Source: Rhodanobacter humi
Lineage (GTDB): Bacteria; Pseudomonadota; Gammaproteobacteria; Xanthomonadales; Rhodanobacteraceae
Direction: 5' to 3'
NCBI RefSeq assembly: GCF_041107455.1
Contig: NZ_JBGBPY010000001.1
Location: 2,790,001-2,854,000 of the forward strand
Length of the DNA stretch: 64,000 bases
Part shown: piece after piece, positions 1 through 64,000 of the stretch
How the letters are laid out: every line of letters starts with the position of its first letter
Position numbering within the stretch: position 1 is the first letter of the stretch
Position numbers and translations under genes: made by a program
The notes under the pieces: generated by a model
Database searches by the model: none
Told to the model about the DNA's origin: nothing
Seen by the model: the letters and a program-made list of their open reading frames with translations, nothing else

Positions 1-885
1 CACCTGGTCGAGCACGCCGCGGCGGGTGGGTTCGTCGCTGGCCGATTCCAGCTGCGAGCGGATCACCGCCAGCGGCGTCTTCAGGCTGTGCGCGAGGTCG
101 GCGAGGGTGTGGCGGTAGCGCGTGCGCTGTTCGCGCTCGCTGTCGATGAAGGCGTTGATGCGCTCGGTGAGGCCGGTCAGCTCCAGCGGATACTGGCTGT
201 CCAGATGGTCACTGTCGCCGCGCTCGACCTGGCTCATCTCGCTGGCCACTTTGCGCAGCGGGGTGAGGCTCCAGCGCAGCAGCAGCAGCTGCAGCACGAT
301 CAGCATCACGCCCAGCACCGACAGCCACAGCGCCAGCGTGCGCCGGTACACCGCGTTCTCGCCTTCGAGCTGCTGCTCGGTCTGCGCCACCATGATGGTG
401 GCGGGGGTGGACTTGCGGCCCGGGAAGTCGAACGCCACGCCGATCGCGTAGTAGTAGAGCCGGCCCATGCGGGTCTCGACGGGGCCGGTGAATACCTGCT
501 CGCCCGTTGGCAGCGGCTTGAGGAAGCGGAAGTCGTGGCCGATCGCCGAGGTGGATTCCCAGTGGTAGCCGTCCGGCCCGAGGATCACCGCATACAGGCC
601 GGAGCCGGGCTGGGAGAACTTCTGCGGCGGCGAGTCGGGCGGCAGCAGGCGGCCGTCGCGGTTGGCGTCGGTGTGGGTGATGATGTCGGTGATCGCGGCG
701 TCGCGCAGCTGGCCCTGCAGGTTGTTCAGCGCACTCTGCTGCTTGGTGACGGACATGACCACGCCGACCAGGCCAAGGAAGGCGGCCAGCACGAAACCGG
801 TGGTGATGGCCGAGCGCGCCGCCAGCGAAAGCGGGCGGCGCGCCGCGGGTTCACTCGTCGTCGCCGTCGGTGCGGGGGATGGCAA
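1..885 (-). CDS. phoQ: PhoQ-type sensor histidine kinase, cut by the window edge
   Basis: Inner-membrane sensor kinase that would phosphorylate the response regulator encoded just upstream. The frame is open from the left window edge, so the ATP-binding domain is missing here. Visible in order: an N-terminal membrane segment (about residues 20-40 from the proposed start), a periplasmic sensor region of about 130 residues, a second membrane segment, a HAMP-like linker and the H-box LAHSLKTPLAVI, whose histidine codon is at 88-90. No ATG lies before the first membrane segment. A TTG at 883-885 overlapping the regulator gene is the best start I see, but it is uncertain. Gene order with a PhoP-like regulator supports the family; the signal sensed is unknown. 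Confidence 0.85.
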   Translation of the reverse strand, partial: MPSPAPTATTSEPAARRPLSLAARSAITTGFVLAAFLGLVGVVMSVTKQQSALNNLQGQLRDAAITDIITHTDANRDGRLLPPDSPPQKFSQPGSGLYAVILGPDGYHWESTSAIGHDFRFLKPLPTGEQVFTGPVETRMGRLYYYAIGVAFDFPGRKSTPATIMVAQTEQQLEGENAVYRRTLALWLSVLGVMLIVLQLLLLRWSLTPLRKVASEMSQVERGDSDHLDSQYPLELTGLTERINAFIDSEREQRTRYRHTLADLAHSLKTPLAVIRSQLESASDEPTRRGVLDQV

Positions 886-1543
886 AGCGGTATCCGCGTC
901 CACGCACGGTCTCGATGGGCTTGAGGGCGCCTTCCGGGTCCAGCTTGCGGCGCAGGCGGCCGATGAAGACTTCCAGCACGTTGGAATCGCGGTCGAAGTC
1001 CTGCTGGTAGATGTGCTCGGTGAGGTCGGCCTTGGAGACCAGTTCGCCGGCGTGCAGCATCAGGTATTCCAGCACCTTGTACTCGTAGCTGGTGAGGTCG
1101 ACGATCTTGCCTTCCACCGTCACCGTCTGCGCGGTGGTGTCGAGCTTGATCGGGCCGCAGGCCAGCACCGGCTTGGACCAGCCGCTGGCGCGGCGCACCA
1201 GCGCGTTGATGCGCGCCAGCAGTTCCTCGACGTGGAACGGCTTGACCAGGTAGTCGTCCGCGCCCTGCTTGAGGCCTTCCACCTTGTCCTGCCAGCCGCC
1301 GCGCGCGGTGAGGATCAGCACCGGGTAGCGCTGGCCGTGCTCGCGCAGCGCCTTGATCAGCTCCATGCCGGACATCTTCGGCAGGCCCAGGTCGATGATG
1401 GCGAGATCGAACGGCACCTCGCGGCCGAGGTAGAGCGCCTCTTCGCCGTCCTGCGCCGCGTCGACGGCGAAGCCGTCGCGCTTCAGTCGTGCCGCCAGCG
1501 TCTCGCGCAGCGGGGCCTCGTCTTCCACCAAGAGGATGCGCAT
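851..1543 (-). CDS. phoP: PhoP-type OmpR-family response regulator
   Basis: A 230-residue two-domain regulator that binds DNA when phosphorylated by the adjacent kinase. The receiver domain (about 1-115) has the acidic pair ED at residues 8-9, the phospho-acceptor Asp in LAIIDLGLPKMSG, the Thr in LILTARG and the Lys in DDYLVKPF. The C-terminal winged helix (about 125-225) ends with the family signature VRGRGYRF. The ATG overlaps the stop of the upstream PepSY gene as TGATG, which suggests translational coupling, and its own end overlaps the kinase start. Assignment to PhoP rather than another OmpR-family member rests on the PhoQ-like partner. Confidence 0.9.
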   Translation of the reverse strand: MRILLVEDEAPLRETLAARLKRDGFAVDAAQDGEEALYLGREVPFDLAIIDLGLPKMSGMELIKALREHGQRYPVLILTARGGWQDKVEGLKQGADDYLVKPFHVEELLARINALVRRASGWSKPVLACGPIKLDTTAQTVTVEGKIVDLTSYEYKVLEYLMLHAGELVSKADLTEHIYQQDFDRDSNVLEVFIGRLRRKLDPEGALKPIETVRGRGYRFAIPRTDGDDE

Positions 1544-1881
1544 CAGTGTTTCTCCTTGCCGCCGGGACGCCGGGCGGGCGGGTTGCGGGTTGACGGGGAG
1601 GTTGGCCGGATACTGTCGCCGCCACTGGCGGGTATCGTCATCACCCGCACGTGGCCCTGTGGCGTGAGCACCTTGACGCGGTACTCGGTGCGGCGGTCCC
1701 GGCGCACCGAGTCGGCCGACAGCACCTGGCCGCTGGTTTCCTGCTGTGCCCGGCTCACGGCCTCGCCGAGGCTGAGGTCCTTGGGCTTGGCCTGCGCCCA
1801 TGCCGCCGGGCTCGCGCCCAGCGTCAGCGTCAGCGCCAGCGGCGCGAACAGCGGGAGGATTCGATGGGCCTTCATAGCCAT
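1543..1881 (-). CDS. Small periplasmic PepSY-like protein
   Basis: A 112-residue protein with a clear N-terminal signal sequence (basic start, hydrophobic stretch, AWAQA cleavage region near residue 30). The mature part follows the PepSY pattern: a helix like LGEAVSRAQQETSGQVLSA, then strands like RTEYRVKVLTPQGHVRVMTI. PepSY domains are often found beside two-component systems in Proteobacteria, where a role in inhibiting or sensing at the envelope has been suggested. It is the first gene of the operon with the regulator and kinase and overlaps the regulator start by one base. Its exact function is not known. Confidence 0.75.
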   Translation of the reverse strand: MAMKAHRILPLFAPLALTLTLGASPAAWAQAKPKDLSLGEAVSRAQQETSGQVLSADSVRRDRRTEYRVKVLTPQGHVRVMTIPASGGDSIRPTSPSTRNPPARRPGGKEKH

Positions 1882-1957
1882 GCTTCGACCACGATCTGTC
1901 TCTGGCCGTTCAGTTTGGGCGAGCAGGGCTGAATAGTGACCGGACGGGCGACCGCTG

Positions 1958-2950
<993 letters not shown>

Positions 2951-2990
2951 CAGGCCGCCATTGTCCCGTATCGGCATGATGCGGTGGAAA

Positions 2991-3740
2991 TCAGCCTTCG
3001 GCGGCCGTTGCCGCATGCCGCATGCGCCTCTCGGCCATGCGCAGGGCCACGACCACCACCAGCAGTACCACCGCCAGCCAAGGCATGGACAGGCCCCAGG
3101 CGGTGAGCATGGCCCAGATCGTGGTGAGGAACAGGTCGTGCAGCAGCCAGGCCCTGGCGCGTGCGGGCGACAGGTCGGGCGCCAGCCTGGCGACGAAGGC
3201 CGCATAGCCCCAGGCCACGGTGAGGCAGAACTGGATCATCAGCATGACGAGCACGTACGGCACGAAGCCGTTCAATGAGAACGCGTACACCGGGACGTGC
3301 GCAAGGCTTGTGCCGCCTGCCGGCAAGCTGCCCGGCAGGCTGCCGCCGGTGACCATCGCGTGGATCCCCGGCCCCAGTGGTACTTCGAAGAGGATGCCGC
3401 CGGTGATCATGTTGCGGATCAGCACCGGCACCAGCGCCACCAGGCTGAGCAGCAGCATGGTGAGCACGGTGAGCGGCGCGTCGATGCGGCGCAGCTGCGC
3501 CATGGCGCGGCGATGCTGGTACCACACGCCGGCGATCAGGTAGAAGCTGAGGAAATACACCAGCAGCGGCGCACCCCAGACCTGCAGCAGGGTCTGGCCC
3601 GGCTTCGCCTCCGGCCGCAGTTCCACCGCGGACAGGGTCAGCGCGATCGCAAACACACCGTCGGCGAGCATCACCAGGCGGTCGAAATGGCGCTGGTGGA
3701 CGTGGTGTTCGCACACGGCGGGTGCGGCGTTCGGTTCCAT
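2991..3740 (-). CDS. TMEM175/DUF1211-family membrane protein
   Basis: A 249-residue integral membrane protein with about six hydrophobic segments. The first carries LADGVFAIALTL (residues 25-36), matching the FSDGVFAIAITL signature of the TMEM175 potassium-channel family. Bacterial members form tetrameric K+ leak channels with one six-helix repeat per subunit, and this protein has that size. The start is the ATG at 3738-3740; an earlier in-frame ATG at 3845 would add a basic, non-conserved extension. An insertion rich in Gly/Ser/Pro sits near residues 135-155. Channel activity is inferred from the family only. Confidence 0.8.
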   Translation of the reverse strand: MEPNAAPAVCEHHVHQRHFDRLVMLADGVFAIALTLSAVELRPEAKPGQTLLQVWGAPLLVYFLSFYLIAGVWYQHRRAMAQLRRIDAPLTVLTMLLLSLVALVPVLIRNMITGGILFEVPLGPGIHAMVTGGSLPGSLPAGGTSLAHVPVYAFSLNGFVPYVLVMLMIQFCLTVAWGYAAFVARLAPDLSPARARAWLLHDLFLTTIWAMLTAWGLSMPWLAVVLLVVVVALRMAERRMRHAATAAEG

Positions 3741-3941
3741 GTTCGCTTCCCTGATTCGGACTGCCGCATGATGCCGGAGAACGCGGCGGGCGGCGATGGC
3801 ACGGATCGCGTAAAATGGCGCACTGCCGCGACCCCGCGCGGCCACTCGCCAGGTTCATCGGCCCACGCCCTCCCACGCGAGTCACGCTGCCGCCATGCGC
3901 GGCGGCGCGGTGATCCCCGACCTGCATTCCGAGACGACCCC

Positions 3942-4718
3942 ATGGTAGCGATGGCAACCGAGCACGTGATCGACGTGCAGCACTGGAACGACAACCTGTT
4001 CTCCTTCCGCACCACGCGCGATCCGTCCTTCCGCTTCGACAGCGGGCAGTTCGTGATGATCGGCGTGGAGCTGGACGGTCGTCCCTTGATGCGGGCCTAC
4101 TCGATCGCCAGCGCCAGCTGGGAGGAGCACCTGGAGTTCTTCTCGATCAAGGTGCCGAACGGCCCGCTCACCTCGCGCCTGCAGCACCTGAAGCCCGGCG
4201 ATCCGCTGATGGTGACGCGCAAGCCCACCGGCACCCTGGTGCTCACCGACCTGAAGCCCGGCAAGCACCTCTACCTGCTCGGTACCGGCACCGGGCTGGC
4301 GCCGTTCATGAGCATCATCCGCGACCCCGACACCTACGAGCGCTACGAGAAGATCGTGCTGGCGCACGGCGTGCGCCGTGTCGACGATCTCGCCTACGCG
4401 CATTACCTCGAACACGAGCTGCCGCGGCACGAATACCTCGGCGAGCTGGCGCGCGAGAAACTGGTCTACTACCCCACGGTGACGCGCGAACCGTTCCGCA
4501 ACCGCGGCCGCATCACCGACGCGATCGCCGACGGCATGATGGGCGCCGTCACCGGCTTGCCGCCGCTGAACCCGGAAACCGATCGCGTGATGCTGTGCGG
4601 CAGCCCGGCGATGCTGGACGACCTCTGCGCCCTGCTCGACGGCCGTGGTTTCCAGGCCTCGCCGCGCACCCGCGAGCCGGGCGACTACGTGGTCGAGCGG
4701 GCGTTCGTGGAGAAATAG
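3942..4718 (+). CDS. fpr: Ferredoxin/flavodoxin-NADP+ reductase
   Basis: A 258-residue FAD enzyme moving electrons between NADPH and ferredoxin or flavodoxin. The FAD domain shows RAYSIAS (residues 51-57), the usual RxYS flavin motif. The NADP domain shows GTGTGLAPF (104-112) and LCGSPAM near 220, and the C-terminus VERAFVEK fits bacterial FPRs. ATG 3942 gives the normal length. A TAAAAT -10-like hexamer lies at 3811-3816, without a convincing -35. It sits next to the FNR gene and near a 7Fe ferredoxin gene, a possible redox partner. Confidence 0.92.
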   Translation: MVAMATEHVIDVQHWNDNLFSFRTTRDPSFRFDSGQFVMIGVELDGRPLMRAYSIASASWEEHLEFFSIKVPNGPLTSRLQHLKPGDPLMVTRKPTGTLVLTDLKPGKHLYLLGTGTGLAPFMSIIRDPDTYERYEKIVLAHGVRRVDDLAYAHYLEHELPRHEYLGELAREKLVYYPTVTREPFRNRGRITDAIADGMMGAVTGLPPLNPETDRVMLCGSPAMLDDLCALLDGRGFQASPRTREPGDYVVERAFVEK

Positions 4719-4806
4719 CGGACGAACACGTCCCGCGGGCAGTGGCGTGTCGCCGCAGAAACTCGCGGCACCGCGGCGGCATGCGTATCATGCATGGGTC
4801 CACCAC

Positions 4807-5595
4807 ATGCCGACCCACACGGTGCGAGCCGCCATGCCACCAAGCCCCCCGACCGGACGACTGCGCCTGGTGCCTCAAGCGATCACCGACGACGGCGATG
4901 CCACGCGATTCTGTTCCAGCTGCGCGTTCGCCGAGGCCTGCGTCGCGGTGGGCTACGGCAAGCCGGAGTTGCTCGAACTGCACTGCCTGGTCGAACACGT
5001 GGGCCCGTTCCGCGCGGGCGAGCACGTGTTCCGCACCGGCGACCCGTTCCGCGCGATCTATGCGGTGCGCTTCGGCTCGGTGAAGACGCGGATGTTCGAC
5101 CGCGACGGCAACGAGCAGGTGCTGGGCTTCTACCTGCCCGGCGAGGTGGTGGGGCTCAACGCGATCTACCCCGAGCATTTCCCCTGCGACGCGGTGGCGC
5201 TGGAAGACACCCAGTTCTGCCGCTTCTCCTTCCCCGCGATGAGTGCGCTGGCGTCGCGTCAGCCGGCGGTGCAGCAGCACCTGTTCCGGCTGATCAGCAA
5301 GGAGCTGGGCGCGGTGTCGCTGCTGGCCGGCGACCACAGCGCGGACGAGCGCATGGCCGCGTTCCTGATCGACCTCTCATCGCGCTACGCGGCGCGTGGC
5401 CTGCCCGCCACACGCTTCCACCTCAGCATGTCGCGCGGCGACATCGCGAACTACCTGCGACTGGCTGCCGAGACCGTGAGCCGGGTGCTGGGGCGGTTCC
5501 GCAGCCAGGGGCTGATCGCGCTGGAAGGCCGCGAACTGGTGCTGCTGCGCGAGGACAGCTTGCGCGAACTCGGCGCCAGCCTGCTGCCGGATTAG
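4807..5595 (+). CDS. fnr: FNR-type oxygen-sensing transcription regulator
   Basis: A Crp/Fnr-family dimer that binds a [4Fe-4S] cluster without oxygen and controls anaerobic and micro-oxic genes. From ATG 4807 the cysteines are C36, C39, C45 and C138. Their spacing equals that of the four cluster ligands of E. coli FNR (20, 23, 29, 122). The effector domain spans about 60-170. The helix-turn-helix contains AETVSRVLGRF, with the E..SR residues that read TTGAT half-sites. Most of the protein is therefore expected to behave like classic FNR/ANR. ATG 4834 is an alternative start. Two matching boxes in this window make it the likely local regulator. Confidence 0.94.
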   Translation: MPTHTVRAAMPPSPPTGRLRLVPQAITDDGDATRFCSSCAFAEACVAVGYGKPELLELHCLVEHVGPFRAGEHVFRTGDPFRAIYAVRFGSVKTRMFDRDGNEQVLGFYLPGEVVGLNAIYPEHFPCDAVALEDTQFCRFSFPAMSALASRQPAVQQHLFRLISKELGAVSLLAGDHSADERMAAFLIDLSSRYAARGLPATRFHLSMSRGDIANYLRLAAETVSRVLGRFRSQGLIALEGRELVLLREDSLRELGASLLPD

Positions 5596-5699
5596 GTCGG
5601 TATTCATCCCGGCGCGGGTGGCCTTGTGTCCGCAGGTCGGGATTCATCCCGACATGACGCCGGCATGGGGTGGCGTTGTCGGGATGAATCCCGACCTAC
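5593..5699. repeat. Palindromic intergenic repeat, GTCGGGATTCATCCCGAC family (three arms)
   Basis: Three related palindromic arms follow the fnr stop codon: 5593-5611 (degenerate), 5632-5653 and, inverted, 5678-5699. The last two are AGGTCGGGATTCATCCCGAC and its reverse complement, so the pair can fold into one long hairpin as REP/REPIN elements do. The first arm overlaps the fnr stop. Such elements are common in Xanthomonadales and Pseudomonas intergenic spaces and can stabilise 3' ends of transcripts; that role here is inferred. Confidence 0.75.
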
Positions 5700-5717
5700 G
5701 AGCGGCGCCGCAGGCGG

Positions 5718-5731
5718 CTGATCCAAGTCAG
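5718..5731 (+). promoter_or_regulatory. FNR/ANR-type binding box upstream of nnrS
   Basis: CTGATCCAAGTCAG has the TGAT-N4-GTCA core of FNR/ANR sites (consensus TTGAT-N4-ATCAA), 55 bases before the nnrS ATG. Nearly the same string occurs at 14463-14476, including the GGCCG that follows it. The encoded FNR has the residues that read this half-site. Confidence 0.7.
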
Positions 5732-5786
5732 GGCCGTGTGGTGCGCATCCTGTCAGCATGGGAACGATTGTCATTGCCAGGCTCCC

Positions 5787-7025
5787 ATGGACGCTTCGAC
5801 CTCCGCCGCCGCGAACGACCCCGCCACCCTGCTCGCGGCCGCACCGCACCGGCCCCTGTTCCTCGCCGGCACCGTGGCGGTGCTGCTGACGATGACCTGG
5901 TGGACGCTGGAATTGGCCGCGCTGCGCTTCGGCTGGGTGCGTTGGCCGCAGCCCACGATCCCGCCGGTATGGGGGCACGCCATGCTGATCCAGTACGGCC
6001 TGTTTCCCCTCTTCATGTTCGGCTTCCTGATGACCACCTTTCCGCGCTGGATGGACGGGCCGCAAGTGTCGCCGCGGCGCTACCTGCCGGTGGCCGGCGG
6101 CGTGCTGGGCGGTTACGTGCTGGGCACGCTCGGCCTGCTCGGCCTGCCGTGGCTGCTGAAGCTGGGCCTCGTGGTGATGCTGGCCGGTTACCTGGTGGGG
6201 GTGGGCACGCTGGCCGGCGTGCTGGCGAAGGCGGCGGACCGCAACCGGCACGGCTGGTCGTGCCTCGCGGCGTTCGGTGTGGGCACGCTGGGGCTGGTGC
6301 TGTTCCTCGCCTGGTTGCTGATTCCCGGCGTGTCGCCGGACGTGGCCTGGCTGGCGGTGAAGCTGGGCACGTTCAGTTTCCTGCTGCCGGTGTACTTCAC
6401 GGTCTGCCATCGCATGCTGCCGTTCTTCAGCAAGAACATGGTGGCCGGCTACGCGATGTGGCGGCCGGCGTGGAGCTTGCCGGTGGCGTGGGCGTTGCTG
6501 CTGGCGCACGTCTTGCTGGACTGGGCCGGCCTGCCGCAGTGGCTGTGGCTCTGCGATCTGCCGCTGGCCGCGGTGTTCGCCGCGCACTGGCTGATGTGGA
6601 AGCCGTGGCGCTGCCTGCATCCGGGCCTGCTCGGCGTGCTGCATATCGCTTTCACCTGGTTGCCGGTCGCCTTCGTGCTGTTCTGCGTGCAGGATCTGGC
6701 GCTGGCGATTCGCGGTGAACGGGTGCTCGGCCTGGCGCCGCTGCACGCACTGGCGATCGGCTTCTTCGGCTCGATGCTGGTGGCGATGGTGACCCGCGTC
6801 ACCCACGGCCATTCCGGCCGGCCGCTGCAGATGCACCCGGTGCCGTGGCTGTGCTTCGTGCTGCTGCAACTGGTGGCGTGCGTGCGCATCCGCGCCGAGC
6901 TGGGCGGCGACCGCTATCTGTGGCTGGTGATCGCCGGCGCGGGCTGGCTGCTGGCGTTCCTGCCGTGGGTGCTGCGGTCGGCGTGGATCTACCTCACGCC
7001 GCGCGCGGACGGCAAGCCAGGTTGA
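5787..7025 (+). CDS. nnrS: NnrS-family haem/copper membrane protein
   Basis: A 412-residue membrane protein with about twelve hydrophobic segments. NnrS proteins bind haem and copper and are induced under denitrifying conditions; in Vibrio and Pseudomonas they relieve nitrosative stress from NO. Recognisable family stretches are RPLFLAGTVAVLL near the start, GHAMLIQYGLFPLFMFGFLMTTFPRW (about residues 66-91), and GFFGSMLVAMVTRVTHGHSGRPL with conserved His/Gly. The FNR-type box at 5718 fits micro-oxic induction. It forms an operon with the next membrane protein (4-base gap). ATG 5787 is preferred over a poor upstream in-frame ATG at 5736. Confidence 0.9.
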   Translation: MDASTSAAANDPATLLAAAPHRPLFLAGTVAVLLTMTWWTLELAALRFGWVRWPQPTIPPVWGHAMLIQYGLFPLFMFGFLMTTFPRWMDGPQVSPRRYLPVAGGVLGGYVLGTLGLLGLPWLLKLGLVVMLAGYLVGVGTLAGVLAKAADRNRHGWSCLAAFGVGTLGLVLFLAWLLIPGVSPDVAWLAVKLGTFSFLLPVYFTVCHRMLPFFSKNMVAGYAMWRPAWSLPVAWALLLAHVLLDWAGLPQWLWLCDLPLAAVFAAHWLMWKPWRCLHPGLLGVLHIAFTWLPVAFVLFCVQDLALAIRGERVLGLAPLHALAIGFFGSMLVAMVTRVTHGHSGRPLQMHPVPWLCFVLLQLVACVRIRAELGGDRYLWLVIAGAGWLLAFLPWVLRSAWIYLTPRADGKPG

Positions 7026-7029
7026 GGAG

Positions 7030-7488
7030 ATGTCCGTGCAGGAGCTGATCTCGCCGTATTACCCGTGGATCGTGCTGGTGCACCTGGCCTGCGCCATCGT
7101 GTTCGTGGGCGCGGCGGCGTTCGAGGTGTTCGTGCTGGAGGCGCTGCACGAGCGATTCGACATTGCCACCATGCAGCAGGTCGAGGCTGCGGTGATGGCG
7201 CGGGTGCGCCGCTACATGCCGTACGTGGTGGTGCTGCTGTTCGTCAGCGGCGGCCTGTTGTTCGACCTGCGCTGCAACGGCATCCGCTGCATCGGCACGA
7301 CGCGCTTCGGCTGGTTCCTGCTGCTGAAGGTGGTGCTGGCGTTCGGCGTGCTGGGCGTGTTCGTCAACGCGGTATGGGCGGGCGCGCGCGGGAAGATGAA
7401 CGCCTGCCGCTTCCGCCATACGCATCGCATCGTGCTGGCGCTGATGGCGGCCATCGTCTTTCTGGCCAAGACCATGTTCTACTTGTAG
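7030..7488 (+). CDS. CopD-like four-helix membrane protein
   Basis: A 152-residue protein with four predicted membrane helices. Histidines occur at helix ends, in [13 protein letters not shown] (first helix) and [18 protein letters not shown] (last helix), as in CopD/HemJ-like membrane proteins that bind haem or copper. It starts four bases after the nnrS stop with a GAGGAG ribosome site, so the two are probably co-expressed; the pairing with nnrS is seen in other Proteobacteria. The function is unproven; support of NnrS or of copper/haem handling for respiration is an inference. Confidence 0.7.
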
Positions 7489-7519
7489 GCCGATTTCCCC
7501 ACCCATCACGAGGTGCGTC

Positions 7520-8020
7520 ATGTCCACAGTCCATTTCAAGGGTCAGCCGGTACGCGTCGACGGCAGCTTCCCGGCGGTCGGCAGCCAGGCGCCGGCGTTC
7601 CATCTGGTCGGCGGCGACCTGTCCGAGGTCACGCTGGCCAACCATGCCGGCAAGCGCAAGGTGCTGAACATCTTTCCCAGCGTGGACACCGGCGTGTGCG
7701 CCACCTCGGTGCGCCGCTTCAACGAGCTGGCGGCGAAGCTGACCAACACCGTGGTGCTGTGCATCTCCGCCGACCTGCCGTTCGCGCAGGGCCGCTTCTG
7801 CGGCGCCGAGGGCATCCAGAACGTGCAGATGCTGTCGCTGATGCGCGGGCGCGAGTTCCTCCGCGACTACGGCGTGGCGATCGCCGACGGCCCGCTGGCA
7901 GGCGTGGCTGCCCGCGCGGTGCTGGTGCTGGACGCGCACGACAAGGTGATCCATGCGGAGCTGGTGGACGAGATCACGCATGAGCCGAACTACGACGCGG
8001 CGCTGAAGGCGCTGGGCTGA
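7520..8020 (+). CDS. tpx: Thiol peroxidase (Tpx, atypical 2-Cys peroxiredoxin)
   Basis: A 166-residue thioredoxin-dependent peroxidase reducing hydrogen and alkyl peroxides. The peroxidatic cysteine is C60 in [11 protein letters not shown] and the resolving cysteine C94 in GRFCGAEGI; the spacing equals that of E. coli Tpx (61/95). Length and motifs are complete. It lies 31 bases downstream of the CopD-like gene and is followed by a strong terminator, so it is the last gene of the plus-strand group or a short unit of its own. Confidence 0.95.
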
Positions 8021-8052
8021 GCAACCCGCCGCGCAACTTGCCGTACATGCAC

Positions 8053-8090
8053 ATGCAGAAGCCCGCCGGGTGACCGGCGGGCTTCTGCAT
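8053..8090. terminator. Bidirectional hairpin terminator between tpx and the globin gene
   Basis: A perfect 17-bp stem (8053-8069 with 8074-8090, containing AGAAGCCCGCCGG) has a GTGA loop. It lies between two convergent genes. It has only short T/A tracts, but its position and stability fit termination in both directions. Confidence 0.7.
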
Positions 8091-8113
8091 GCGTGGCGCC
8101 GCGAAGGCGCGGT

Positions 8114-8521
8114 TCAGGAGCGGATGCCCACCACCGGAATGCCGAGCGGCCGCGCGTCCAGCCGGTCGGGCAGGCCCATGCCCATGCGCAGGCTGCGGCC
8201 GATGCGTTCGGCGTAGTCGAGCATCTGCATGGCGTCCTCCGCATCCAGCACTTCCAGCGTGGTCTCGCGCCACAGCTCCAGCCAGCGCACGAAGTGCTCG
8301 GTGCGGATCGCCGGCTGGCCGCGATGCACGGCCATCGGATTGCCGCGGTAGCTGGCCGCGCGCAGCGCCACCGAGCACCAGAACGCGGTGAGCAGGCGCT
8401 TGTGTTCGGGCCAGTCGTGCACGGCGGCGTTGAAGATCGGACCGATCGCGGGATCGGCGCGCACCTTGTCGTAGAAGCGGTCGACCAGGGCGGCGATGCG
8501 GGTTTCGTCCAGCGTGTTCAT
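8114..8521 (-). CDS. Group III truncated haemoglobin
   Basis: A 135-residue single-domain globin of the trHb3 type. Family features seen are RFYDKVRADPAIGPIFN near the N-terminus, HDWPEHKRLLTAFW, the histidine in AVHRGQPAI, and EHFVRWLELWRETT. Group III truncated globins (such as Ctb of Campylobacter) bind O2 or NO and work under low oxygen. Its start overlaps the ccoS stop (ATGA), so it is the last gene of the cbb3 operon. That links it to micro-oxic respiration: O2 delivery to the oxidase or NO protection are both possible. Confidence 0.85.
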   Translation of the reverse strand: MNTLDETRIAALVDRFYDKVRADPAIGPIFNAAVHDWPEHKRLLTAFWCSVALRAASYRGNPMAVHRGQPAIRTEHFVRWLELWRETTLEVLDAEDAMQMLDYAERIGRSLRMGMGLPDRLDARPLGIPVVGIRS

Positions 8522-8715
8522 GGCTTGCTTGTCGTGCTTGTCGGGTTTTCGGCCGGGGCCGTCGTTGCGTCCGCGGCGGGTTCGTCCAGCAGCGGCAAGG
8601 TGCCGGGCGTGTCGAGGTCGTCGAACTGCTGGTGGTTCACCGCCCAGAAGAACAGCGCCACGCCCACGATCACCACCAGGGCGGTCACCGGGATCAGCAC
8701 CAGCAGGATGTTCAT
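8518..8715 (-). CDS. ccoS: cbb3 oxidase maturation protein CcoS
   Basis: A 65-residue protein with one N-terminal membrane helix (MNILLVLIPVTALVVIVGVALFFWAV) followed by the CcoS hallmark NHQQFDDLDTPG (family NxQFDDLDGP). CcoS is needed to insert cofactors into CcoN. It overlaps ccoI upstream and the globin gene downstream, each by four bases. The tail beyond residue 45 is low-complexity and variable, as usual in the family. Confidence 0.9.
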   Translation of the reverse strand: MNILLVLIPVTALVVIVGVALFFWAVNHQQFDDLDTPGTLPLLDEPAADATTAPAENPTSTTSKP

Positions 8716-10937
8716 GCGCGCAGCTCCTGTCGCGGTTCGTTGCCGTCGCGGCCGGCGCGCAGCGCGTTCAGCACCACCGCCAGCGAGCTGAGCGACATGC
8801 CGATGCCGGCCAGCCACGGCGGCACGAAACCGAACGCGGCGAACGGCACCGCGCACAGATTGTAGGCCAGCGACCAGCGCCGGCCCTGCGCCACGATGCG
8901 TTGCACCTCGCCCGCGATGCCGCGGGCGCGGACGAGGCCGTCGAGACGGTCGTCCATCAGCAGCAGGTCGGCCTGCGCCTGGGCGAGGCCGGTGCCGCCG
9001 GCCAGCGCGGCGGAGACATCGGCGCCGGCGAGGATCGGCGCGTCGTTGCTGCCGTCGCCCACCGCGAGCACCACGTGGCCTGCCGCGCGCAGTTCGCGCA
9101 ACCGGGCCAGCTTGTCGTCCGGACTCTGGCGTGCGCGCCAGTCGGCGATGCCGAGCACCTGGGCCAGCGCGGCCACGCGTTCCGGCGTGTCGCCGCTGGC
9201 GATGCAGGGTGCGATGCCGTCGGTGCGCAGCGCGTCCAGCGTGGCCTGCGCGTCGTGGCGCGGACGTTCGGCGAGGCGGAAGGCGGCGATGGCGCCGTCG
9301 GCGTCGGCCAGCAGCAGGACATCGCGCTGGCGCTCAATGGCCAGCGCGTGACCCAGCGCGAAGTCGGCGCGGCCCAGGCGCAGCGCGCGTCCGACCACCG
9401 TGCCGCGCAGCCCGGCGCCGGCCACGGCCTCGACCCGCTCGGCCTGCCGCGCGGGACCCAGCCGGCTGGCGGCGTCGGCGAGCGCGCGGGCCATCGGATG
9501 CGAGCTTTCGCGGGCCAGCGCGGTGGCCAGCGCCAGCACTTCCTCGCGGGCATCGCCGCGCAGCGGTTCGATGCCGGCGAGCTCCAGCCGCGGCACGCCC
9601 AGCGTGCCGGTCTTGTCGAACAGCGCGGTGTCCACGTGCGCGAGGCGGGTGAGCGCGGTGGCATCGGTCACCAGCACGCCACGGCGCGCCAGCGCGGTCA
9701 GCGCGCGGGTGAAGGCGGCCGGCGCGGTGAGCGCGAACGCGCAGGGGCAGGCCACCACCAGCACGGCGAGCGCGGCGTCGAACGCGCGGGCGGGATCGAC
9801 CAGCAGCCAGCCCAGCGCGGTGAGCGCGGTGAGCAGCAGCACGCGCGCCACGAAGCGGGCGATGTCGCGGTCGCTGGCCGTGGCGAAGCTGCGCGCCGCG
9901 CGGGCGCGGGCGGCCAGCGCGCCGATGCGCGCCACCACGGTTGCCGCACCGCTGTGTTCCACGCGCAGCGGCACGGGGCCATCCAGCAGCACGCTGCCGG
10001 CCACCAGGCGTTCGCCGCGGCGACGCAGGACGGGGCGCGATTCGCCGGTGAGCAGGGCCTCGTCCAGCCGCGCCGAATCCGCTTCCAGCACGCCGTCGGC
10101 GGGCACGGTGGCGCCTTCGGCGACGTGCACGCGGTCGCCGGCGCGCAGCGCCAGTGCGGGCACGGTTTCCAGCGTGCCGTCGGCGGCGATGCGTTGCGCC
10201 AGCAGCGGCGCGGCATCGATCGCGGCGTCGCCCTGCGCGTTGCCGTGGTGACGCGCGCGCAGCTCCACGTAGCGCGCGACCAGCAGCAGGAACACGAACA
10301 TGCTCACCGAGTCGAAGTAGATCTCGCCCGCGCCGCGCAACGTGTTGACCGCGCTGGCGAGGAACACCAGCGCCACCGCCAATGCGACCGGCAGGTGGAT
10401 GCCGAGCCGGCGTTCGCGCAGCTCGCGCACGGCGCCGGTGAAGAAGGGGCGGGCGGAATAGGCCACCAGCGGGATGGTGGTGAGGAAGCCCAGCCAGCGG
10501 AACAGGCCGCGGGTGGTGAAATCCACGAAGTCGACCGCGCCGATGTAGATGACGAAGGCGTAGGTCATCACCTGCATCATGCACATGCCGGCGACCAGCA
10601 GGCGCTTCAGCGCATCGTGCAGCTCGGCGGCGCGCACGTCGTCGGCGTCGTCGTGGGGCAGCGGCTGGGCCGGGCAGTGCAGCGCGGCGCAGCGTTCGAC
10701 CAGGGCATCCAGCGAGAGCCGGCGCGCGTCCCACACCACGCGCAGGCGCCGGGCGGCGGGGAGGATCGCCACGCGCTCGATGCCGGGCAAGGCGCGGATC
10801 GCCTGTTCCAGCGCCAGTGCGCGGCGCGGTTCGGCCAGCGCGTCCACGCGCAGCGCCACTTCGCTGCGGCCGTCGCGCCGCGGCCGCAGCACCTGGGCGA
10901 GCAGCAGCGGATGGGTCCAGACGGCGTGCGCATTCAT
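8712..10937 (-). CDS. ccoI: Copper-exporting P-type ATPase CcoI/FixI
   Basis: A 741-residue P1B-ATPase that supplies copper for the cbb3 CuB site. Visible are eight membrane segments, LTGES (actuator), the CPC metal site in VVACPCAFALTAP, the phosphorylation motif DKTGT, the SHPMA nucleotide-binding motif and GDGSNDAP. Usual CcoI proteins begin with a Cys-rich segment and an HMA domain with CxxC. Here the N-terminal ~75 residues keep an HMA-like pattern (VALRVDALAE to LRVVWDA), but I see no CxxC; isolated cysteines occur only after residue 80. ATG 10937 overlaps the small upstream gene by four bases. Confidence 0.93.
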   Translation of the reverse strand: MNAHAVWTHPLLLAQVLRPRRDGRSEVALRVDALAEPRRALALEQAIRALPGIERVAILPAARRLRVVWDARRLSLDALVERCAALHCPAQPLPHDDADDVRAAELHDALKRLLVAGMCMMQVMTYAFVIYIGAVDFVDFTTRGLFRWLGFLTTIPLVAYSARPFFTGAVRELRERRLGIHLPVALAVALVFLASAVNTLRGAGEIYFDSVSMFVFLLLVARYVELRARHHGNAQGDAAIDAAPLLAQRIAADGTLETVPALALRAGDRVHVAEGATVPADGVLEADSARLDEALLTGESRPVLRRRGERLVAGSVLLDGPVPLRVEHSGAATVVARIGALAARARAARSFATASDRDIARFVARVLLLTALTALGWLLVDPARAFDAALAVLVVACPCAFALTAPAAFTRALTALARRGVLVTDATALTRLAHVDTALFDKTGTLGVPRLELAGIEPLRGDAREEVLALATALARESSHPMARALADAASRLGPARQAERVEAVAGAGLRGTVVGRALRLGRADFALGHALAIERQRDVLLLADADGAIAAFRLAERPRHDAQATLDALRTDGIAPCIASGDTPERVAALAQVLGIADWRARQSPDDKLARLRELRAAGHVVLAVGDGSNDAPILAGADVSAALAGGTGLAQAQADLLLMDDRLDGLVRARGIAGEVQRIVAQGRRWSLAYNLCAVPFAAFGFVPPWLAGIGMSLSSLAVVLNALRAGRDGNEPRQELRA

Positions 10938-11158
10938 GGTGCGTCCGCGCGGTGGCTGCTGCGCGCGCTGGCGGGCACGCCGAACACGGTGTGCGAGGTC
11001 TCGAGTGGAACGTCGGCGTGGCGCGCGCTCACCGTGATGATCCAGATGCAACCCGCCAGCGAGGCGATGAACACCGCGACGCCCAGCCACAGGATCGGCT
11101 GCCGGTACCACTGGCCGCCAGCCCCGGCCTGCGACGATTCAGTCCGCGGCGCCGACAT
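10934..11158 (-). CDS. Small single-helix membrane protein in the cbb3 operon
   Basis: A 74-residue protein with one hydrophobic helix near residues 20-42 (ILWLGVAVFIASLAGCIWIITV) after WYRQP. It overlaps the ccoP end by 20 bases and the ccoI start by four, so it is part of the operon. The position is where ccoG and ccoH usually lie. The WYRQPILW-helix arrangement recalls the start of FixH/CcoH, but the FixH periplasmic domain is missing. I do not recognise the family; a shortened CcoH analogue is a guess. Confidence 0.65.
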   Translation of the reverse strand: MSAPRTESSQAGAGGQWYRQPILWLGVAVFIASLAGCIWIITVSARHADVPLETSHTVFGVPASARSSHRADAP

Positions 11159-12050
11159 CGGGATGCGACAGGTGGTAGACGTAGGCCGCCAGCACGTGGA
11201 TCTGCGCATCGCTGAGGCGCTTGTCCCAGTTCGGCATGTGGCCCTGGCGACCGTCGTGGATGGACTTGGTGATGTCCGCCAGCGTGCCGCCATGCAGCCA
11301 GATGTGGTCGGTGAGATTGGGCGCGCCCAGCGCCGGGTTGCCCTTGCCGTCGGGGCCGTGGCAGGCGGTGCAGGTGGCCTTGAAGATCGGTTCGGCGGCG
11401 GCCGCCATCTTCGCGTCGTGCGGCGCGCCGGACAGGCTCAGCACGTATTGCGCGAGATTGTCCACGGTCTGCTCGCCGAGGCTGGCCCAGGGCGGCATCA
11501 CGCCGGCGCGGCCGTCGTGGATCGAGGTGGTGATGTCCTTGCCGCTGCCGCCGTACAGCCAGTCCTGGTCGGTGAGGTCGGGGGCGCCGAGCTGCTGGTT
11601 GCCCTTGCCGCTGCGCTGGTGGCAGGCCGCGCAGTTGTCCTCGAACAGCACCTGGCCGAGCTGCCGCGCGGCAGGGTCGCCGGCCAGCTGCTCGGGCGTG
11701 TACAGCGCGAAGCGCTGCATAAGCGGCTCCAGCTTCGCCTCGTTGGCGGCCTGCTCGCCGGCCAGCTGGCCGTGCGAGGTCCAGCCCAGCGCGCCCTTGT
11801 GGTTGCCGAAGCCGGGGTACAGCACGAGGTAGATGAAGGCGGCCACGAACATCGCGCCGGAGAACAGGATCCACCACATCGGCAGTCGCCGCACGCCCTC
11901 GCGCAGCACGCCGTGCGCCCACACGTGGCCGCTGGTGCCGTCGGGTTGGGTGGGGATCTTCGCGCGCGGTCCCCACAGGAACAGGAAGAAGGTGATGCCG
12001 AGGTTCAACACCACCAGGAACATCACCCACAACGACCAGCCGGTGCTCAT
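11139..12050 (-). CDS. ccoP: cbb3 oxidase dihaem cytochrome c subunit CcoP
   Basis: A 303-residue subunit that accepts electrons from cytochrome c and passes them to CcoO/CcoN. Two N-terminal membrane helices lie at about residues 8-26 and 58-78. Two class I cytochrome c domains follow, with CAACH at 140-144 and CTACH at 227-231, and Met ligands in GVMPPW and GHMPNW. Two membrane helices instead of one are also known in some CcoP proteins. It starts by a four-base overlap with ccoQ. Confidence 0.95.
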   Translation of the reverse strand: MSTGWSLWVMFLVVLNLGITFFLFLWGPRAKIPTQPDGTSGHVWAHGVLREGVRRLPMWWILFSGAMFVAAFIYLVLYPGFGNHKGALGWTSHGQLAGEQAANEAKLEPLMQRFALYTPEQLAGDPAARQLGQVLFEDNCAACHQRSGKGNQQLGAPDLTDQDWLYGGSGKDITTSIHDGRAGVMPPWASLGEQTVDNLAQYVLSLSGAPHDAKMAAAAEPIFKATCTACHGPDGKGNPALGAPNLTDHIWLHGGTLADITKSIHDGRQGHMPNWDKRLSDAQIHVLAAYVYHLSHPDVGAAD

Positions 12051-12226
12051 CGCGCCTTCTCCTGTGTCGGGTCGACAGTGGGATCGTCGTCCTGCATCGG
12101 CAGTTGCGCCATCCGGTCGAACACGGGTTTGTGGTACTTGCGCCAGGCCCAGATCCAGATGCCGATGAAGCTCACCATCATCAGCACGATCATCACGCCG
12201 GCCAGGTGACCCCAGAACGGACTCAT
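12047..12226 (-). CDS. ccoQ: cbb3 oxidase small subunit CcoQ
   Basis: A 59-residue protein with a single membrane helix (GHLAGVMIVLMMVSFIGIWIWAW) and a charged tail with YHKPVFDRMAQLP, as in CcoQ/FixQ. It stabilises the complex in species where it was tested. The gene is between ccoO and ccoP with four-base overlaps on both sides. Confidence 0.88.
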   Translation of the reverse strand: MSPFWGHLAGVMIVLMMVSFIGIWIWAWRKYHKPVFDRMAQLPMQDDDPTVDPTQEKAR

Positions 12227-12870
12227 GGCGCACCTCCATCGCTGGCCGGCGCCGCGGCGGTCGGTTCGTTCTTGATGCCCAGGCCCTGCAGGTAGGCGAT
12301 CAGCGCGTCCATCTCGGTCTTGCCCTTGACGGCCTCCGGCGCGGCGGCGATGTCGGCGTCGCTGTACGGGTCGCCCAGCTTGCGCAGCACGCGCATGCGC
12401 GCCTGGATGTCGGCGCCGTCGATGCCGGCCTTCGCCAGCCACGGGTAGCCGGGCATGTTGGACTCCGACACCACGCTGCGCGGATTCATCAGGTGCATGC
12501 GCTGCCAGTCGTCGGAGTACTTGCCGCCCACGCGGGCGAGGTCGGGCCCGGTGCGCTTGGAGCCCCACTGGAACGGCCGGTCGTAGACCGATTCCTCGGC
12601 GGTGGAGTAGTGGCCGTAGCGCTGGGTCTCGAAACGCAGCGCGCGGATCATCTGCGAGTGGCAGAGGTAGCAGCCCTCGCGCACGTAGACGTCCTTGCCG
12701 GCCAGCCGCAGCGGATCGTACGGATGCACGTTCGCCGGCGCCTTGAGCGAATGCGCCTCGACGAACAGCGGGGTGATCTCGGCGAGTCCGCCCAGCGAGA
12801 CCATGATCGCGATGCCGATGCCGAGCAGGCCGGCGTGCTTCTCGATCGCTTCGAAATGCCTGTAGGCCAT
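12223..12870 (-). CDS. ccoO: cbb3 oxidase monohaem cytochrome c subunit CcoO
   Basis: A 215-residue membrane-anchored cytochrome c. An N-terminal helix at about residues 13-32 is followed by a haem motif CYLCH (67-71) in VREGCYLCHSQMIR, the family sequence. PFQWGSKRTGPDLARVGGKYSD and SNMPGYPWL (axial Met region) are also typical. It starts two bases after the ccoN stop, so the two are translated together. Confidence 0.96.
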   Translation of the reverse strand: MAYRHFEAIEKHAGLLGIGIAIMVSLGGLAEITPLFVEAHSLKAPANVHPYDPLRLAGKDVYVREGCYLCHSQMIRALRFETQRYGHYSTAEESVYDRPFQWGSKRTGPDLARVGGKYSDDWQRMHLMNPRSVVSESNMPGYPWLAKAGIDGADIQARMRVLRKLGDPYSDADIAAAPEAVKGKTEMDALIAYLQGLGIKNEPTAAAPASDGGAP

Positions 12871-12872
12871 GA

Positions 12873-14366
12873 TCAACCTACCACCGGCAGCGGGGCCGGG
12901 ATCTGGTGGGGTTCCGGCTCCGGGATCGGCACCGGGATCGGCTTGATGATGCGGGCGCGGGCGTCGGCAGCGGTGTACCACAGGTTCCACGCCATCACCC
13001 ACATGCCCGAGAGGATCAGCACGCCGCCGAACCAGCGGATCAGGTACATCGGCTTGATCGCGATCAGGCTGTCCAGGAAGCCGTACTTCAGCGAGCCGTC
13101 CGGCAGGGTGGCGCGCCACATCTCGCCCTCGGTGACGCCGGCGGTCCACATCGCGCCGACGTACAGCAGGGTGCCGGCCATGTGCAGCCAGAAGTGCACG
13201 TTCATGCCGCGCACCGAATGCATCGCGGGGCGGCCCAGTGCGCGCGGCGCCATCGCGTACAGCGAGCCGATCGTGATCATCGCCACCCAGCCCAGCGAGC
13301 CGGAGTGCACGTGGGCGATCGTCCAGTCGGTGTAGTGCGACAGCGAGTTCACCGTCTTGATCGCCATCATCGAGCCTTCGAAGGTGGCGGCGGCGTAGAA
13401 CACCAGCGCCATCACCATGAACTTCACCGCCGGGTCGGTCTTCACCTTGCTCCACGAGCCGTTGAAGGTGAGCAGGCCGTTCGCCGCCGAGCCCCAGCTC
13501 GGCATCAGCAGTACCAGCGAGAACGCCATGCCCACCGACTGCACCCAGTCGGGCAGGGCGGTGTACATCAGGTGGTGCGAGCCGGCCCACATGTAGACCG
13601 AGATCAGCGCCCAGAAATTGACGATGGAGAAGCGGTAGCTCCACAGCGGCTGCTGCGCCTGGCGCGGCACGAAGTAGTACATCATCCCGAGGAAGCCGGC
13701 GGTGAGGAAGAACGCCACCGCGTTGTGGCCGTACCACCACTGCACCATCGCGTCGACCGTGCCCGAGTAGATCGGGTAGGACTTGGTCCAGGACACCGGC
13801 AGCGACAGGTGGTTGACCACGTGCAGCAGGCCCACCGCGATGATGAAGGCGCCGTAGTACCAGTTCGCCACGTAGATGTGCTTGATGCGCCGCCGCGCCA
13901 GGCTGGCGAAGAACACCACGCCGAAACTCACCCACACCACCGCGGTGAACAGCGCGATCCACCATTCCGGCTCGGCGTATTCCTTGCTGGTGGTGAGGCC
14001 CAGCGGCATCGACACCATCGCCAGCACGCAGACGATCTGCCAGCCCCAGAACGTGAAGCCGGCCAGCCGGTCGAGCGCCAGCCGGGCGTGGCCGGTGCGC
14101 TGCACCACGTAGTAGCAGGTGCCCATCAGCGCGGAGCCGCCGAACGCGAAGATCACGCCGAACGTGTGGTCGGGGCGCAGCCGGCTGAAGGTGATCCAGG
14201 GCAGGTCGAAGTTGAGCGCCGGCCACATCAGCTCGGCGGCGATGTACACGCCCACCGACATGCCGATGATGCCCCAGACCGCCGCGGCCAGCAGGAACTG
14301 GCGCACGACCTTGTCGTTGTAATACTCGGTGTTGGGCATGGGTGTCCCCAGTTTCGGTGTGGTCAT
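12873..14366 (-). CDS. ccoN: cbb3 oxidase catalytic subunit CcoN
   Basis: A 497-residue haem-copper oxidase subunit I of the C type, with about twelve membrane helices. It reduces O2 to water with high affinity at the haem b3-CuB site and pumps protons. Landmarks are [26 protein letters not shown] near the start (low-spin haem region), [25 protein letters not shown] (CuB His, and the Tyr cross-link in the adjacent segment) and [12 protein letters not shown]. Starts at 14366 or 14339 are possible. The FNR-type box at 14463-14476 is about 100 bases upstream, consistent with micro-oxic induction. Confidence 0.96.
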
Positions 14367-14462
14367 TGTCCCGGCTGCACCTGTGCGCCGCGATGACCGC
14401 AGTCAGGCGGCTGCGGCAATCTGTCCGTCAGGCGTGGCCGGTCCCCCTCTGGACACGGCAGC

Positions 14463-14476
14463 CTGATCCAGGTCAT
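14463..14476. promoter_or_regulatory. FNR/ANR-type box between ccoN and fdxA
   Basis: CTGATCCAGGTCAT, with core TGAT-N4-GTCA, lies in the divergent space, 97 bases from the ccoN start and 65 bases before fdxA. It is nearly identical to the box before nnrS. It may serve either or both genes; no clean -10 sequence shows which. Confidence 0.7.
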
Positions 14477-14540
14477 GGCCGCCATGGTTGCAGCAAGCGA
14501 TGCTGTGCGGACGTGAAGAAACCGGTTCAGGCGCTGCTCC

Positions 14541-14864
14541 ATGGCCCATGTCGTCACCGAGAACTGCATCAACTGCAAGCATACCGATTGCGTCGAGGTG
14601 TGCCCGGTGGACTGCTTCCACGAAGGGCCGAATTTCCTGGTGATCGACCCCGACGAATGCATCGACTGCACGCTGTGCGTGGACGAGTGCCCGGTGGGCG
14701 CGATCTTCCCCGAGCTCGACGTGCCGGCGGGGCAGGAGGGCTTCCTCGCGCTCAATGCCGAGCTGGCGCGCGAGTGGCCGGTGCTGGCGAAGAAGATTCC
14801 GGCGATGGAGGACGCCGCGCGCTGGGACGGCGTGCCGGACAAGCTGCCGTTGTTGAAGCGCTAG
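14541..14864 (+). CDS. fdxA: 7Fe ferredoxin FdxA
   Basis: A 107-residue [3Fe-4S][4Fe-4S] ferredoxin. The cysteine pattern [17 protein letters not shown] followed by [17 protein letters not shown], and the long C-terminal tail ([14 protein letters not shown]), match Azotobacter-type FdxA throughout. It would accept electrons from, or donate to, partners such as the FPR encoded at 3942-4718. It is transcribed divergently from the cbb3 operon across a shared FNR-type box. Confidence 0.95.
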
Positions 14865-14885
14865 GCGGTAGCCCGCGAACGACTT

Positions 14886-14962
14886 GTAGGAGCGCACCCT
14901 GTGCGCGAACGGCTTTTCGCTAGGTGCTTGCAAAAGCATTCGCGCACAGGGTGCGCTCCTAC
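14886..14962. repeat. Palindromic repeat, GTAGGAGCGCACCCTGTGCGCGA family
   Basis: Two 24-base arms (14886-14909 and 14939-14962) are perfect inverted copies with a 29-base spacer, the form of a REP doublet. A near-copy is at 50000-50070 and a related one at 48461-48524. It lies between fdxA and the terminator of gapA. Confidence 0.85.
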
Positions 14963-14984
14963 TGGCGTCCTGGCTCCCAGGAAG

Positions 14985-15014
14985 ACAAAAAGCCCGCTTT
15001 CGCGGGCTTTTTGT
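14985..15014. terminator. Bidirectional intrinsic terminator between fdxA and gapA
   Basis: ACAAAAAGCCCGC-TTTC-GCGGGCTTTTTGT forms a GC-rich stem with T runs on both strands, placed between convergent genes. Confidence 0.9.
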
Positions 15015-15032
15015 CGCACGTGACCGTCAAGT

Positions 15033-16097
<1,065 letters not shown>

Positions 16098-16451
16098 TTA
16101 GCGGGAAACCGGCTTGGCTGTCCGTTCGGCGCGGCCGTGCGCCGGTTTGCCGCAATAGATGTCGTGCAAGGTGGCCATCAAGACCTGTACCGGACCCGCG
16201 GCGAGGCGGTAATACACCGCCTGCGCCTCGCGGCGGGTCTGCACCAGTTCCGCCTCGCGCAACTTCGCCAGGTGTTGCGACAGCGCCGACTGGCCCAGCG
16301 CCAGCCGCTCCAGCAGTTCGCCCACCGCCAGCTCGCCTTCGGAAAGGTGGCACAGGATCAGCAGGCGCTGCTCGTTCGCCAGCGCCTTCAGCAGCTCGCT
16401 GGCTTCGCCGGCGTGGACGCGCATGCGGGCGGGATCGGTCGCGGTCTTCAT
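16098..16451 (-). CDS. bigR: BigR/SqrR-type persulfide-responsive ArsR repressor
   Basis: A 117-residue winged-helix repressor. The recognition region is QSALSQHLAKLREAELVQTRREAQAVYY. It has two cysteines, C34 (LLILCHLSEG) and C100 (HDIYCGK). Their spacing of 66 residues is the same as C42/C108 of Xylella BigR, where sulfide or persulfide links the pair and releases DNA. It is divergent from a persulfide dioxygenase and two sulfur-transporter genes, the same neighbours as in the bigR operon. It probably represses this module until reactive sulfur appears. Confidence 0.88.
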   Translation of the reverse strand: MKTATDPARMRVHAGEASELLKALANEQRLLILCHLSEGELAVGELLERLALGQSALSQHLAKLREAELVQTRREAQAVYYRLAAGPVQVLMATLHDIYCGKPAHGRAERTAKPVSR

Positions 16452-16470
16452 GGCGGCATTGTGCCATGCC

Positions 16471-16498
16471 TTGCTAAATTAGCAAAAACTAATATGAT
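16471..16498 (+). promoter_or_regulatory. Probable BigR operator overlapping the sulfur-operon promoter
   Basis: TTGCTAAATTAGCAA (16471-16485) is a perfect 15-base palindrome; an overlapping TTAG-N6-CTAA lies at 16479-16492. TTGCTA (16471-16476) and TATGAT (16493-16498), 16 bases apart, make a plausible sigma-70 promoter covered by the palindrome. The AT-rich site stands out in GC-rich DNA. Repressor binding is inferred. Confidence 0.65.
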
Positions 16499-16528
16499 GC
16501 AGCGCACGTCTTTCCGGAGCGCAGCACC

Positions 16529-17407
16529 ATGCCTGCCCACGTCGCTTCCTTCTTCCACGCGGCCACCTCGACCTGGACCCACGTGGTCAGCGACCCCGCG
16601 ACCGCGGCGGCGGCGGTGATCGATCCGGTGCTGGACTTCGACCCGGCCAGTGGCCGGCTCGGCACCGAGGCTGCGCGCGAAGTGCTCGACCATCTGCGCG
16701 CGCAAAGGCTGGACCTGCAATGGATCCTGGAAACCCACGCGCATGCCGACCATCTAAGCGCCGCGGCCTGGCTGCGCGCGCAGACCGGTGCCGCGGTGGC
16801 GGCGGGCGCCGGCATCGTCGCGGTGCAGGCCGAGTTCAAGCGACGCCTGGCGTTGGGCGAGGACTTTGTCGCCGATGGCGCGCAGTTCGACCGCCTGCTG
16901 CACGATGGCGAGGTGTTGCCGCTGGGCGGGCTGGCGCTGGAAGTGCTGGCCACGCCCGGCCATACCGCCGACAGCGTGAGCTACTGGGTGGGCGAGGCGG
17001 TGTTCATCGGCGACACGCTGTTCTCGCCGGCCGCGGGCAGCGCGCGCTGCGACTTCCCCGGCGGTAGCGCCGCGATGCTGCATGCCTCGGTGCGCCGGTT
17101 GTACGCGTTGCCGGACGACACGCGGCTGTATCTCTGCCACGACTACCCGACCGACGGCGCGGCGCCGCGCAGCATGGTGCCGCTGCGCGAGCAGCGCGAG
17201 CACAACGTGCATCTTTCCGACGACACCAGCGCGGCGGACTTCGTGGCGCTGCGCGAACGCCGCGATGCCACGCTGGCGATGCCGCGGCTGTTCTGGCCGG
17301 CGCTGCAGCTCAACATTCGCGCGGGCGAACTGCCGCCGGCAGATGGCGCAGGACGGCGCTTCCTGAAACTGCCGCTGGACGCGAGCGCGCTGGAAGCACG
17401 GGCATGA
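16529..17407 (+). CDS. blh: Persulfide dioxygenase-type metallo-beta-lactamase protein (Blh)
   Basis: A 292-residue MBL-fold enzyme. ETHAHADHLSA (H70, H72, D74, H75) is the metal motif; GHTADS, GDTLF and CHDYP supply the other ligands. These match the ETHE1/Blh family, which oxidises glutathione persulfide to sulfite in the cytoplasm using non-haem iron. The family and the adjacent BigR-type repressor and YeeE/YedE-like transporters define a sulfide-detoxification operon. No rhodanese domain is attached. The gene overlaps the next one by four bases. Confidence 0.9.
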   Translation: MPAHVASFFHAATSTWTHVVSDPATAAAAVIDPVLDFDPASGRLGTEAAREVLDHLRAQRLDLQWILETHAHADHLSAAAWLRAQTGAAVAAGAGIVAVQAEFKRRLALGEDFVADGAQFDRLLHDGEVLPLGGLALEVLATPGHTADSVSYWVGEAVFIGDTLFSPAAGSARCDFPGGSAAMLHASVRRLYALPDDTRLYLCHDYPTDGAAPRSMVPLREQREHNVHLSDDTSAADFVALRERRDATLAMPRLFWPALQLNIRAGELPPADGAGRRFLKLPLDASALEARA

Positions 17408-17838
17408 GCACGTCGTTCACGCCGTGGAGCGCGCTGGGTGGCGGCATCCTGATCGGCTTGGCCTCGTTATTGTTGCTGGTCGCGCTGGGCCGCATCGCCG
17501 GCATCAGCGGCATCGCTGCCGGCCTGCTGCCGCCACGTCGCGGCGACATCGGCTGGCGGCTCGCCTTCGTGATCGGCCTGCCGACGGGTGCGGCGCTGTG
17601 GATGCTGGGCGCGGGCGGCGCGGCGGTGGCCAGCCACGCGCCGCCGTGGCAGCTCGCGCTGGCCGGCTTGCTGGTGGGTGTAGGCACGCGCGTCGGTTCG
17701 GGCTGCACCAGCGGCCATGGCGTGTGCGGGCTGGGCCGTTTCTCGCCGCGTTCGCTGGCGGCGGTGCTTGTCTTCATGGCGGCCGCGATGCTGTGCGTCT
17801 ACGCCTGGCGCCACCTGCTGCCGGAGCTGGCGCGATGA
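17404..17838 (+). CDS. YeeE/YedE-family sulfur transporter, first half (PmpA-like)
   Basis: A 144-residue membrane protein with four hydrophobic segments and the family signature GVGTRVGSGCTSGHGVCGL (C101 and C107 of that region). This family (TsuA, PmpA/B) moves thiosulfate or related sulfur compounds across the inner membrane by a chain of conserved cysteines. Here the transporter is split into two short genes overlapping by four bases, as known for PmpA/PmpB. The substrate is not shown by sequence. Confidence 0.85.
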   Translation: MSTSFTPWSALGGGILIGLASLLLLVALGRIAGISGIAAGLLPPRRGDIGWRLAFVIGLPTGAALWMLGAGGAAVASHAPPWQLALAGLLVGVGTRVGSGCTSGHGVCGLGRFSPRSLAAVLVFMAAAMLCVYAWRHLLPELAR

Positions 17839-18245
17839 ACCGCTTGCTGGCGTGGTTGTCGGGCCTTCTGTTCGGTGCGGGTCTGGCGTGGTCGGGCATG
17901 GCCGATCCGCACAAGGTGCTGGGTTTCCTCGACGTGGCCGGCGCGTGGGACCCCAGCCTGCTGCTGGTGATGGTTGGCGCGGTGCTGACTTATGCGGTCG
18001 GCTCCCGGCTGGTGTTGCGACGCGCGCGGCCGTGGCTGGACGAGCGCTTCCATCTGCCAATGAATCGCCGCATCGACGCGCGCCTGCTCGCCGGTGCGGC
18101 GGTGTTCGGCATCGGCTGGGGACTGGCCGGCTATTGCCCCGGCCCCGCGCTGGCTGGCGTCGGCCTCGGCAACGGCGATCTCGTCTGGTTGCTGCCGGCC
18201 TTGCTGCTCGGCTGGTGGCTGGCAGGGCGCGGCCGGCGCGTCTGA
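17835..18245 (+). CDS. YeeE/YedE-family sulfur transporter, second half (PmpB-like)
   Basis: A 136-residue membrane protein. GLLFGAGLAWSGMADPHKVLGFLD near the start and GWGLAGYCPGPAL (C101) are signatures of the second half of the family. It partners with the preceding gene (ATGA-type overlap at 17835-17838). It is the last gene of the BigR-controlled unit; a new promoter is expected before the nuclease gene. Confidence 0.85.
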   Translation: MNRLLAWLSGLLFGAGLAWSGMADPHKVLGFLDVAGAWDPSLLLVMVGAVLTYAVGSRLVLRRARPWLDERFHLPMNRRIDARLLAGAAVFGIGWGLAGYCPGPALAGVGLGNGDLVWLLPALLLGWWLAGRGRRV

Positions 18246-18302
18246 GCGCGTCGGTGTGCTGTGGCACACTCGCCGATCGTCTACTGCCGTGATGTCCGCA
18301 CC

Positions 18303-19121
18303 ATGAAGTATCCGCGTCGCCTGCTGGCCGCCTCGCTGGCCTTGTTCGTCGTCATTCCCGCCGCGCAGGCCTGGGGGCCGCTGGGCCACAGCATCGTCGC
18401 CGCGTTGGCGCAGCGACACCTGAGCCCCGCCGCCGAGGCCGAGGTGGAACGCCTGCTGGCGGCGGACCACACCACGCAGCTGGCCGACGTCGCCAGCTGG
18501 CCCGACCAGATCCAGGACGATCCCGCGCAAGCCACGCTGTGGCAGCAGACGCGCAAGCTGCACTACATCAACTTCCGCGGCGGCCCAGGTTGCGACTACG
18601 TGCCGCCACGCGACTGCCGCGACGGCGAGTGCATCACGGCGGGGCTGGCGCATTACGTGGAAATCCTCAAGGACAAGTCGCAAAGCGACGCCGCGCGCCT
18701 GGCGGCCTTGAAGTTCGTGGTGCATTTCGCGGGCGACATCCACCAGCCGCTGCACGCCGGCTACCGCGACGACCTCGGCGGCAACAAGTACCAGGTGCAG
18801 TTCGAGGGCAAGGGCAGCAACCTGCACAAGGTCTGGGACTCCGGCATGCTGAAGACGCGCGGCCTGGACTGGCAGTCCTACACGGCGAAGCTGGACGCCG
18901 AAGGCCCCGCGCAACTGCCGCCGCCGATCACGCCGCTGGACGACCCCTACGCACAGTGGGCGGAGGAGTCCTGCCGCCTCACCGCCGCGCCGGGCTTTTA
19001 CCCGGACGGCCACAAGATCGGCCAGGCCTATGTCGATGCCGAGTTGCCGCTGGCCGAGAACCAGCTGCGCATCGCCGGCCGCCGGCTGGCCGAGGTGCTC
19101 AATCTCGCGCTGGAGCAGTGA
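18303..19121 (+). CDS. Secreted S1/P1-type nuclease
   Basis: A 272-residue zinc nuclease for single-stranded DNA and RNA. A signal peptide (AASLALFVVIPAAQA) is cut before W24, so that the mature protein starts WGPLGHSIVA. In this family the N-terminal Trp is itself a zinc ligand. Other ligands are visible in VASWPDQI, HYINF, VVHFAGDIHQPLH and GGNKYQVQF. Cysteines in CDYVPPRDCRDGECI may form disulfides, fitting an exported enzyme. ATG 18303 is chosen because it places the signal peptide correctly; an ATG at 18261 would add 14 residues. Confidence 0.92.
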   Translation: MKYPRRLLAASLALFVVIPAAQAWGPLGHSIVAALAQRHLSPAAEAEVERLLAADHTTQLADVASWPDQIQDDPAQATLWQQTRKLHYINFRGGPGCDYVPPRDCRDGECITAGLAHYVEILKDKSQSDAARLAALKFVVHFAGDIHQPLHAGYRDDLGGNKYQVQFEGKGSNLHKVWDSGMLKTRGLDWQSYTAKLDAEGPAQLPPPITPLDDPYAQWAEESCRLTAAPGFYPDGHKIGQAYVDAELPLAENQLRIAGRRLAEVLNLALEQ

Positions 19122-19207
19122 CGCAGACCCCGTGCACCGCGGGCCGCTTGCGTATAGTCTGACTTTTCGCTCCACGCCCTTTCACCCACATCGACCAGAC
19201 CGCCCGG

Positions 19208-20683
19208 ATGACTCCAGAAACCCAAACGCGCCGCACCAAGATCGTTGCCACCCTGGGCCCCGCCACCGACGCGCCGGGCATGCTCGAACGCATCATCGCC
19301 GACGGCGTCGACGTGGTTCGGCTCAATCTCTCGCACGGCTCGCCGGACGACCACCGCGCCCGCGCCGCCGCGGTGAAGGCCGCCGCCGCCGCCGCCGGCC
19401 GCGAGGTGGGCGTGCTGGCCGACCTGCAGGGTCCGAAGATCCGCGTGGAGAAGTTCGCGAACGGCCCGATCCAGCTCGAAGTCGGCCAGCCGTTCGTGCT
19501 GGATTGCCGCGTCGACGCCGCGCCCGGCGACATCCACCGCGTGGGCGTGAGCTACCTCGGCTTGCCGCAGGACGTGCGCCCCGGCGACGTGCTGCTGCTG
19601 GACGACGGCCTGGTGGCGCTCACCGTGAACGAAGTCGCGGGCACCGAGATCCGCTGCACGGTGCTGGTGGGCGGCAAGCTGTCCGACCGCAAGGGTCTCA
19701 ACCGCCAGGGCGGCGGCCTGTCTGTCTCCGCGCTGTCGGACAAGGACAAGGCCGACATCAAGCTCGCCGCCGAGATCGGCGCGGACTTCCTCGCGGTCTC
19801 CTTCGTGCGTTGCGCCGATGACATGCACCAGGCGCGCCGCCTGCTGCACGAGGCCGGCGGCAGCGCCGCGCTGGTGTCCAAGATCGAGCGCGCCGACGCG
19901 ATCCCCGTGCTGGGCGAGATCATCGACGCCTCCGACGTGGTGATGGTGGCGCGCGGCGACCTCGGCGTGGAGATCGGCGACGCCGAGCTGCCCGGCCTGC
20001 AGAAAAAGATCATCCGCGAGACCGTGCAGCGCAATCGCGCGGTGATCACCGCCACCCAGATGCTGCAGTCGATGGTGCGCTCGCCGATCCCCACCCGCGC
20101 CGAAGTGCTGGACGTGGCGAACGCGGTGATCGACGGCACCGACGCAGTGATGCTGTCCGAGGAAACCGCCGCCGGCGCCCACCCCGACAAGGCGGTGGCC
20201 GCGATGGCGCGCATCTGCCTCGGCGCCGAACGCCAGTTCGAGCCCAAGGAAGACCTCGCGAACGCCGGCCCCCGGCTCAGCCGTACCGACCAGGCGATCG
20301 CGCTGGCCGCGATGGTGCTGGCCGGCCAGCTCGGCGTGCGCGCGATCGTGGCGCTGACCGAATCCGGCGCCACCGCGCAATGGCTGTCGCGCTACCGCAG
20401 CGCGGTGCCCATCTACGGCCTGTCGCCGTTCGCCGCCTCGCGCCGACGCATGCAGGTGCTGCGTGACGTGCGGGCGGTGGAGTTCAGCCACGGCGAGAAC
20501 CAGAGCATGGCCTCCGCCACCCGCGCCGCGGTGCGCCTGCTGTTCGCGCAGGGCAAGCTGGTCGAGGGCGACAGCGTGGTCATCACCTATGGCGACCGCG
20601 TGGGCCACGTCGGCGGCACCAACACGCTGAAGCTGCTGGCGGTGGGTGCGGGCGGCGCGGTGGACAGCTTGCGCGATCTCTGA
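19208..20683 (+). CDS. pyk: Pyruvate kinase
   Basis: A 491-residue glycolytic enzyme making pyruvate and ATP from phosphoenolpyruvate and ADP. Motifs: RRTKIVATLGPA start, VRLNLSHGS, DLQGPKIRVEKF (barrel), the active-site SKIERADAI with its Lys, VMVARGDLGVEIG, and TATQMLQSM. Downstream are the A-domain end AVMLSEETAAGAHPDKAV and a complete C domain. A TATAGT -10-like hexamer at 19153-19158 lies 50 bases before the ATG. It is close to fba and tkt but separate from them. Confidence 0.97.
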   Translation: MTPETQTRRTKIVATLGPATDAPGMLERIIADGVDVVRLNLSHGSPDDHRARAAAVKAAAAAAGREVGVLADLQGPKIRVEKFANGPIQLEVGQPFVLDCRVDAAPGDIHRVGVSYLGLPQDVRPGDVLLLDDGLVALTVNEVAGTEIRCTVLVGGKLSDRKGLNRQGGGLSVSALSDKDKADIKLAAEIGADFLAVSFVRCADDMHQARRLLHEAGGSAALVSKIERADAIPVLGEIIDASDVVMVARGDLGVEIGDAELPGLQKKIIRETVQRNRAVITATQMLQSMVRSPIPTRAEVLDVANAVIDGTDAVMLSEETAAGAHPDKAVAAMARICLGAERQFEPKEDLANAGPRLSRTDQAIALAAMVLAGQLGVRAIVALTESGATAQWLSRYRSAVPIYGLSPFAASRRRMQVLRDVRAVEFSHGENQSMASATRAAVRLLFAQGKLVEGDSVVITYGDRVGHVGGTNTLKLLAVGAGGAVDSLRDL

Positions 20684-20767
20684 GCCGGAGCCATGGCCAC
20701 GACGACGCGGGCATGACGCCGCGCGGCTAGACTGGCGCCGTCGTCCCCTTCCACCGGAGAGCTCCCC

Positions 20768-21208
20768 ATGAACCCGCGCACCCGCCGCCTGATCCGTCCC
20801 GTGTTGCTGGTCTCGACTCTGGCCTGCGCCACGCCGGTGCTGGCGCAGGCGAACAAGGTCGATCCGCAGAACCTGTACCACTACTGGATCCGGCTCAACA
20901 CCAAGGTGAACGTCGACATGCCCAATTCGGGGCTGAACCTCACCAAGCCTGGATGCGTCGCGGTGACCTACGAGATCGGCTCCGATGGCGTGCCGATGCA
21001 TGTGCAGGTTGCCAAGGTGGAGCCCAAGAGCGACCTCGGCCCCGCCGCGGTGTCCGCGGTGAAGAACTTCCGCTACGGCCCCTCGCTGACCAACAAGATC
21101 GGCCAGCCGATCGCCACCTACTACATCGTGCCGTTCAATGCGCCCGACGACGCGGCGGGACAGCAGAAGGTGATGGAGCCTTGCAAACTGGCGGGCTACG
21201 GCCAGTAG
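20768..21208 (+). CDS. Periplasmic TonB C-terminal-like protein
   Basis: A 146-residue protein with a signal peptide (cleavage near TPVLAQA, residue 26) and a domain with the TonB C-terminal pattern: VAVTYEIGSDGVPMHVQVAKVEPKSDLGPAAVSAVKNFRYGP. There is no N-terminal anchor or proline-rich spacer, so it is not a working TonB by itself. The two cysteines (C59 and near the end) may form a disulfide. Stand-alone TonB-like domains of this type are common in Xanthomonadales and mostly uncharacterised. Confidence 0.75.
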   Translation: MNPRTRRLIRPVLLVSTLACATPVLAQANKVDPQNLYHYWIRLNTKVNVDMPNSGLNLTKPGCVAVTYEIGSDGVPMHVQVAKVEPKSDLGPAAVSAVKNFRYGPSLTNKIGQPIATYYIVPFNAPDDAAGQQKVMEPCKLAGYGQ

Positions 21209-21221
21209 GCGGGCATTTCGT

Positions 21222-21227
21222 TATAAT
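21222..21227 (+). promoter_or_regulatory. Candidate -10 element before fba
   Basis: TTATAATCT contains a perfect TATAAT in a GC-rich spacer, 83 bases upstream of the fba start. I see no good -35 at 16-18 bases; TTGCAA at 21181 is too far. The long leader ahead of fba would be about 75 bases. Confidence 0.5.
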
Positions 21228-21309
21228 CTGCGGCTTTAACCATGCCGCCCTCGTCCGGGGCGGCACCACCCTTGAGCGGGCCGGTATCGCCTCGCTGTAC
21301 GGAGCCGTC

Positions 21310-22314
21310 ATGAGTATTGAAGATCTCGAAAGCGTCGCCCTGGCCATGGTCGCCCCCGGCAAGGGCATCATCGCCATCGACGAGTCGACCAACACCATCA
21401 AGAAGCGTTTCGAGGCCGTCGGCATCGAGAACACCGAGGAGAACCGCCGCGCCTACCGCGAGCTGCTGCTCACCACGCCGGGCCTGAACGAGCACATCTC
21501 CGGCGCGATCCTGTACGACGAGACGATCCGCCAGTCCACCAGGGACGGCGTGCCGTTCACCCAGGTGATGAAGAAGGCCGGCATCATCCCCGGCATCAAG
21601 GTGGACAAGGGCCCGGTGGCGCTGGCCGGCTTCCCCGGCGACGTGGTGACCGAGGGCCTGGACGGCCTGCGTCCGCGCCTGGAGGAATACGCCAAGCTGG
21701 GCGCCCAGTTCTGCAAGTGGCGCGCGGTGATCAACATCTCCGAGGACAACCCCAGCTCCACCGCGATCGAGGCGAACTGCCACGCGCTGGCCCGCTACGC
21801 CGCGCTGTGCCAGGAAGCCGGCCTGGTGCCGATGGTCGAGCCGGAAGTGATCATGGACGGCGACCACAGCATCGAGGTCAGCTACGAAGTGCACGAGGCG
21901 GTGCTGCGCAGCCTGTTCAATGCGCTGTACGAGCAGAACGTGATGCTGGAAGGCACCATCCTGAAGGTCAGCATGGTGATCCCGGGCAAGGAATCCGACG
22001 AGCAGGCCGACGTCGAGGAAGTGGCCGAGGCCACCGTGCGCGTGCTGAAGACCACCGTGCCGGCCTCGCTGCCGGGCATCGTGTTCCTCTCCGGCGGCCA
22101 GACCGACGAGCAGAGCACCGCGCACCTCAACGCGATGAACCGCATCGGCCCGCATCCGTGGCCGCTGTCGTTCTCCTACGGTCGCGCCATGCAGCAGGCC
22201 GCGCTGAAGCTGTGGGCCAAGGACATGAAGGCCAACTACGCGGAGGCGCAGAAGACCGTGCATGCCCGCGCCAGGGACAACGGCCTTGCCGCGCTGGGGC
22301 GCTGGAACGGTTGA
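21310..22314 (+). CDS. fba: Fructose-bisphosphate aldolase, class I
   Basis: A 334-residue Schiff-base aldolase of the type found in animals and some bacteria. It shows APGKGIIAIDEST, GAILYDETIRQ, GIKVDKG, CKWRAVINI, VPMVEPEVIMDG and the Schiff-base lysine in LEGTILKVSMVIPG, then FLSGGQTDEQ. It needs no metal, unlike the class II enzyme usual in Gammaproteobacteria. ATG 21310 gives the family length; the longer in-frame opening upstream is not conserved. A terminator follows. Confidence 0.96.
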   Translation: MSIEDLESVALAMVAPGKGIIAIDESTNTIKKRFEAVGIENTEENRRAYRELLLTTPGLNEHISGAILYDETIRQSTRDGVPFTQVMKKAGIIPGIKVDKGPVALAGFPGDVVTEGLDGLRPRLEEYAKLGAQFCKWRAVINISEDNPSSTAIEANCHALARYAALCQEAGLVPMVEPEVIMDGDHSIEVSYEVHEAVLRSLFNALYEQNVMLEGTILKVSMVIPGKESDEQADVEEVAEATVRVLKTTVPASLPGIVFLSGGQTDEQSTAHLNAMNRIGPHPWPLSFSYGRAMQQAALKLWAKDMKANYAEAQKTVHARARDNGLAALGRWNG

Positions 22315-22320
22315 TTCTTC

Positions 22321-22338
22321 GCGGTCATCCGTGATCGC
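22321..22338. repeat. Short hairpin related to the two-hairpin 3' element
   Basis: GCGGTC-ATCCGT-GATCGC directly after the fba stop resembles the first hairpin (GCGATC-GTCCCT-GATCGC) of the elements at 37444 and 41825, with one G-T wobble. The relation is tentative. Confidence 0.4.
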
Positions 22339-22344
22339 GGATTG

Positions 22345-22380
22345 AAAAAGAACGGGCACCTCGCGGCGCCCGTTCTTTTT
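22345..22380. terminator. Bidirectional intrinsic terminator between fba and the barrel gene
   Basis: AAAAAGAACGGGC pairs with GCCCGTTCTTTTT around a CGGC-rich loop; T runs on both strands; convergent genes on each side. Confidence 0.92.
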
Positions 22381-22399
22381 GCCTCGATGGATCGTCGAA

Positions 22400-22993
22400 T
22401 CAGAAGCGGAATTCCGCGCTGGCCGAGATCATGTCGGTGCTGAGATCCACGCTGTTCTTCTTGGCGTCGAAGTAGTCGTAGTTCAGGCCGACGCTCACGT
22501 TCTGGTTGATGTTGTAGCCCACGCCCGCACCGGCGTACCAGCTGGTCTTGTCCAGGCTCTTGCGCACCGGGTTCACGTCGTTGTTCAGGCCGTGGCCGGT
22601 CCAGCTGTAGGCGCCCGCGCGGCCGCTCAGGTACCAGTTCGGGCTGAGGTCGAGATGGGCGTTCGCGCCGGCGGTCCAGCCGTGCAACTGGGACTTGCCC
22701 GGGGCGATCACCGGGGAGCTGTTGAAGACGTTCTTCGCGCGGATGTTGCCCAGGTCGTTGTAGCCCACCTCGGCACCCAGCGCGAAGTTCGGCGCCAGCG
22801 ACCAGCGGTAGCCGCCGTTCAGCGCGTAACCGGTGTCGTGGCCGTTGTACGGACCCTTGTCGATGGCGGTGCGGCCCACGTTGCCGTTGATGAACCAGCC
22901 GCCGTTGTCGCTCGGCGCGCTCTGTGCGAAGGCGGCGGGGATGGCCAGCATGCCGGCGGAGGCGAGAGCGAGGGCGATCAGAGTCTTTTTCAT
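22400..22993 (-). CDS. Outer-membrane beta-barrel protein, OmpA/OmpW-like small barrel (copy 1)
   Basis: A 197-residue protein: signal peptide (MKKTLIALALASAGMLAIPAAFA, cut near residue 23), then alternating amphipathic strands typical of an eight-stranded barrel (WFINGNVGRT, YALNGGYRW, FALGAEVGYNDLG, WYLSGRAGAYSW, WYAGAGVGYNINQNVSVGLNYDYFD). It ends ISASAEFRF, the C-terminal Phe signal for the BAM complex. No periplasmic peptidoglycan domain is present. It is a tandem paralogue of the next gene, with the same signal peptide pattern and a shared promoter element. The function is unknown beyond an outer-membrane role. Confidence 0.85.
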   Translation of the reverse strand: MKKTLIALALASAGMLAIPAAFAQSAPSDNGGWFINGNVGRTAIDKGPYNGHDTGYALNGGYRWSLAPNFALGAEVGYNDLGNIRAKNVFNSSPVIAPGKSQLHGWTAGANAHLDLSPNWYLSGRAGAYSWTGHGLNNDVNPVRKSLDKTSWYAGAGVGYNINQNVSVGLNYDYFDAKKNSVDLSTDMISASAEFRF

Positions 22994-23110
22994 GGAGAGT
23001 CTCCTGTTATTGGGAAGGCGGCTGCCGGCCATGGGGAAGGGAGCGGTGCCGCATGCCCGGCGTTGGGGAATCGCCGGACACGTCACTTGGATGGTTGCGG
23101 GGGCAGAAAG

Positions 23111-23149
23111 ATTCAATACTTGTTAGTTCATTATTAAGTAGCGATTAAT
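23111..23149 (-). promoter_or_regulatory. Conserved promoter element upstream of barrel gene copy 1
   Basis: ATTAAGTAGCGATTAAT (23133-23149) has palindromic ends ATTAA/TTAAT. ATTCAATA begins 22 bases away at 23111, and TAGTTCAT lies between. The same parts at the same spacing precede copy 2 (23962-24000), while the DNA around differs. Read on the minus strand, TATTGAAT could be a -10. Confidence 0.6.
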
Positions 23150-23235
23150 GTTTTCGGCCAAGTGACTGTATTGGAAAGAAAACGAGCGCCATGCGGCGCC
23201 CGTTCCTGCGTATCACGCGACGGAGTCGAGACGAC

Positions 23236-23847
23236 TCAGAAGCGGTATTCCGCGCTTAGCGAGTACTTGCTGGTGGCCAGCTGCACACGCTGCTCGCCGT
23301 TGCCGGAACCGGCGTAGTAGTCGTAGTTCACGCCCAGACTCCAGTTCTGGCTGAGGTTGTAGCCCACGCCGGCGCCCGCGTAGTACTTGGTGCGGTTGTA
23401 CTGGCGGAACTCCGGGTTCGCCCCGTTGGTGATGCCTTCGGCCTGGGCGTAGAACAGGCCGCCGCGCAGCTCGCCGTACCAGTTGGGGTTGAAGCTGTAG
23501 CGCAGGTCCACGCCGGCGGTGCTGCCGCGCAGCTTGGATTTGCTGTTGCCGGCGATCTGGTCGGCGTACTGGTTCTGGGCGGACAGGCGGCCCAGCCACT
23601 GGTAGCCCACTTCCACGCCCAGCGAGGTCTCGGGGTTGATCGCGAAGCGGTAGCCGCCCTTCACGCCGCCGGCGAACTTGCCGTCGTCATAGGGACCCTT
23701 GCTGACGTTGGCGTAGCCGGCGTCGGCGCTGACGTACCAGCCCTGCTGGGCGTTGGTGGCGGCCGGAGCCTGGTCCTGGGCGAAGGCGGTCGGCACGGCC
23801 ACGAAGCCGGCGGCAGCCAGGGTGAGAGCGAGCACAGTCTTTTTCAT
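23236..23847 (-). CDS. Outer-membrane beta-barrel protein, OmpA/OmpW-like small barrel (copy 2)
   Basis: A 203-residue paralogue of the barrel at 22400-22993. Signal peptide MKKTVLALTLAAAGFVAVPTAFA; strands such as GWYVSADAGYANV, GVKGGYRFAI, SLGVEVGYQWLG, WYGELRGGLFYAQ and YYAGAGVGYNLSQNWSLGVNYDYYA; terminal SLSAEYRF for BAM recognition. The two copies agree best in strands and periplasmic turns and differ in the predicted outer loops (for example KSKLRGST against KSQLHGWT regions), as after duplication with surface diversification. They are likely co-regulated. Confidence 0.85.
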   Translation of the reverse strand: MKKTVLALTLAAAGFVAVPTAFAQDQAPAATNAQQGWYVSADAGYANVSKGPYDDGKFAGGVKGGYRFAINPETSLGVEVGYQWLGRLSAQNQYADQIAGNSKSKLRGSTAGVDLRYSFNPNWYGELRGGLFYAQAEGITNGANPEFRQYNRTKYYAGAGVGYNLSQNWSLGVNYDYYAGSGNGEQRVQLATSKYSLSAEYRF

Positions 23848-23961
23848 GGGGATTTCCTCTTGTTCTGGTCAGTCCGCGGCGCCTTGGGGAAAGGCAATGC
23901 CGCGGCTCGGCAACCGCTCGTGGGCGGTGCCGGGGCATTAGATGGCGAACCGGCTGAAGGA

Positions 23962-24000
23962 ATTCAATACCGACAAGTTCAGAATTAAGTGCAGGTTAAT
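23962..24000 (-). promoter_or_regulatory. Conserved promoter element upstream of barrel gene copy 2
   Basis: ATTAAGTGCAGGTTAAT (23984-24000), with ATTCAATA starting at 23962, is the counterpart of the element at 23111-23149 with exactly the same 22-base offset. On the minus strand a TTGACAT sequence overlaps the outer end (24004 to 23998). Confidence 0.6.
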
Positions 24001-24103
24001 GTCAAGACGCAGGCCGGGATCGTCCGCGATGGCGGCGCGACAGCCTCGGGCGGATCGGCGACAATGCGTGTTTTTCGCCGCCGCCTACCCCCGGAGAACG
24101 CCG

Positions 24104-26104
24104 ATGCCCACCCGCCGCCAACTTGCCAACGCCGTGCGTGCCCTCGCCATGGACGCCGTGCAGAAGGCCAATTCCGGCCATCCGGGCATGCCGATGGGGA
24201 TGGCCGACATCGCCGAGGTGCTGTGGAACGACTTCCACCGCCACAACCCGGCCAATCCACACTGGTTCAACCGCGACCGCTTCCTGCTCTCCAATGGCCA
24301 CGGCTCGATGCTGCAGTACGCGGTGCTGCACCTGTCCGGCTACGACTTGCCGATGAGCGAGCTGGAGCGTTTCCGCCAGCTGCATTCCAAGACCCCGGGC
24401 CACCCCGAGGCGCGCGACACGGTGGGCGTGGAAACCACCACCGGCCCGCTGGGCCAGGGCATCGCCAACGGCGTCGGCTTCGCGCTGGCGGAGAAGGTGC
24501 TGGGCGAGCGCTTCAACCGTCCCGGTTTTGCCGTGGTCGACCACCACACCTGGGTGTTCTGCGGCGACGGCTGCCTGATGGAAGGCATCTCGCAGGAGGC
24601 GATCTCGCTGGCCGGTACTTGGAAGCTGGGCAAGCTCACCCTGATCTACGACGACAACAACATCTCCATCGACGGCGAAGTGCCGGGCTGGTTCACCGAC
24701 GACACCGCGGGCCGCTTCGAGGCCTGCGGCTGGCACGTGGTGCGCGACGTGGACGGCCATGACGCCGAGAAGGTCAAGGCCGCGCTGGCCGCCGCCAAGG
24801 CGGAGACCGGCAAGCCCAGCCTGGTGATGTGCAAGACCATCATCGGCTTCGGCGCACCGCACAAGGAAGGCACCGAGGCCAGCCACGGCGCGGCGCTGGG
24901 CAAGGACGAGGTCGCCGCCGCGCGCGACATGCTGGATTGGCGCTATGCCCCGTTCGAGATCCCCGCCGAAATCTACGCCGGCTGGGACGCGAAGCCGGCC
25001 GGCGCGAAGCACGAGGCGGAATGGAACGCGCTGTTCGCCGACTATGCCAAGGCGCACCCGGAGCTGGCCGCCGAGCTGGAGCGCCGTCTCGCCGCGAAGC
25101 TGCCGGCGAACTGGGCGGCCGAATCGCAGGCCTGGGTCGAGAAGCTGCAGGCCGAGGGCCCGGACGTGGCCAGCCGCAAAGCCTCGCAGATGACCTTGAA
25201 CGCGTTCGGCCCGCTGCTGCCGGAACTGGTCGGCGGCTCGGCGGATCTTGCCGGTTCCAACCTCACGATCTGGAAGGGCTCGGTCAGCGTCACCGAGGCC
25301 AGCCCGGACGCGAACTACATGCACTACGGCGTGCGCGAGTTCGGCATGACCGCGATCGGCACCGGCGTGGCGCTGCACGGTGGCTTCATCCCCTACGACG
25401 CCACCTTCCTGGTGTTCTCCGACTACGCGCGCAACGCGGTGCGCATGAGTGCGCTGATCCCCGCGCACTCCATCCACGTCTACACCCACGACTCGATCGG
25501 CCTGGGCGAGGACGGTCCCACCCACCAGCCGGTGGAGCACCTGGCCAGCCTGCGCTACATCCCGAACAACCGCGTGTGGCGCCCCTGCGACGCGGTGGAA
25601 TCGGCAGTGGCGTGGAAGGTGGCGATCGAGCGCCGTGACGGTCCCTCCTGCCTGGTGTTCTCGCGCCAGACGCTGAAGCACCAGCAGCGCAACGCGCAGC
25701 AGCTGGCCGACATCGCGCGCGGCGCCTACGTGCTGTCCGACCCGGCCGACACGAAGTTCAAGGCCATCCTGATCGCCACCGGCTCCGAGGTGGAGCTGGC
25801 GATGGAAGCGATGCGCACGCTGGCCCAGCAAGGCGTGCCGGTGCGCGTGGTGTCGATGCCGTGCAACGAGACCTTCGATGCCCAGCCCGTGGAGTACCGC
25901 GAGGGCGTGCTGCCCGGCTGGTGCCGCGCGCGCGTGGCGGTGGAGGCGGGCATCGCCGACTTCTGGCGCAAGTACGTGGGCCTGGACGGCGAAGTGATCG
26001 GCATGACCACGTTCGGCGCCTCGGCGCCGGCCGAGCAACTGTTCGACTACTTCGGCTTCACCGTGGCGAACGTGGTCGATGCGGTGAAGCGCGTCGCCGG
26101 TTGA
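24104..26104 (+). CDS. tkt: Transketolase
   Basis: A 666-residue thiamine-diphosphate enzyme transferring two-carbon units in the pentose-phosphate pathway. Motifs: [42 protein letters not shown], the ThDP/metal motif [13 protein letters not shown] to [10 protein letters not shown], and in the pyrimidine domain [17 protein letters not shown] and [18 protein letters not shown]. The C-terminal domain is complete. ATG 24104 has GGAGA nine bases upstream; a longer in-frame opening to 23942 runs back through the barrel promoter and is rejected. Confidence 0.97.
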
Positions 26105-26123
26105 TTGATGCTTTCCCCAAACG

Positions 26124-26152
26124 AAAACGCCGCGGCATTCCCGCGGCGTTTT
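26124..26152. terminator. Bidirectional intrinsic terminator between tkt and gph
   Basis: AAAACGCCGCGG-CATTC-CCGCGGCGTTTT is a perfect stem flanked by A and T runs, between convergent genes. Confidence 0.92.
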
Positions 26153-26168
26153 GTTTGGCGCGAACGTG

Positions 26169-26801
26169 TCACGCCGCCAGCAGATCCACGAGATGCGCCG
26201 GATCGCTGGCCAGCGCCTGCGCGCCGGCTTGCTGCAGTTCCTCGCGGCTGCCGAAACCCCACAGCACGCCGATGCCGCGCACGCGGTTGGCCACCGCGCC
26301 CTCGATGTCATAGCGGCGGTCGCCGATCATCGCGGCCGCTTCGGGCGCCGTGCCGAAGTCGGTCAGCGCGTCGGCGATCATCGTGGCCTTCTCGCAATGC
26401 GCGCTGTCCGGATCCGGGCCGTACAGTTTCTCGAACGCGGAACCGAACGGCAGCGCTGCCAGGATCGGCGCGGCATGCCGCACCGGCTTGCTGGTGACCA
26501 CGGCGAGGCGATGGCCGGCAGCCTGCAGGCGCTCGATCGCCGCCGCCACGCCGGGATAGACCGCGTGCTCGCGCCAGCCCAGCACGGCGAAGCGTTCGTG
26601 GTAGTAGTCCACCGCGGCTTCGACGCGCACGGCGTCATGGCCGAGCAACGGCGCGAAGCTGTGCCGCAGCGGCGGGCCGATCCACGGCCGCAGGTCGGCC
26701 GGCGCCGGCACGCCGAGCTTGTCGAACGCGTGCCGGATGCAGGCGGTGATGCCCGGTTCGGAATCGATCAGGGTGCCGTCGAGGTCGAACAGGCAGAGCA
26801 T
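26169..26801 (-). CDS. gph: HAD-family phosphatase, phosphoglycolate phosphatase type
   Basis: A 210-residue haloacid-dehalogenase hydrolase. Motif I FDLDGTLIDSEPGI, a helical cap (about residues 16-80), motif II VVTSKP, the lysine of motif III in CEKATMI and motif IV MIGDRRYDIEGA. This is the Gph/PpaX-like layout that hydrolyses 2-phosphoglycolate or similar small phosphates. The ATG shares its A with the pgk stop (TAATG), so it is translationally coupled with pgk. The exact substrate cannot be read from the sequence. Confidence 0.85.
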   Translation of the reverse strand: MLCLFDLDGTLIDSEPGITACIRHAFDKLGVPAPADLRPWIGPPLRHSFAPLLGHDAVRVEAAVDYYHERFAVLGWREHAVYPGVAAAIERLQAAGHRLAVVTSKPVRHAAPILAALPFGSAFEKLYGPDPDSAHCEKATMIADALTDFGTAPEAAAMIGDRRYDIEGAVANRVRGIGVLWGFGSREELQQAGAQALASDPAHLVDLLAA

Positions 26802-27982
26802 TACTTCGCCGCCCGCGCCTTGAGCGCGGCCACCGCGGGCAGTTCCTTGCCTTCGAGGAATTCCAGGAACGCGCCGCCACCGGTGGAGATGTAGGAAACC
26901 TTGTCCGCGATGCCGTACTTGTCCACCGCGGCCAGCGTGTCGCCGCCGCCGGCGATCGAGAACGCGGGCGAGGCGGCGATCGCGCGCGCCAGCGTCTCGG
27001 TGCCCTTGCCGAAGGCGTCGAACTCGAACACGCCGACCGGGCCGTTCCACACCACGGTGCCGGCCTTCGCGATCAGCTCGGCGTACTGCTTCGCCGTCTC
27101 GGGGCCGATGTCGAGGATCATCTCGTCGTCCTGCACCGCGTCCACGGCCTTCACCGTGGCCGGTGCGTTGGCGGAGAACGCCGGCGCCACCACCACGTCG
27201 ACCGGCAGCGGCACTTCGGCGCCGCGGCGCTTCGCGTCGGCGAGCACTTTCTTCGCGGCGTCGATCAGGTCGGGCTCGACCAGCGAATTGCCCACCGAAT
27301 GGCCCAGCGCGGCGATGAAGGTGTTGGCGATGCCGCCACCCACGATCAGCTGGTCCACCTTGCCGATCAGGTTGTCCAGCAGGGTCAGCTTGGTGGAGAC
27401 CTTGGAGCCGGCCACGATCGCCAGCAGCGGGTGCGCCGGGTGTTCCAGCGCCTTGCCCAGCGCGTCCAGTTCGGCGCACAGCAGCGGGCCGGCGGCGGCG
27501 ATCGGCGCGAACCTGATCACGCCGTGCGTGGAGGCCTGGGCGCGATGCGCGGTGCCGAAGGCGTCCATCACGAAGATGTCGCACAGCGCGGCGTACTTCT
27601 TCGACAAGGCCTCGTCGTCCTTGCCTTCGCCCACGTTCATGCGGCAGTTCTCCAGCACCACCACCTCGCCGTCGGCCACGTCCACGCCGTCGAGATAGTC
27701 GCGCAGCAGGCGCACCGGCTTGCCGAGTTTGTCGCCCAGCCAGGCCGCCACCGGCGCCAGCGAGGAGGCCTCGTCGAACTGGCCTTCCTTGGGACGGCCG
27801 AGATGCGAGAGCACCATCACCTTCGCGCCGGCGTCGCGTGCGGCCTTGATCGTGGGCAGGGCGGCGTCGAGGCGCTGGGTGGAGGTGATCCGGCCGTGGT
27901 CGTCGATCGGCACGTTCAGGTCTTCGCGGATCAGCACGCGCTGGCCGTGGAGGTCGAGGTCGCTCATGCGCAGGACGGTCAC
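26801..27982 (-). CDS. pgk: Phosphoglycerate kinase
   Basis: A 393-residue glycolytic kinase transferring phosphate from 1,3-bisphosphoglycerate to [15 protein letters not shown] and [10 protein letters not shown] form the substrate site, [13 protein letters not shown] and [14 protein letters not shown] follow, and the nucleotide side has [20 protein letters not shown] and the glycine loop [10 protein letters not shown]. The length is normal. MTVLRMSD at 27982 or the second ATG at 27967 could be the start. It is in an operon with gph. Confidence 0.97.
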
Positions 27983-28098
27983 GTCGGGGCTCCGGTAGAT
28001 TGCAGATGGCCGCAGCGGCGGCCGGAACCGCGCATTGTCCTGCCCGTCCGGAGGGGATGCAAATTACACTGCGGACTTTCCGCGGCGGGGGAAGCACC

Positions 28099-28755
28099 AT
28101 GGCTACCGGTCTCGTGCTGTACGGCTACTGGCGCTCCAGCGCCGCCTATCGCGTGCGCATCGCCCTGGCGCTGAAGGGCCTGGCCTGGGAAAACCGTGTC
28201 GTGCACCTGGTGAAGGATGGCGGCCAGCAGCACGCGGCGGACTACGCGGCGATGAACCCGCAGCAGCTGGTGCCCAGCCTGCGCGACGGCGAGCGGGTGC
28301 TGACGCAGTCGCTGGCGATCATGGAATACCTGGAGGAAACCCGTCCGGAGCCGCCGCTGTTGCCGGCCGACGCGCGCGGCCGCGCACGGGTGCGCTCGCT
28401 GGCGCAGTTGGTCGCCTGCGACATCCACCCGCTGGGCAACCTGCGCGTGCTGCAGTACCTGGAGCGCGAACTGGGCGTCGGCGAGGCGCAGCGCGGCGCA
28501 TGGTCGCGGCACTGGATCGCCACCGGCTTCGCCGCGCTGGAGGCCATGCTGGCCGGCAACGCGGCCACCGGCCGCTACTGCCACGGCGACACGCCGGGAC
28601 TGGCCGATGCCTGCCTGGTGCCGCAGCTGTACAACGCGCGGCGCTGGAAGCTGCCGCTGGACGACTACCCCACCATCGTCCGCATCGACGCCGCCTGCCA
28701 CGAGCTGGAGGCGTTCCGCGTCGCCGCACCCGAGGCGCAGCCCGACGCGCTATGA
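28099..28755 (+). CDS. maiA: Zeta-class glutathione transferase / maleylacetoacetate isomerase
   Basis: A 218-residue glutathione transferase. The N-terminal motif YWRSSAAYRVRIALALKGL contains the SSxxxRVRIAL signature of the zeta class, and NPQQLVPSL and TQSLAIMEYLEE complete the thioredoxin-like glutathione site. The C-terminal helical domain contains DIHPLGNLRVLQYL, typical of maleylacetoacetate isomerase in tyrosine degradation. No other tyrosine-pathway gene is near, so another zeta-class GST role stays possible. It is divergent from pgk. Confidence 0.88.
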   Translation: MATGLVLYGYWRSSAAYRVRIALALKGLAWENRVVHLVKDGGQQHAADYAAMNPQQLVPSLRDGERVLTQSLAIMEYLEETRPEPPLLPADARGRARVRSLAQLVACDIHPLGNLRVLQYLERELGVGEAQRGAWSRHWIATGFAALEAMLAGNAATGRYCHGDTPGLADACLVPQLYNARRWKLPLDDYPTIVRIDAACHELEAFRVAAPEAQPDAL

Positions 28756-28910
28756 CGGCGCGCGTACCAGCAGCACGTCGCAGGGCGCGGCCGGTACCAC
28801 CCGGCGCGCGGTGCCGCCCGGGTCGCGGCGCATGCACCACGTGCAACGCGGCCTGCCATTGCGCGACCAACTGCACGGCGCGGACGAGAGGGCGGCGGCG
28901 GTCATGCAAA
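28750..28910 (-). pseudogene. Remnant of a universal stress protein (UspA) gene
   Basis: Two frames on the minus strand hold the two ends of a UspA domain. Frame one starts ATG 28907-28909 and reads RAVQLVAQWQAALHVVHAP, like the first strand-helix of UspA. The adjacent frame then reads GGTARRVVPAAPCDVLLVRAP and ends at TAG 28750-28752, the typical UspA C-terminus. About 80 residues of the middle are absent. This looks like a gene cut down by internal deletion with a frame change. From 28911 to the next gene at 29102 I see nothing coding and no clear promoter. Confidence 0.55.
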
Positions 28911-29101
28911 CACTCCGGCGGCGGTGTGCCCGACTATAGGCAGCCCGGACGACGGACGCCAAGCCTGTGCCGGTGCACCGCTTTGCCGGCGCCTTGCAGC
29001 GGCTTGTAGACTCCAAGGGATGCGCGTCTTGCCGCTGCCACCTGCGTCGCCACGGGTGGCGCGATGTGCCGCGCGCCGCCTTTTCCTGCCATGGAGGCCT
29101 G

Positions 29102-31980
29102 ATGCCCCACGACGTCGTTCCGCTCGTCCTGCTCTGCCTGCCGTTCGCGGGTGGCGTGCTGGCGTGGCGGCTGCGGCGTCGGCAGGCGGTCACCTGGCTG
29201 GCGATCGGCGTGGCGGCGCTGGCCTTGGCGCTCGCCCTGGCGGTGCGTCCCTGGCTGGCCGGTGGCGCGGTGCTGCGCACCGTGGTGCCGTGGCTACCCT
29301 CGCTGGGGCTGGACCTGGTGTTGCGGGTGGACGGACTGGCCTGGCTGTTCCTGCTGCTGATCTGCGGCATCGGTCTGCTGGTGGCGGTGTACGCGCGCTA
29401 CTACATGCCGGCCGAAGACCCGCTGGGCCGCTTCTACGGCCTGCTGCTGGCCTTCATGGGCGCGATGGTCGGCGTGGTGACCGCGGGCAACGTGGTGCAA
29501 CTGGCGTTCTTCTGGGAGCTGACCAGCCTGCTCTCGTTCCTGCTGATCGGCTACTGGAACCAGGGCGCCTCGGCGCGCGAAGGCGCGCGCACCGCGCTGA
29601 TCGTCACCGCGGGCGGCGGCCTGTGCCTGTTCGCTGGAGTGCTGCTGCTGGGCCACATCGCGGGCAGCTATGACCTGGACGTGATCCTAGCCGCCGGCGC
29701 GGCGATCCGCGCCAGCGCGCTGTACACGCCGATGCTGGTGCTCGTCGCGCTGGGCGCGCTGACCAAGAGCGCGCAGTTCCCGTTCCACTTCTGGCTGCCG
29801 CAGGCGATGTCGGCGCCCACGCCGGTGTCGGCCTTCCTGCACTCGGCGACCATGGTGAAGGCCGGCGTGTTCCTGCTGCTGCGGCTGTGGCCGGTGCTGG
29901 CCGGCACCGAGGCCTGGTTCTGGATCATCGGCGGCGCGGGGCTCGCCAGCCTGCTGTTGGGCGCGGCCGCGGCGGTGTTCCAGCAGGACCTGAAGGCCGT
30001 GCTGGCCTATTCCACGATCAGCCACTTGGGCCTCATCACGATGCTGCTGGGCCTGGGCAGCGCGCTGGGCGCGGTGGCGGCGATCTTCCACATCGTCAAC
30101 CACGCCACTTTCAAGGCCTCGCTGTTCATGGCCGCGGGTGCGGTGGACCACGAGACCGGCACCCGCGACCTGCGCCGCCTGGGCGGCTTGCGCCGGGTCA
30201 TGCCGATCACCGCGACGCTGGCGCTGGTGGCCAGCGCGGCGATGGCCGGGGTGCCGCTGCTCAACGGCTTCCTGTCCAAGGAAATGTTCTTCGCGGTGAC
30301 GCTGTCCACCCACCGCGGGGTGGCGATGGATGTGCTGGTGGCGGGCCTGGCGGTGCTGGCCAGCATGTTCTCGGTGATCTACTCGCTGCGTTTCGCGGTG
30401 GGCGTGTTCCTCGGCCGTCCGCGCGGCGCGCTGCCGCGCACGCCGCACGAGCCGCCGCGCTGGATGCGGCTGCCGATCGGCCTGCTGGTCCTGGCCTGCG
30501 TGCTGGTGGGCGTGCTGCCGGCGCGGGTGATCGGCCCCACCCGGACCTCGCCGCGGGCGCGGTGCTGGGCACGGCGCTGCCGGCGTTCGACCTGGCGGTG
30601 TGGCATGGCTTCACCACACCGCTGCTGATGAGCGCGCTGGCCTTTGCCGGCGGCTGCGCGGCCTGGGCCGGGCTGCGCGGCTGGTTCGCGCGAGGCGAGA
30701 CATTGCCGCTGCCGGGCCGCTTCGGCGCGCAGCGGCTGTTCGAGCGCGTGCTGGCGCTGGTCACTTCCAGCCTGCCGCACGCGCTGGAGCCGGCGTATTC
30801 CGGCCGCCGCCTGCAACCGCAACTGCTGCTGATCGTGCTGGCCGCGGCGCTGGCCGCCGGGCTGGCGATGTACGGGACGCCGATGCGCTTCGGCTTGCGC
30901 GCCTCCGCCGTGGACCCGGCCTTTGCGCTGCTGTGGCTGCTGGGCGCGGTCTGCGTGGTGGGCGCGGTGCGGCTGGCGAAGTTCCACCGGCTGGCGGCGC
31001 TGGTGCTCGTCGGCGGGGTGGGGCTGGTGTCCTGCGTGAGCTTCGTGTGGCTTTCCGCGCCCGACCTCGCCGCCACCCAGTTGCTGGTGGAAGCGGTGAC
31101 CACCATCGTGATCCTGCTGGGCCTGCGCTGGTTGCCCAAGCGCGTCGCCGGCTTGTCGCCCGATCCGGCGCTGGCGCGCTGGCGCCGCTACCGCGACGGC
31201 GTGGTGGCGGTGGGTGCGGGTCTGGGGCTGGCGGCGCTGGCCTACGCGGCGATGCTGCATCCGGTGGCCGACTCGGCCTCGCACTTCTACCTGGAGAAAG
31301 CCTTGAGCGAGGGCGGCGGGCGCAACGTGGTCAACGTGATCCTGGTGGATTTCCGCGGCTTCGACACCTTGGGCGAGATCACCGTGCTGGCGATCGTGGC
31401 GCTGAGCGTGTTCGCGCTGCTGCGCCGCTTCCGCCCGGCGGTCGAGAGCGTGGGCGCGCCGATGCAGCAGCGCCTGCAGGCGGCCACGCGCGAGGACGGC
31501 TACGACGCCGGACGAGCCGACTACCTGCGCATCCCCGGCCTGATCGTGCAGTTGATGGCGCCGGTGATCGTGCTGTTCGGCGTGCACCTGTTCCTGCGCG
31601 GACACGACCTGCCCGGCGGCGGCTTTGCCGCCGGCATCACGGTGTCGGTGGCGCTGGTGCTGCTGTACATGGCGCGCGGCGCACGTTGGGTGGAGACGCG
31701 GCTGAAGGTGGCGCCGCTGCGCTGGATCGGCCTGGGCCTGCTGCTGGCGCTGGCGACCGGGCTGGGCGCGTTGGCGTTCGGCCATCCGTTCCTCAGCTCG
31801 CACTCGCGCCACGCGACACTGCCGCTCGTGGGCGAGCTGCCGCTGGCCAGCGCGCTGCTGTTCGACCTCGGCGTGTTCGGCGTGGTGGTGGGCGCCACGT
31901 CGCTGATGCTGGTGGCGCTGGCCCACCAGTCGCTGCGCCGGCCGCGGCCGCTGCCCGATGCCGACGCGGAGGGCGGCTGA
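29102..31980 (+). pseudogene. mrpA: Mrp/Pha antiporter subunit A fused to B, interrupted by a frameshift
   Basis: Large membrane subunit of a Na+/K+-H+ antiporter, related to NuoL. Frame one from ATG 29102 gives about 480 residues with FFWELTSLLSFLLIGYWNQG, FPFHFWLPQAMSAPTPVSAFLHSATMVKAG and LAYSTISHLGL, then loses family character after VLPARVIGP near 30535. The family sequence resumes in the next frame (DLAAGAVLGTALP onward), continuing to a C-terminal MrpB part (YLRIPGLIVQLMAPVIVLFGVHLFLRGHDLPGGGF). One missing C in CCCCACCCGG would explain it. The downstream ATG overlaps the stop at 31980, so the operon is otherwise intact. Either a real mutation or a sequencing error. Confidence 0.85.
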
Positions 31981-32318
31981 TGGAACTGGTGCTGGCGCTG
32001 GCCATCGGCGTGCTGGGCGGCGGCGGCGTGTGGCTGCTGCTGCGCCCGCGCACGTTCCAGGTGATCATGGGGCTGAGCCTGTTGTCCTATGCGGTGAACC
32101 TGTTCATCTTCTGCGTCGGCGGGCTGCGCCGCGGCGCCGACCCGGTGCTGCGCGCGGGCGCGGCGCTGGCCGATTACGCCGACCCGTTGCCGCAGGCGCT
32201 GGTGCTCACCGCCATCGTGATCGGCTTCGCCACCACCGCGCTGTTCCTGGTGGTGCTGCTGGCCTCGCGCGGGCTCACCGGCAGCGACCACGTCGACGGC
32301 AAGGACGGTGCGCCGTGA
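31980..32318 (+). CDS. mrpC: Mrp/Pha antiporter subunit C
   Basis: A 112-residue, three-helix NuoK-like subunit. LRPRTFQVIMGLSLLSYAVNLFIFCVGGL and DPLPQALVLTAIVIGFATTALFLVVL match MrpC/MnhC, including the family ALVLTAIVIG stretch. It overlaps mrpA by one base (TGATG) and mrpD by four. Confidence 0.94.
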   Translation: MELVLALAIGVLGGGGVWLLLRPRTFQVIMGLSLLSYAVNLFIFCVGGLRRGADPVLRAGAALADYADPLPQALVLTAIVIGFATTALFLVVLLASRGLTGSDHVDGKDGAP

Positions 32319-33859
32319 ACGCGCACCTGCTCGCCGGGCCGATCCTGTTGCCGCTGGCCGCAGCCGCCCTGCAGCTGCTGCTGGGCGAACGCCGCCGCGG
32401 CGCGGCCAGCGCGCTGGGCGTGCTGTCGTGCGTGGGCCTGCTGGGTTTCGCGCTGGCGCTGCTGGCCGCGGTGGGCGACGGCACGACGCTGGTGTACCGC
32501 ATCGGCGGCTGGCCGGCGCGCTTCGGCATCGTGCTGGTGGCCGACCGGCTGTCGGTGCTGATGCTGCTGCTCACCGCGGTGCTGGCGCTGGCGCTGCTGC
32601 CCGGGGTGCTGGGCCGCTGGCGGCGGCCGGGCAGCGCGCTGCAGCCGCTGGCCCAGTTCCTCCTGATGGGCCTGAACGGCAGTTTCCTCACCGGCGACCT
32701 GTTCAACCTGTTCGTGTTCTTCGAGGTGCTGCTGGCGGCCTCGTACGGGCTGGCGCTGCACCGGCCCGGCGCGCAGCGGATCAGCGCGGGACTGCATTAC
32801 ATCGCGATCAACCTGCTGGCCTCGCTGCTGTTCCTGGTCGGCGTGAGCCTGATCTTCGGCGTCACCGGCACGCTGAACATGGCGGCGCTGGCGCAACTGG
32901 TGCCGCAGGTGCAGGCCAACACCCGCGCGCTGCTGCATGCCGGCGCGGCGATCCTGGGCGTGGCCTTCCTGGTGAAGGCGGCGATGTGGCCGCTGGGCTT
33001 CTGGTTGCCGCGCAGCTACGCCGCCGCGCCGCCGGCGGTGGCGGCGATGTTCGCGGTGATGACCAAGGTGGGCGTGTACGTGCTGCTGCGGCTCAGCCTG
33101 CTGCTGTTCGGCGCCGGCGCCGGCGCGGCCTCGGCAGGGTTCGGCGGCGACTGGCTGCTGTGGGGCGGCGCGGCCACGGTGGCGATGGGCGTGGTGGGCA
33201 TGCTGGGCGCGCGCGAGCTGGGCCGGCTGGCCGGCTACAACGTGCTGGTGTCCTCGGGCAGCCTGCTCGGCGCCATCGGCGTGGGCCGGCCCGCGGTGAT
33301 CGCCGGCGCGCTGGCCTACCTCGTGGTCTCCACCCTGGCGGTGGCGGCGTTCTTCCTGCTGGCCGGCCTGCTCGCGCCGCGCGAGGACGCCGAGGAGGTG
33401 CCGCTGCTCGAACCCTACGACCCGGGCGGCCTCGCGCTGTACGCCGACGAGGACGAGAGCCGGCCCACCTTGCCGGCGCCGGTGCGGCTGCTGGCGGGCG
33501 GCTTCCTCGTCGCCGCGCTGCTGCTGGCGGGCTTGCCGCCGCTGTCGGGCTTCCTGGCCAAGTTCGCGCTGCTGGCGCCGCTGGCCGGCGCGGGGCCGGG
33601 GGCGACGGTGCTGTTCGCGCTGATCGTGGCAGCGGGGCTGGGCACGGTGATCGCGATGTGCCGGGTGGGCATCCAGATCTTCTGGGAGGGCGAATGGGTG
33701 TTTCCGCCGATCCGCACCGGTGCGGTGACCTCGGTGGCGATCCTGTTGGGACTGTGCCTGCTGCTGACCGTGCTGGCCGATGCGCCGATGCGTTACCTGC
33801 AGGCTACGGCGGCGCAGTTGCACGCGCCGGCCGCCTACATCCGGGCGGTGCTGCCGTGA
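32315..33859 (+). CDS. mrpD: Mrp/Pha antiporter subunit D
   Basis: A 514-residue NuoM/N-like proton-translocating subunit with about fourteen helices. It contains DLFNLFVFFEVLLAASYGLALH (Glu in the fifth helix), FLVKAAMWPLGFWLPRSYAAAPPAVAAMFAVMTKVGVY with the key lysines, and LPPLSGFLAKFALL. GTG start at 32315 in a GTGA overlap with mrpC. An acidic loop (EDAEEVPLLEPYDPGG) is near residue 360. Confidence 0.95.
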   Translation: MNAHLLAGPILLPLAAAALQLLLGERRRGAASALGVLSCVGLLGFALALLAAVGDGTTLVYRIGGWPARFGIVLVADRLSVLMLLLTAVLALALLPGVLGRWRRPGSALQPLAQFLLMGLNGSFLTGDLFNLFVFFEVLLAASYGLALHRPGAQRISAGLHYIAINLLASLLFLVGVSLIFGVTGTLNMAALAQLVPQVQANTRALLHAGAAILGVAFLVKAAMWPLGFWLPRSYAAAPPAVAAMFAVMTKVGVYVLLRLSLLLFGAGAGAASAGFGGDWLLWGGAATVAMGVVGMLGARELGRLAGYNVLVSSGSLLGAIGVGRPAVIAGALAYLVVSTLAVAAFFLLAGLLAPREDAEEVPLLEPYDPGGLALYADEDESRPTLPAPVRLLAGGFLVAALLLAGLPPLSGFLAKFALLAPLAGAGPGATVLFALIVAAGLGTVIAMCRVGIQIFWEGEWVFPPIRTGAVTSVAILLGLCLLLTVLADAPMRYLQATAAQLHAPAAYIRAVLP

Positions 33860-34341
33860 GGCGCTGGCTGCCGCACCCGCTGATGGCCGGCTTCCTGCTG
33901 CTGGTGTGGCTGCTCCTGCAACGCAGCCTGGCGCCGGGCAGTTGGCTGCTGGGCGGCGCACTGGCACTGGGCCTGGCGTGGGCCTTCGGCAAGCTGCAGC
34001 CGCCACGCGCGCGCCTGCGTCGGGCCTGGCTGCTGCTGCCGCTGGCGCTGCGGGTGGTGCACGACATCGTGCGCTCCAATCTCGCGGTGGCCAGGGTGGT
34101 GCTGGGCCCGCGCCGGCATGCGCGCGCCGGCTTCGTGGCGATCCCGCTGGAACTGGCCGACCCGTATGGGCTGGCCTTGCTGGCCTGCATCGTCACCTCC
34201 ACCCCGGGCACGATCTGGGTGGACCACGATCCGGCGCGCGGGGTGCTGCTGATCCACGTGCTCGACCTGGTGGACGAGGCCAGCTGGGTCGAGACCATCA
34301 AGCGCCGCTATGAGCGGCCGCTGCTGGAGGTTTTCCAATGA
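33856..34341 (+). CDS. mrpE: Mrp/Pha antiporter subunit E
   Basis: A 161-residue subunit with two or three N-terminal helices and a cytoplasmic domain. RVVHDIVRSNLAVARVVL, GFVAIPLELADPYGLALLACIVTSTPGTIWV and LLIHVLDLVDEASWVETIKRRYERPLLEVF are the MrpE pattern. GTG start at 33856 overlapping the mrpD stop. Confidence 0.94.
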   Translation: MRRWLPHPLMAGFLLLVWLLLQRSLAPGSWLLGGALALGLAWAFGKLQPPRARLRRAWLLLPLALRVVHDIVRSNLAVARVVLGPRRHARAGFVAIPLELADPYGLALLACIVTSTPGTIWVDHDPARGVLLIHVLDLVDEASWVETIKRRYERPLLEVFQ

Positions 34342-34619
34342 GCCATGCGTTTCTCGGCGCGGCGCTGGTGATCGCGCAACTGCTGCTGGTGCTGGGCATG
34401 GCCTGCGCGCTGCTGCGCATGCTGCGCGGCCCGCGCGCGCAGGACCGGGTGCTGGCGCTGGATGCGTTCTACGTCAACGCGATGCTGTTGCTGCTGGCGG
34501 TGGGCCTGCGCAGCGACAGCGTGCTGTACGTGGAGTCGGCGATGATCATCGCGCTGCTGGGTTTCGCCGGCACCCTGGCGTTCGCCAAGTTCCTGCTGCG
34601 CGGCGAGGTGATCGAATGA
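34338..34619 (+). CDS. mrpF: Mrp/Pha antiporter subunit F
   Basis: A 93-residue, three-helix subunit. LRMLRGPRAQDRVLALDAFYVNAMLLLLAVG and the end helix with ALLGFAGTLAFAKFLLRGEVIE match MrpF (family RGPs..DRv.alD). It overlaps both neighbours by four bases. Confidence 0.93.
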   Translation: MSHAFLGAALVIAQLLLVLGMACALLRMLRGPRAQDRVLALDAFYVNAMLLLLAVGLRSDSVLYVESAMIIALLGFAGTLAFAKFLLRGEVIE

Positions 34620-34975
34620 GCCTGGTCGATGTCCTGCCGCCGTGGGCGGCCGTGCTGGTGGGGGTGCTGGTGCTGCTGGGCGCGGGCTTTGCCTGCGTGG
34701 GCTCGCTGGGGCTGCTGCGACTGCGCGATTTCTACCAGCGCGTGCATGCCCCCACCCTGGGCAGCACGCTGGGCACGTTCTTCATGGTGGCGGCCTGCGT
34801 GGCGGGGTTCTCGCTGGCGCAGGGGCGCCCGGCGCTGCAGGTGCTGCTGATCGGCGTGTTCCTCACCCTGACCACGCCGATCACCCTGATGCTGCTGGTG
34901 CGCGCGGCGCTGTACCGTGACCGCGTCGAGGACGGCCAGCAAATGCCGCCGCCCGCGCCCGGCGACGAGGGCTAG
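34616..34975 (+). CDS. mrpG: Mrp/Pha antiporter subunit G
   Basis: A 119-residue, three-helix subunit with GLLRLRDFYQRVHAPTLGSTLGTFFMV and FLTLTTPITLMLLVRAALYR, as in MrpG (RLPDFYxRxHA). It is the last gene of the operon. Its stop overlaps the stop region of the convergent pilU gene by four bases, with no terminator between them. Confidence 0.93.
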   Translation: MSLVDVLPPWAAVLVGVLVLLGAGFACVGSLGLLRLRDFYQRVHAPTLGSTLGTFFMVAACVAGFSLAQGRPALQVLLIGVFLTLTTPITLMLLVRAALYRDRVEDGQQMPPPAPGDEG

Positions 34976-36099
34976 AACCCCATGCCGTAGGGATCGTTGC
35001 TGCCGCCCATCAGCGCGTTGCTGTCCGAGCCGTTGCCGCCGCCTTCGGCGAGGCGGATCTTCAGCGCCAGGCCGTCGCGCGAGTCGGCCTTGTTGAGCGC
35101 CTCCTCCAGCTCGATGCGGCCTTCCTTGTAGAGCCGGTACAGCGATTGGTCGAAGGTCTGCATGCCGTCCTGCAGGCTGCGGTCCATCGCCTCCTTCACT
35201 TCGTGGATCTGGCCGCGGCGGATCATGTCGCGGATCAGCGGCGTGTTCAGCAGCACTTCCACCGCGGGCAGGCGACGAGCGTCCTTGCCCACCACCAGGC
35301 GCTGGCTGATCACCGCGCGCAGGTTGAGCGCGAGGTTCATCAGCACGTTCTTGTGCGCCGATTCGGGGAAGAAGTTGAGGATGCGCTCCAGCGTCTGGTC
35401 GGCGTTGTTGGAGTGCAGCGTGGCCAGGCACAGATGGCCGGTCTCGGAGAACGAGATCGCCGCCTCCATGGTGTCGGTGTCGCGGATCTCGCCGATCATG
35501 ATCACGTCCGGCGCCTCGCGCATCGCGTTCTTCAGCGCCTCGTGGTAGGTGTGCGTGTCCAGCCCCACCTCGCGCTGGTTGACGATGGAGCGCTTGTGCC
35601 GGTGCAGGTATTCGATCGGGTCCTCGATGGTGAGGATGTGGCCCGCGGAGTTGGTGTTGCGGTGGTCGATCATCGAGGCCAGCGTGGTCGACTTGCCCGA
35701 GCCAGTGGCGCCCACCACCAGGATCAGCCCGCGCGGCTCCATGATCAGCTCGCGGAAGATCGGCGGCAGCTGCAGCTGCTCGACGTTGGGGATCTCGCTC
35801 TTGATCGCGCGGATCACCATGCCCACTTCGCCGCGCTGCTTGAACACGTTGATGCGGAAGCGCCCGGCTTCCTTCACCGCCAGCGCCATGTTGAGCTCGA
35901 GGTCGCGCTCGAACTGCGGCACCTGGCCCTCGTCCATCAGCGAGTAGGCGATCTTCTTCACCATGCCGCCCGGAAGCCCGGTATTGCCGAGCGGGTAGAG
36001 CTTGCCCTCGACCTTGATGTTCACCGGAGCGCCGGTGGACAGGAACATGTCCGAGGCGCCCTTGTCGACCATCAGCTTGAGGAAGTAACCGATATCCAC
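34972..36099 (-). CDS. pilU: Type IV pilus retraction ATPase PilU
   Basis: A 375-residue secretion-family ATPase assisting PilT in pilus retraction. Walker A GATGSGKST, Asp box TIEDPIEYLHRHK, Walker B APDVIMIGEIRD, His box GHLCLATLHSNN. The C-terminal tail GQIHEVKEAMDRSLQDGMQTFDQSLYRLYKEGRIELEEAL is of the PilU rather than PilT kind. Usually pilT lies next to pilU; here the upstream neighbour is an unrelated divergent lipoprotein gene, so pilT must be elsewhere. Confidence 0.93.
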   Translation of the reverse strand: MDIGYFLKLMVDKGASDMFLSTGAPVNIKVEGKLYPLGNTGLPGGMVKKIAYSLMDEGQVPQFERDLELNMALAVKEAGRFRINVFKQRGEVGMVIRAIKSEIPNVEQLQLPPIFRELIMEPRGLILVVGATGSGKSTTLASMIDHRNTNSAGHILTIEDPIEYLHRHKRSIVNQREVGLDTHTYHEALKNAMREAPDVIMIGEIRDTDTMEAAISFSETGHLCLATLHSNNADQTLERILNFFPESAHKNVLMNLALNLRAVISQRLVVGKDARRLPAVEVLLNTPLIRDMIRRGQIHEVKEAMDRSLQDGMQTFDQSLYRLYKEGRIELEEALNKADSRDGLALKIRLAEGGGNGSDSNALMGGSNDPYGMGF

Positions 36100-36181
36100 G
36101 CCGAATCCCCTATCAGTGCTCGTTGCAATGAGCGATTGTGCACGCCCACAATACGCGTAGAAGCTTAATCAGGAATGCGTG

Positions 36182-36832
36182 ATGGTGCACATCTCCCCTT
36201 CGTCGGCCGGACGTCCGATGCGCTCGCGGAAGCCCGCGCGCTGGCTGGCCTTGGCCGGACTGGTGGTTCTGGCCGGTTGCGCCAGCGTACCTCCGCCGAA
36301 CGAGGCGATGAACCTGGCGCAGTCGCAGCTGCAGGCCGCGCGTGACGCCGGCGCGGCGGACTACGACCCGGTGGACCTGGGCTTCGCCCAGGACAAGTTC
36401 CAGCAGGCGCAGGGTGCGATGGCCGCCCGCAAGTACGCGCAGGCGGCCGATCTGGCGGCCGAATCGCGGGCCGACGCCGACCTGGCGCGGGTCAAGGCCA
36501 ACCTTGGCGCGGCGCGGGCGAAGATCCAGTCCAAGATGAACGCGAACGCCGAATTGCGCGAGCAGGGCGCGCAGGCCGCCGCCGCGGCCGCCGCGGAATT
36601 CGCCAAGCCGTTGCCGATGCCGGCCACCGCCGGTTCGGCCCCCACCCCGGCCGGCGCGGGGGCGTTGCCGCCTGCCGCGCCGCTGGAGGACATGCCGGCG
36701 CCCTCGGCCTCGGTCTTGTCGGCGCCGCCGTCCGGGCAGGGCTTCCAGACCATGCCCGCGCAGCCGTCGTCGTCCGGTGCCCAAGGTTCGAACGCAACGC
36801 AGGGTTTCCAGCCCGCGGGAGGCCAGCCATGA
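36182..36832 (+). CDS. DUF4398-like outer-membrane lipoprotein
   Basis: A 216-residue protein with a lipobox LAGCAS (lipidated Cys33) after a hydrophobic signal, then AMNLAQSQLQAARDAGAADYDPVDLGFAQDKFQQAQGAMAARKYAQAADLAAESRADADLA, the DUF4398 helical repeat pattern. The C-terminal third is Pro/Ala/Ser/Gly-rich and unstructured. ATG 36182 has AGGA spaced seven bases; ATG 36215 (MRSRKPAR) is an alternative with a more usual signal length. It overlaps the next gene by four bases. Role in the envelope unknown. Confidence 0.8.
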   Translation: MVHISPSSAGRPMRSRKPARWLALAGLVVLAGCASVPPPNEAMNLAQSQLQAARDAGAADYDPVDLGFAQDKFQQAQGAMAARKYAQAADLAAESRADADLARVKANLGAARAKIQSKMNANAELREQGAQAAAAAAAEFAKPLPMPATAGSAPTPAGAGALPPAAPLEDMPAPSASVLSAPPSGQGFQTMPAQPSSSGAQGSNATQGFQPAGGQP

Positions 36833-37440
36833 AGCGCGTCGCTACTGCATTTGCGGCCGTCGCGCTGGCATTGGGCGTCATCGGCACCGCCCAGGCGCGC
36901 CGCGACGACATCGACGTCAGCCGGCTGACCGGCAACCTCAACCAGCTCGCCAGCGACCCGGTGCTGGGCAACTACGCCCAGGCCGAACAGGCGCTGGCGC
37001 GCAACGCGATCGGCCAGCTCGCGCAGGCCGATTCGAAGGAGCGGCCGCACGCGCTGTACATCGCCGAGCGGCAGGTGGACCTGGCCCGGGCTTCCGCCCA
37101 GTTGCAGGACGCCCAGGTGAAGCTGGCCCAGCTCGATCGCGAGCACGACCAGATCCAGCTGGAAAACAGCCAGCGCGAAGCCGAAACCGCACGCCGCGAA
37201 CTGGAGCGCCAGCGCCTGCAGTACCAGATGGCGCAGGAAGAGGCGCAGCGCCTGCAGGAGCAGGGCGAGGCCTATTCGCAGGCCGCCGAGCAGGCCCAGG
37301 CCGAGGCGGCCAAGGCCAAGAAGCTGGCCGAGGCGCAGAGCCGGGTGGCCCGCGCCGCCAAGCGCGAGGCCGAACTGGCCGCCAAGGCCGCCAAGGCGAT
37401 GCGTGCGCAGATGCAGCAGCAGGACAGCGGCAAGCCGTAG
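36829..37440 (+). CDS. Periplasmic coiled-coil protein paired with the DUF4398 lipoprotein
   Basis: A 203-residue protein: signal peptide MKRVATAFAAVALALGVIGTAQA, a short helical region with LNQLASDPVLGNYAQAEQALARNAIGQLAQADSKERPHALYIAERQVDLARASAQL, again DUF4398-like, then a long Glu/Gln/Arg/Ala coiled coil (about residues 105-195). In related operons such a region often continues into an OmpA peptidoglycan-binding domain; here the protein stops without it. A periplasmic structural or scaffolding role with the lipoprotein is inferred. Confidence 0.75.
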   Translation: MKRVATAFAAVALALGVIGTAQARRDDIDVSRLTGNLNQLASDPVLGNYAQAEQALARNAIGQLAQADSKERPHALYIAERQVDLARASAQLQDAQVKLAQLDREHDQIQLENSQREAETARRELERQRLQYQMAQEEAQRLQEQGEAYSQAAEQAQAEAAKAKKLAEAQSRVARAAKREAELAAKAAKAMRAQMQQQDSGKP

Positions 37441-37508
37441 GTTTTGCAATCGTCCCTGATTGCGAGAGTCAAACGGGCAGCCATCCGTGGCTGCACTCTT
37501 CAACAAAA
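37441..37508. repeat. Two-hairpin 3' element, copy A
   Basis: Begins at the stop codon of the preceding gene. Hairpin one GCAATC-GTCCCT-GATTGC; hairpin two GCAGCCA-TCCG-TGGCTGC followed by ACTCTT. Copy B behind glmS has GCGATC/GATCGC and GCGGCCAT/ATGGCCGC, so the stems changed on both sides. Confidence 0.7.
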
Positions 37509-37932
37509 GCCGCTCAAGCATCGGACCACCTCAGGAGCCGCGTCGCGAGGGCAGCGCGGTGCTGTTTGTGGCAGCCATCCCTGGTACCCCTCCCGGGCCA
37601 TCGCTGGTGCGGTGCCACGTCGCTCCAGGTATTTTCCGGGTGGGCGTAACAAGCTGTTCCGACAGTTTTTTATGCGGATTTCACAACGCCGCGGCAACTC
37701 GCAACGGTGGTTGGCGCGAAGGCTTGCGGCACTTTTCCGCGCGGAGTAGGGTCAACCCCATGGAGCCGTTCCGCTCCATGCCCGTCGGTCCGAACCATGC
37801 ACCATTCCCTCGCCAGTGTTCCGCCCGCCAACCGGTCAGCCGGTGCGGGCGGGCGAGAGCGTGCGCGCACGATTCGATCCGGCGGAGGGCGCGCCCGTGC
37901 GCCCGCATGCTCACTCACGAGGAGGTTGGATC
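37509..37932 (+). other. Long intergenic space upstream of the DUF465 gene
   Basis: More than 400 bases without a recognisable gene; open frames here lack family resemblance. A possible promoter is TTGCGG (37724-37729), 17 bases, TAGGGT (37747-37752). A hairpin CATGGAGC/GCTCCATG lies at 37759-37780. GAGGAGG at 37919-37925 is the ribosome site of the next gene. A long leader or a small RNA could be encoded; nothing more is supported. Confidence 0.35.
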
Positions 37933-38160
37933 ATGTTTGAAAACCAGCAGCGTGATGACGTCGAGGCATTGATGAAGGCGGATGCGGAATTCCGCCGCCT
38001 GTACCAGCACCATCGGGAACTCGACAGCAAGGTGCACGACGCCGAGATCGGCGTACTGCCGCTCGACGACATCACCCTTGCCTGCATGAAGAAGGAAAAA
38101 CTGCACGCCAAGACGCGCCTAGAGCGCATGTGGGAAGGCCGCCGCCAGCTTTCCAGCTGA
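37933..38160 (+). CDS. DUF465 (YdcH-like) small protein
   Basis: A 75-residue, highly charged helical protein. ADAEFRRLYQHHRELDSKVHDAEIG and LDDITLACMKKEKLHAKTRLERM are the DUF465/YdcH signature (helical hairpin with a conserved LKKEKLxLKD-type segment). Its role is unknown. Strong GAGGAGG ribosome site eight bases before ATG. A GC-rich inverted repeat (GGCCCCGGC/GCCGGGGCC, 38182-38222) follows but lacks a T run. Confidence 0.85.
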   Translation: MFENQQRDDVEALMKADAEFRRLYQHHRELDSKVHDAEIGVLPLDDITLACMKKEKLHAKTRLERMWEGRRQLSS

Positions 38161-38349
38161 ATCCCCGCAACTCCTGATCCCGACGGCCCCGGCAGCTTCC
38201 GCCCAGGAAGATGGCCGGGGCCGCGACGTTTCTGTCCGGCCCGTTTCCATCTCCCCGTTTCCATCCGACCCGTCGACGACGCTCGGCTATCATGAGCTTC
38301 TTTCCCGGTGGCGCTGGTGCGCACCGGACTGCCACGCGACGGAGCCCCC

Positions 38350-39720
38350 ATGACGGTGCAGCAAAGCGTTCTCGAATTGATCGGCCACACCCCGATGCTG
38401 CGCGCGCAGCGCCTCGACACCGGGCCGTGCGAGCTGTTCCTGAAGCTGGAGAGCGCGAACCCCGGCGGCTCGATCAAGGACCGCATCGGCCTGTCGATGA
38501 TCGAGGGCGCGGAAAAGGCCGGCAAGATCAAGCCCGGCGCGATCCTGGTCGAGGGCACCGCAGGCAACACCGGCCTCGGCCTCGCGCTGGTGGCGCAGGC
38601 CAAGGGCTACCGGCTGATCCTCGTGGTGCCGGACAAGATGAGCCGCGAGAAGATCTTCAACCTCAAGGCGATGGGCGCCGAGGTGGTGCTCACCCGCTCG
38701 GACGTGGCCAAGGGCCATCCCGAGTACTACCAGGACATGGCCGAGCGCATCGCCCGCGAAACGCCCGGCGCCTATTTCATCAACCAGTTCGGCAACCCGG
38801 ACAACCCGCGTGCGCACATCGAGAGCACCGGGCCGGAAATCCTCGAACAGATGGACGGCCGCGTCGACGCCGTGGTGGTGGGCTGCGGCTCATCCGGCAC
38901 CATGACCGGCCTGTCGCAGTATTTCGCCAAGACCTCGCCGCAGACCGAGATCGTGCTGGCCGACCCGGTGGGTTCCATCCTCGCCCAGTACATCAACGAG
39001 GGCACGCTCTCCACCAAGTCGGCCAGCTGGCTGGTGGAAGGCATCGGCGAGGATTTCCTGCCCACCATCAGCGACTTCTCGCGGGTGAAAAAGGCCTACG
39101 CGATCTCCGACAAGGAGAGCTTCCTCGCCGCGCGCGAACTGCTGGCGAAGGAGGGCGTGCTGGGCGGCTCCTCCACCGGCACCCTGCTCGCCGCGGCGCT
39201 GAAGTACTGCCGCGCGCAGACCGCGCCGAAGCGCGTCGTGACCCTGGTCTGCGACACCGGCAACAAGTACCTGTCCAAGCTCTACAACGACTACTGGATG
39301 CTGGACAACGGTTTCCTGGAACGCGAGCAGCACGGCGACCTGCGCGACCTGCTGCTGCGTCCGTTCGCCAAGCGCGACACCGTGGTGATCGGCCCGCACG
39401 AGCTGCTGATTACCGCCTACACCCGCATGAAGCTGTACGACGTCTCGCAGCTGCCGGTGATGGACGGCAACAGGCTGGTGGGCATCGTCGACGAATCCGA
39501 CGTGCTGATGCACGTGCACGCCGACGAGACGCGCTTCCGCGATCCGGTCTCGGTGGCGATGATCGCGGACCTGCAGATGCTCGACGTGCGCTCGCCGATC
39601 GAATCGCTGCTGCCGGTGTTCGAGCGCGGCCACGTGGCGATCGTGATGGACGGCGAGCAGTTCCTCGGCCTGATCACCCGCATCGACTTGCTGAACTGGC
39701 TGCGTCGCAGGGTGAACTGA
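38350..39720 (+). CDS. cbs: Cystathionine beta-synthase
   Basis: A 456-residue PLP enzyme condensing serine and homocysteine to cystathionine. ESANPGGSIKDR holds the PLP lysine (K43), EGTAGNTGLGLAL binds phosphate, and GCGSSGTMTG follows. A pair of CBS domains (about residues 340-456, with TRMKLYDVSQLPVMDGNRLVGIVDESDVL) is a regulatory module as in eukaryotic CBS. Start ATG 38350 fits homology. The partner gene metB for cystathionine use is at 53.8 kb, although in several relatives the two genes are adjacent. Confidence 0.94.
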   Translation: MTVQQSVLELIGHTPMLRAQRLDTGPCELFLKLESANPGGSIKDRIGLSMIEGAEKAGKIKPGAILVEGTAGNTGLGLALVAQAKGYRLILVVPDKMSREKIFNLKAMGAEVVLTRSDVAKGHPEYYQDMAERIARETPGAYFINQFGNPDNPRAHIESTGPEILEQMDGRVDAVVVGCGSSGTMTGLSQYFAKTSPQTEIVLADPVGSILAQYINEGTLSTKSASWLVEGIGEDFLPTISDFSRVKKAYAISDKESFLAARELLAKEGVLGGSSTGTLLAAALKYCRAQTAPKRVVTLVCDTGNKYLSKLYNDYWMLDNGFLEREQHGDLRDLLLRPFAKRDTVVIGPHELLITAYTRMKLYDVSQLPVMDGNRLVGIVDESDVLMHVHADETRFRDPVSVAMIADLQMLDVRSPIESLLPVFERGHVAIVMDGEQFLGLITRIDLLNWLRRRVN

Positions 39721-39794
39721 GCTTGGGAGCCTGCCGGACTTGAGCCGGCCGGGCTGCAAATCCGTCTGCGTGGTTCATCTTTCCGCCGCTTCTT

Positions 39795-39817
39795 GGCCCA
39801 TAGAACCACTATGGGCC
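39795..39817. other. Perfect hairpin upstream of glmS
   Basis: GGCCCATA-GAACCAC-TATGGGCC (8-bp stem, 7-base loop) lies about 170 bases before the glmS ATG in a 264-base space with no gene. It could end cbs transcription (no T run) or act in the glmS leader. I see no match to the Gram-positive glmS ribozyme. Confidence 0.4.
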
Positions 39818-39984
39818 GGCGAAGCGTCGAAAAGCTGTCCTCACGCAGCCGCATTTTCGCCTCGACCACTCAAGCCCGACAGGCTCCCGGTCGCGGTGTC
39901 GAAAGCCGGTTGAAACGCGGCGGCGGCACAGTCGCCGCCTGCGTCGGCCCGGCCGGCATGCACCAACCAACAGGAGCTTTCGCC

Positions 39985-41814
<1,830 letters not shown>

Positions 41815-41818
41815 GCGG

Positions 41819-41923
41819 TACTTTTGCGATCGTCCCTGATCGCGAGGATCAAACGGGCGGCCATCCATGGCCGCACTTTTCAGCGAAAAGCCTTTGCGAT
41901 CGTCCCTGATCGCGGGAATCAAA
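41819..41923. repeat. Two-hairpin 3' element, copy B, plus partial copy C
   Basis: Just after the glmS stop. Copy B: GCGATC-GTCCCT-GATCGC, then GCGGCCAT-CC-ATGGCCGC and ACTTTT (about 41825-41882). Copy C (41893-41923) repeats only the first hairpin with flanks. The second hairpin plus T run resembles an intrinsic terminator. Confidence 0.75.
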
Positions 41924-41955
41924 CGAAAAGAGCCGGCATCTGCCGGCTCTTTTCG
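41924..41955. terminator. Bidirectional intrinsic terminator between glmS and cyoD
   Basis: CGAAAAGAGCCGGCA pairs with TGCCGGCTCTTTTCG; A and T runs on both strands; the genes converge here. Confidence 0.93.
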
Positions 41956-41977
41956 ATTCAGGCCGCTGGCTCGATGC

Positions 41978-42358
41978 TCAGGTATCCCCGCTGCGCTGAT
42001 ACTGCGGCGACATCGGCATCATGTTCGCGTTCTCGTTGTACATCACCCAGATCGACGCGCCGAGCACGATCACCACCAGCACGATGGTGAAGATGAAGGC
42101 CATCATGTTCCAGCCGCCTTCCGAGTGCGTGTCGAGGTGCAGGAAGTAGACGATGTGCACGAAGATCTGCACGACGGCCAGCAGCAGCACGAGGGTGATG
42201 GTCAGCCAGCGGTTGTCGAACACGTGCCCCATCACCAGCCAGAACGGGATGATGGTGAGGATCGCCGCCAGCACGAAGCCGGTCAGGTAGCCGCGCAGGC
42301 TGCCTTGGTGCACGTGCAAGGTGTCGTCCGCGTGGCCGGGAGAAGATGGATGGCTCAT
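41978..42358 (-). CDS. cyoD: Cytochrome bo3 quinol oxidase subunit IV
   Basis: A 126-residue subunit with three membrane helices. GSLRGYLTGFVLAAILTIIPFWLV and FVHIVYFLHLDTHSEGGWNMMAFIFT are the CyoD family sequences. Last gene of cyoABCD, overlapping cyoC by four bases. It helps assemble CuB in subunit I. Confidence 0.94.
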   Translation of the reverse strand: MSHPSSPGHADDTLHVHQGSLRGYLTGFVLAAILTIIPFWLVMGHVFDNRWLTITLVLLLAVVQIFVHIVYFLHLDTHSEGGWNMMAFIFTIVLVVIVLGASIWVMYNENANMMPMSPQYQRSGDT

Positions 42359-42981
42359 CGCAGCACTCCTGCCAGATAGACGAAGCTGAAGACGCCGACC
42401 CATACCAAGTCCAGGAAGTGCCAGAACATGCTCAGGCACTGCAGGCGCCGGATGTTCGCTTCGGTGAGGCCGAACTTGCCCAGCTGCACCATCAGCACGA
42501 TCAGCCACAGGATGCCGACGGAGACGTGCAGGCCGTGCGTGCCGACCAGGGTGAAGAACGAAGACAGGAAGGCGCTGCGGTCCGGTCCGGCGCCGGCGGC
42601 GATCATGTCGTGGAACTCGTGCAGCTCCAGCCCCACGAAGCCCACGGCCAGCAGCCCGGCCACGGCCAGCCAGGCCAGCATGGCGCGCTTGTGCTGCCGC
42701 GCCATTTCCAGCATCGCGAAACCGAAGGTCACCGACGACAGCAGTAGCAGCGCGGTGTTCACGGCCAGACCGGGCAGGTCGAGTATCTGGGCGGCCGACG
42801 GCCCACCGGCGTCGTTGGTGCCCAGCACGGCGTAGCAAGCGAACAGCGAGGCGAAGATGAAGCAGTCGCTCATCAGGTAGATCCAGAACCCGAGCAGGGT
42901 TCCGTTGTGAGCGGGCGGTTCCTCGTGGCAGAGGAACGCCGAGGGTGCGCTACCGGCAGTATCGACAGCCGTGCTGTTCAT
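42355..42981 (-). CDS. cyoC: Cytochrome bo3 quinol oxidase subunit III
   Basis: A 208-residue subunit with five membrane helices. [24 protein letters not shown] and [25 protein letters not shown] match CyoC. It overlaps cyoB by four bases. Length and helix number are as in E. coli. Confidence 0.95.
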
Positions 42982-45008
42982 GCGCGCGCCCCTTGGGTTT
43001 CAGCTCGCCAATTGCCGGTGTGTTCGAACTCGCGTACCTCTTCCGCATGGATGTGGAAGTCGCGGTGGTAGTTGAAGGTGTGGGCGATGGTCGCGACGAT
43101 GATGCCCACGAAGGACGCCGCCGCCAGCCACCAGATGTACCAGACCAGGCCGAAGCAGCAGAGGAAGGACAGCACGCCGATGACTGCGCCCGCTGCCGTG
43201 TTCTTCGGCATGTGGATCTGGTGGAAGCCTTCCAGCGGGCGCCGGTAGCCGCGCTTCTTCATGTCGGTCCAGGCGTCGCGCGCATGGATGTTGGGGATGA
43301 ACGCGAAGTTGTAGTCCGGCGGCGGCGACGAGGTGGACCACTCCAGCGTGCGGCCATTCCACGGGTCGCCGCCCACGGCGTAGGCCTTGCGCCGCACGAC
43401 GCTGACGTAGATCTGGATGATGAAGGCCAGGATGCCGAGCGCGATCAGCAAGGCGCCGAACGCGGCGACGATGAAATACGGCTGCAGCGCCGGGTTGTCG
43501 AAGTGGCTGAGGCGGCGGGTCACGCCCATGAAGCCCATGATGTACAGCGGCGTGAACGCCACCCAGAAGCCGACCAGCCAGAACCAGAAGCTGGCCTTGC
43601 CCCAAGACTCGTCGAGCTTGAAGCCGAACGCCTTGGGGAACCAGTAATTGATGGCGGCGAACACGCCGAACACCACGCCGCCGATGATCACGTTGTGGAA
43701 GTGCGCGATCAGGAACAGGCTGTTGTGCAGCAGGAAATCCGCGGGCGCCACCGAAAGCATCACGCCAGTCATGCCGCCGATGGTGAAGGTGAACAGGAAG
43801 CCCATCGTCCACAGCATCGGCACGGTGAAGTGCACGCGGCCGCGGTACATGGTGAACAGCCAGTTGAAGATCTTCACCCCGGTGGGGATGGAAATCATCA
43901 TGGTGGTCAGCGAGAAGAACGAGTTGACGTCGGCGCCCGAACCCATCGTGAAGAAGTGGTGCAGCCACACCAGGTACGACAGGATCATGATCGCGACGGT
44001 GGCGTAGACCATCGACGAATAGCCGAACAGCGGCTTGCCCGAGAACGTGGGCACGATCTCCGAATACACGCCGAAGATCGGCAGGATCAGGATGTACACC
44101 TCCGGATGCCCCCACACCCAGATCAGGTTGATGTACATCATCACGTTGCCGCCGAAGCCGGTGGTGAAGAAGTGGGTGCCGAGGTAGCGGTCCAGCGAGA
44201 GCAGGAGCAGCGTGGCGGTGAGCACCGGGAACGTCGCGATGATCAGCCCGCTGGTGCACAGCGCGGTCCAGCTGAATACCGGCATCTTCATCATCGTCAT
44301 GCCGGGCGCGCGCATCTTCAGGATGGTGGTTACGAAGTTGACGCCGGTCAGCAGCGTGCCCACGCCGGACAGTTGCAGGCCCCAGATGTAGTAGTCGACG
44401 CCGGGACCCTGCTGCAGCTCCGAGACGGGCGGGTAGCCCAGCCAGCCGGCGGTCGAGAAGTCGCCGACGAACAGCGACACCATGAACAGGATCGCGCCCC
44501 AGAACGTGAACCAGAAGCTCAGGTTGTTGAGGAACGGGAACGCCACGTCGCGCGCGCCGATCTGCAACGGCATGACGTAGTTCATCAGGCCCACGATGTA
44601 GGCCATCGCCACGAAGAAGATCATGATCGCGCCGTGCGCCGTGAAGATCTGGTCGTAGTGTTCCGGCGGCAGGTAGCCCATCTGCGGGCCGAAGGCGTAG
44701 GCCTGCTGCGCGCGCATCATGATCGCGTCGGAGAAGCCGCGCAGCAGCATCACCGTGCCCAGGATCATGTACATGATGCCGAGCTTCTTGTGGTCCACGC
44801 TGGTGAACCACTCGTGCCACAGGTAGCCCCACAGACGCTTCTTCGTGATGAAGCCGAGGATGGCCAGGCCGCCGAGCGCCACCACGATCAAGGTGATGAG
44901 GACGATGCGGCCTTCGAGGTCGGGTTTCAGGAACGGCAGCGAGTCGAGCGTGAGCCGACCGAACAGGAAATCCCACACGGGCGCACGATGGGGCATGGCT
45001 TCGGGCAT
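42978..45008 (-). CDS. cyoB: Cytochrome bo3 quinol oxidase subunit I
   Basis: A 676-residue catalytic subunit with about fifteen helices carrying haems b and o3 and Cu[23 protein letters not shown] (low-spin haem His), [14 protein letters not shown] (CuB His and cross-linked Tyr), [11 protein letters not shown] and [14 protein letters not shown] (haem ligands) are intact. D- and K-channel residues appear present (NNLSFW region, [19 protein letters not shown]). ATG 45008 is chosen; ATG 45074 would run back into cyoA. Confidence 0.96.
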
Positions 45009-45030
45009 GGCTTGAATCTCCGCAAGCAGG

Positions 45031-46032
45031 TCAGTGCGCCGCCGCAGCCTGGGCGGAGACTGTTTTCCCGGCATCCACCAGCGAGGCGGCGCCGGCGTGC
45101 ACAGGGGGTTCGTGCATGCCCTGCATGGGTGGCCCGGCGTCGGTCGGCATCATCCGGCTCATGCACAACTCGCCGGGGTCGATGCAGCGATCGAGGATGC
45201 GCGTGTACAGGTCGGGCTCGAAGCGTGCGTAGTAGTGCACCGGTGCATCGCGCTCGGGCTGGCGCAACTGGTCGTATGCCTTGGTGTCGAGTTCGCCGCC
45301 TTCGGCGCGGACCTTCGCGACCCAGGCGTCGAAGTCATGCGTGTTCATGCCCTCGAAGTCGAAGCGCATGTCGGTGAAGCCCGCGCCGCTGTAGTTCGCC
45401 GAGAAGCCCCGGTATTGGCCCGGCTTGTTGATGACGGCGTGCAATACCGTCTGCATGCCGGGCATCGTGTAGACCATGCCGGCCAGGGCCGGCACGGAGA
45501 ACGCATCCATCATGGCGTCCGACGTCATCTTGAAGCGGATCGGCACGTCCACCGGCGCCGCCAGCTGGTTCACCGTGGCGATGCCGTACTGCGGGTAGAA
45601 GAACAGCCATTTCCAGCGCAGCGACACGACATCCACTTCCAGCGGCTTGGTGCCTGCGGCCACGGGTTTGCCCGGCGCCACGCGATCGAGCGGGCGATAG
45701 GGATCGAGCTGGTGGGTGCCGATCCAGCTGATCGCGCCGACGGCGATGATGATCAGCAGCGGCGCGGCCCACACCACCAATTCCAGCTGCGGCGAATGAT
45801 CCCATTCGGCGTCGTAATGGGCTTGCTTGTTGGAAGCCCGATAACGCCACGCGATGACGCCGATCGCGATCAGCACCGGCACGATGATCAGCGCCATGAT
45901 GATCGTGGTGACGATCATGATGTCGCTCTGCTGGCGCGCCACGTCGCCGGAAGGATCCAGCAACACCATGTGACAACCGCCAAGCAGCGCTAGGGGAGAC
46001 AGCAGCAAGCCGCGAAGACGTTTCACTGTCAT
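45031..46032 (-). CDS. cyoA: Cytochrome bo3 quinol oxidase subunit II
   Basis: A 333-residue lipoprotein subunit; lipobox LLGGC (lipidated Cys20), two helices, then a periplasmic cupredoxin domain ([62 protein letters not shown]). The CuA cysteine pair of cytochrome c oxidases is absent, so quinol is the donor. First gene of the operon; a 226-base divergent space separates it from the MFS gene, with TATACT at 46091 as a possible -10 for the other strand. Confidence 0.94.
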
Positions 46033-46258
46033 GGGCACGTGTGCATCGGGCAACAGAGGAGCTGCTTACACTACTCTTCCGGGGCAGGTCTATACTACCC
46101 CTCGGAAATCGCGTTGCCAGGCTGGATGGGCTTGTTCAAGCCCGGTTTTGGAGTTGCAAGGGAGTGTCGGGTGGCCATGTGGAATCGGTCGCCGCGTTAC
46201 GCGATGCAGCCGCCGGTTTGTCCAGCAAACGTCGCACGATCGTTGCCATGGAATCGCC

Positions 46259-47590
46259 ATGCCTACCAGCAACATCCAGTCGGTCCCCGGTTTGGTCGCG
46301 CATGCGCATGACGATGGTTCCCACGCCGAGCAGATGACGCCGGGAGACCTCGCCGTCGGCGTGATGGTGGGACGCGCCTGCCAGTCCTTCGACTTCTTCG
46401 TGTTCGGCATCGGCTGCGTGCTGGCGTTTCCCGAGGTGTTCTTTCCCTTCGCCAGCCGGATCGACGGCGTCTTCTACTCCTTCGCGATCTTCGCGCTGGC
46501 GTTCATCGCACGCCCGCTGGGCTCCATGTTCTTCGTGGTACTGCAGCGCCATCTCGGCCTGCCCACCAAGCTGACCATCGCGCTGTTCCTGCTCGGCATG
46601 GCGACGGCCGGCACGGCCTTCCTGCCCGGCTACGCGACGCTGGGATGGTCAGCCATCCTGGCGTTGGCGGTGCTGCGCTTCGGGCAGGGTTTCGCACTGG
46701 GCGGCAGCTGGAACGGCCTGGCTTCATTGATGGCGCTCAAGGCGCCCAGGGACCGGCGCGGCTGGTACGCCATGCTGCCCCAGTTGAGCGACCCGATCGG
46801 CTTCATTCTTGCCGCGGCCCTGTTCGCTTACATCTGGGCGAGCCTCTCGCACCAGGAGTTCATCGACTGGGGCTGGCGCTATCCCTTCTTCGCGGCCTTC
46901 GCGATCAACGTGGTGGCCCTGTTCGCCAGCTTGCGCATGGTGGTTGCGCCCCGCTATGCGGAGCAGCTCAAGGAGCGCGATCTCGAGCCGTCGTCGATGC
47001 GCGAGCTGGCCCGCTCGCAAGGCAACAACATCACGCTGGGCGCCTTCGCGCCGCTGGCCAACTACGCGATGTTCCACCTGGTGACGATCTTCGCGCTGTC
47101 CTGGGCGCTGCTGTTCACGCGGCAATCGGTGGTCAGCTTCCTCGTGGTGCAGATCGTCGGCGCCTTCGTGGCCTTGCCCTGCATGCTGCTGTCCGGCGTG
47201 GTGGCGAACCGGTTCGGCCGGCGCACCACCCTGGCCGTGGGCGGCGCGCTGATCGCGGTCTACAGCGGATGGACCGCGCTGCTTCTTTCGGGCGGCACCG
47301 TGAACAGCTATGTGTTCATCATCCTCGGCTATGCCTTGCTCGGCTTCACCCATGCGCAGGCGGCCGGTGCGGTGAGTTCGAACTTCCGGCCGGAGTTCCG
47401 CTTCTGCGGCGCCATGATCACCTCGGACCTGGGCTGGCTGATCGGTGCGGGCTTCGCGCCGCTGGTGGCGTTGGCGCTCGCCCGCTATGCCGGCGTCCCT
47501 TACGTGGGCCTGTACCTGCTCTCGGGTGCGATCGGCACGCTGGCCGCCTTGTGGATCAGCCGTCGCTCGGGTGGCTTGCCCAACGACTGA
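46259..47590 (+). CDS. MFS transporter, metabolite:H+ symporter type
   Basis: A 443-residue protein with about twelve membrane helices. FDFFVFGIGCVLAFPEVFFPF near the start, FALAFIARPLGSMFFVVLQRHLG (loop 2-3 RPxGxxxF pattern of metabolite-H+ symporters), LRFGQGFALGGSWNGLASLMALKAP and ANRFGRRTTLAVGG fit the MHS family. The substrate is unknown. It is divergent from the bo3 operon and followed by SURF1, a placement that might suggest a respiratory carbon substrate. ATG 46259 avoids a non-conserved N-terminal extension. Confidence 0.85.
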   Translation: MPTSNIQSVPGLVAHAHDDGSHAEQMTPGDLAVGVMVGRACQSFDFFVFGIGCVLAFPEVFFPFASRIDGVFYSFAIFALAFIARPLGSMFFVVLQRHLGLPTKLTIALFLLGMATAGTAFLPGYATLGWSAILALAVLRFGQGFALGGSWNGLASLMALKAPRDRRGWYAMLPQLSDPIGFILAAALFAYIWASLSHQEFIDWGWRYPFFAAFAINVVALFASLRMVVAPRYAEQLKERDLEPSSMRELARSQGNNITLGAFAPLANYAMFHLVTIFALSWALLFTRQSVVSFLVVQIVGAFVALPCMLLSGVVANRFGRRTTLAVGGALIAVYSGWTALLLSGGTVNSYVFIILGYALLGFTHAQAAGAVSSNFRPEFRFCGAMITSDLGWLIGAGFAPLVALALARYAGVPYVGLYLLSGAIGTLAALWISRRSGGLPND

Positions 47591-47689
47591 TGCCCGCTTC
47601 GGCCCCGCCGCGGCATGATGTCGCTGATCGCATGGCTGGCGAAGAACTTTCGGTGACGCGCGGCATGCATGGTGCGATCATGCCGCGCC

Positions 47690-48466
47690 ATGCCTGACAC
47701 CCGAATTCCTTCCGACGATAACGAGCGCCGCGTGCGCGGCCCGCTGGCGCTGGGCCTGCTGGCCCTGCTCGGCCTCGTGCTGTTCTCCAGCTTCGTGGCG
47801 CTGGGTACCTGGCAGGTGCACCGGCTGGCATGGAAGACGGCGCTGATCGCCCACGTCGACGAGCGCGTGCATGCGCCGCCGGTGCCTGCGCCGGGTCCAG
47901 CGGACTGGGCCGGCATCACCACGGCCAACGCCGAATACCGCCACGTGCGGCTCAGCGGCAGCTGGCTAGGCGATCGCCAGACGCGGGTGTGGACGGCCAC
48001 CGATGCCGGCAGCGGCTACTGGATCCTCGCCCCGCTGCGCCGCGACGACGGCAGCATCGTGCTGGTGAACCGCGGTTTCGCGCCGGCGGGCTGGTGCGAT
48101 CTCAAGGGCCATTGCCCGGCGCCGCCGGGGGGCGAGGTCACGGTCACCGGCTTGCTGCGGATCAGCGAACCCTCCGGCCTGTTCCGCCACAACGATCCCG
48201 CCACCGACACCTGGTACACCCGCGACGTGGCGGCGATCGCCAAGGCGCGCGGACTCGCGGACGTGGCGCCGTACTTCGTGGATGCCGATGCATCCAGCGG
48301 CACGACCTGGCCGCGTGGCGGCATGACGGTGATCCACTTCCCCAACCACCACCTCAACTACCTGATCACCTGGTACGTGCTGGCGCTGATGGTGCTGGGT
48401 GCTGCGATCTACGTGGGACGTGACGAATACCGCTTGCGCAAGCGGTCAAAAGCGCGCGGACCGTAG
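47690..48466 (+). CDS. SURF1-family oxidase assembly protein
   Basis: A 258-residue protein with an N-terminal and a C-terminal membrane helix and a periplasmic domain between. FVALGTWQVHRLAWKTALI (family LGxWQxxRxxxK), VNRGFAP, and FPNHHLNYLITWYVLALMVLGAAIYV are SURF1 signatures. SURF1 proteins help insert haem a or o into haem-copper oxidases; beside cyoABCD it likely serves the bo3 enzyme. Its stop codon lies inside a REP element. Confidence 0.92.
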   Translation: MPDTRIPSDDNERRVRGPLALGLLALLGLVLFSSFVALGTWQVHRLAWKTALIAHVDERVHAPPVPAPGPADWAGITTANAEYRHVRLSGSWLGDRQTRVWTATDAGSGYWILAPLRRDDGSIVLVNRGFAPAGWCDLKGHCPAPPGGEVTVTGLLRISEPSGLFRHNDPATDTWYTRDVAAIAKARGLADVAPYFVDADASSGTTWPRGGMTVIHFPNHHLNYLITWYVLALMVLGAAIYVGRDEYRLRKRSKARGP

Positions 48467-48524
48467 GAGCGGCTTCAGCCGCGACCGGCGTGGCATGGAA
48501 TCGCGGCTGAAGCCGCTCCTACGG
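48461..48524. repeat. Palindromic repeat, GTAGGAGCGGCTTCAGCCGCGA family
   Basis: Two 24-base inverted arms (48461-48484, 48501-48524) surround 16 bases. The shared GTAGGAGCG head links it to the repeats at 14886 and 50000; the inner stem differs. It overlaps the SURF1 stop and may terminate or protect both convergent transcripts. Confidence 0.85.
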
Positions 48525-48547
48525 CCGCTTCTGCCGTCGCTCCGGGA

Positions 48548-49960
48548 TTACGCGCGCCCGTACACGTCGTCGTAGCGCACGATGTCGTCTTCGCCGAGAT
48601 AGCTGCCGGACTGCACCTCGATCAGTTCCAGCGCCACCTTGCCGGGGTTGCGCAGGCGGTGCTTGCTGCCTAGCGGGATGTAGGTGCTCTGGTTCTCGCC
48701 GAGCAGGAACACCTTGTCGTCGCAGGTGACCTCGGCGGTGCCGGAGACCACGATCCAGTGCTCGGCGCGGTGGTGGTGCTTCTGCAGGCTGAGGCTGGCG
48801 CCGGGCTTCACCACGATGCGCTTGACCTGGAAGCGCTCGCCGGCCTCCAGCGAGTCGTAGCTGCCCCAGGGGCGGTGCACCACGCGGTGGAAGGAGTGCT
48901 CGCTGCGGCCGGCGCCCTTGAGCTGGTCGACGATCTTCTTCACGTCCTGCGCGGCGTCGCGGTGCGCGACGAGGGTGGCGTCGGGCGTGGTGACCACCAC
49001 GAGATTCTCCACGCCCACGGTGGCAACGAGGTGGCGGTCGTGCGAGCGCAGCAGCGAGTTCTTCGTGTTCACCGCGAGCGTGTCGCCTTCGCGCAGGTTG
49101 CCGTCGGCATCACGCTCGCCGGCCAGCCACAACGCCGACCAGGAACCGATGTCGCTCCAGCCGCAGCTCACCGGCACTACCGCGGCGCGCGTGGTCTTTT
49201 CCATCACCGCGTAGTCGATGGAATCCTCCGGCACCCTCGCGAAGGCGTCCTTGTCCACACGCACGAAGTCGAGGTCGCCGTGGGCGGCGGCATGCGCGGC
49301 ACGCACGGCGGCCAGCATCGCTGGCGCGTGCGCCGCCAGCTCTTCCAGATAGCGGTCGGCGCGAAACAGGAACATGCCGGAGTTCCAGTCGTAGCCACCA
49401 TCGGCGAGATAGCCCTCGGCGGTGGCGAGGTCGGGCTTCTCCACGAAACGCTCGACGCGGAACGCGCCTGCGCCCAGTGCCTCGCCGCGGCGGATGTAGC
49501 CGAAGCCGGTTTCGGCGCGGTCCGGGCGTATGCCGAAGGTGGCCAGCCAGCCCTGCCTGGCCAGTGGCAACGCTTGCGTTACGGCTGCGGCGAAAGCGGC
49601 GGTGTCAGTGATCAAATGGTCGGCAGGCAGCACCAGCAATACGGCTTCGGGGTCGCGCTTCAGAGCCTCCAGTGCACCCAGCGCGATCGCTGGCGCGGTG
49701 TTGCGTGCCAGCGGTTCCAGCACCACGGTGCCGCCATCGATGCCGGCTTCCAGCAGCTGCTCGGCGGCAAGAAAGCGGTGATCCTCGCTGGCCACCACGA
49801 TCGGCGCCGTCACCTCGGGCAGGGCGCGCGTGCGCGCGACGGTCTGCTGGAACAGCGTGCCGTGGCCGGCCAGCGACAGGAACTGCTTGGGCAGGTTCCG
49901 GCGCGAGACGGGCCACAACCGGGTGCCGCTGCCGCCGCTGAGGATCAGGGGAATGAGCAT
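48548..49960 (-). CDS. manC: Mannose-1-phosphate guanylyltransferase / mannose-6-phosphate isomerase
   Basis: A 470-residue bifunctional enzyme (XanB/AlgA type) supplying GDP-mannose. The nucleotidyltransferase half (1-330) has LSGGSGTRLWPVSRRNLPKQF and FVEKPD; the C-terminal cupin isomerase half has PWGSYDSLEAGERFQVKRI, LQKHHHRAEHWIVVSGTAEV and LGSKHRLRNPG. Last gene of a minus-strand group with rmlBACD, separated by a REP element. In Xanthomonas xanB serves both xanthan and LPS. Confidence 0.94.
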   Translation of the reverse strand: MLIPLILSGGSGTRLWPVSRRNLPKQFLSLAGHGTLFQQTVARTRALPEVTAPIVVASEDHRFLAAEQLLEAGIDGGTVVLEPLARNTAPAIALGALEALKRDPEAVLLVLPADHLITDTAAFAAAVTQALPLARQGWLATFGIRPDRAETGFGYIRRGEALGAGAFRVERFVEKPDLATAEGYLADGGYDWNSGMFLFRADRYLEELAAHAPAMLAAVRAAHAAAHGDLDFVRVDKDAFARVPEDSIDYAVMEKTTRAAVVPVSCGWSDIGSWSALWLAGERDADGNLREGDTLAVNTKNSLLRSHDRHLVATVGVENLVVVTTPDATLVAHRDAAQDVKKIVDQLKGAGRSEHSFHRVVHRPWGSYDSLEAGERFQVKRIVVKPGASLSLQKHHHRAEHWIVVSGTAEVTCDDKVFLLGENQSTYIPLGSKHRLRNPGKVALELIEVQSGSYLGEDDIVRYDDVYGRA

Positions 49961-49999
49961 GATGGATCGACCTTTGTATGCCTGCGGCTCGCGGCTTGC

Positions 50000-50070
50000 C
50001 TGTAGGAGCGCACCCTGTGCGCGAATGAACTCGCGAAGAGCGTCATCGCGCACAGGGTGCGCTCCTACAG
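50000..50070. repeat. Palindromic repeat, GTAGGAGCGCACCCTGTGCGCGA family
   Basis: Inverted arms of 25 bases (50000-50024, 50046-50070), the same sequence as at 14886-14962 but with a different spacer. It splits rmlD from manC. Confidence 0.85.
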
Positions 50071-50075
50071 AGATG

Positions 50076-51011
50076 TCAGGCGCGCTGGTGCGCGAGCGCA
50101 TCCAGCACATCACGCAAGCCGCTTTGCCAATCGGGCAAAGCATAGCCGAAGCGCTGCTGGAAGCCGGCGTTGTCCAGCACCGACCAGGCCGGTCGTTTGG
50201 CTGGCGTGGGGTAGTCGGCAGTGGTGATTGCCGCCACGCGCGGAGCGCGCGCGATCAACCCGCGCTCGGCGGCACCGGTGAAGATCGCCTCGGCGAAGCC
50301 GTGCCAACTGGTGTGGCCGCTGGCGACCAGGTGATGGGTGCCTTGCAGCTCACGACGTTGCGCAGCATCGGCAGCTTGCCAGGCATCGAGCGCAGCCAGC
50401 GTGCCGGCCACGATCAGCGCCGTGCTGGTAGGTGCGCCGACCTGGTCGGCCACCACGCGCAGCTCGTCGCGCTCGACGCCCACGCGCAGCATGGTGCGCA
50501 GGAAGTTCTGGCCGTGCGGCGCGTACACCCAAGCGGTACGGAAGATGAAATGCGCGGCGCCGCTGCCGCGCAACGCCTGCTCGCCGGCGAGCTTGCTGTG
50601 GCCGTAGGCGCCCAGCGGCGCGGTGGGTGCATCGACCGGGTAGGGCGCGCTGGCGGCGCCGTCGAACACGTAGTCGGTGGAGTAGTGCGCTACCAGCGCG
50701 CCGTGCGCGGCAGCCCAGCGACCGAGCACGCCCACGGCTTCGCCGTTGACGCGGGTGGCCAAGGACTCTTCCTGTTCGGCACGATCCACCGCGGTGTAGG
50801 CGGCCGCGTTGACGATCAGGTCGGGGCGCAGCTGATCGAGCAACGCAGGCAGGCTGCCCGGCACGGCGAGGTCGGCGGTCTCGATGGCCGCGCCATCGAA
50901 GCGTTGGCCGTCGCGGCTGGCGGTGACGAGTTCGCCACGCATCGCCAGTCCGCCATCTTCGATGAAGCTGCGGCCGAGCTGGCCGTTGGCACCGAGCAAC
51001 AGGATTTTCAT
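50076..51011 (-). CDS. rmlD: dTDP-4-dehydrorhamnose reductase
   Basis: A 311-residue NAD(P)H enzyme for the last step to dTDP-L-rhamnose. LLLGANGQLGRSF (dinucleotide loop), NAAAYTAVDRAE, HYSTDYVFDG and the catalytic YGHSK. It follows rmlC after a 115-base space. Complete length. Confidence 0.95.
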   Translation of the reverse strand: MKILLLGANGQLGRSFIEDGGLAMRGELVTASRDGQRFDGAAIETADLAVPGSLPALLDQLRPDLIVNAAAYTAVDRAEQEESLATRVNGEAVGVLGRWAAAHGALVAHYSTDYVFDGAASAPYPVDAPTAPLGAYGHSKLAGEQALRGSGAAHFIFRTAWVYAPHGQNFLRTMLRVGVERDELRVVADQVGAPTSTALIVAGTLAALDAWQAADAAQRRELQGTHHLVASGHTSWHGFAEAIFTGAAERGLIARAPRVAAITTADYPTPAKRPAWSVLDNAGFQQRFGYALPDWQSGLRDVLDALAHQRA

Positions 51012-51031
51012 GGTTACCTCAAATCATCATC

Positions 51032-51114
51032 GTCATCCCCGCACAAACAGGAACCCAGCACCTTGGCTTGGCCAAGCATTGCAGTCACTGGATCCCAGCC
51101 TTCGCTGGGATGAC
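51032..51114. repeat. Dispersed hairpin repeat (TCCCAGC-CTTC-GCTGGGA)
   Basis: GTCATCCCC (51032) and TGGGATGAC (51106-51114) bound a small unit whose right part is a perfect 7-bp hairpin with a CTTC loop (51093-51110). Strings of this GGATCCCAGC...GCTGGGATGAC form are dispersed in Xanthomonadales genomes. Confidence 0.55.
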
Positions 51115-51126
51115 GGGCAAGAAAGC

Positions 51127-51684
51127 CTAGGCCGCGTACACCGGCAAGCGCTCGGCAGGCACCTCGGCCAGCAGCGGCGTCTTGCCATCCTTGTCCGACA
51201 GCAGCGGCTCGCTGATCGGCCAGTCGATGCCCAGCGCCGCATCGTTCCAGCGAATGCCGGCATCGGCCTTGGGGTCGTACAACGCGGTGCACTGGTAGCT
51301 GAAGGTGGCGAATTCGGAGACTACGCAGAAGCCGTGCGCGAAGCCTTCCGGCACCCAGAAGTGGCGATGGTTGTCGGCGGTGAGCATCACGCCCACCGAT
51401 TGCCCGAACGTGGGTGAGCCGTGGCGGATATCTACCGCCACGTCGTACACCTCGCCCTCCAGCACGCTGACCAGCTTGCCCTGCGGATTCGGCCACTGGT
51501 AATGCAGGCCGCGCAGCACGCCGCGCGCCGAGCGCGACACGTTGGACTGCACGAAGGTGTGGTCGATGCCGGCCTCGCGGTACTTCGCCTCGTTGTAGCT
51601 TTCGTAGAAGAAACCGCGGGCGTCGCCGAACACCTGGGGTTCGATCACGATGGCGCCGGGCAGGCGTGTCGCTATCACTTTCAT
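51127..51684 (-). CDS. rmlC: dTDP-4-dehydrorhamnose 3,5-epimerase
   Basis: A 185-residue cupin epimerase. [35 protein letters not shown] (catalytic His), [18 protein letters not shown] and [15 protein letters not shown] are standard. It overlaps rmlA by four bases. Confidence 0.96.
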
Positions 51685-52565
51685 CGGGCCACGCCCTCCT
51701 TGGCGACTTGTTGCAGGTATTGGCCGTAGCCGGTCTTGGCCAGCGGTGCGGCCAGCGCCAGCAGCTGTTCGGCGTTGATCCAGCCGTTCAAGTAGGCGAT
51801 TTCCTCGGGGCAGCAGACCTTGAGGCCTTGCCGGTTCTCGATCGTCTCGATGTAGTTGCCCGCCTCCATCAGTGACTCGTGGGTGCCGGTGTCCAGCCAA
51901 GCGAAGCCGCGGCCCAGCTGCTCCAGGTGCAGCGAGCCGTCGTCGAGATAGCAGCGGTTGAGGTCGGTGATTTCCAGCTCGCCGCGCGGTGAAGGCTTCA
52001 ACGCAGCGGCGTAGTCGCAGACGCGCGCGTCGTAGAAATACAGGCCCGTGACGGCGTAGTGCGACTTCGGCTGCGCGGGCTTTTCCTCCAGCCCGATCAC
52101 CTTGCCGGCCGCGTCGAACTCGGCCACACCATAGCGCTCGGGATCCCTCACCCAGTAGCCGAACACGGTGGCGCCGTGCTCGCGCGCGGCGGCGCGCTTC
52201 AGGCGTTCGGTGAAGCCGTGGCCGTAGAAGATGTTGTCGCCCAGCACCAGGCAACTGGGCTGGCCGGCGATGAAGTCGCGACCGATGGTGAAGGCCTGCG
52301 CCAGGCCGTCCGGCGAGGGTTGCGCGGCATAGGTGATCTCGATGCCCCACTGCGAACCGTCGCCCAGCAGGCGCTGGAACATCGCCTGCTCGTGCGGCGT
52401 GTTGATGATCAGCACCTCGCGGATGCCGGCCAGCATCAGCGTGGCCAGCGGGTAGTAGATCATCGGCTTGTCGTACACCGGCAGCAGCTGCTTGCTCACT
52501 GCGCGGGTGATCGGGTGCAGCCGGGTGCCGGAGCCACCGGCGAGGATGATGCCCTTGGTCGTCAT
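51681..52565 (-). CDS. rmlA: Glucose-1-phosphate thymidylyltransferase
   Basis: A 294-residue nucleotidyltransferase making dTDP-glucose. [52 protein letters not shown] and [17 protein letters not shown]. It overlaps rmlB and rmlC by four bases on each side. Confidence 0.96.
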
Positions 52566-53611
52566 GCGCCCAGCCTCTCCATGCGATAGCTGCCGTCCAG
52601 CACGCGCTGCACCCACGGCTGGTTGGCGAGGTACCAGTCCACCGTGGCGGCGATGCCGCTCTCGAAGGTCTGCGAGGGCTTCCAGCCCAGTTCGCGCTGC
52701 AACTTGCTGGAGTCGATCGCGTAGCGGCGGTCGTGGCCGGGGCGATCCTTCACATAGGTGATCAGCGACTCGCGGGCGCGGCCGTCGGCCAGCGGGCGGC
52801 GCGCATCCAGCAGCGCGCAGATCGCCTTCACCACGGTGATGTTGGTGCGCTCGGCGTTGCCGCCCACGTTGTAGGTTTCACCCACGCGGCCGGCTTCCAG
52901 CACGCGGCGGATCGCACTGCAGTGGTCGCCCACGAACAGCCAGTCGCGGATGTTCAGGCCGTCGCCGTACACCGGCAGCGGCTCGCCGGCCAGCGCCTTC
53001 GCGGTGACCAGCGGGATGAGCTTCTCCGGGAACTGGAACGGCCCGTAGTTGTTCGAGCAGTTGGTGGTGAGCACCGGCAGGCCGTAGGTGTGGTGGAAGG
53101 CGCGCACCAGATGATCGGAGGCAGCCTTCGACGCGGAGTAGGGCGAGTTCGGGGCGTACGGCGTGGTCTCGGTGAAGCTGCCGGTTTCGCCCAGCGAGCC
53201 GTAGACCTCGTCGGTGGACACATGCAGGAAGCGGAAATCATCGCGCGCGGCGCCTTCCAGGCCGCGCCAGTAGTCGCGGGCGCATTCGAGCAGGCCCAGC
53301 GTGCCGACCACGTTGGTCTGCACGAACTCCGCGGGGCCGTCGATGGAGCGGTCCACGTGCGATTCGGCGGCAAAGTTCACGATCGCATCGGGCCGGTGCT
53401 CGGCCAGCAGCTTCGCCAGCAGGGCGCGGTCGCCGATGTCGCCCTGCACGAAGATGTGACGCGCATCACCTTGCAACGAAGAAAGGGTGTCGAGGTTGCC
53501 GGCGTAGGTGAGCTTGTCGAGATTCACCACCGTGAGGCCGTCGGCCACCGCCTGCAACACGAAGTTCGCGCCGATGAAGCCGGCACCGCCGGTAACGAGG
53601 AGGGTTTCCAT
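52562..53611 (-). CDS. rmlB: dTDP-glucose 4,6-dehydratase
   Basis: A 349-residue short-chain dehydrogenase-type enzyme. [15 protein letters not shown] binds [22 protein letters not shown], and the catalytic [27 protein letters not shown] is typical. First gene of rmlBACD. The 192-base divergent space to metB contains TACAAT (53738-53743) as a possible -10 for metB. Confidence 0.96.
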
Positions 53612-53803
53612 GAGGCATGCGATCCGTAGGGTGACAATTCCCCATTCTCGCATGGCCCTTCCTCCGCTCAAATACGCTGGCGTGCGGTCGGGTGCTCCGG
53701 CACAGGTTTTTGTTAAGGCAAACGGCTGTTTCGCAGGTACAATGAGCGATTCCTTCACGCGGCGGCCGGTTTCCGGCAAGGCCGCCCAGTACGGTTGCCT
53801 GCC

Positions 53804-54970
53804 ATGCCCAAGAAGACGCCCGTCGCCAGCCTCGGCCTCGGTACCCGCGCGATCCACGCGGGCCAGCATCCCGATCCCTCGACCGGCGCGATCATGACGC
53901 CGATCTACGCCACCTCCACCTACGTGCAGGAGAGTCCGGGCAAGCACAAGGGCTACGAGTATTCGCGCACGCAGAATCCTACGCGCATGGCCTACGAGCG
54001 TTGTGTGGCGGATCTTGAGGGCGGCGTGGCCGGCTTCGCGTTTGCCTCCGGCCTGGCGGCCGCAGCCACTACGCTGGACTTGCTGGATTCCGGCAGCCAT
54101 GTGATCGCGATGGACGACCTCTATGGCGGCAGCTACCGTCTGTTCGAGCGCGTGCGCCGGCGCTCGGCGGGGCTGGATTTCAGCTTCATCGACCTGAACG
54201 ACATGGCGGCGCTGAAGGCCGCCTTGAAACCCAACACGCGGATGATCTGGGCCGAGACGCCCACCAATCCGATGCTGAAGCTGGTCGACCTGGCCAAGGT
54301 CGCCGTGTTCGCGAAGAAGCACGGCCTGATCCTGGTGGTGGACAACACCTTCTGCTCGCCGATGGTGCAGCGGCCGCTGGAATTCGGTGCGGACCTCGTG
54401 CTGCACTCGGCCACCAAGTACTTGAACGGCCACTCCGACATGGTGGGCGGCATCGTCGTCGCCAACAGCAAGGAGCTGGCCGAGCAGATGGGCTTTCTGC
54501 AGAACTCAGTGGGTGCGGTGGCCGGCCCGTTCGATGCCTTCCTCGCCATGCGCGGCCTGAAGACCCTGCACCTGCGCATGAAGGCGCACTGCGAAAGCGC
54601 GCTGGGACTGGCGAAGTGGCTGGAAAAGCATCCGGCGGTCGCACGGGTGATCTATCCCGGTCTCAAGAGCCATCCGCAGCATGCCCTGGCGAAGCGCCAG
54701 ATGGGCAGCTTCGGCGGCATCATCACGATCGAGGTGAAGGGCGGCCTGAAAAAGGCCCGACGCATGCTTGAGCGTTGCGAATTGTTCGCGCTGGCCGAAT
54801 CGCTCGGTGGCGTCGAGAGTCTGATCGAGCATCCGGCGATCATGACCCATGCCTCTGTGCCTACAGCCAACCGTAAACGGCTTGGTATCAGCGATGGGCT
54901 GGTGCGTCTGTCGGTGGGTGTGGAGGATCTCGAAGATCTGAGAAATGAGTTGGCAGGTGCGTTGAAATGA
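53804..54970 (+). CDS. metB: Cystathionine gamma-synthase/lyase family PLP enzyme
   Basis: A 388-residue transsulfuration enzyme. [38 protein letters not shown], the PLP lysine in [16 protein letters not shown] and the end [13 protein letters not shown]. Lyase or synthase cannot be separated by eye; with cbs in the genome a gamma-lyase role is likely. Its TGA overlaps the wzm ATG (ATGA). In Xanthomonas the metB gene marks the border of the variable LPS cluster, as it does here. Codon use is still GC-rich, like the left flank. Confidence 0.93.
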
Positions 54971-55824
54971 TAAGGAACGATGCCGAGAAGCAGTCTCCTA
55001 TGGACCGCCTTTCAAAGATTCCATCACCACTGCAAATGTTTTCCGCGTTCGTTCACCATGGGTCGCTCACATGGGAGATGTCAAAGCGGGAGGTTCTGGG
55101 TAGGTATCGGGGGGCTACGTTTGGCCTGCTTTGGACCGTGCTCAATCCATTTATCATGCTTACGGTCTATTCCATGGCCTTCGGCTCAATCATGAAGTCG
55201 CGCTGGCCACAGGTGAATTCCAGTCATGCCAACTACACGCTGATCCTTTACGTCGGACTGATAATGCATGGTTTTTTTTCCGAATGCTTTAGTCGTGCGC
55301 CGACGCTCATTACAGCCAATCCGAACTATGTGAAGCGGATTATTTTTCCGCTGGATATTCTTCCGTGGCCAATGGCTCTATCGGCCTTGTTTCACGCCTT
55401 CATGAATGTAATCGTGTTCGTTGTCTTCAGCATGTTCATGGTGGGATCCATTCCTTGGACAATCATATTTCTACCGCTAGTGCTGCTGCCCCTTTTCATT
55501 TTGTCGCTGGGCGTTGCGTGGGGCATGGCGTCTCTGGGCGTATATTTCCGAGATATAAGCCAAGTAACCGCGCCGCTGGCTACAGCTATGCTATTCCTGT
55601 CCTCCGCCATCATGCCATTGGAGATGGTGCCGCAGTCCTATCGTTTTGTTTTTGAAGCAAATCCACTTACCTTCATTATTGACCAGTCCCGCGAGGTTGC
55701 GCTCTGGGGGCATTTTCCGGATTGGTTTGGACTTGCGCTCTATGCCGCCAAGGCCATTGTTTTTACCTATTTTTTCTTTGTCTGGTTCCGGCTGACGCAG
55801 AAGGGTTTTGCTGATGTCATCTGA
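54967..55824 (+). CDS. wzm: O-polysaccharide ABC exporter, permease Wzm
   Basis: A 285-residue ABC-2 permease with six membrane helices that moves undecaprenyl-linked polysaccharide to the periplasm. LTWEMSKREVLGRYRGATFGLLWTVLNPFIML, SRAPTLITANPNYVKRIIFPLDILP, MASLGVYFRDISQ and ANPLTFIIDQSREV are typical. Base composition drops clearly from metB to here. It overlaps wzt by 11 bases. Confidence 0.94.
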   Translation: MIRNDAEKQSPMDRLSKIPSPLQMFSAFVHHGSLTWEMSKREVLGRYRGATFGLLWTVLNPFIMLTVYSMAFGSIMKSRWPQVNSSHANYTLILYVGLIMHGFFSECFSRAPTLITANPNYVKRIIFPLDILPWPMALSALFHAFMNVIVFVVFSMFMVGSIPWTIIFLPLVLLPLFILSLGVAWGMASLGVYFRDISQVTAPLATAMLFLSSAIMPLEMVPQSYRFVFEANPLTFIIDQSREVALWGHFPDWFGLALYAAKAIVFTYFFFVWFRLTQKGFADVI

Positions 55825-57247
55825 TTATGCAATAAATGTTAGCGCGGTGGGCAAGTCCTTCCGCATGTACGACAGACCCCATCACCGGTTGTTTCAGGGG
55901 CTGTTTGCAGGTGAAGGCAAGAAATGGTATCGAGAATTTCAGGCGCTTCAGGATGTAAATCTGCAGGTTACCCATGGAGAAACTGTCGGAATCGTCGGCA
56001 AGAATGGATCTGGCAAGTCCACGCTGTTGCAAATCATATGCGGTACGCTGCAAGCATCCTATGGCGATGTTTTAGTCCACGGTCGTGTGGCGGCACTGTT
56101 GGAATTGGGCGCGGGCTTCAATCCGGAATTTACCGGTCGCGAAAACGTGTATCTCAATGGGGCGGTGCTTGGTCTCACTCGTAGAGAGGTCAGTGACCGA
56201 TTCGATTCTATTGCGCATTTTGCGGATATCGGGGAGTTCATCGAGCAGCCGGTAAAGACATATTCCAGCGGCATGTATATCAGGCTGGCGTTTGCCGTTG
56301 CGATCAACTCGGATCCAAAGATTCTCGTTGTCGACGAGGCCCTGTCCGTCGGCGACGAGGCGTTTCAGCGCAAGTGCTTTGGCCGCATTGAGGAATTGAA
56401 GGCAAACGGTTGCACGGTGCTGTTTGTTTCTCACTCCGCGGGTACGATTGTCCAGTTGTGCGATCGAGCCGTGCTGCTCGACGAGGGGCGCATTCTTATG
56501 ACGGGTCGGCCCAAGGACGTGGTCGCCGCGTATCAGCGCCTACTGTACGCGCCAGCCGAGCGGCGGGCAGATATGCGTCGGCAGCTTCTAGAACGAAACG
56601 AGAGCAAGGGAAATGTTGCGGCAGGCCGCACTGACTTGGATGCAGTCAATCTAAATGCAGTCAATGATGATCCGACGGTCCGCCGGGCAAGAATCAGCGT
56701 GAACGATGTGTCCTTGGCGGAGCGCTACGATGCTGAACTGAAGCCTGCCAGTACCGTTCACTATGCCGAGAATGGTGCTCGCATAAGCGAGCCGCATATT
56801 GTCAATGCGGCGGGCAAGCGAGTAAATATTCTGGTGCCTGGCCAGCTGTACAGCTACAGATACACCGTTGAGTTTGACAAACCGGCGTTTCAGGTGAGCT
56901 TTGGCATGATGATTAAATCTCTTACTGGGGTAGAGCTGTTTGGCATGTCTTCGCACGCGGACGGCGAATTCATTTCCCAGGTTGAAGCGGGCAGAGTGTT
57001 CGCGATCGAATTTCGATTCATGTCCCGATTCCTTCCCGGAGCCTATTTCATGAATGCGGGATGCAACGGTCGGCTGGAGAACGGAAGCGCTGGATTTTTG
57101 CATCGCATAGTCGATGCGGATATCTTCAAAATCGAGCAGAAGGCTACCAATAGAAGCAAGGCAGGTTTTTACGATCTGGCAGCAGAGCCATCCTGTCAAT
57201 TCGTGGAGCAGGGGGCTGCTACCGATGTCGGCGTGGGGTTCAATTAG
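55814..57247 (+). CDS. wzt: O-polysaccharide ABC exporter, ATPase Wzt with C-terminal glycan-binding domain
   Basis: A 477-residue protein. N-terminal ATPase (about 1-250): Walker A GKNGSGKST (62-70), LLELGAGFNPEFTGRENVYLNG (Wzt signature), YSSGMYIRLAFAVAI, Walker B ILVVDEALSVGDEAF. A linker and a C-terminal beta-rich domain (about 330-465) resemble the Wzt C-terminal domain that in E. coli O8/O9a recognises the modified end of the finished chain. Its presence points to export of pre-capped glycan. ATG 55814 lies inside the wzm end. Confidence 0.94.
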   Translation: MSSDYAINVSAVGKSFRMYDRPHHRLFQGLFAGEGKKWYREFQALQDVNLQVTHGETVGIVGKNGSGKSTLLQIICGTLQASYGDVLVHGRVAALLELGAGFNPEFTGRENVYLNGAVLGLTRREVSDRFDSIAHFADIGEFIEQPVKTYSSGMYIRLAFAVAINSDPKILVVDEALSVGDEAFQRKCFGRIEELKANGCTVLFVSHSAGTIVQLCDRAVLLDEGRILMTGRPKDVVAAYQRLLYAPAERRADMRRQLLERNESKGNVAAGRTDLDAVNLNAVNDDPTVRRARISVNDVSLAERYDAELKPASTVHYAENGARISEPHIVNAAGKRVNILVPGQLYSYRYTVEFDKPAFQVSFGMMIKSLTGVELFGMSSHADGEFISQVEAGRVFAIEFRFMSRFLPGAYFMNAGCNGRLENGSAGFLHRIVDADIFKIEQKATNRSKAGFYDLAAEPSCQFVEQGAATDVGVGFN

Positions 57248-57325
57248 CCGTTCGAGCTTCGCCGGATGGGGCGTCTACTTCGGCAGGTCCCCAGCCGTCC
57301 CCTAATTATTCGGTAGAGTCAAGAT

Positions 57326-58729
57326 ATGACGATCCCTTCGAATTCAGACTCAGATAAGACCGCGGTATTGATATTAGGGGCGCCCCGAAGTGGCACCTCC
57401 GCGGTGAGCCAGGTCCTTTCCGAGATGGGTGTCCATTTTGGTGATCCAGCTCGCTTCGTAGATCCCGCGGTTCAGACGCACAATCCGATTTTCTACGAGC
57501 TGCAGTCGGTCAATGACTTCAATGCCAGGATCATGGCGCATATGGGCTATGAGTATGGCGATTTCGATTGTTTTCCAGACGCGGTTGAACCCGGGCCGGC
57601 GCTGGTTGAGCAGTTTGCCGATGAAGTGCGCGGACTGATCGAGCAGGAATTGGGGGGGCATGCTCTGATTGGTCTTAAGGATCCCCGGTTTGCCTTCACG
57701 CTACCCGTCTGGGAGACAGCGCTCCAACAATCCGGTTATTCGATCCGGTACCTCGTAACCGAGCGATCAATCGACGCAGTCGTCGATTCTAACGCAAAGG
57801 TCAACACCACGTTCACGAGAGCGCACAACTATCGCATCGCGATCATTTCGATGGGGCTGTCGGCCCTGCGTGTTGAAGGGAAGGCTCACCTCTTGGTCAA
57901 ATACGATGACCTGGTAGACAACAGCTTGGCCGAGGCGCTTCGCATAGCGGAATGGTTAGGATTGGACCATGCAAACACGAATGCTGCAGCTCAAGTTGTA
58001 CAGTCGAATTTGCGCCATCAAGGGGCCAGCGATGGGTCGGCATCTACGCAAAGTCCGGAGGAACTGCTTGCCGCATGGTCGCGCGCCTATCGCGATCTTC
58101 GGTCCCAGCTGGTGCGAGATGGGCTAATGGATTTGCTGGACTCCCGCCGCGTCGAAGTCGTTGCCCAGCGAAACAGGATCTCTGAACTGGAGCATCGAGT
58201 GGCCCAGTCGGCGGCCGCTGGTGCACAGGCTCTTGCATTGGAGCTGGTTGAACAGAGGTTCCATGCTCGAATTGATGCCGTTGAGCGCCGGATTGTTCTC
58301 GCGGCGAATAGCGGGGATTCACTGCGGAGCGGTCTCATGTCGGCTGCTCAGCAGATCGAGGACCAGGCCGCCGGATTTGAGACGTTGCGCACCGAGGTAG
58401 CGGCAAATGCACGGTCCACGCAAGTGGTTGCAGATGGACTTGCCCAGATGGCGGACCGGGTGTCTGGTATTGCCCAGATGTTAACCACCGGCCAAGATCG
58501 CATTCACAATTTGGTCGACGACCTCGGGCGTGTAATGATTCCCCAATTGCGGCAGGACCTCGAGTCCCGGATCCGAGCTGTGGGGAAGGATGTCAACGTG
58601 ACCGATGAAAGAACCGCAGCCCTCGCGACGCGGCTGGACGCGCTGGAGCAGGCCGCCAAAGAGCTCAGCGCACGGTTTCACGCGAGCAGGACCTTGTTCA
58701 CAAGGTTTCGCGACCTGTTCGATAAATGA
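57326..58729 (+). CDS. Sulfotransferase-family protein with long C-terminal coiled coil
   Basis: A 467-residue protein. The N-terminal part (about 10-270) is P-loop-like: LILGAPRSGTSAVSQVL (residues 16-32; 5'-phosphosulfate loop), RYLVTERSIDAVVDSN (3'-phosphate region) and LLVKYDDLVDN, the PAPS-sulfotransferase pattern. From about residue 274 the sequence becomes a heptad-rich coiled coil to the end (EVVAQRNRISELEHRVAQ, RLDALEQAAKELSARF). No signal or membrane segment is seen. It directly follows wzt, so a role in capping or modifying the glycan is inferred. Acceptor unknown. Confidence 0.82.
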   Translation: MTIPSNSDSDKTAVLILGAPRSGTSAVSQVLSEMGVHFGDPARFVDPAVQTHNPIFYELQSVNDFNARIMAHMGYEYGDFDCFPDAVEPGPALVEQFADEVRGLIEQELGGHALIGLKDPRFAFTLPVWETALQQSGYSIRYLVTERSIDAVVDSNAKVNTTFTRAHNYRIAIISMGLSALRVEGKAHLLVKYDDLVDNSLAEALRIAEWLGLDHANTNAAAQVVQSNLRHQGASDGSASTQSPEELLAAWSRAYRDLRSQLVRDGLMDLLDSRRVEVVAQRNRISELEHRVAQSAAAGAQALALELVEQRFHARIDAVERRIVLAANSGDSLRSGLMSAAQQIEDQAAGFETLRTEVAANARSTQVVADGLAQMADRVSGIAQMLTTGQDRIHNLVDDLGRVMIPQLRQDLESRIRAVGKDVNVTDERTAALATRLDALEQAAKELSARFHASRTLFTRFRDLFDK

Positions 58730-58793
58730 GACAGCAGGGATGGTTATGGCTGTGTCGATTGGCGGTAGGATGAATTGAAGGAGTGTTAAAGTC

Positions 58794-60125
58794 TTGAACT
58801 TGTTGCAGAAGATAGTGTGGTACTACAGGGAACGCGGGCTACGTAGTCTGTTGCAGAGAGTGATTGGTGGGCGCGGGGTACCGATAGCTGGTCAAAACGA
58901 CTATTTGTCGCCCCTGCCAAGTGCTTCAATGCCTCAAAGCGACCATGCCCAAATGATGGGCGTCGTTTCGGCCTCGGTGCTGGTGCGTTCGCGATTTGCC
59001 GCGATTCAGCCGCTGCCCATCTTTACCGCACCTGGCCCGGCCGCTCGCCTCAATCTGGTCACCGATAGCATCAGTGTGGGTTCGTTATTCGGCGGTGTCG
59101 GTACAGCCATCATCTTGGCGTCGCAGGTGGCGTCTCGGCGCGGGGCGAAGTTGCGCATCGTGACACGCACCGAAGTGGCCGATGAAGCGGCTGTCCGGCA
59201 GGTGCTGGACTGCAATGACCTTGCGTTTCCCGGAAACGTGGAGTTTGCGCAGGTCCAGGTTGGGGACGAGGCGGCGCAGCTTGACGTCTGCGCTGGCGAT
59301 CGGTTTCTGACGACGTCCTGGTGGACCACCGCCAGCACCCTGGGCAGCGTTGCGCCCGAAAAGGTGGACTATCTACTGCAGGAAGACGAGCGGATGTTCT
59401 ACCCGTATGGCGACGATTGGATCCGTTGCCAGGAAGTGTTGAGTCGCACGGATATCCGCTTCGTGATCAACACCGAGCTGCTTTTCGACCATTTGGTTGC
59501 GAGCGGCTTGGGCAATCTTCGCGACTGCGCCCGCTGGTTTGAGCCGGCGTTTCCGGCAACGCTCTTTCACATGGATGCAGAGGCGGAAGCTCGGCCCGAG
59601 GGAGGTAAACGCCGCTTGTTCTTCTATGCGCGGCCGAACAACGCAAGAAACCTGTTCTTTCGCGGAATCGAGGCGCTCGATAGGGCGGTGGCCGAAGGCG
59701 TCGTCGACCCTGAACAGTGGGAAATTGTCCTGGTCGGAAAGGATGTGCCGAAAATTCAGCTGGGTGGCGTGGTTGAGCCCACTGTGCTTCCGACCATGAA
59801 TTGGCGCGAATACGGCAAGTTCATCCGTGGGGTCGATCTCGGCTTCTGTCTCATGAGTACACCGCATCCAAGTTATCCCCCACTGGATCTGGCCGCATCC
59901 GGCGCTGTGGTTTTGACCAATCGCTTTGGATTGAAGACGGATCTCAGTGGATATTCGACCAGTATTTTGTGCTCGGATCTTGGTGTGACCGAACTCTTGC
60001 AAGGACTGCGCGAGGGTGTCCGACGAGCTGGCGATGCTGCAGCGCGTAGGGATGCATACGCCAGAAGCCAGATGCCGCGATCCTGGGTGGACACGATGGC
60101 CACCTGTGTCGAATTCCTGGGGTAA
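58794..60125 (+). CDS. WsaF-like (rhamnosyl) glycosyltransferase
   Basis: A 443-residue protein whose two halves follow the WsaF family: N-terminal domain with LNLVTDSISVGSLFGGVGTAIILASQVA, C-terminal GT-B domain with LFFYARPNNARNLFFRGIEAL, VGKDVPKIQLGG, LDLGFCLMSTPHPSYPPLDLAASGAVVLTN, giving GT4-type nucleotide binding. WsaF of Geobacillus forms rhamnose links, and rmlBACD is adjacent, so rhamnosyl transfer is likely but unproven. Start TTG 58794 with AAGGAG 11 bases upstream; no ATG fits better. Confidence 0.8.
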   Translation: MNLLQKIVWYYRERGLRSLLQRVIGGRGVPIAGQNDYLSPLPSASMPQSDHAQMMGVVSASVLVRSRFAAIQPLPIFTAPGPAARLNLVTDSISVGSLFGGVGTAIILASQVASRRGAKLRIVTRTEVADEAAVRQVLDCNDLAFPGNVEFAQVQVGDEAAQLDVCAGDRFLTTSWWTTASTLGSVAPEKVDYLLQEDERMFYPYGDDWIRCQEVLSRTDIRFVINTELLFDHLVASGLGNLRDCARWFEPAFPATLFHMDAEAEARPEGGKRRLFFYARPNNARNLFFRGIEALDRAVAEGVVDPEQWEIVLVGKDVPKIQLGGVVEPTVLPTMNWREYGKFIRGVDLGFCLMSTPHPSYPPLDLAASGAVVLTNRFGLKTDLSGYSTSILCSDLGVTELLQGLREGVRRAGDAAARRDAYARSQMPRSWVDTMATCVEFLG

Positions 60126-60132
60126 CTAATTC

Positions 60133-61377
60133 ATGTTTTTTGTTAACGAGCCTGCCCACGATTACAACGACCCATGGGCCATTCCATTCGAGCGCCGTTT
60201 TCGCGACTTCTGTGCGGGGCGCCGTCGCGTCGCCTATTTTTACGAGCGGCCCGACACGAGCACTTTCCGATATCGCGTATACAACATGATTCAAGTCCTG
60301 CGAACGTTGGGATCCGATGTCGGGGTCAGCTTCTTCTGGAATGATGACTGGCGCGAAATGAATCGCGTTGTGGACCAGGCCGACGTAATCGTGATTTGTC
60401 GTGCGCGCTACAACGATCACATCAACAAGATGATCACGCGGGCGAAGGCACAGGGAAAGCGCGTAATTTTCGACGTGGACGATCTGGTATTCAATACGGA
60501 CTATGCCCACTTGATTCTTCGGTCCCTGGACCAGGACATCAGTGCCAACGAGGCCTGGGATCACTGGTTTGGCTATATCGGACGAATCGGGGCGACGTTC
60601 AGGATGTGTGATGCGGCCATCACCACCAATGCGTATCTCGCTCGCCGACTCGAGGAGTTTTCTGCGGTGCCCGTCAGCGTGATTCCGAATTTTCTGAACC
60701 AGGAACAGCTGGCGATCAGTGATCGCATCTACAACGAAAAGATGGTAAGCGGATTCAGGCGGACCGACGAAATTCATATTGGCTACTTCAGCGGTACGCC
60801 CACGCACAACCGCGACTTTTCCATGGTGGCGCGATCCATTGCCTCGATCATGCGTGCCGATAAGCGGGTGAAGCTGTTAGTTGTCGGTTTCCTCGAGTTG
60901 AAACGGGGTCTGGAGGAATTCGCCGACCGTATTACTTTTTATCCATTGCATGATTTCATCAACCTGCAGCGCATCATGTCACTGGTTGAAGTCAACATCG
61001 TCCCCTTGTTGGACAACGGCTTTACCAACTGCAAGTCGGAGCTGAAATATTTTGAGGCGGCGGCGGTCGGCACTCTTACTGTTGCCACACCTATTTTCAG
61101 TTATGCGACTGCCATCAGAGATGGTGAAAATGGGTATTTGGCGAACAGTACGGACTGGACAAGGCAGATCGTCAGGGCGATCGATCAACTGGACCAATAT
61201 CCCCAGATGGCAGCAGCTGCCCATGAGCATTCGATGGCTCAGTATGGGTGGCAGAACCAATTCGAACGAATCGAAAGCGCCGTCTTTGGAGCAGCTTCGG
61301 CTCAGCTGTTGATGCCTCGCCAGAGCAACAGTGAGTTTGAAGACAGTTTCCTGTCGCAAGTAGCCAAAGCTCGATAG
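60133..61377 (+). CDS. Glycosyltransferase, GT-B fold, family 4-like
   Basis: A 414-residue glycosyltransferase. RVAYFYERPDTSTFRYRVYNM near the start, KRVIFDVDDLVF, HIGYFSGTPTHNRDF at the start of the C-terminal domain, VNIVPLLDNGFTNCKSELKYFEAAAVGTLTVATP (the GT4 EX7E-like region; ELKYFEAAA) and YGWQNQFERIE. It follows the WsaF-like gene after seven bases. The donor sugar cannot be read from the sequence. Confidence 0.85.
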   Translation: MFFVNEPAHDYNDPWAIPFERRFRDFCAGRRRVAYFYERPDTSTFRYRVYNMIQVLRTLGSDVGVSFFWNDDWREMNRVVDQADVIVICRARYNDHINKMITRAKAQGKRVIFDVDDLVFNTDYAHLILRSLDQDISANEAWDHWFGYIGRIGATFRMCDAAITTNAYLARRLEEFSAVPVSVIPNFLNQEQLAISDRIYNEKMVSGFRRTDEIHIGYFSGTPTHNRDFSMVARSIASIMRADKRVKLLVVGFLELKRGLEEFADRITFYPLHDFINLQRIMSLVEVNIVPLLDNGFTNCKSELKYFEAAAVGTLTVATPIFSYATAIRDGENGYLANSTDWTRQIVRAIDQLDQYPQMAAAAHEHSMAQYGWQNQFERIESAVFGAASAQLLMPRQSNSEFEDSFLSQVAKAR

Positions 61378-61400
61378 ATCGTTCAGTAAGGGCCCGCCAG

Positions 61401-63599
61401 ATGCCGAGCATTCCTTTGTTGGCCGAGCATCAAGTCAGGCCATTGCAGGGAAGATGGGAGTGGGATGCACTCGGGAACGATCCCCAGTTCTTGTGCAGCG
61501 CCGCCGCCGTTCGTGGTCTCGCTGCAGGTTGGTACTTGGTAGATTTGGGCTTCTCGGCCGATCGCTCGCTCGCTGATGATGCGGCGCTTTATCCTGACTA
61601 CGGTGACGGATTTCGCGAGTGTTTGAGAATTCCACTGAGGCGCCTCGTTCGGAACGGGCGCATTTCCGGGGTGGTGCTGTTCCAGGCGGACATAGTTCGC
61701 CTGCGTTTCGATCCCTGTGTCTCGCCTGGTCAATTTTCGCTGAGCCATATGGCACTGCGAAAGCTACGTCGACCCGAGGCGCTCCTGCTGATGCTGTTGC
61801 GAGGGTCTCGAGGAGGTCGCGAGAATTCAAAACGGGGCATGGTCGCGACTGCGTTCCTCATATTCGTGACGCAAGGTGCGCGCGCCATGGCCGCGCATCT
61901 GTACCACGATCAGATCGGTATTTCGCACTCCGAACTGTCACAACGCGAGTATCGACGCTGGTTGGAAAGCCACGATCGTGCCTCTGTGCTGTCGTCCAGT
62001 GGTGGCTCTGTCCAGCAGCAGACGCTCATATCCGTACTACTACCCGTGTACAACACCCCACCGGACGTGCTGATTGCGTGCCTGGAAAGCGTATTGGCCC
62101 AAACATGTGGCCGTTGGGAACTGTGCATTTCGGATGATGCCAGCACGCGCCGGGACACAGCGGATGTCCTGGTGCGCTACGCTGGTCGTGATCCGCGCAT
62201 ACGCATTGAAAAGCGTGCGTCCAACGGGCACATTTCGGCGGCCACGAATACGGCGCTGGCGATGGCAGGCGGGGAATTTGTTGCATTGCTCGATCACGAC
62301 GATCTGTTGCACCCTGACGCCATCTTGGAGGTCGTGACTGCCGCTTGCGCCAATCCCGAGTGGCACCTTATCTATACCGATGAAGACAAACTCGATCGGC
62401 GGGGAAGACGTTCAGATCCCTACTTCAAGCCGGACTACAATCCGGAACTGCTTACAGCCCAGAACTACATCAGCCACCTCGGTGTTTATCGAACAGCTAT
62501 CGTTCGGGAGCTAGGCGGCTTTCAGATTGGTTACGAGGGATGCCAGGACTGGGATCTGGCACTGCGTTTTTGCGAGCGGGTTGGTGCGAGTGCCATCGGG
62601 CATATTCCAAAGGTTCTTTACCACTGGCGCATGAGTGCAACCTCGACGGCCGAAGACACGAGCGTGAAACCCTATGTCCAGCAGGTTGCGATGAAGGTAC
62701 TGACAGATCACGTCCGGCGCGTACGGCCGGGTGCCAGCGTCAGGCGGCTGAATTGGCCCTATGGTGCATTTCGGGTGCAGGAGGGACCTCCTGCTGACGA
62801 GCACGTCTCGGTCATCGTGTGGGAACAGGCCGGACAGCCCATAGATTGCCTGGGTAACATGTTCGAGACACTTGGTTCGACAATGTCAGTCGAAGTCATT
62901 ATTCCGGTGAATAACGGCAATATCGCGAAGCGTTGGTTCGGGGATCACGTACCCGGGGCCCTCTCTTTGAAAGTACTGGGCACAACGAACACAAACCCTG
63001 CCGAATCAAGGAACGAGGCGGCCAGGATGGCGAAAGGGTCGATCCTCGTATTCGTCAACAAGGATATCGACGCGTTCTCCAAAGGTTGGCTTGATGAACT
63101 GGTCGCGCAGGCGCGTCGGCCAGACATCGGGGTGGTCGGGGCAAAGATATACGATCCACGTGGATGGGTCACCGATGGTGCCTTTGTTCTTGGGGGGGCT
63201 GGTGGAATAAACGTTGCTTTTGGCGGACTAGATTCCGCGGCGGTTGGCCCGCGCGCCCGCGCGCTGCACGTCCAGGATGTATCTGCCGTCTCAGGAGCAT
63301 GCATGGCCATGCGTGCCAACGTATTCCACTCGATTGGCGGATTCAGCCATGCCTCAGTGGAATCCCTTGTTGCCGCCGATCTGTGTCTACGCATTCGCGC
63401 TAACGGATATCGGACGATTTGGACGCCTTATGTGGAGCTTTATATGCATGAGATCTCTGGTGCATCGCCGGTGCAGGGACAGAATGTTCACGGGGAACGG
63501 GCCTGGCTATTCCAGCACTACCCCAAGGAGCTCCTGGCGGATCCGTTCTACAGTACCAACCTTGAAGCAACGCCGGCGCATTTCAAGCTGGCGACATGA
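61401..63599 (+). CDS. Large glycosyltransferase with two GT2 domains
   Basis: A 732-residue protein. About 1-205: family-unknown N-terminal domain (WEWDALG...; mostly strands). About 213-430: GT-A domain with SVLLPVYNTPPDVLIACLESVLAQ, CISDDAST, GGEFVALLDHDDLLHP (DxD-type) and IYTDEDKLD, GCQDWDLALR. About 470-720: second GT2 domain with ESRNEAARMAKGSILVFVNKDID, GACMAMRANVFHSIGGFSHASV and ADLCLRIRANGYRTIW. Such tandem enzymes build O-antigen repeat units. The second catalytic motif is NKDID rather than the usual NNDTE. Confidence 0.88.
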   Translation: MPSIPLLAEHQVRPLQGRWEWDALGNDPQFLCSAAAVRGLAAGWYLVDLGFSADRSLADDAALYPDYGDGFRECLRIPLRRLVRNGRISGVVLFQADIVRLRFDPCVSPGQFSLSHMALRKLRRPEALLLMLLRGSRGGRENSKRGMVATAFLIFVTQGARAMAAHLYHDQIGISHSELSQREYRRWLESHDRASVLSSSGGSVQQQTLISVLLPVYNTPPDVLIACLESVLAQTCGRWELCISDDASTRRDTADVLVRYAGRDPRIRIEKRASNGHISAATNTALAMAGGEFVALLDHDDLLHPDAILEVVTAACANPEWHLIYTDEDKLDRRGRRSDPYFKPDYNPELLTAQNYISHLGVYRTAIVRELGGFQIGYEGCQDWDLALRFCERVGASAIGHIPKVLYHWRMSATSTAEDTSVKPYVQQVAMKVLTDHVRRVRPGASVRRLNWPYGAFRVQEGPPADEHVSVIVWEQAGQPIDCLGNMFETLGSTMSVEVIIPVNNGNIAKRWFGDHVPGALSLKVLGTTNTNPAESRNEAARMAKGSILVFVNKDIDAFSKGWLDELVAQARRPDIGVVGAKIYDPRGWVTDGAFVLGGAGGINVAFGGLDSAAVGPRARALHVQDVSAVSGACMAMRANVFHSIGGFSHASVESLVAADLCLRIRANGYRTIWTPYVELYMHEISGASPVQGQNVHGERAWLFQHYPKELLADPFYSTNLEATPAHFKLAT

Positions 63600-63614
63600 C
63601 CCCCATGAAAAACT

Positions 63615-63642
63615 GCCGCTTGCCGCTTGCCGCTTGCCGCTT
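63615..63642 (+). repeat. Four tandem copies of GCCGCTT
   Basis: A perfect 7-base unit repeated four times in the space after the glycosyltransferase, then GGCTCCGCTTTCGG. A simple-sequence tract that could vary in copy number; not inside a recognised gene. Confidence 0.8.
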
Positions 63643-63707
63643 GGCTCCGCTTTCGGTGTCAGCTGAAAATGGGCCATTACGGATCCATAACTTCCCGCAG
63701 CTAATCA

Positions 63708-64000
63708 ATGACTGGTATCTTCCTTTGGTGTCACGGTTATTCGCCATGGCACTGGGTTGATTGGGATACTGACTGGTCCGGACGTACCCGCGCCCCTCAG
63801 CGCGCGCGACTCCTGCGCCCAGTTCAAGTCTGGGAGTGGTACACGGCGCATGTCGCCAGGATGAAGAACGGCGACGAGTATGAGCAGTACAAGTACTACT
63901 GGGGCAAAGGAATTTCCTTCAGAGTGATCAAGGTTGCACAATGTGCAAGCAATACAAAGCCAGAACGCTATTTTGGCAAAGAAGAAGTACCGGTCACTCC
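63708..64000 (+). CDS. Possible partial gene running off the right edge, unrecognised
   Basis: From ATG 63708 the frame stays open for 97 codons to the window end. The product is rich in Trp, Tyr and His (LWCHGYSPWHWVDWDTDW; VWEWYTAHVARMKNGDEYEQ; YKYYWGKGISFRVIK). The second half reads like a folded protein. There is no good ribosome site, and the first part may be a gene fragment instead. I do not recognise the family. A minus-strand frame over 63705-63941 is less convincing. Confidence 0.35.
   Translation, partial: MTGIFLWCHGYSPWHWVDWDTDWSGRTRAPQRARLLRPVQVWEWYTAHVARMKNGDEYEQYKYYWGKGISFRVIKVAQCASNTKPERYFGKEEVPVT

Follow-up and report, generated by a model that had tools for sequence, protein, structure and literature searches.

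Two adjacent genes for OmpA-like outer-membrane barrels in Rhodanobacter humi are each preceded by a copy of the same composite regulatory element. According to our best reading, to which we give a probability of about 0.5, this element consists of a promoter of the sigma32 type and, in class-I position, a tandem site at which an OmpR-family (PmrA-box-like) regulator would bind, and it is dedicated to OmpA-type eight-stranded barrels. The regulatory module as such is real and well conserved; its parts are ordinary, and their combination and exclusivity are unusual. The whole stretch of DNA analysed here (64,000 nucleotides) is referred to as the window, and the features of the barrel pair are listed in Table 1.

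Table 1. Positions in the window of the two barrel genes, their predicted leaders and the parts of the upstream element
Feature	Position	Strand	Basis or remark
Barrel gene copy B, 197 aa, OmpA-TM-like eight-stranded barrel	22400..22993	-	PF13505, E 6.9e-19
Predicted 5' leader of copy B, hairpins	22994..23085	-	Folding; the identical protein of L003 stands for copy B in the set of 69
Putative -10 core, copy B: ATCCAA, preceded by CC	23087..23092	-	Family consensus CCCCATCTAA
Putative -35, copy B: TTGAAT	23111..23116	-	Within ATTCAATA
TGAACT box, copy B	23125..23130	-	Family form TGWACT
Direct repeat TTAAT-N6-TTAAT, copy B	23133..23149	-	Candidate tandem response-regulator site
Barrel gene copy A, 203 aa	23236..23847	-	Profile search, structure model
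Predicted 5' leader of copy A, two predicted hairpins	23848..23936	-	Folding
Putative -10 core, copy A: ATCTAA, preceded by GCC	23938..23943	-	
Putative -35, copy A: TTGAAT	23962..23967	-	
TGAACT box, copy A	23976..23981	-	
Direct repeat TTAAC-N6-TTAAT, copy A	23984..24000	-	Intergenic region common with divergent transketolase-like gene

A previous sequence-only reading had placed ATTAA-N7-TTAAT and ATTCAATA upstream of both copies at the same 22-base offset, and a motif search of the window bore this out. Within the window, ATTAA-N7-TTAAT is confined to 23133-23149 and 23984-24000 (0 sites expected), and ATTCAATA starts exactly 22 bases before each of them, at 23111 and 23962; a third copy of ATTCAATA at 60489 is unrelated. 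The genome-wide search for the paired motif, which had been proposed as a check, returned a single pair of sites: in the 4,146,847-base genome, ATTAA-N7-TTAAT was found twice, both times upstream of the barrel pair (reversed control, 0), and the full composite element with up to three mismatches matched only at the two barrel genes. When the pattern was loosened to TTAA-N7-TTAA, five genome sites were found versus four for the reversed control. Besides the two of interest, these were located near what we read as a TonB-receptor-like gene, an SPFH-like reading frame and a tyrosyl-tRNA-synthetase-like gene. A global regulon was unsupported at the stringency used, with two exact boxes in the genome. 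The flanks of the two copies differ, as had also been noticed: the upstream regions of copies A and B are identical at 28 of 39 positions inside the element, whereas in the three 50-base blocks that precede it 12/50, 13/50 and 15/50 positions agree. With regard to ATTCAATA, its presence at both copies was correctly described, but its role as a separate partner site needs revision. Since both barrel genes lie on the minus strand, the module is to be read on that strand, where ATTCAATA becomes TATTGAAT and contains the likely -35. The module also explains both motifs as probable parts of a promoter.

The proteins encoded by copies A and B are 41% identical, and both exceed the Pfam cut-offs for OMP_b-brl (PF13505) and OmpA_membrane (PF01389). 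A structure model based on 43 family members has eight strands with a mean pLDDT of 84; the OmpA transmembrane domain, which shares the eight-stranded architecture with the OmpX, NspA and Ail barrels, provided its best PDB matches. Both proteins stop where the barrel ends, and their scores against the OmpA equivalog NF008071 (31.9 and 49.7 bits) are far below the cut-off of 277; the products are thus modelled as OmpA-like eight-stranded barrels without a periplasmic domain. Set against these known barrels, they lack the periplasmic peptidoglycan-binding domain, and their genes form tandem paralogues. Named near relatives belong to Rhodanobacter species.

The upstream regions could be alike merely through copying in a recent duplication, which would agree with the tandem arrangement of the two genes. 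However, the low identity of the proteins and the diverged flanks argue against it, as does the phylogeny. In a tree of 124 proteins, A-type and B-type sequences were split by a branch with 100/99 support, and each side held several genera, so the split is older than many genera. For the Rhodanobacter rows, it was recovered in 100% of 200 bootstrap trees; the tree program warned of long-branch joins at some outlying rows. Such a deep and supported split across genera excludes recent copying, to which we assign practically no chance, and simple recent duplication, the objection that the sequence-only reading had raised against itself, fails on the same ground. On the basis of sequence comparison, the two genes are ancient tandem paralogues, each with its own copy of the module. 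The element was present in 30 of 31 A-side rows and in 35 of the 48 that belong to the core B clade (support 80/83). The proposal of purifying selection on a shared regulator or a special promoter is supported by this retention in both clades over many genera, together with rigid spacing and unconserved flanks.

Barrel homologues could be identified in 114 of the 117 family genomes searched, frequently as two or three consecutive genes. We read 95 loci holding 164 barrel genes, and 69 distinct barrel proteins whose genes have the 38-base element with no more than two mismatches formed the main promoter set. The gene-strand consensus (n=69) is mTTAAY-N5-CTTAAT-Am-TGWACT-N5-GGTATTGAAW, which sits 108-127 bases upstream of the start codon, and the 60 bp upstream of it are essentially unconserved. 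Because this set was picked by pattern, its column conservation is partly selected by the search, and the test was redone using half of the element as an anchor. TTAAY-N6-TTAAT was present in 103 of 154 distinct barrel genes; among these, TTGAA was found exactly at position 33 in 75 and anywhere in positions 20-60 in 76. With the reverse anchor GT[A/G]TTGAA, TTAA occupied both half-site positions in 65 of 74 cases (next commonest offset, 4 cases). A search of the 117 genomes for the repeat plus TTGAA at fixed spacing, which like the half-element anchoring escapes the objection of pattern selection, yielded 67 matches, spread over 51 genomes and 13 of 26 genera, whereas the reversed control pattern had no match. 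All 67 matches were located 97-127 bp 5' of a barrel-family start, which also backs the special-promoter interpretation. It appears from these matches that related species keep the module almost only for barrel genes.

The repeat had been described as a 17-bp palindrome, an impression created by the self-complementary TTAA core. The gene strand shows TTAAY-N6-TTAAT, head-to-tail. At the two flanking positions that discriminate between the two arrangements, the 69 promoters agreed with a direct reading in 57 of 138 cases versus 27 of 138 for the palindromic (head-to-head) one, which we reject; a direct repeat seems the better description. Two half-sites in direct repeat one helical turn apart, as expected of a tandem site, are present here with a period of 11 bp, and the PmrA box has the same period. 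In addition, head-to-tail CTTAAT-type half-sites, which are described for the enterobacterial PmrA (BasR) box (PMC3973317), also occur in the barrel module. By analogy, the repeat resembles a site at which a dimer of an OmpR-family (PmrA-box-like) regulator would bind in tandem. Unlike the PmrA box, it precedes one barrel family only and is centred at about -60 of a predicted sigma32-type promoter.

The genome of the window contains 19 Trans_reg_C genes (OmpR-family C-terminal domain). A search for an autoregulated gene among them found none, with no box of up to two mismatches in the 3-kb locus of any of the 19. For one of them, which we take to be VgrR-like, co-occurrence is uninformative: all 117 genomes carry it, those that lack the repeat among them, so its presence does not track the element. 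In the window itself, a response regulator, presumably PhoP-like, is located at 885-1108 on the minus strand, and downstream of it lies what looks like a sensor kinase. By our reading of its sequence, the VgrR-like protein has both histidines that the Klebsiella PmrA paper proposes as specificity determinants (PMC3973317). The VgrR motif appears in figure form in PMC5231390.

Downstream of the repeat, the conserved core is TTGAAW-N13/14-CCCCATCTAA. The -35 columns (n=69) show TTG in 69, A in 66, A in 68 and then A in 22 or T in 47. For the -10 region, 67 of the 69 promoters were aligned (two were dropped for poor match) at spacing 13/14, giving C in 46, 46, 54 and 45, followed by A in 64, T in 67 and T in 62; thus, the CCCC positions are occupied in 45-54 and those of ATCTAA in 59-67 of 67. 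At the family level, both a -35 of the TTGAAA type and a -10 CCCCATNT at 12-15 bp could be observed, in line with the published sigma32 consensus TTGAAA plus CCCCATWT (PMC6687850). The mean match to TTGAAA-N12-15-CCCCATNTA was 0.84 both for the 69 barrel promoters and for 14 groES promoters, versus 0.54-0.55 for shuffled sequences. The groES yardstick came from close relatives: 16 of 30 loci were chosen, and two that were too short were dropped. The use of htpG as a second sigma32 yardstick revealed no clear site in most Rhodanobacter loci. In the window, the two -10 regions (GCCATCTAAT and ACCATCCAAG) have only CC before AT and no full CCCC, and an exact TTGAA-N13-16-CCCATNTA had no site in its genome. 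Based on the family-level sequences, the core looks like a heat-shock-type sigma32 (RpoH) promoter. It differs from a usual one in serving an outer-membrane barrel, in having an extra tandem site upstream and in a -10 that continues as ATCTAA. The groES gene of this genome has a sigma32-type promoter and a nearer sigma70-type promoter overlapping a GCACTC..GAGTGC inverted repeat, which we assume to be CIRCE.

Other sigma factors could use this core. A housekeeping sigma70 promoter with an unusual -10, in which the repeat and the TGWACT box are activator sites that offset a poor core, is rather unlikely. In its favour, TTGAAW is acceptable as a -35, the spacer to ATCTAA differs by a single base (17 or 18 bases in 68 of 69 promoters), and activator-dependent promoters often have weak -10s. 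Nevertheless, no frame of the conserved core supplies both the -11A and the -7T of TATAAT, the match to the sigma70 model is 0.61 versus 0.53 for shuffled sequences, and TAGAAT, which looks normal, is seen in the second groES promoter of these genomes. A sigmaE or other ECF-type promoter, with TCTAA as the -10 and TTGAAWC as a diverged envelope-stress -35, appears quite improbable. Its model scores 0.77 versus 0.56 for shuffled sequences, TCTAA is strongly conserved and outer-membrane genes would suit envelope stress, but AAC, the hallmark of ECF -35 elements, stands at the -35 place in none of the 69 promoters, position 38 being A or T. Moreover, groES of the same genera shares TTGAAA and CCCC and yet misfits the sigmaE model (0.58, as shuffled).

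It is also conceivable, if unlikely, that a repressor uses the repeat as its operator or that a protein other than a response regulator binds there. Many repressors bind near promoters, and no cognate regulator emerged among the 19 Trans_reg_C genes. On the other hand, a fixed spacing of 32 bp separates the upstream repeat from the -35, and such a position with an 11-bp direct-repeat period is typical of OmpR-family activators; activation rather than repression is the reading that we favour.

In the sigma32-type, class-I mechanism that we favour, a dimer of an OmpR-family response regulator would bind the two TTAAY/TTAAT half-sites, and the TGWACT box lies 5 bp before GGTATTGAAW. Transcription is predicted to start about 66-70 bases into the element, which would centre the repeat near -60; class-I activators sit at about this position. 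The phosphorylated regulator would then recruit sigma32 polymerase to the core promoter of the barrel genes, and such recruitment might couple barrel synthesis to envelope or temperature state. The resulting mRNA would have a leader of 80-100 nt, likely with a hairpin at its start, as on ompA mRNA. Computation shows the conservation, spacing and gene specificity of the module, the age of the duplication, the predicted barrel fold and the folding bias of the leader; the use of sigma32, binding by a response regulator, the sign of regulation and mRNA stabilisation are inferred.

Predicted leaders, measured from just after the -10 to the start codon, are 82-101 nt long. In minimum-energy folds, a hairpin of at least 6 bp within 12 nt of the 5' end was found in 65 of 69 leaders versus 20.9 expected from dinucleotide shuffles, and in a control segment upstream of the element it was found in 25 versus 23.4 expected. 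The leader probably begins with a hairpin. RNAalifold revealed no covariation in two leader alignments, and an ungapped cross-pairing test on the leaders was near null. A fixed-cut chimera test used four cuts, and the native partner was favoured in 45 of 69 leaders at three of them and in 43 at the fourth; an adaptive version favoured it in 64 of 66 but is biased by construction. A search of Rfam gave no match above the gathering threshold and one sub-threshold hit to L20_leader (E 0.068). According to a review, a 5'-terminal stem-loop in the 5' UTR of E. coli ompA stabilises the mRNA, and the barrel mRNA likewise has a predicted 5'-terminal stem-loop. However, the leader sequence is unrelated to that of ompA. 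As covariation is weak, we offer an ompA-like mRNA stabiliser as a lead.

It is possible, albeit doubtful, that the module represents a dedicated, almost single-purpose family-wide regulon in which one response regulator, acting at one strictly spaced tandem site, switches on an RpoH-type promoter for one class of outer-membrane barrel. If this is true, a surface protein would be under a built-in AND gate that joins an envelope signal to the heat-shock sigma factor and that persisted across genera while the surrounding DNA turned over. As a natural reporter, a family-wide module confined to the genes of one barrel family is unusually clean. It should help to fish out the specific regulator and to find out whether the composition of the outer membrane in Rhodanobacter and its relatives is under the joint control of a heat-shock sigma factor and a two-component system. 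No description of the module was found in open-licence literature.

Beyond the family, the core pattern was rejected as a marker, its 17 bases being too short for specificity. Among the matches listed in other families of the order, 30 were fetched, and 26 loci with the 17-base core had no homologous barrel (tblastn, 1e-3). A plasmid search gave no match. In distant genera (L083, L084, L087-L090, L093 and L095), the repeat is absent and ACY-N5-GTATTGAAA is kept, in several followed by CCCAT or CCCCA; 34 genes of distant genera were tabulated, of which some keep ACY-N5-GTATTGAAA with CCCAT and some do not fit. The fact that distant genera without the repeat keep the core suggests that the core promoter is older than the repeat. 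In one genus, g6 (L036, L040, L047, L052, L053 and L055), CTTAAC-N5-AATTAC consistently replaces the box, and the core mostly reads GCGCATTGAAT, a pattern that would fit a shift in the specificity of the binding protein. Paralogues of about 210-250 aa that adjoin the barrels (L012, L045, L069, L072, L075, L076 and others) keep TTAAY-N6-TTAAT, and their core differs; in many cases the spacer contains CTTCAG and the -10 reads TCTAAT or TTCAATG. Finally, the barrel pair of the window lies within a cluster of reading frames (19208-27982) that, as read from the ORFs, resemble pyruvate kinase, class I fructose-bisphosphate aldolase, transketolase and phosphoglycerate kinase.
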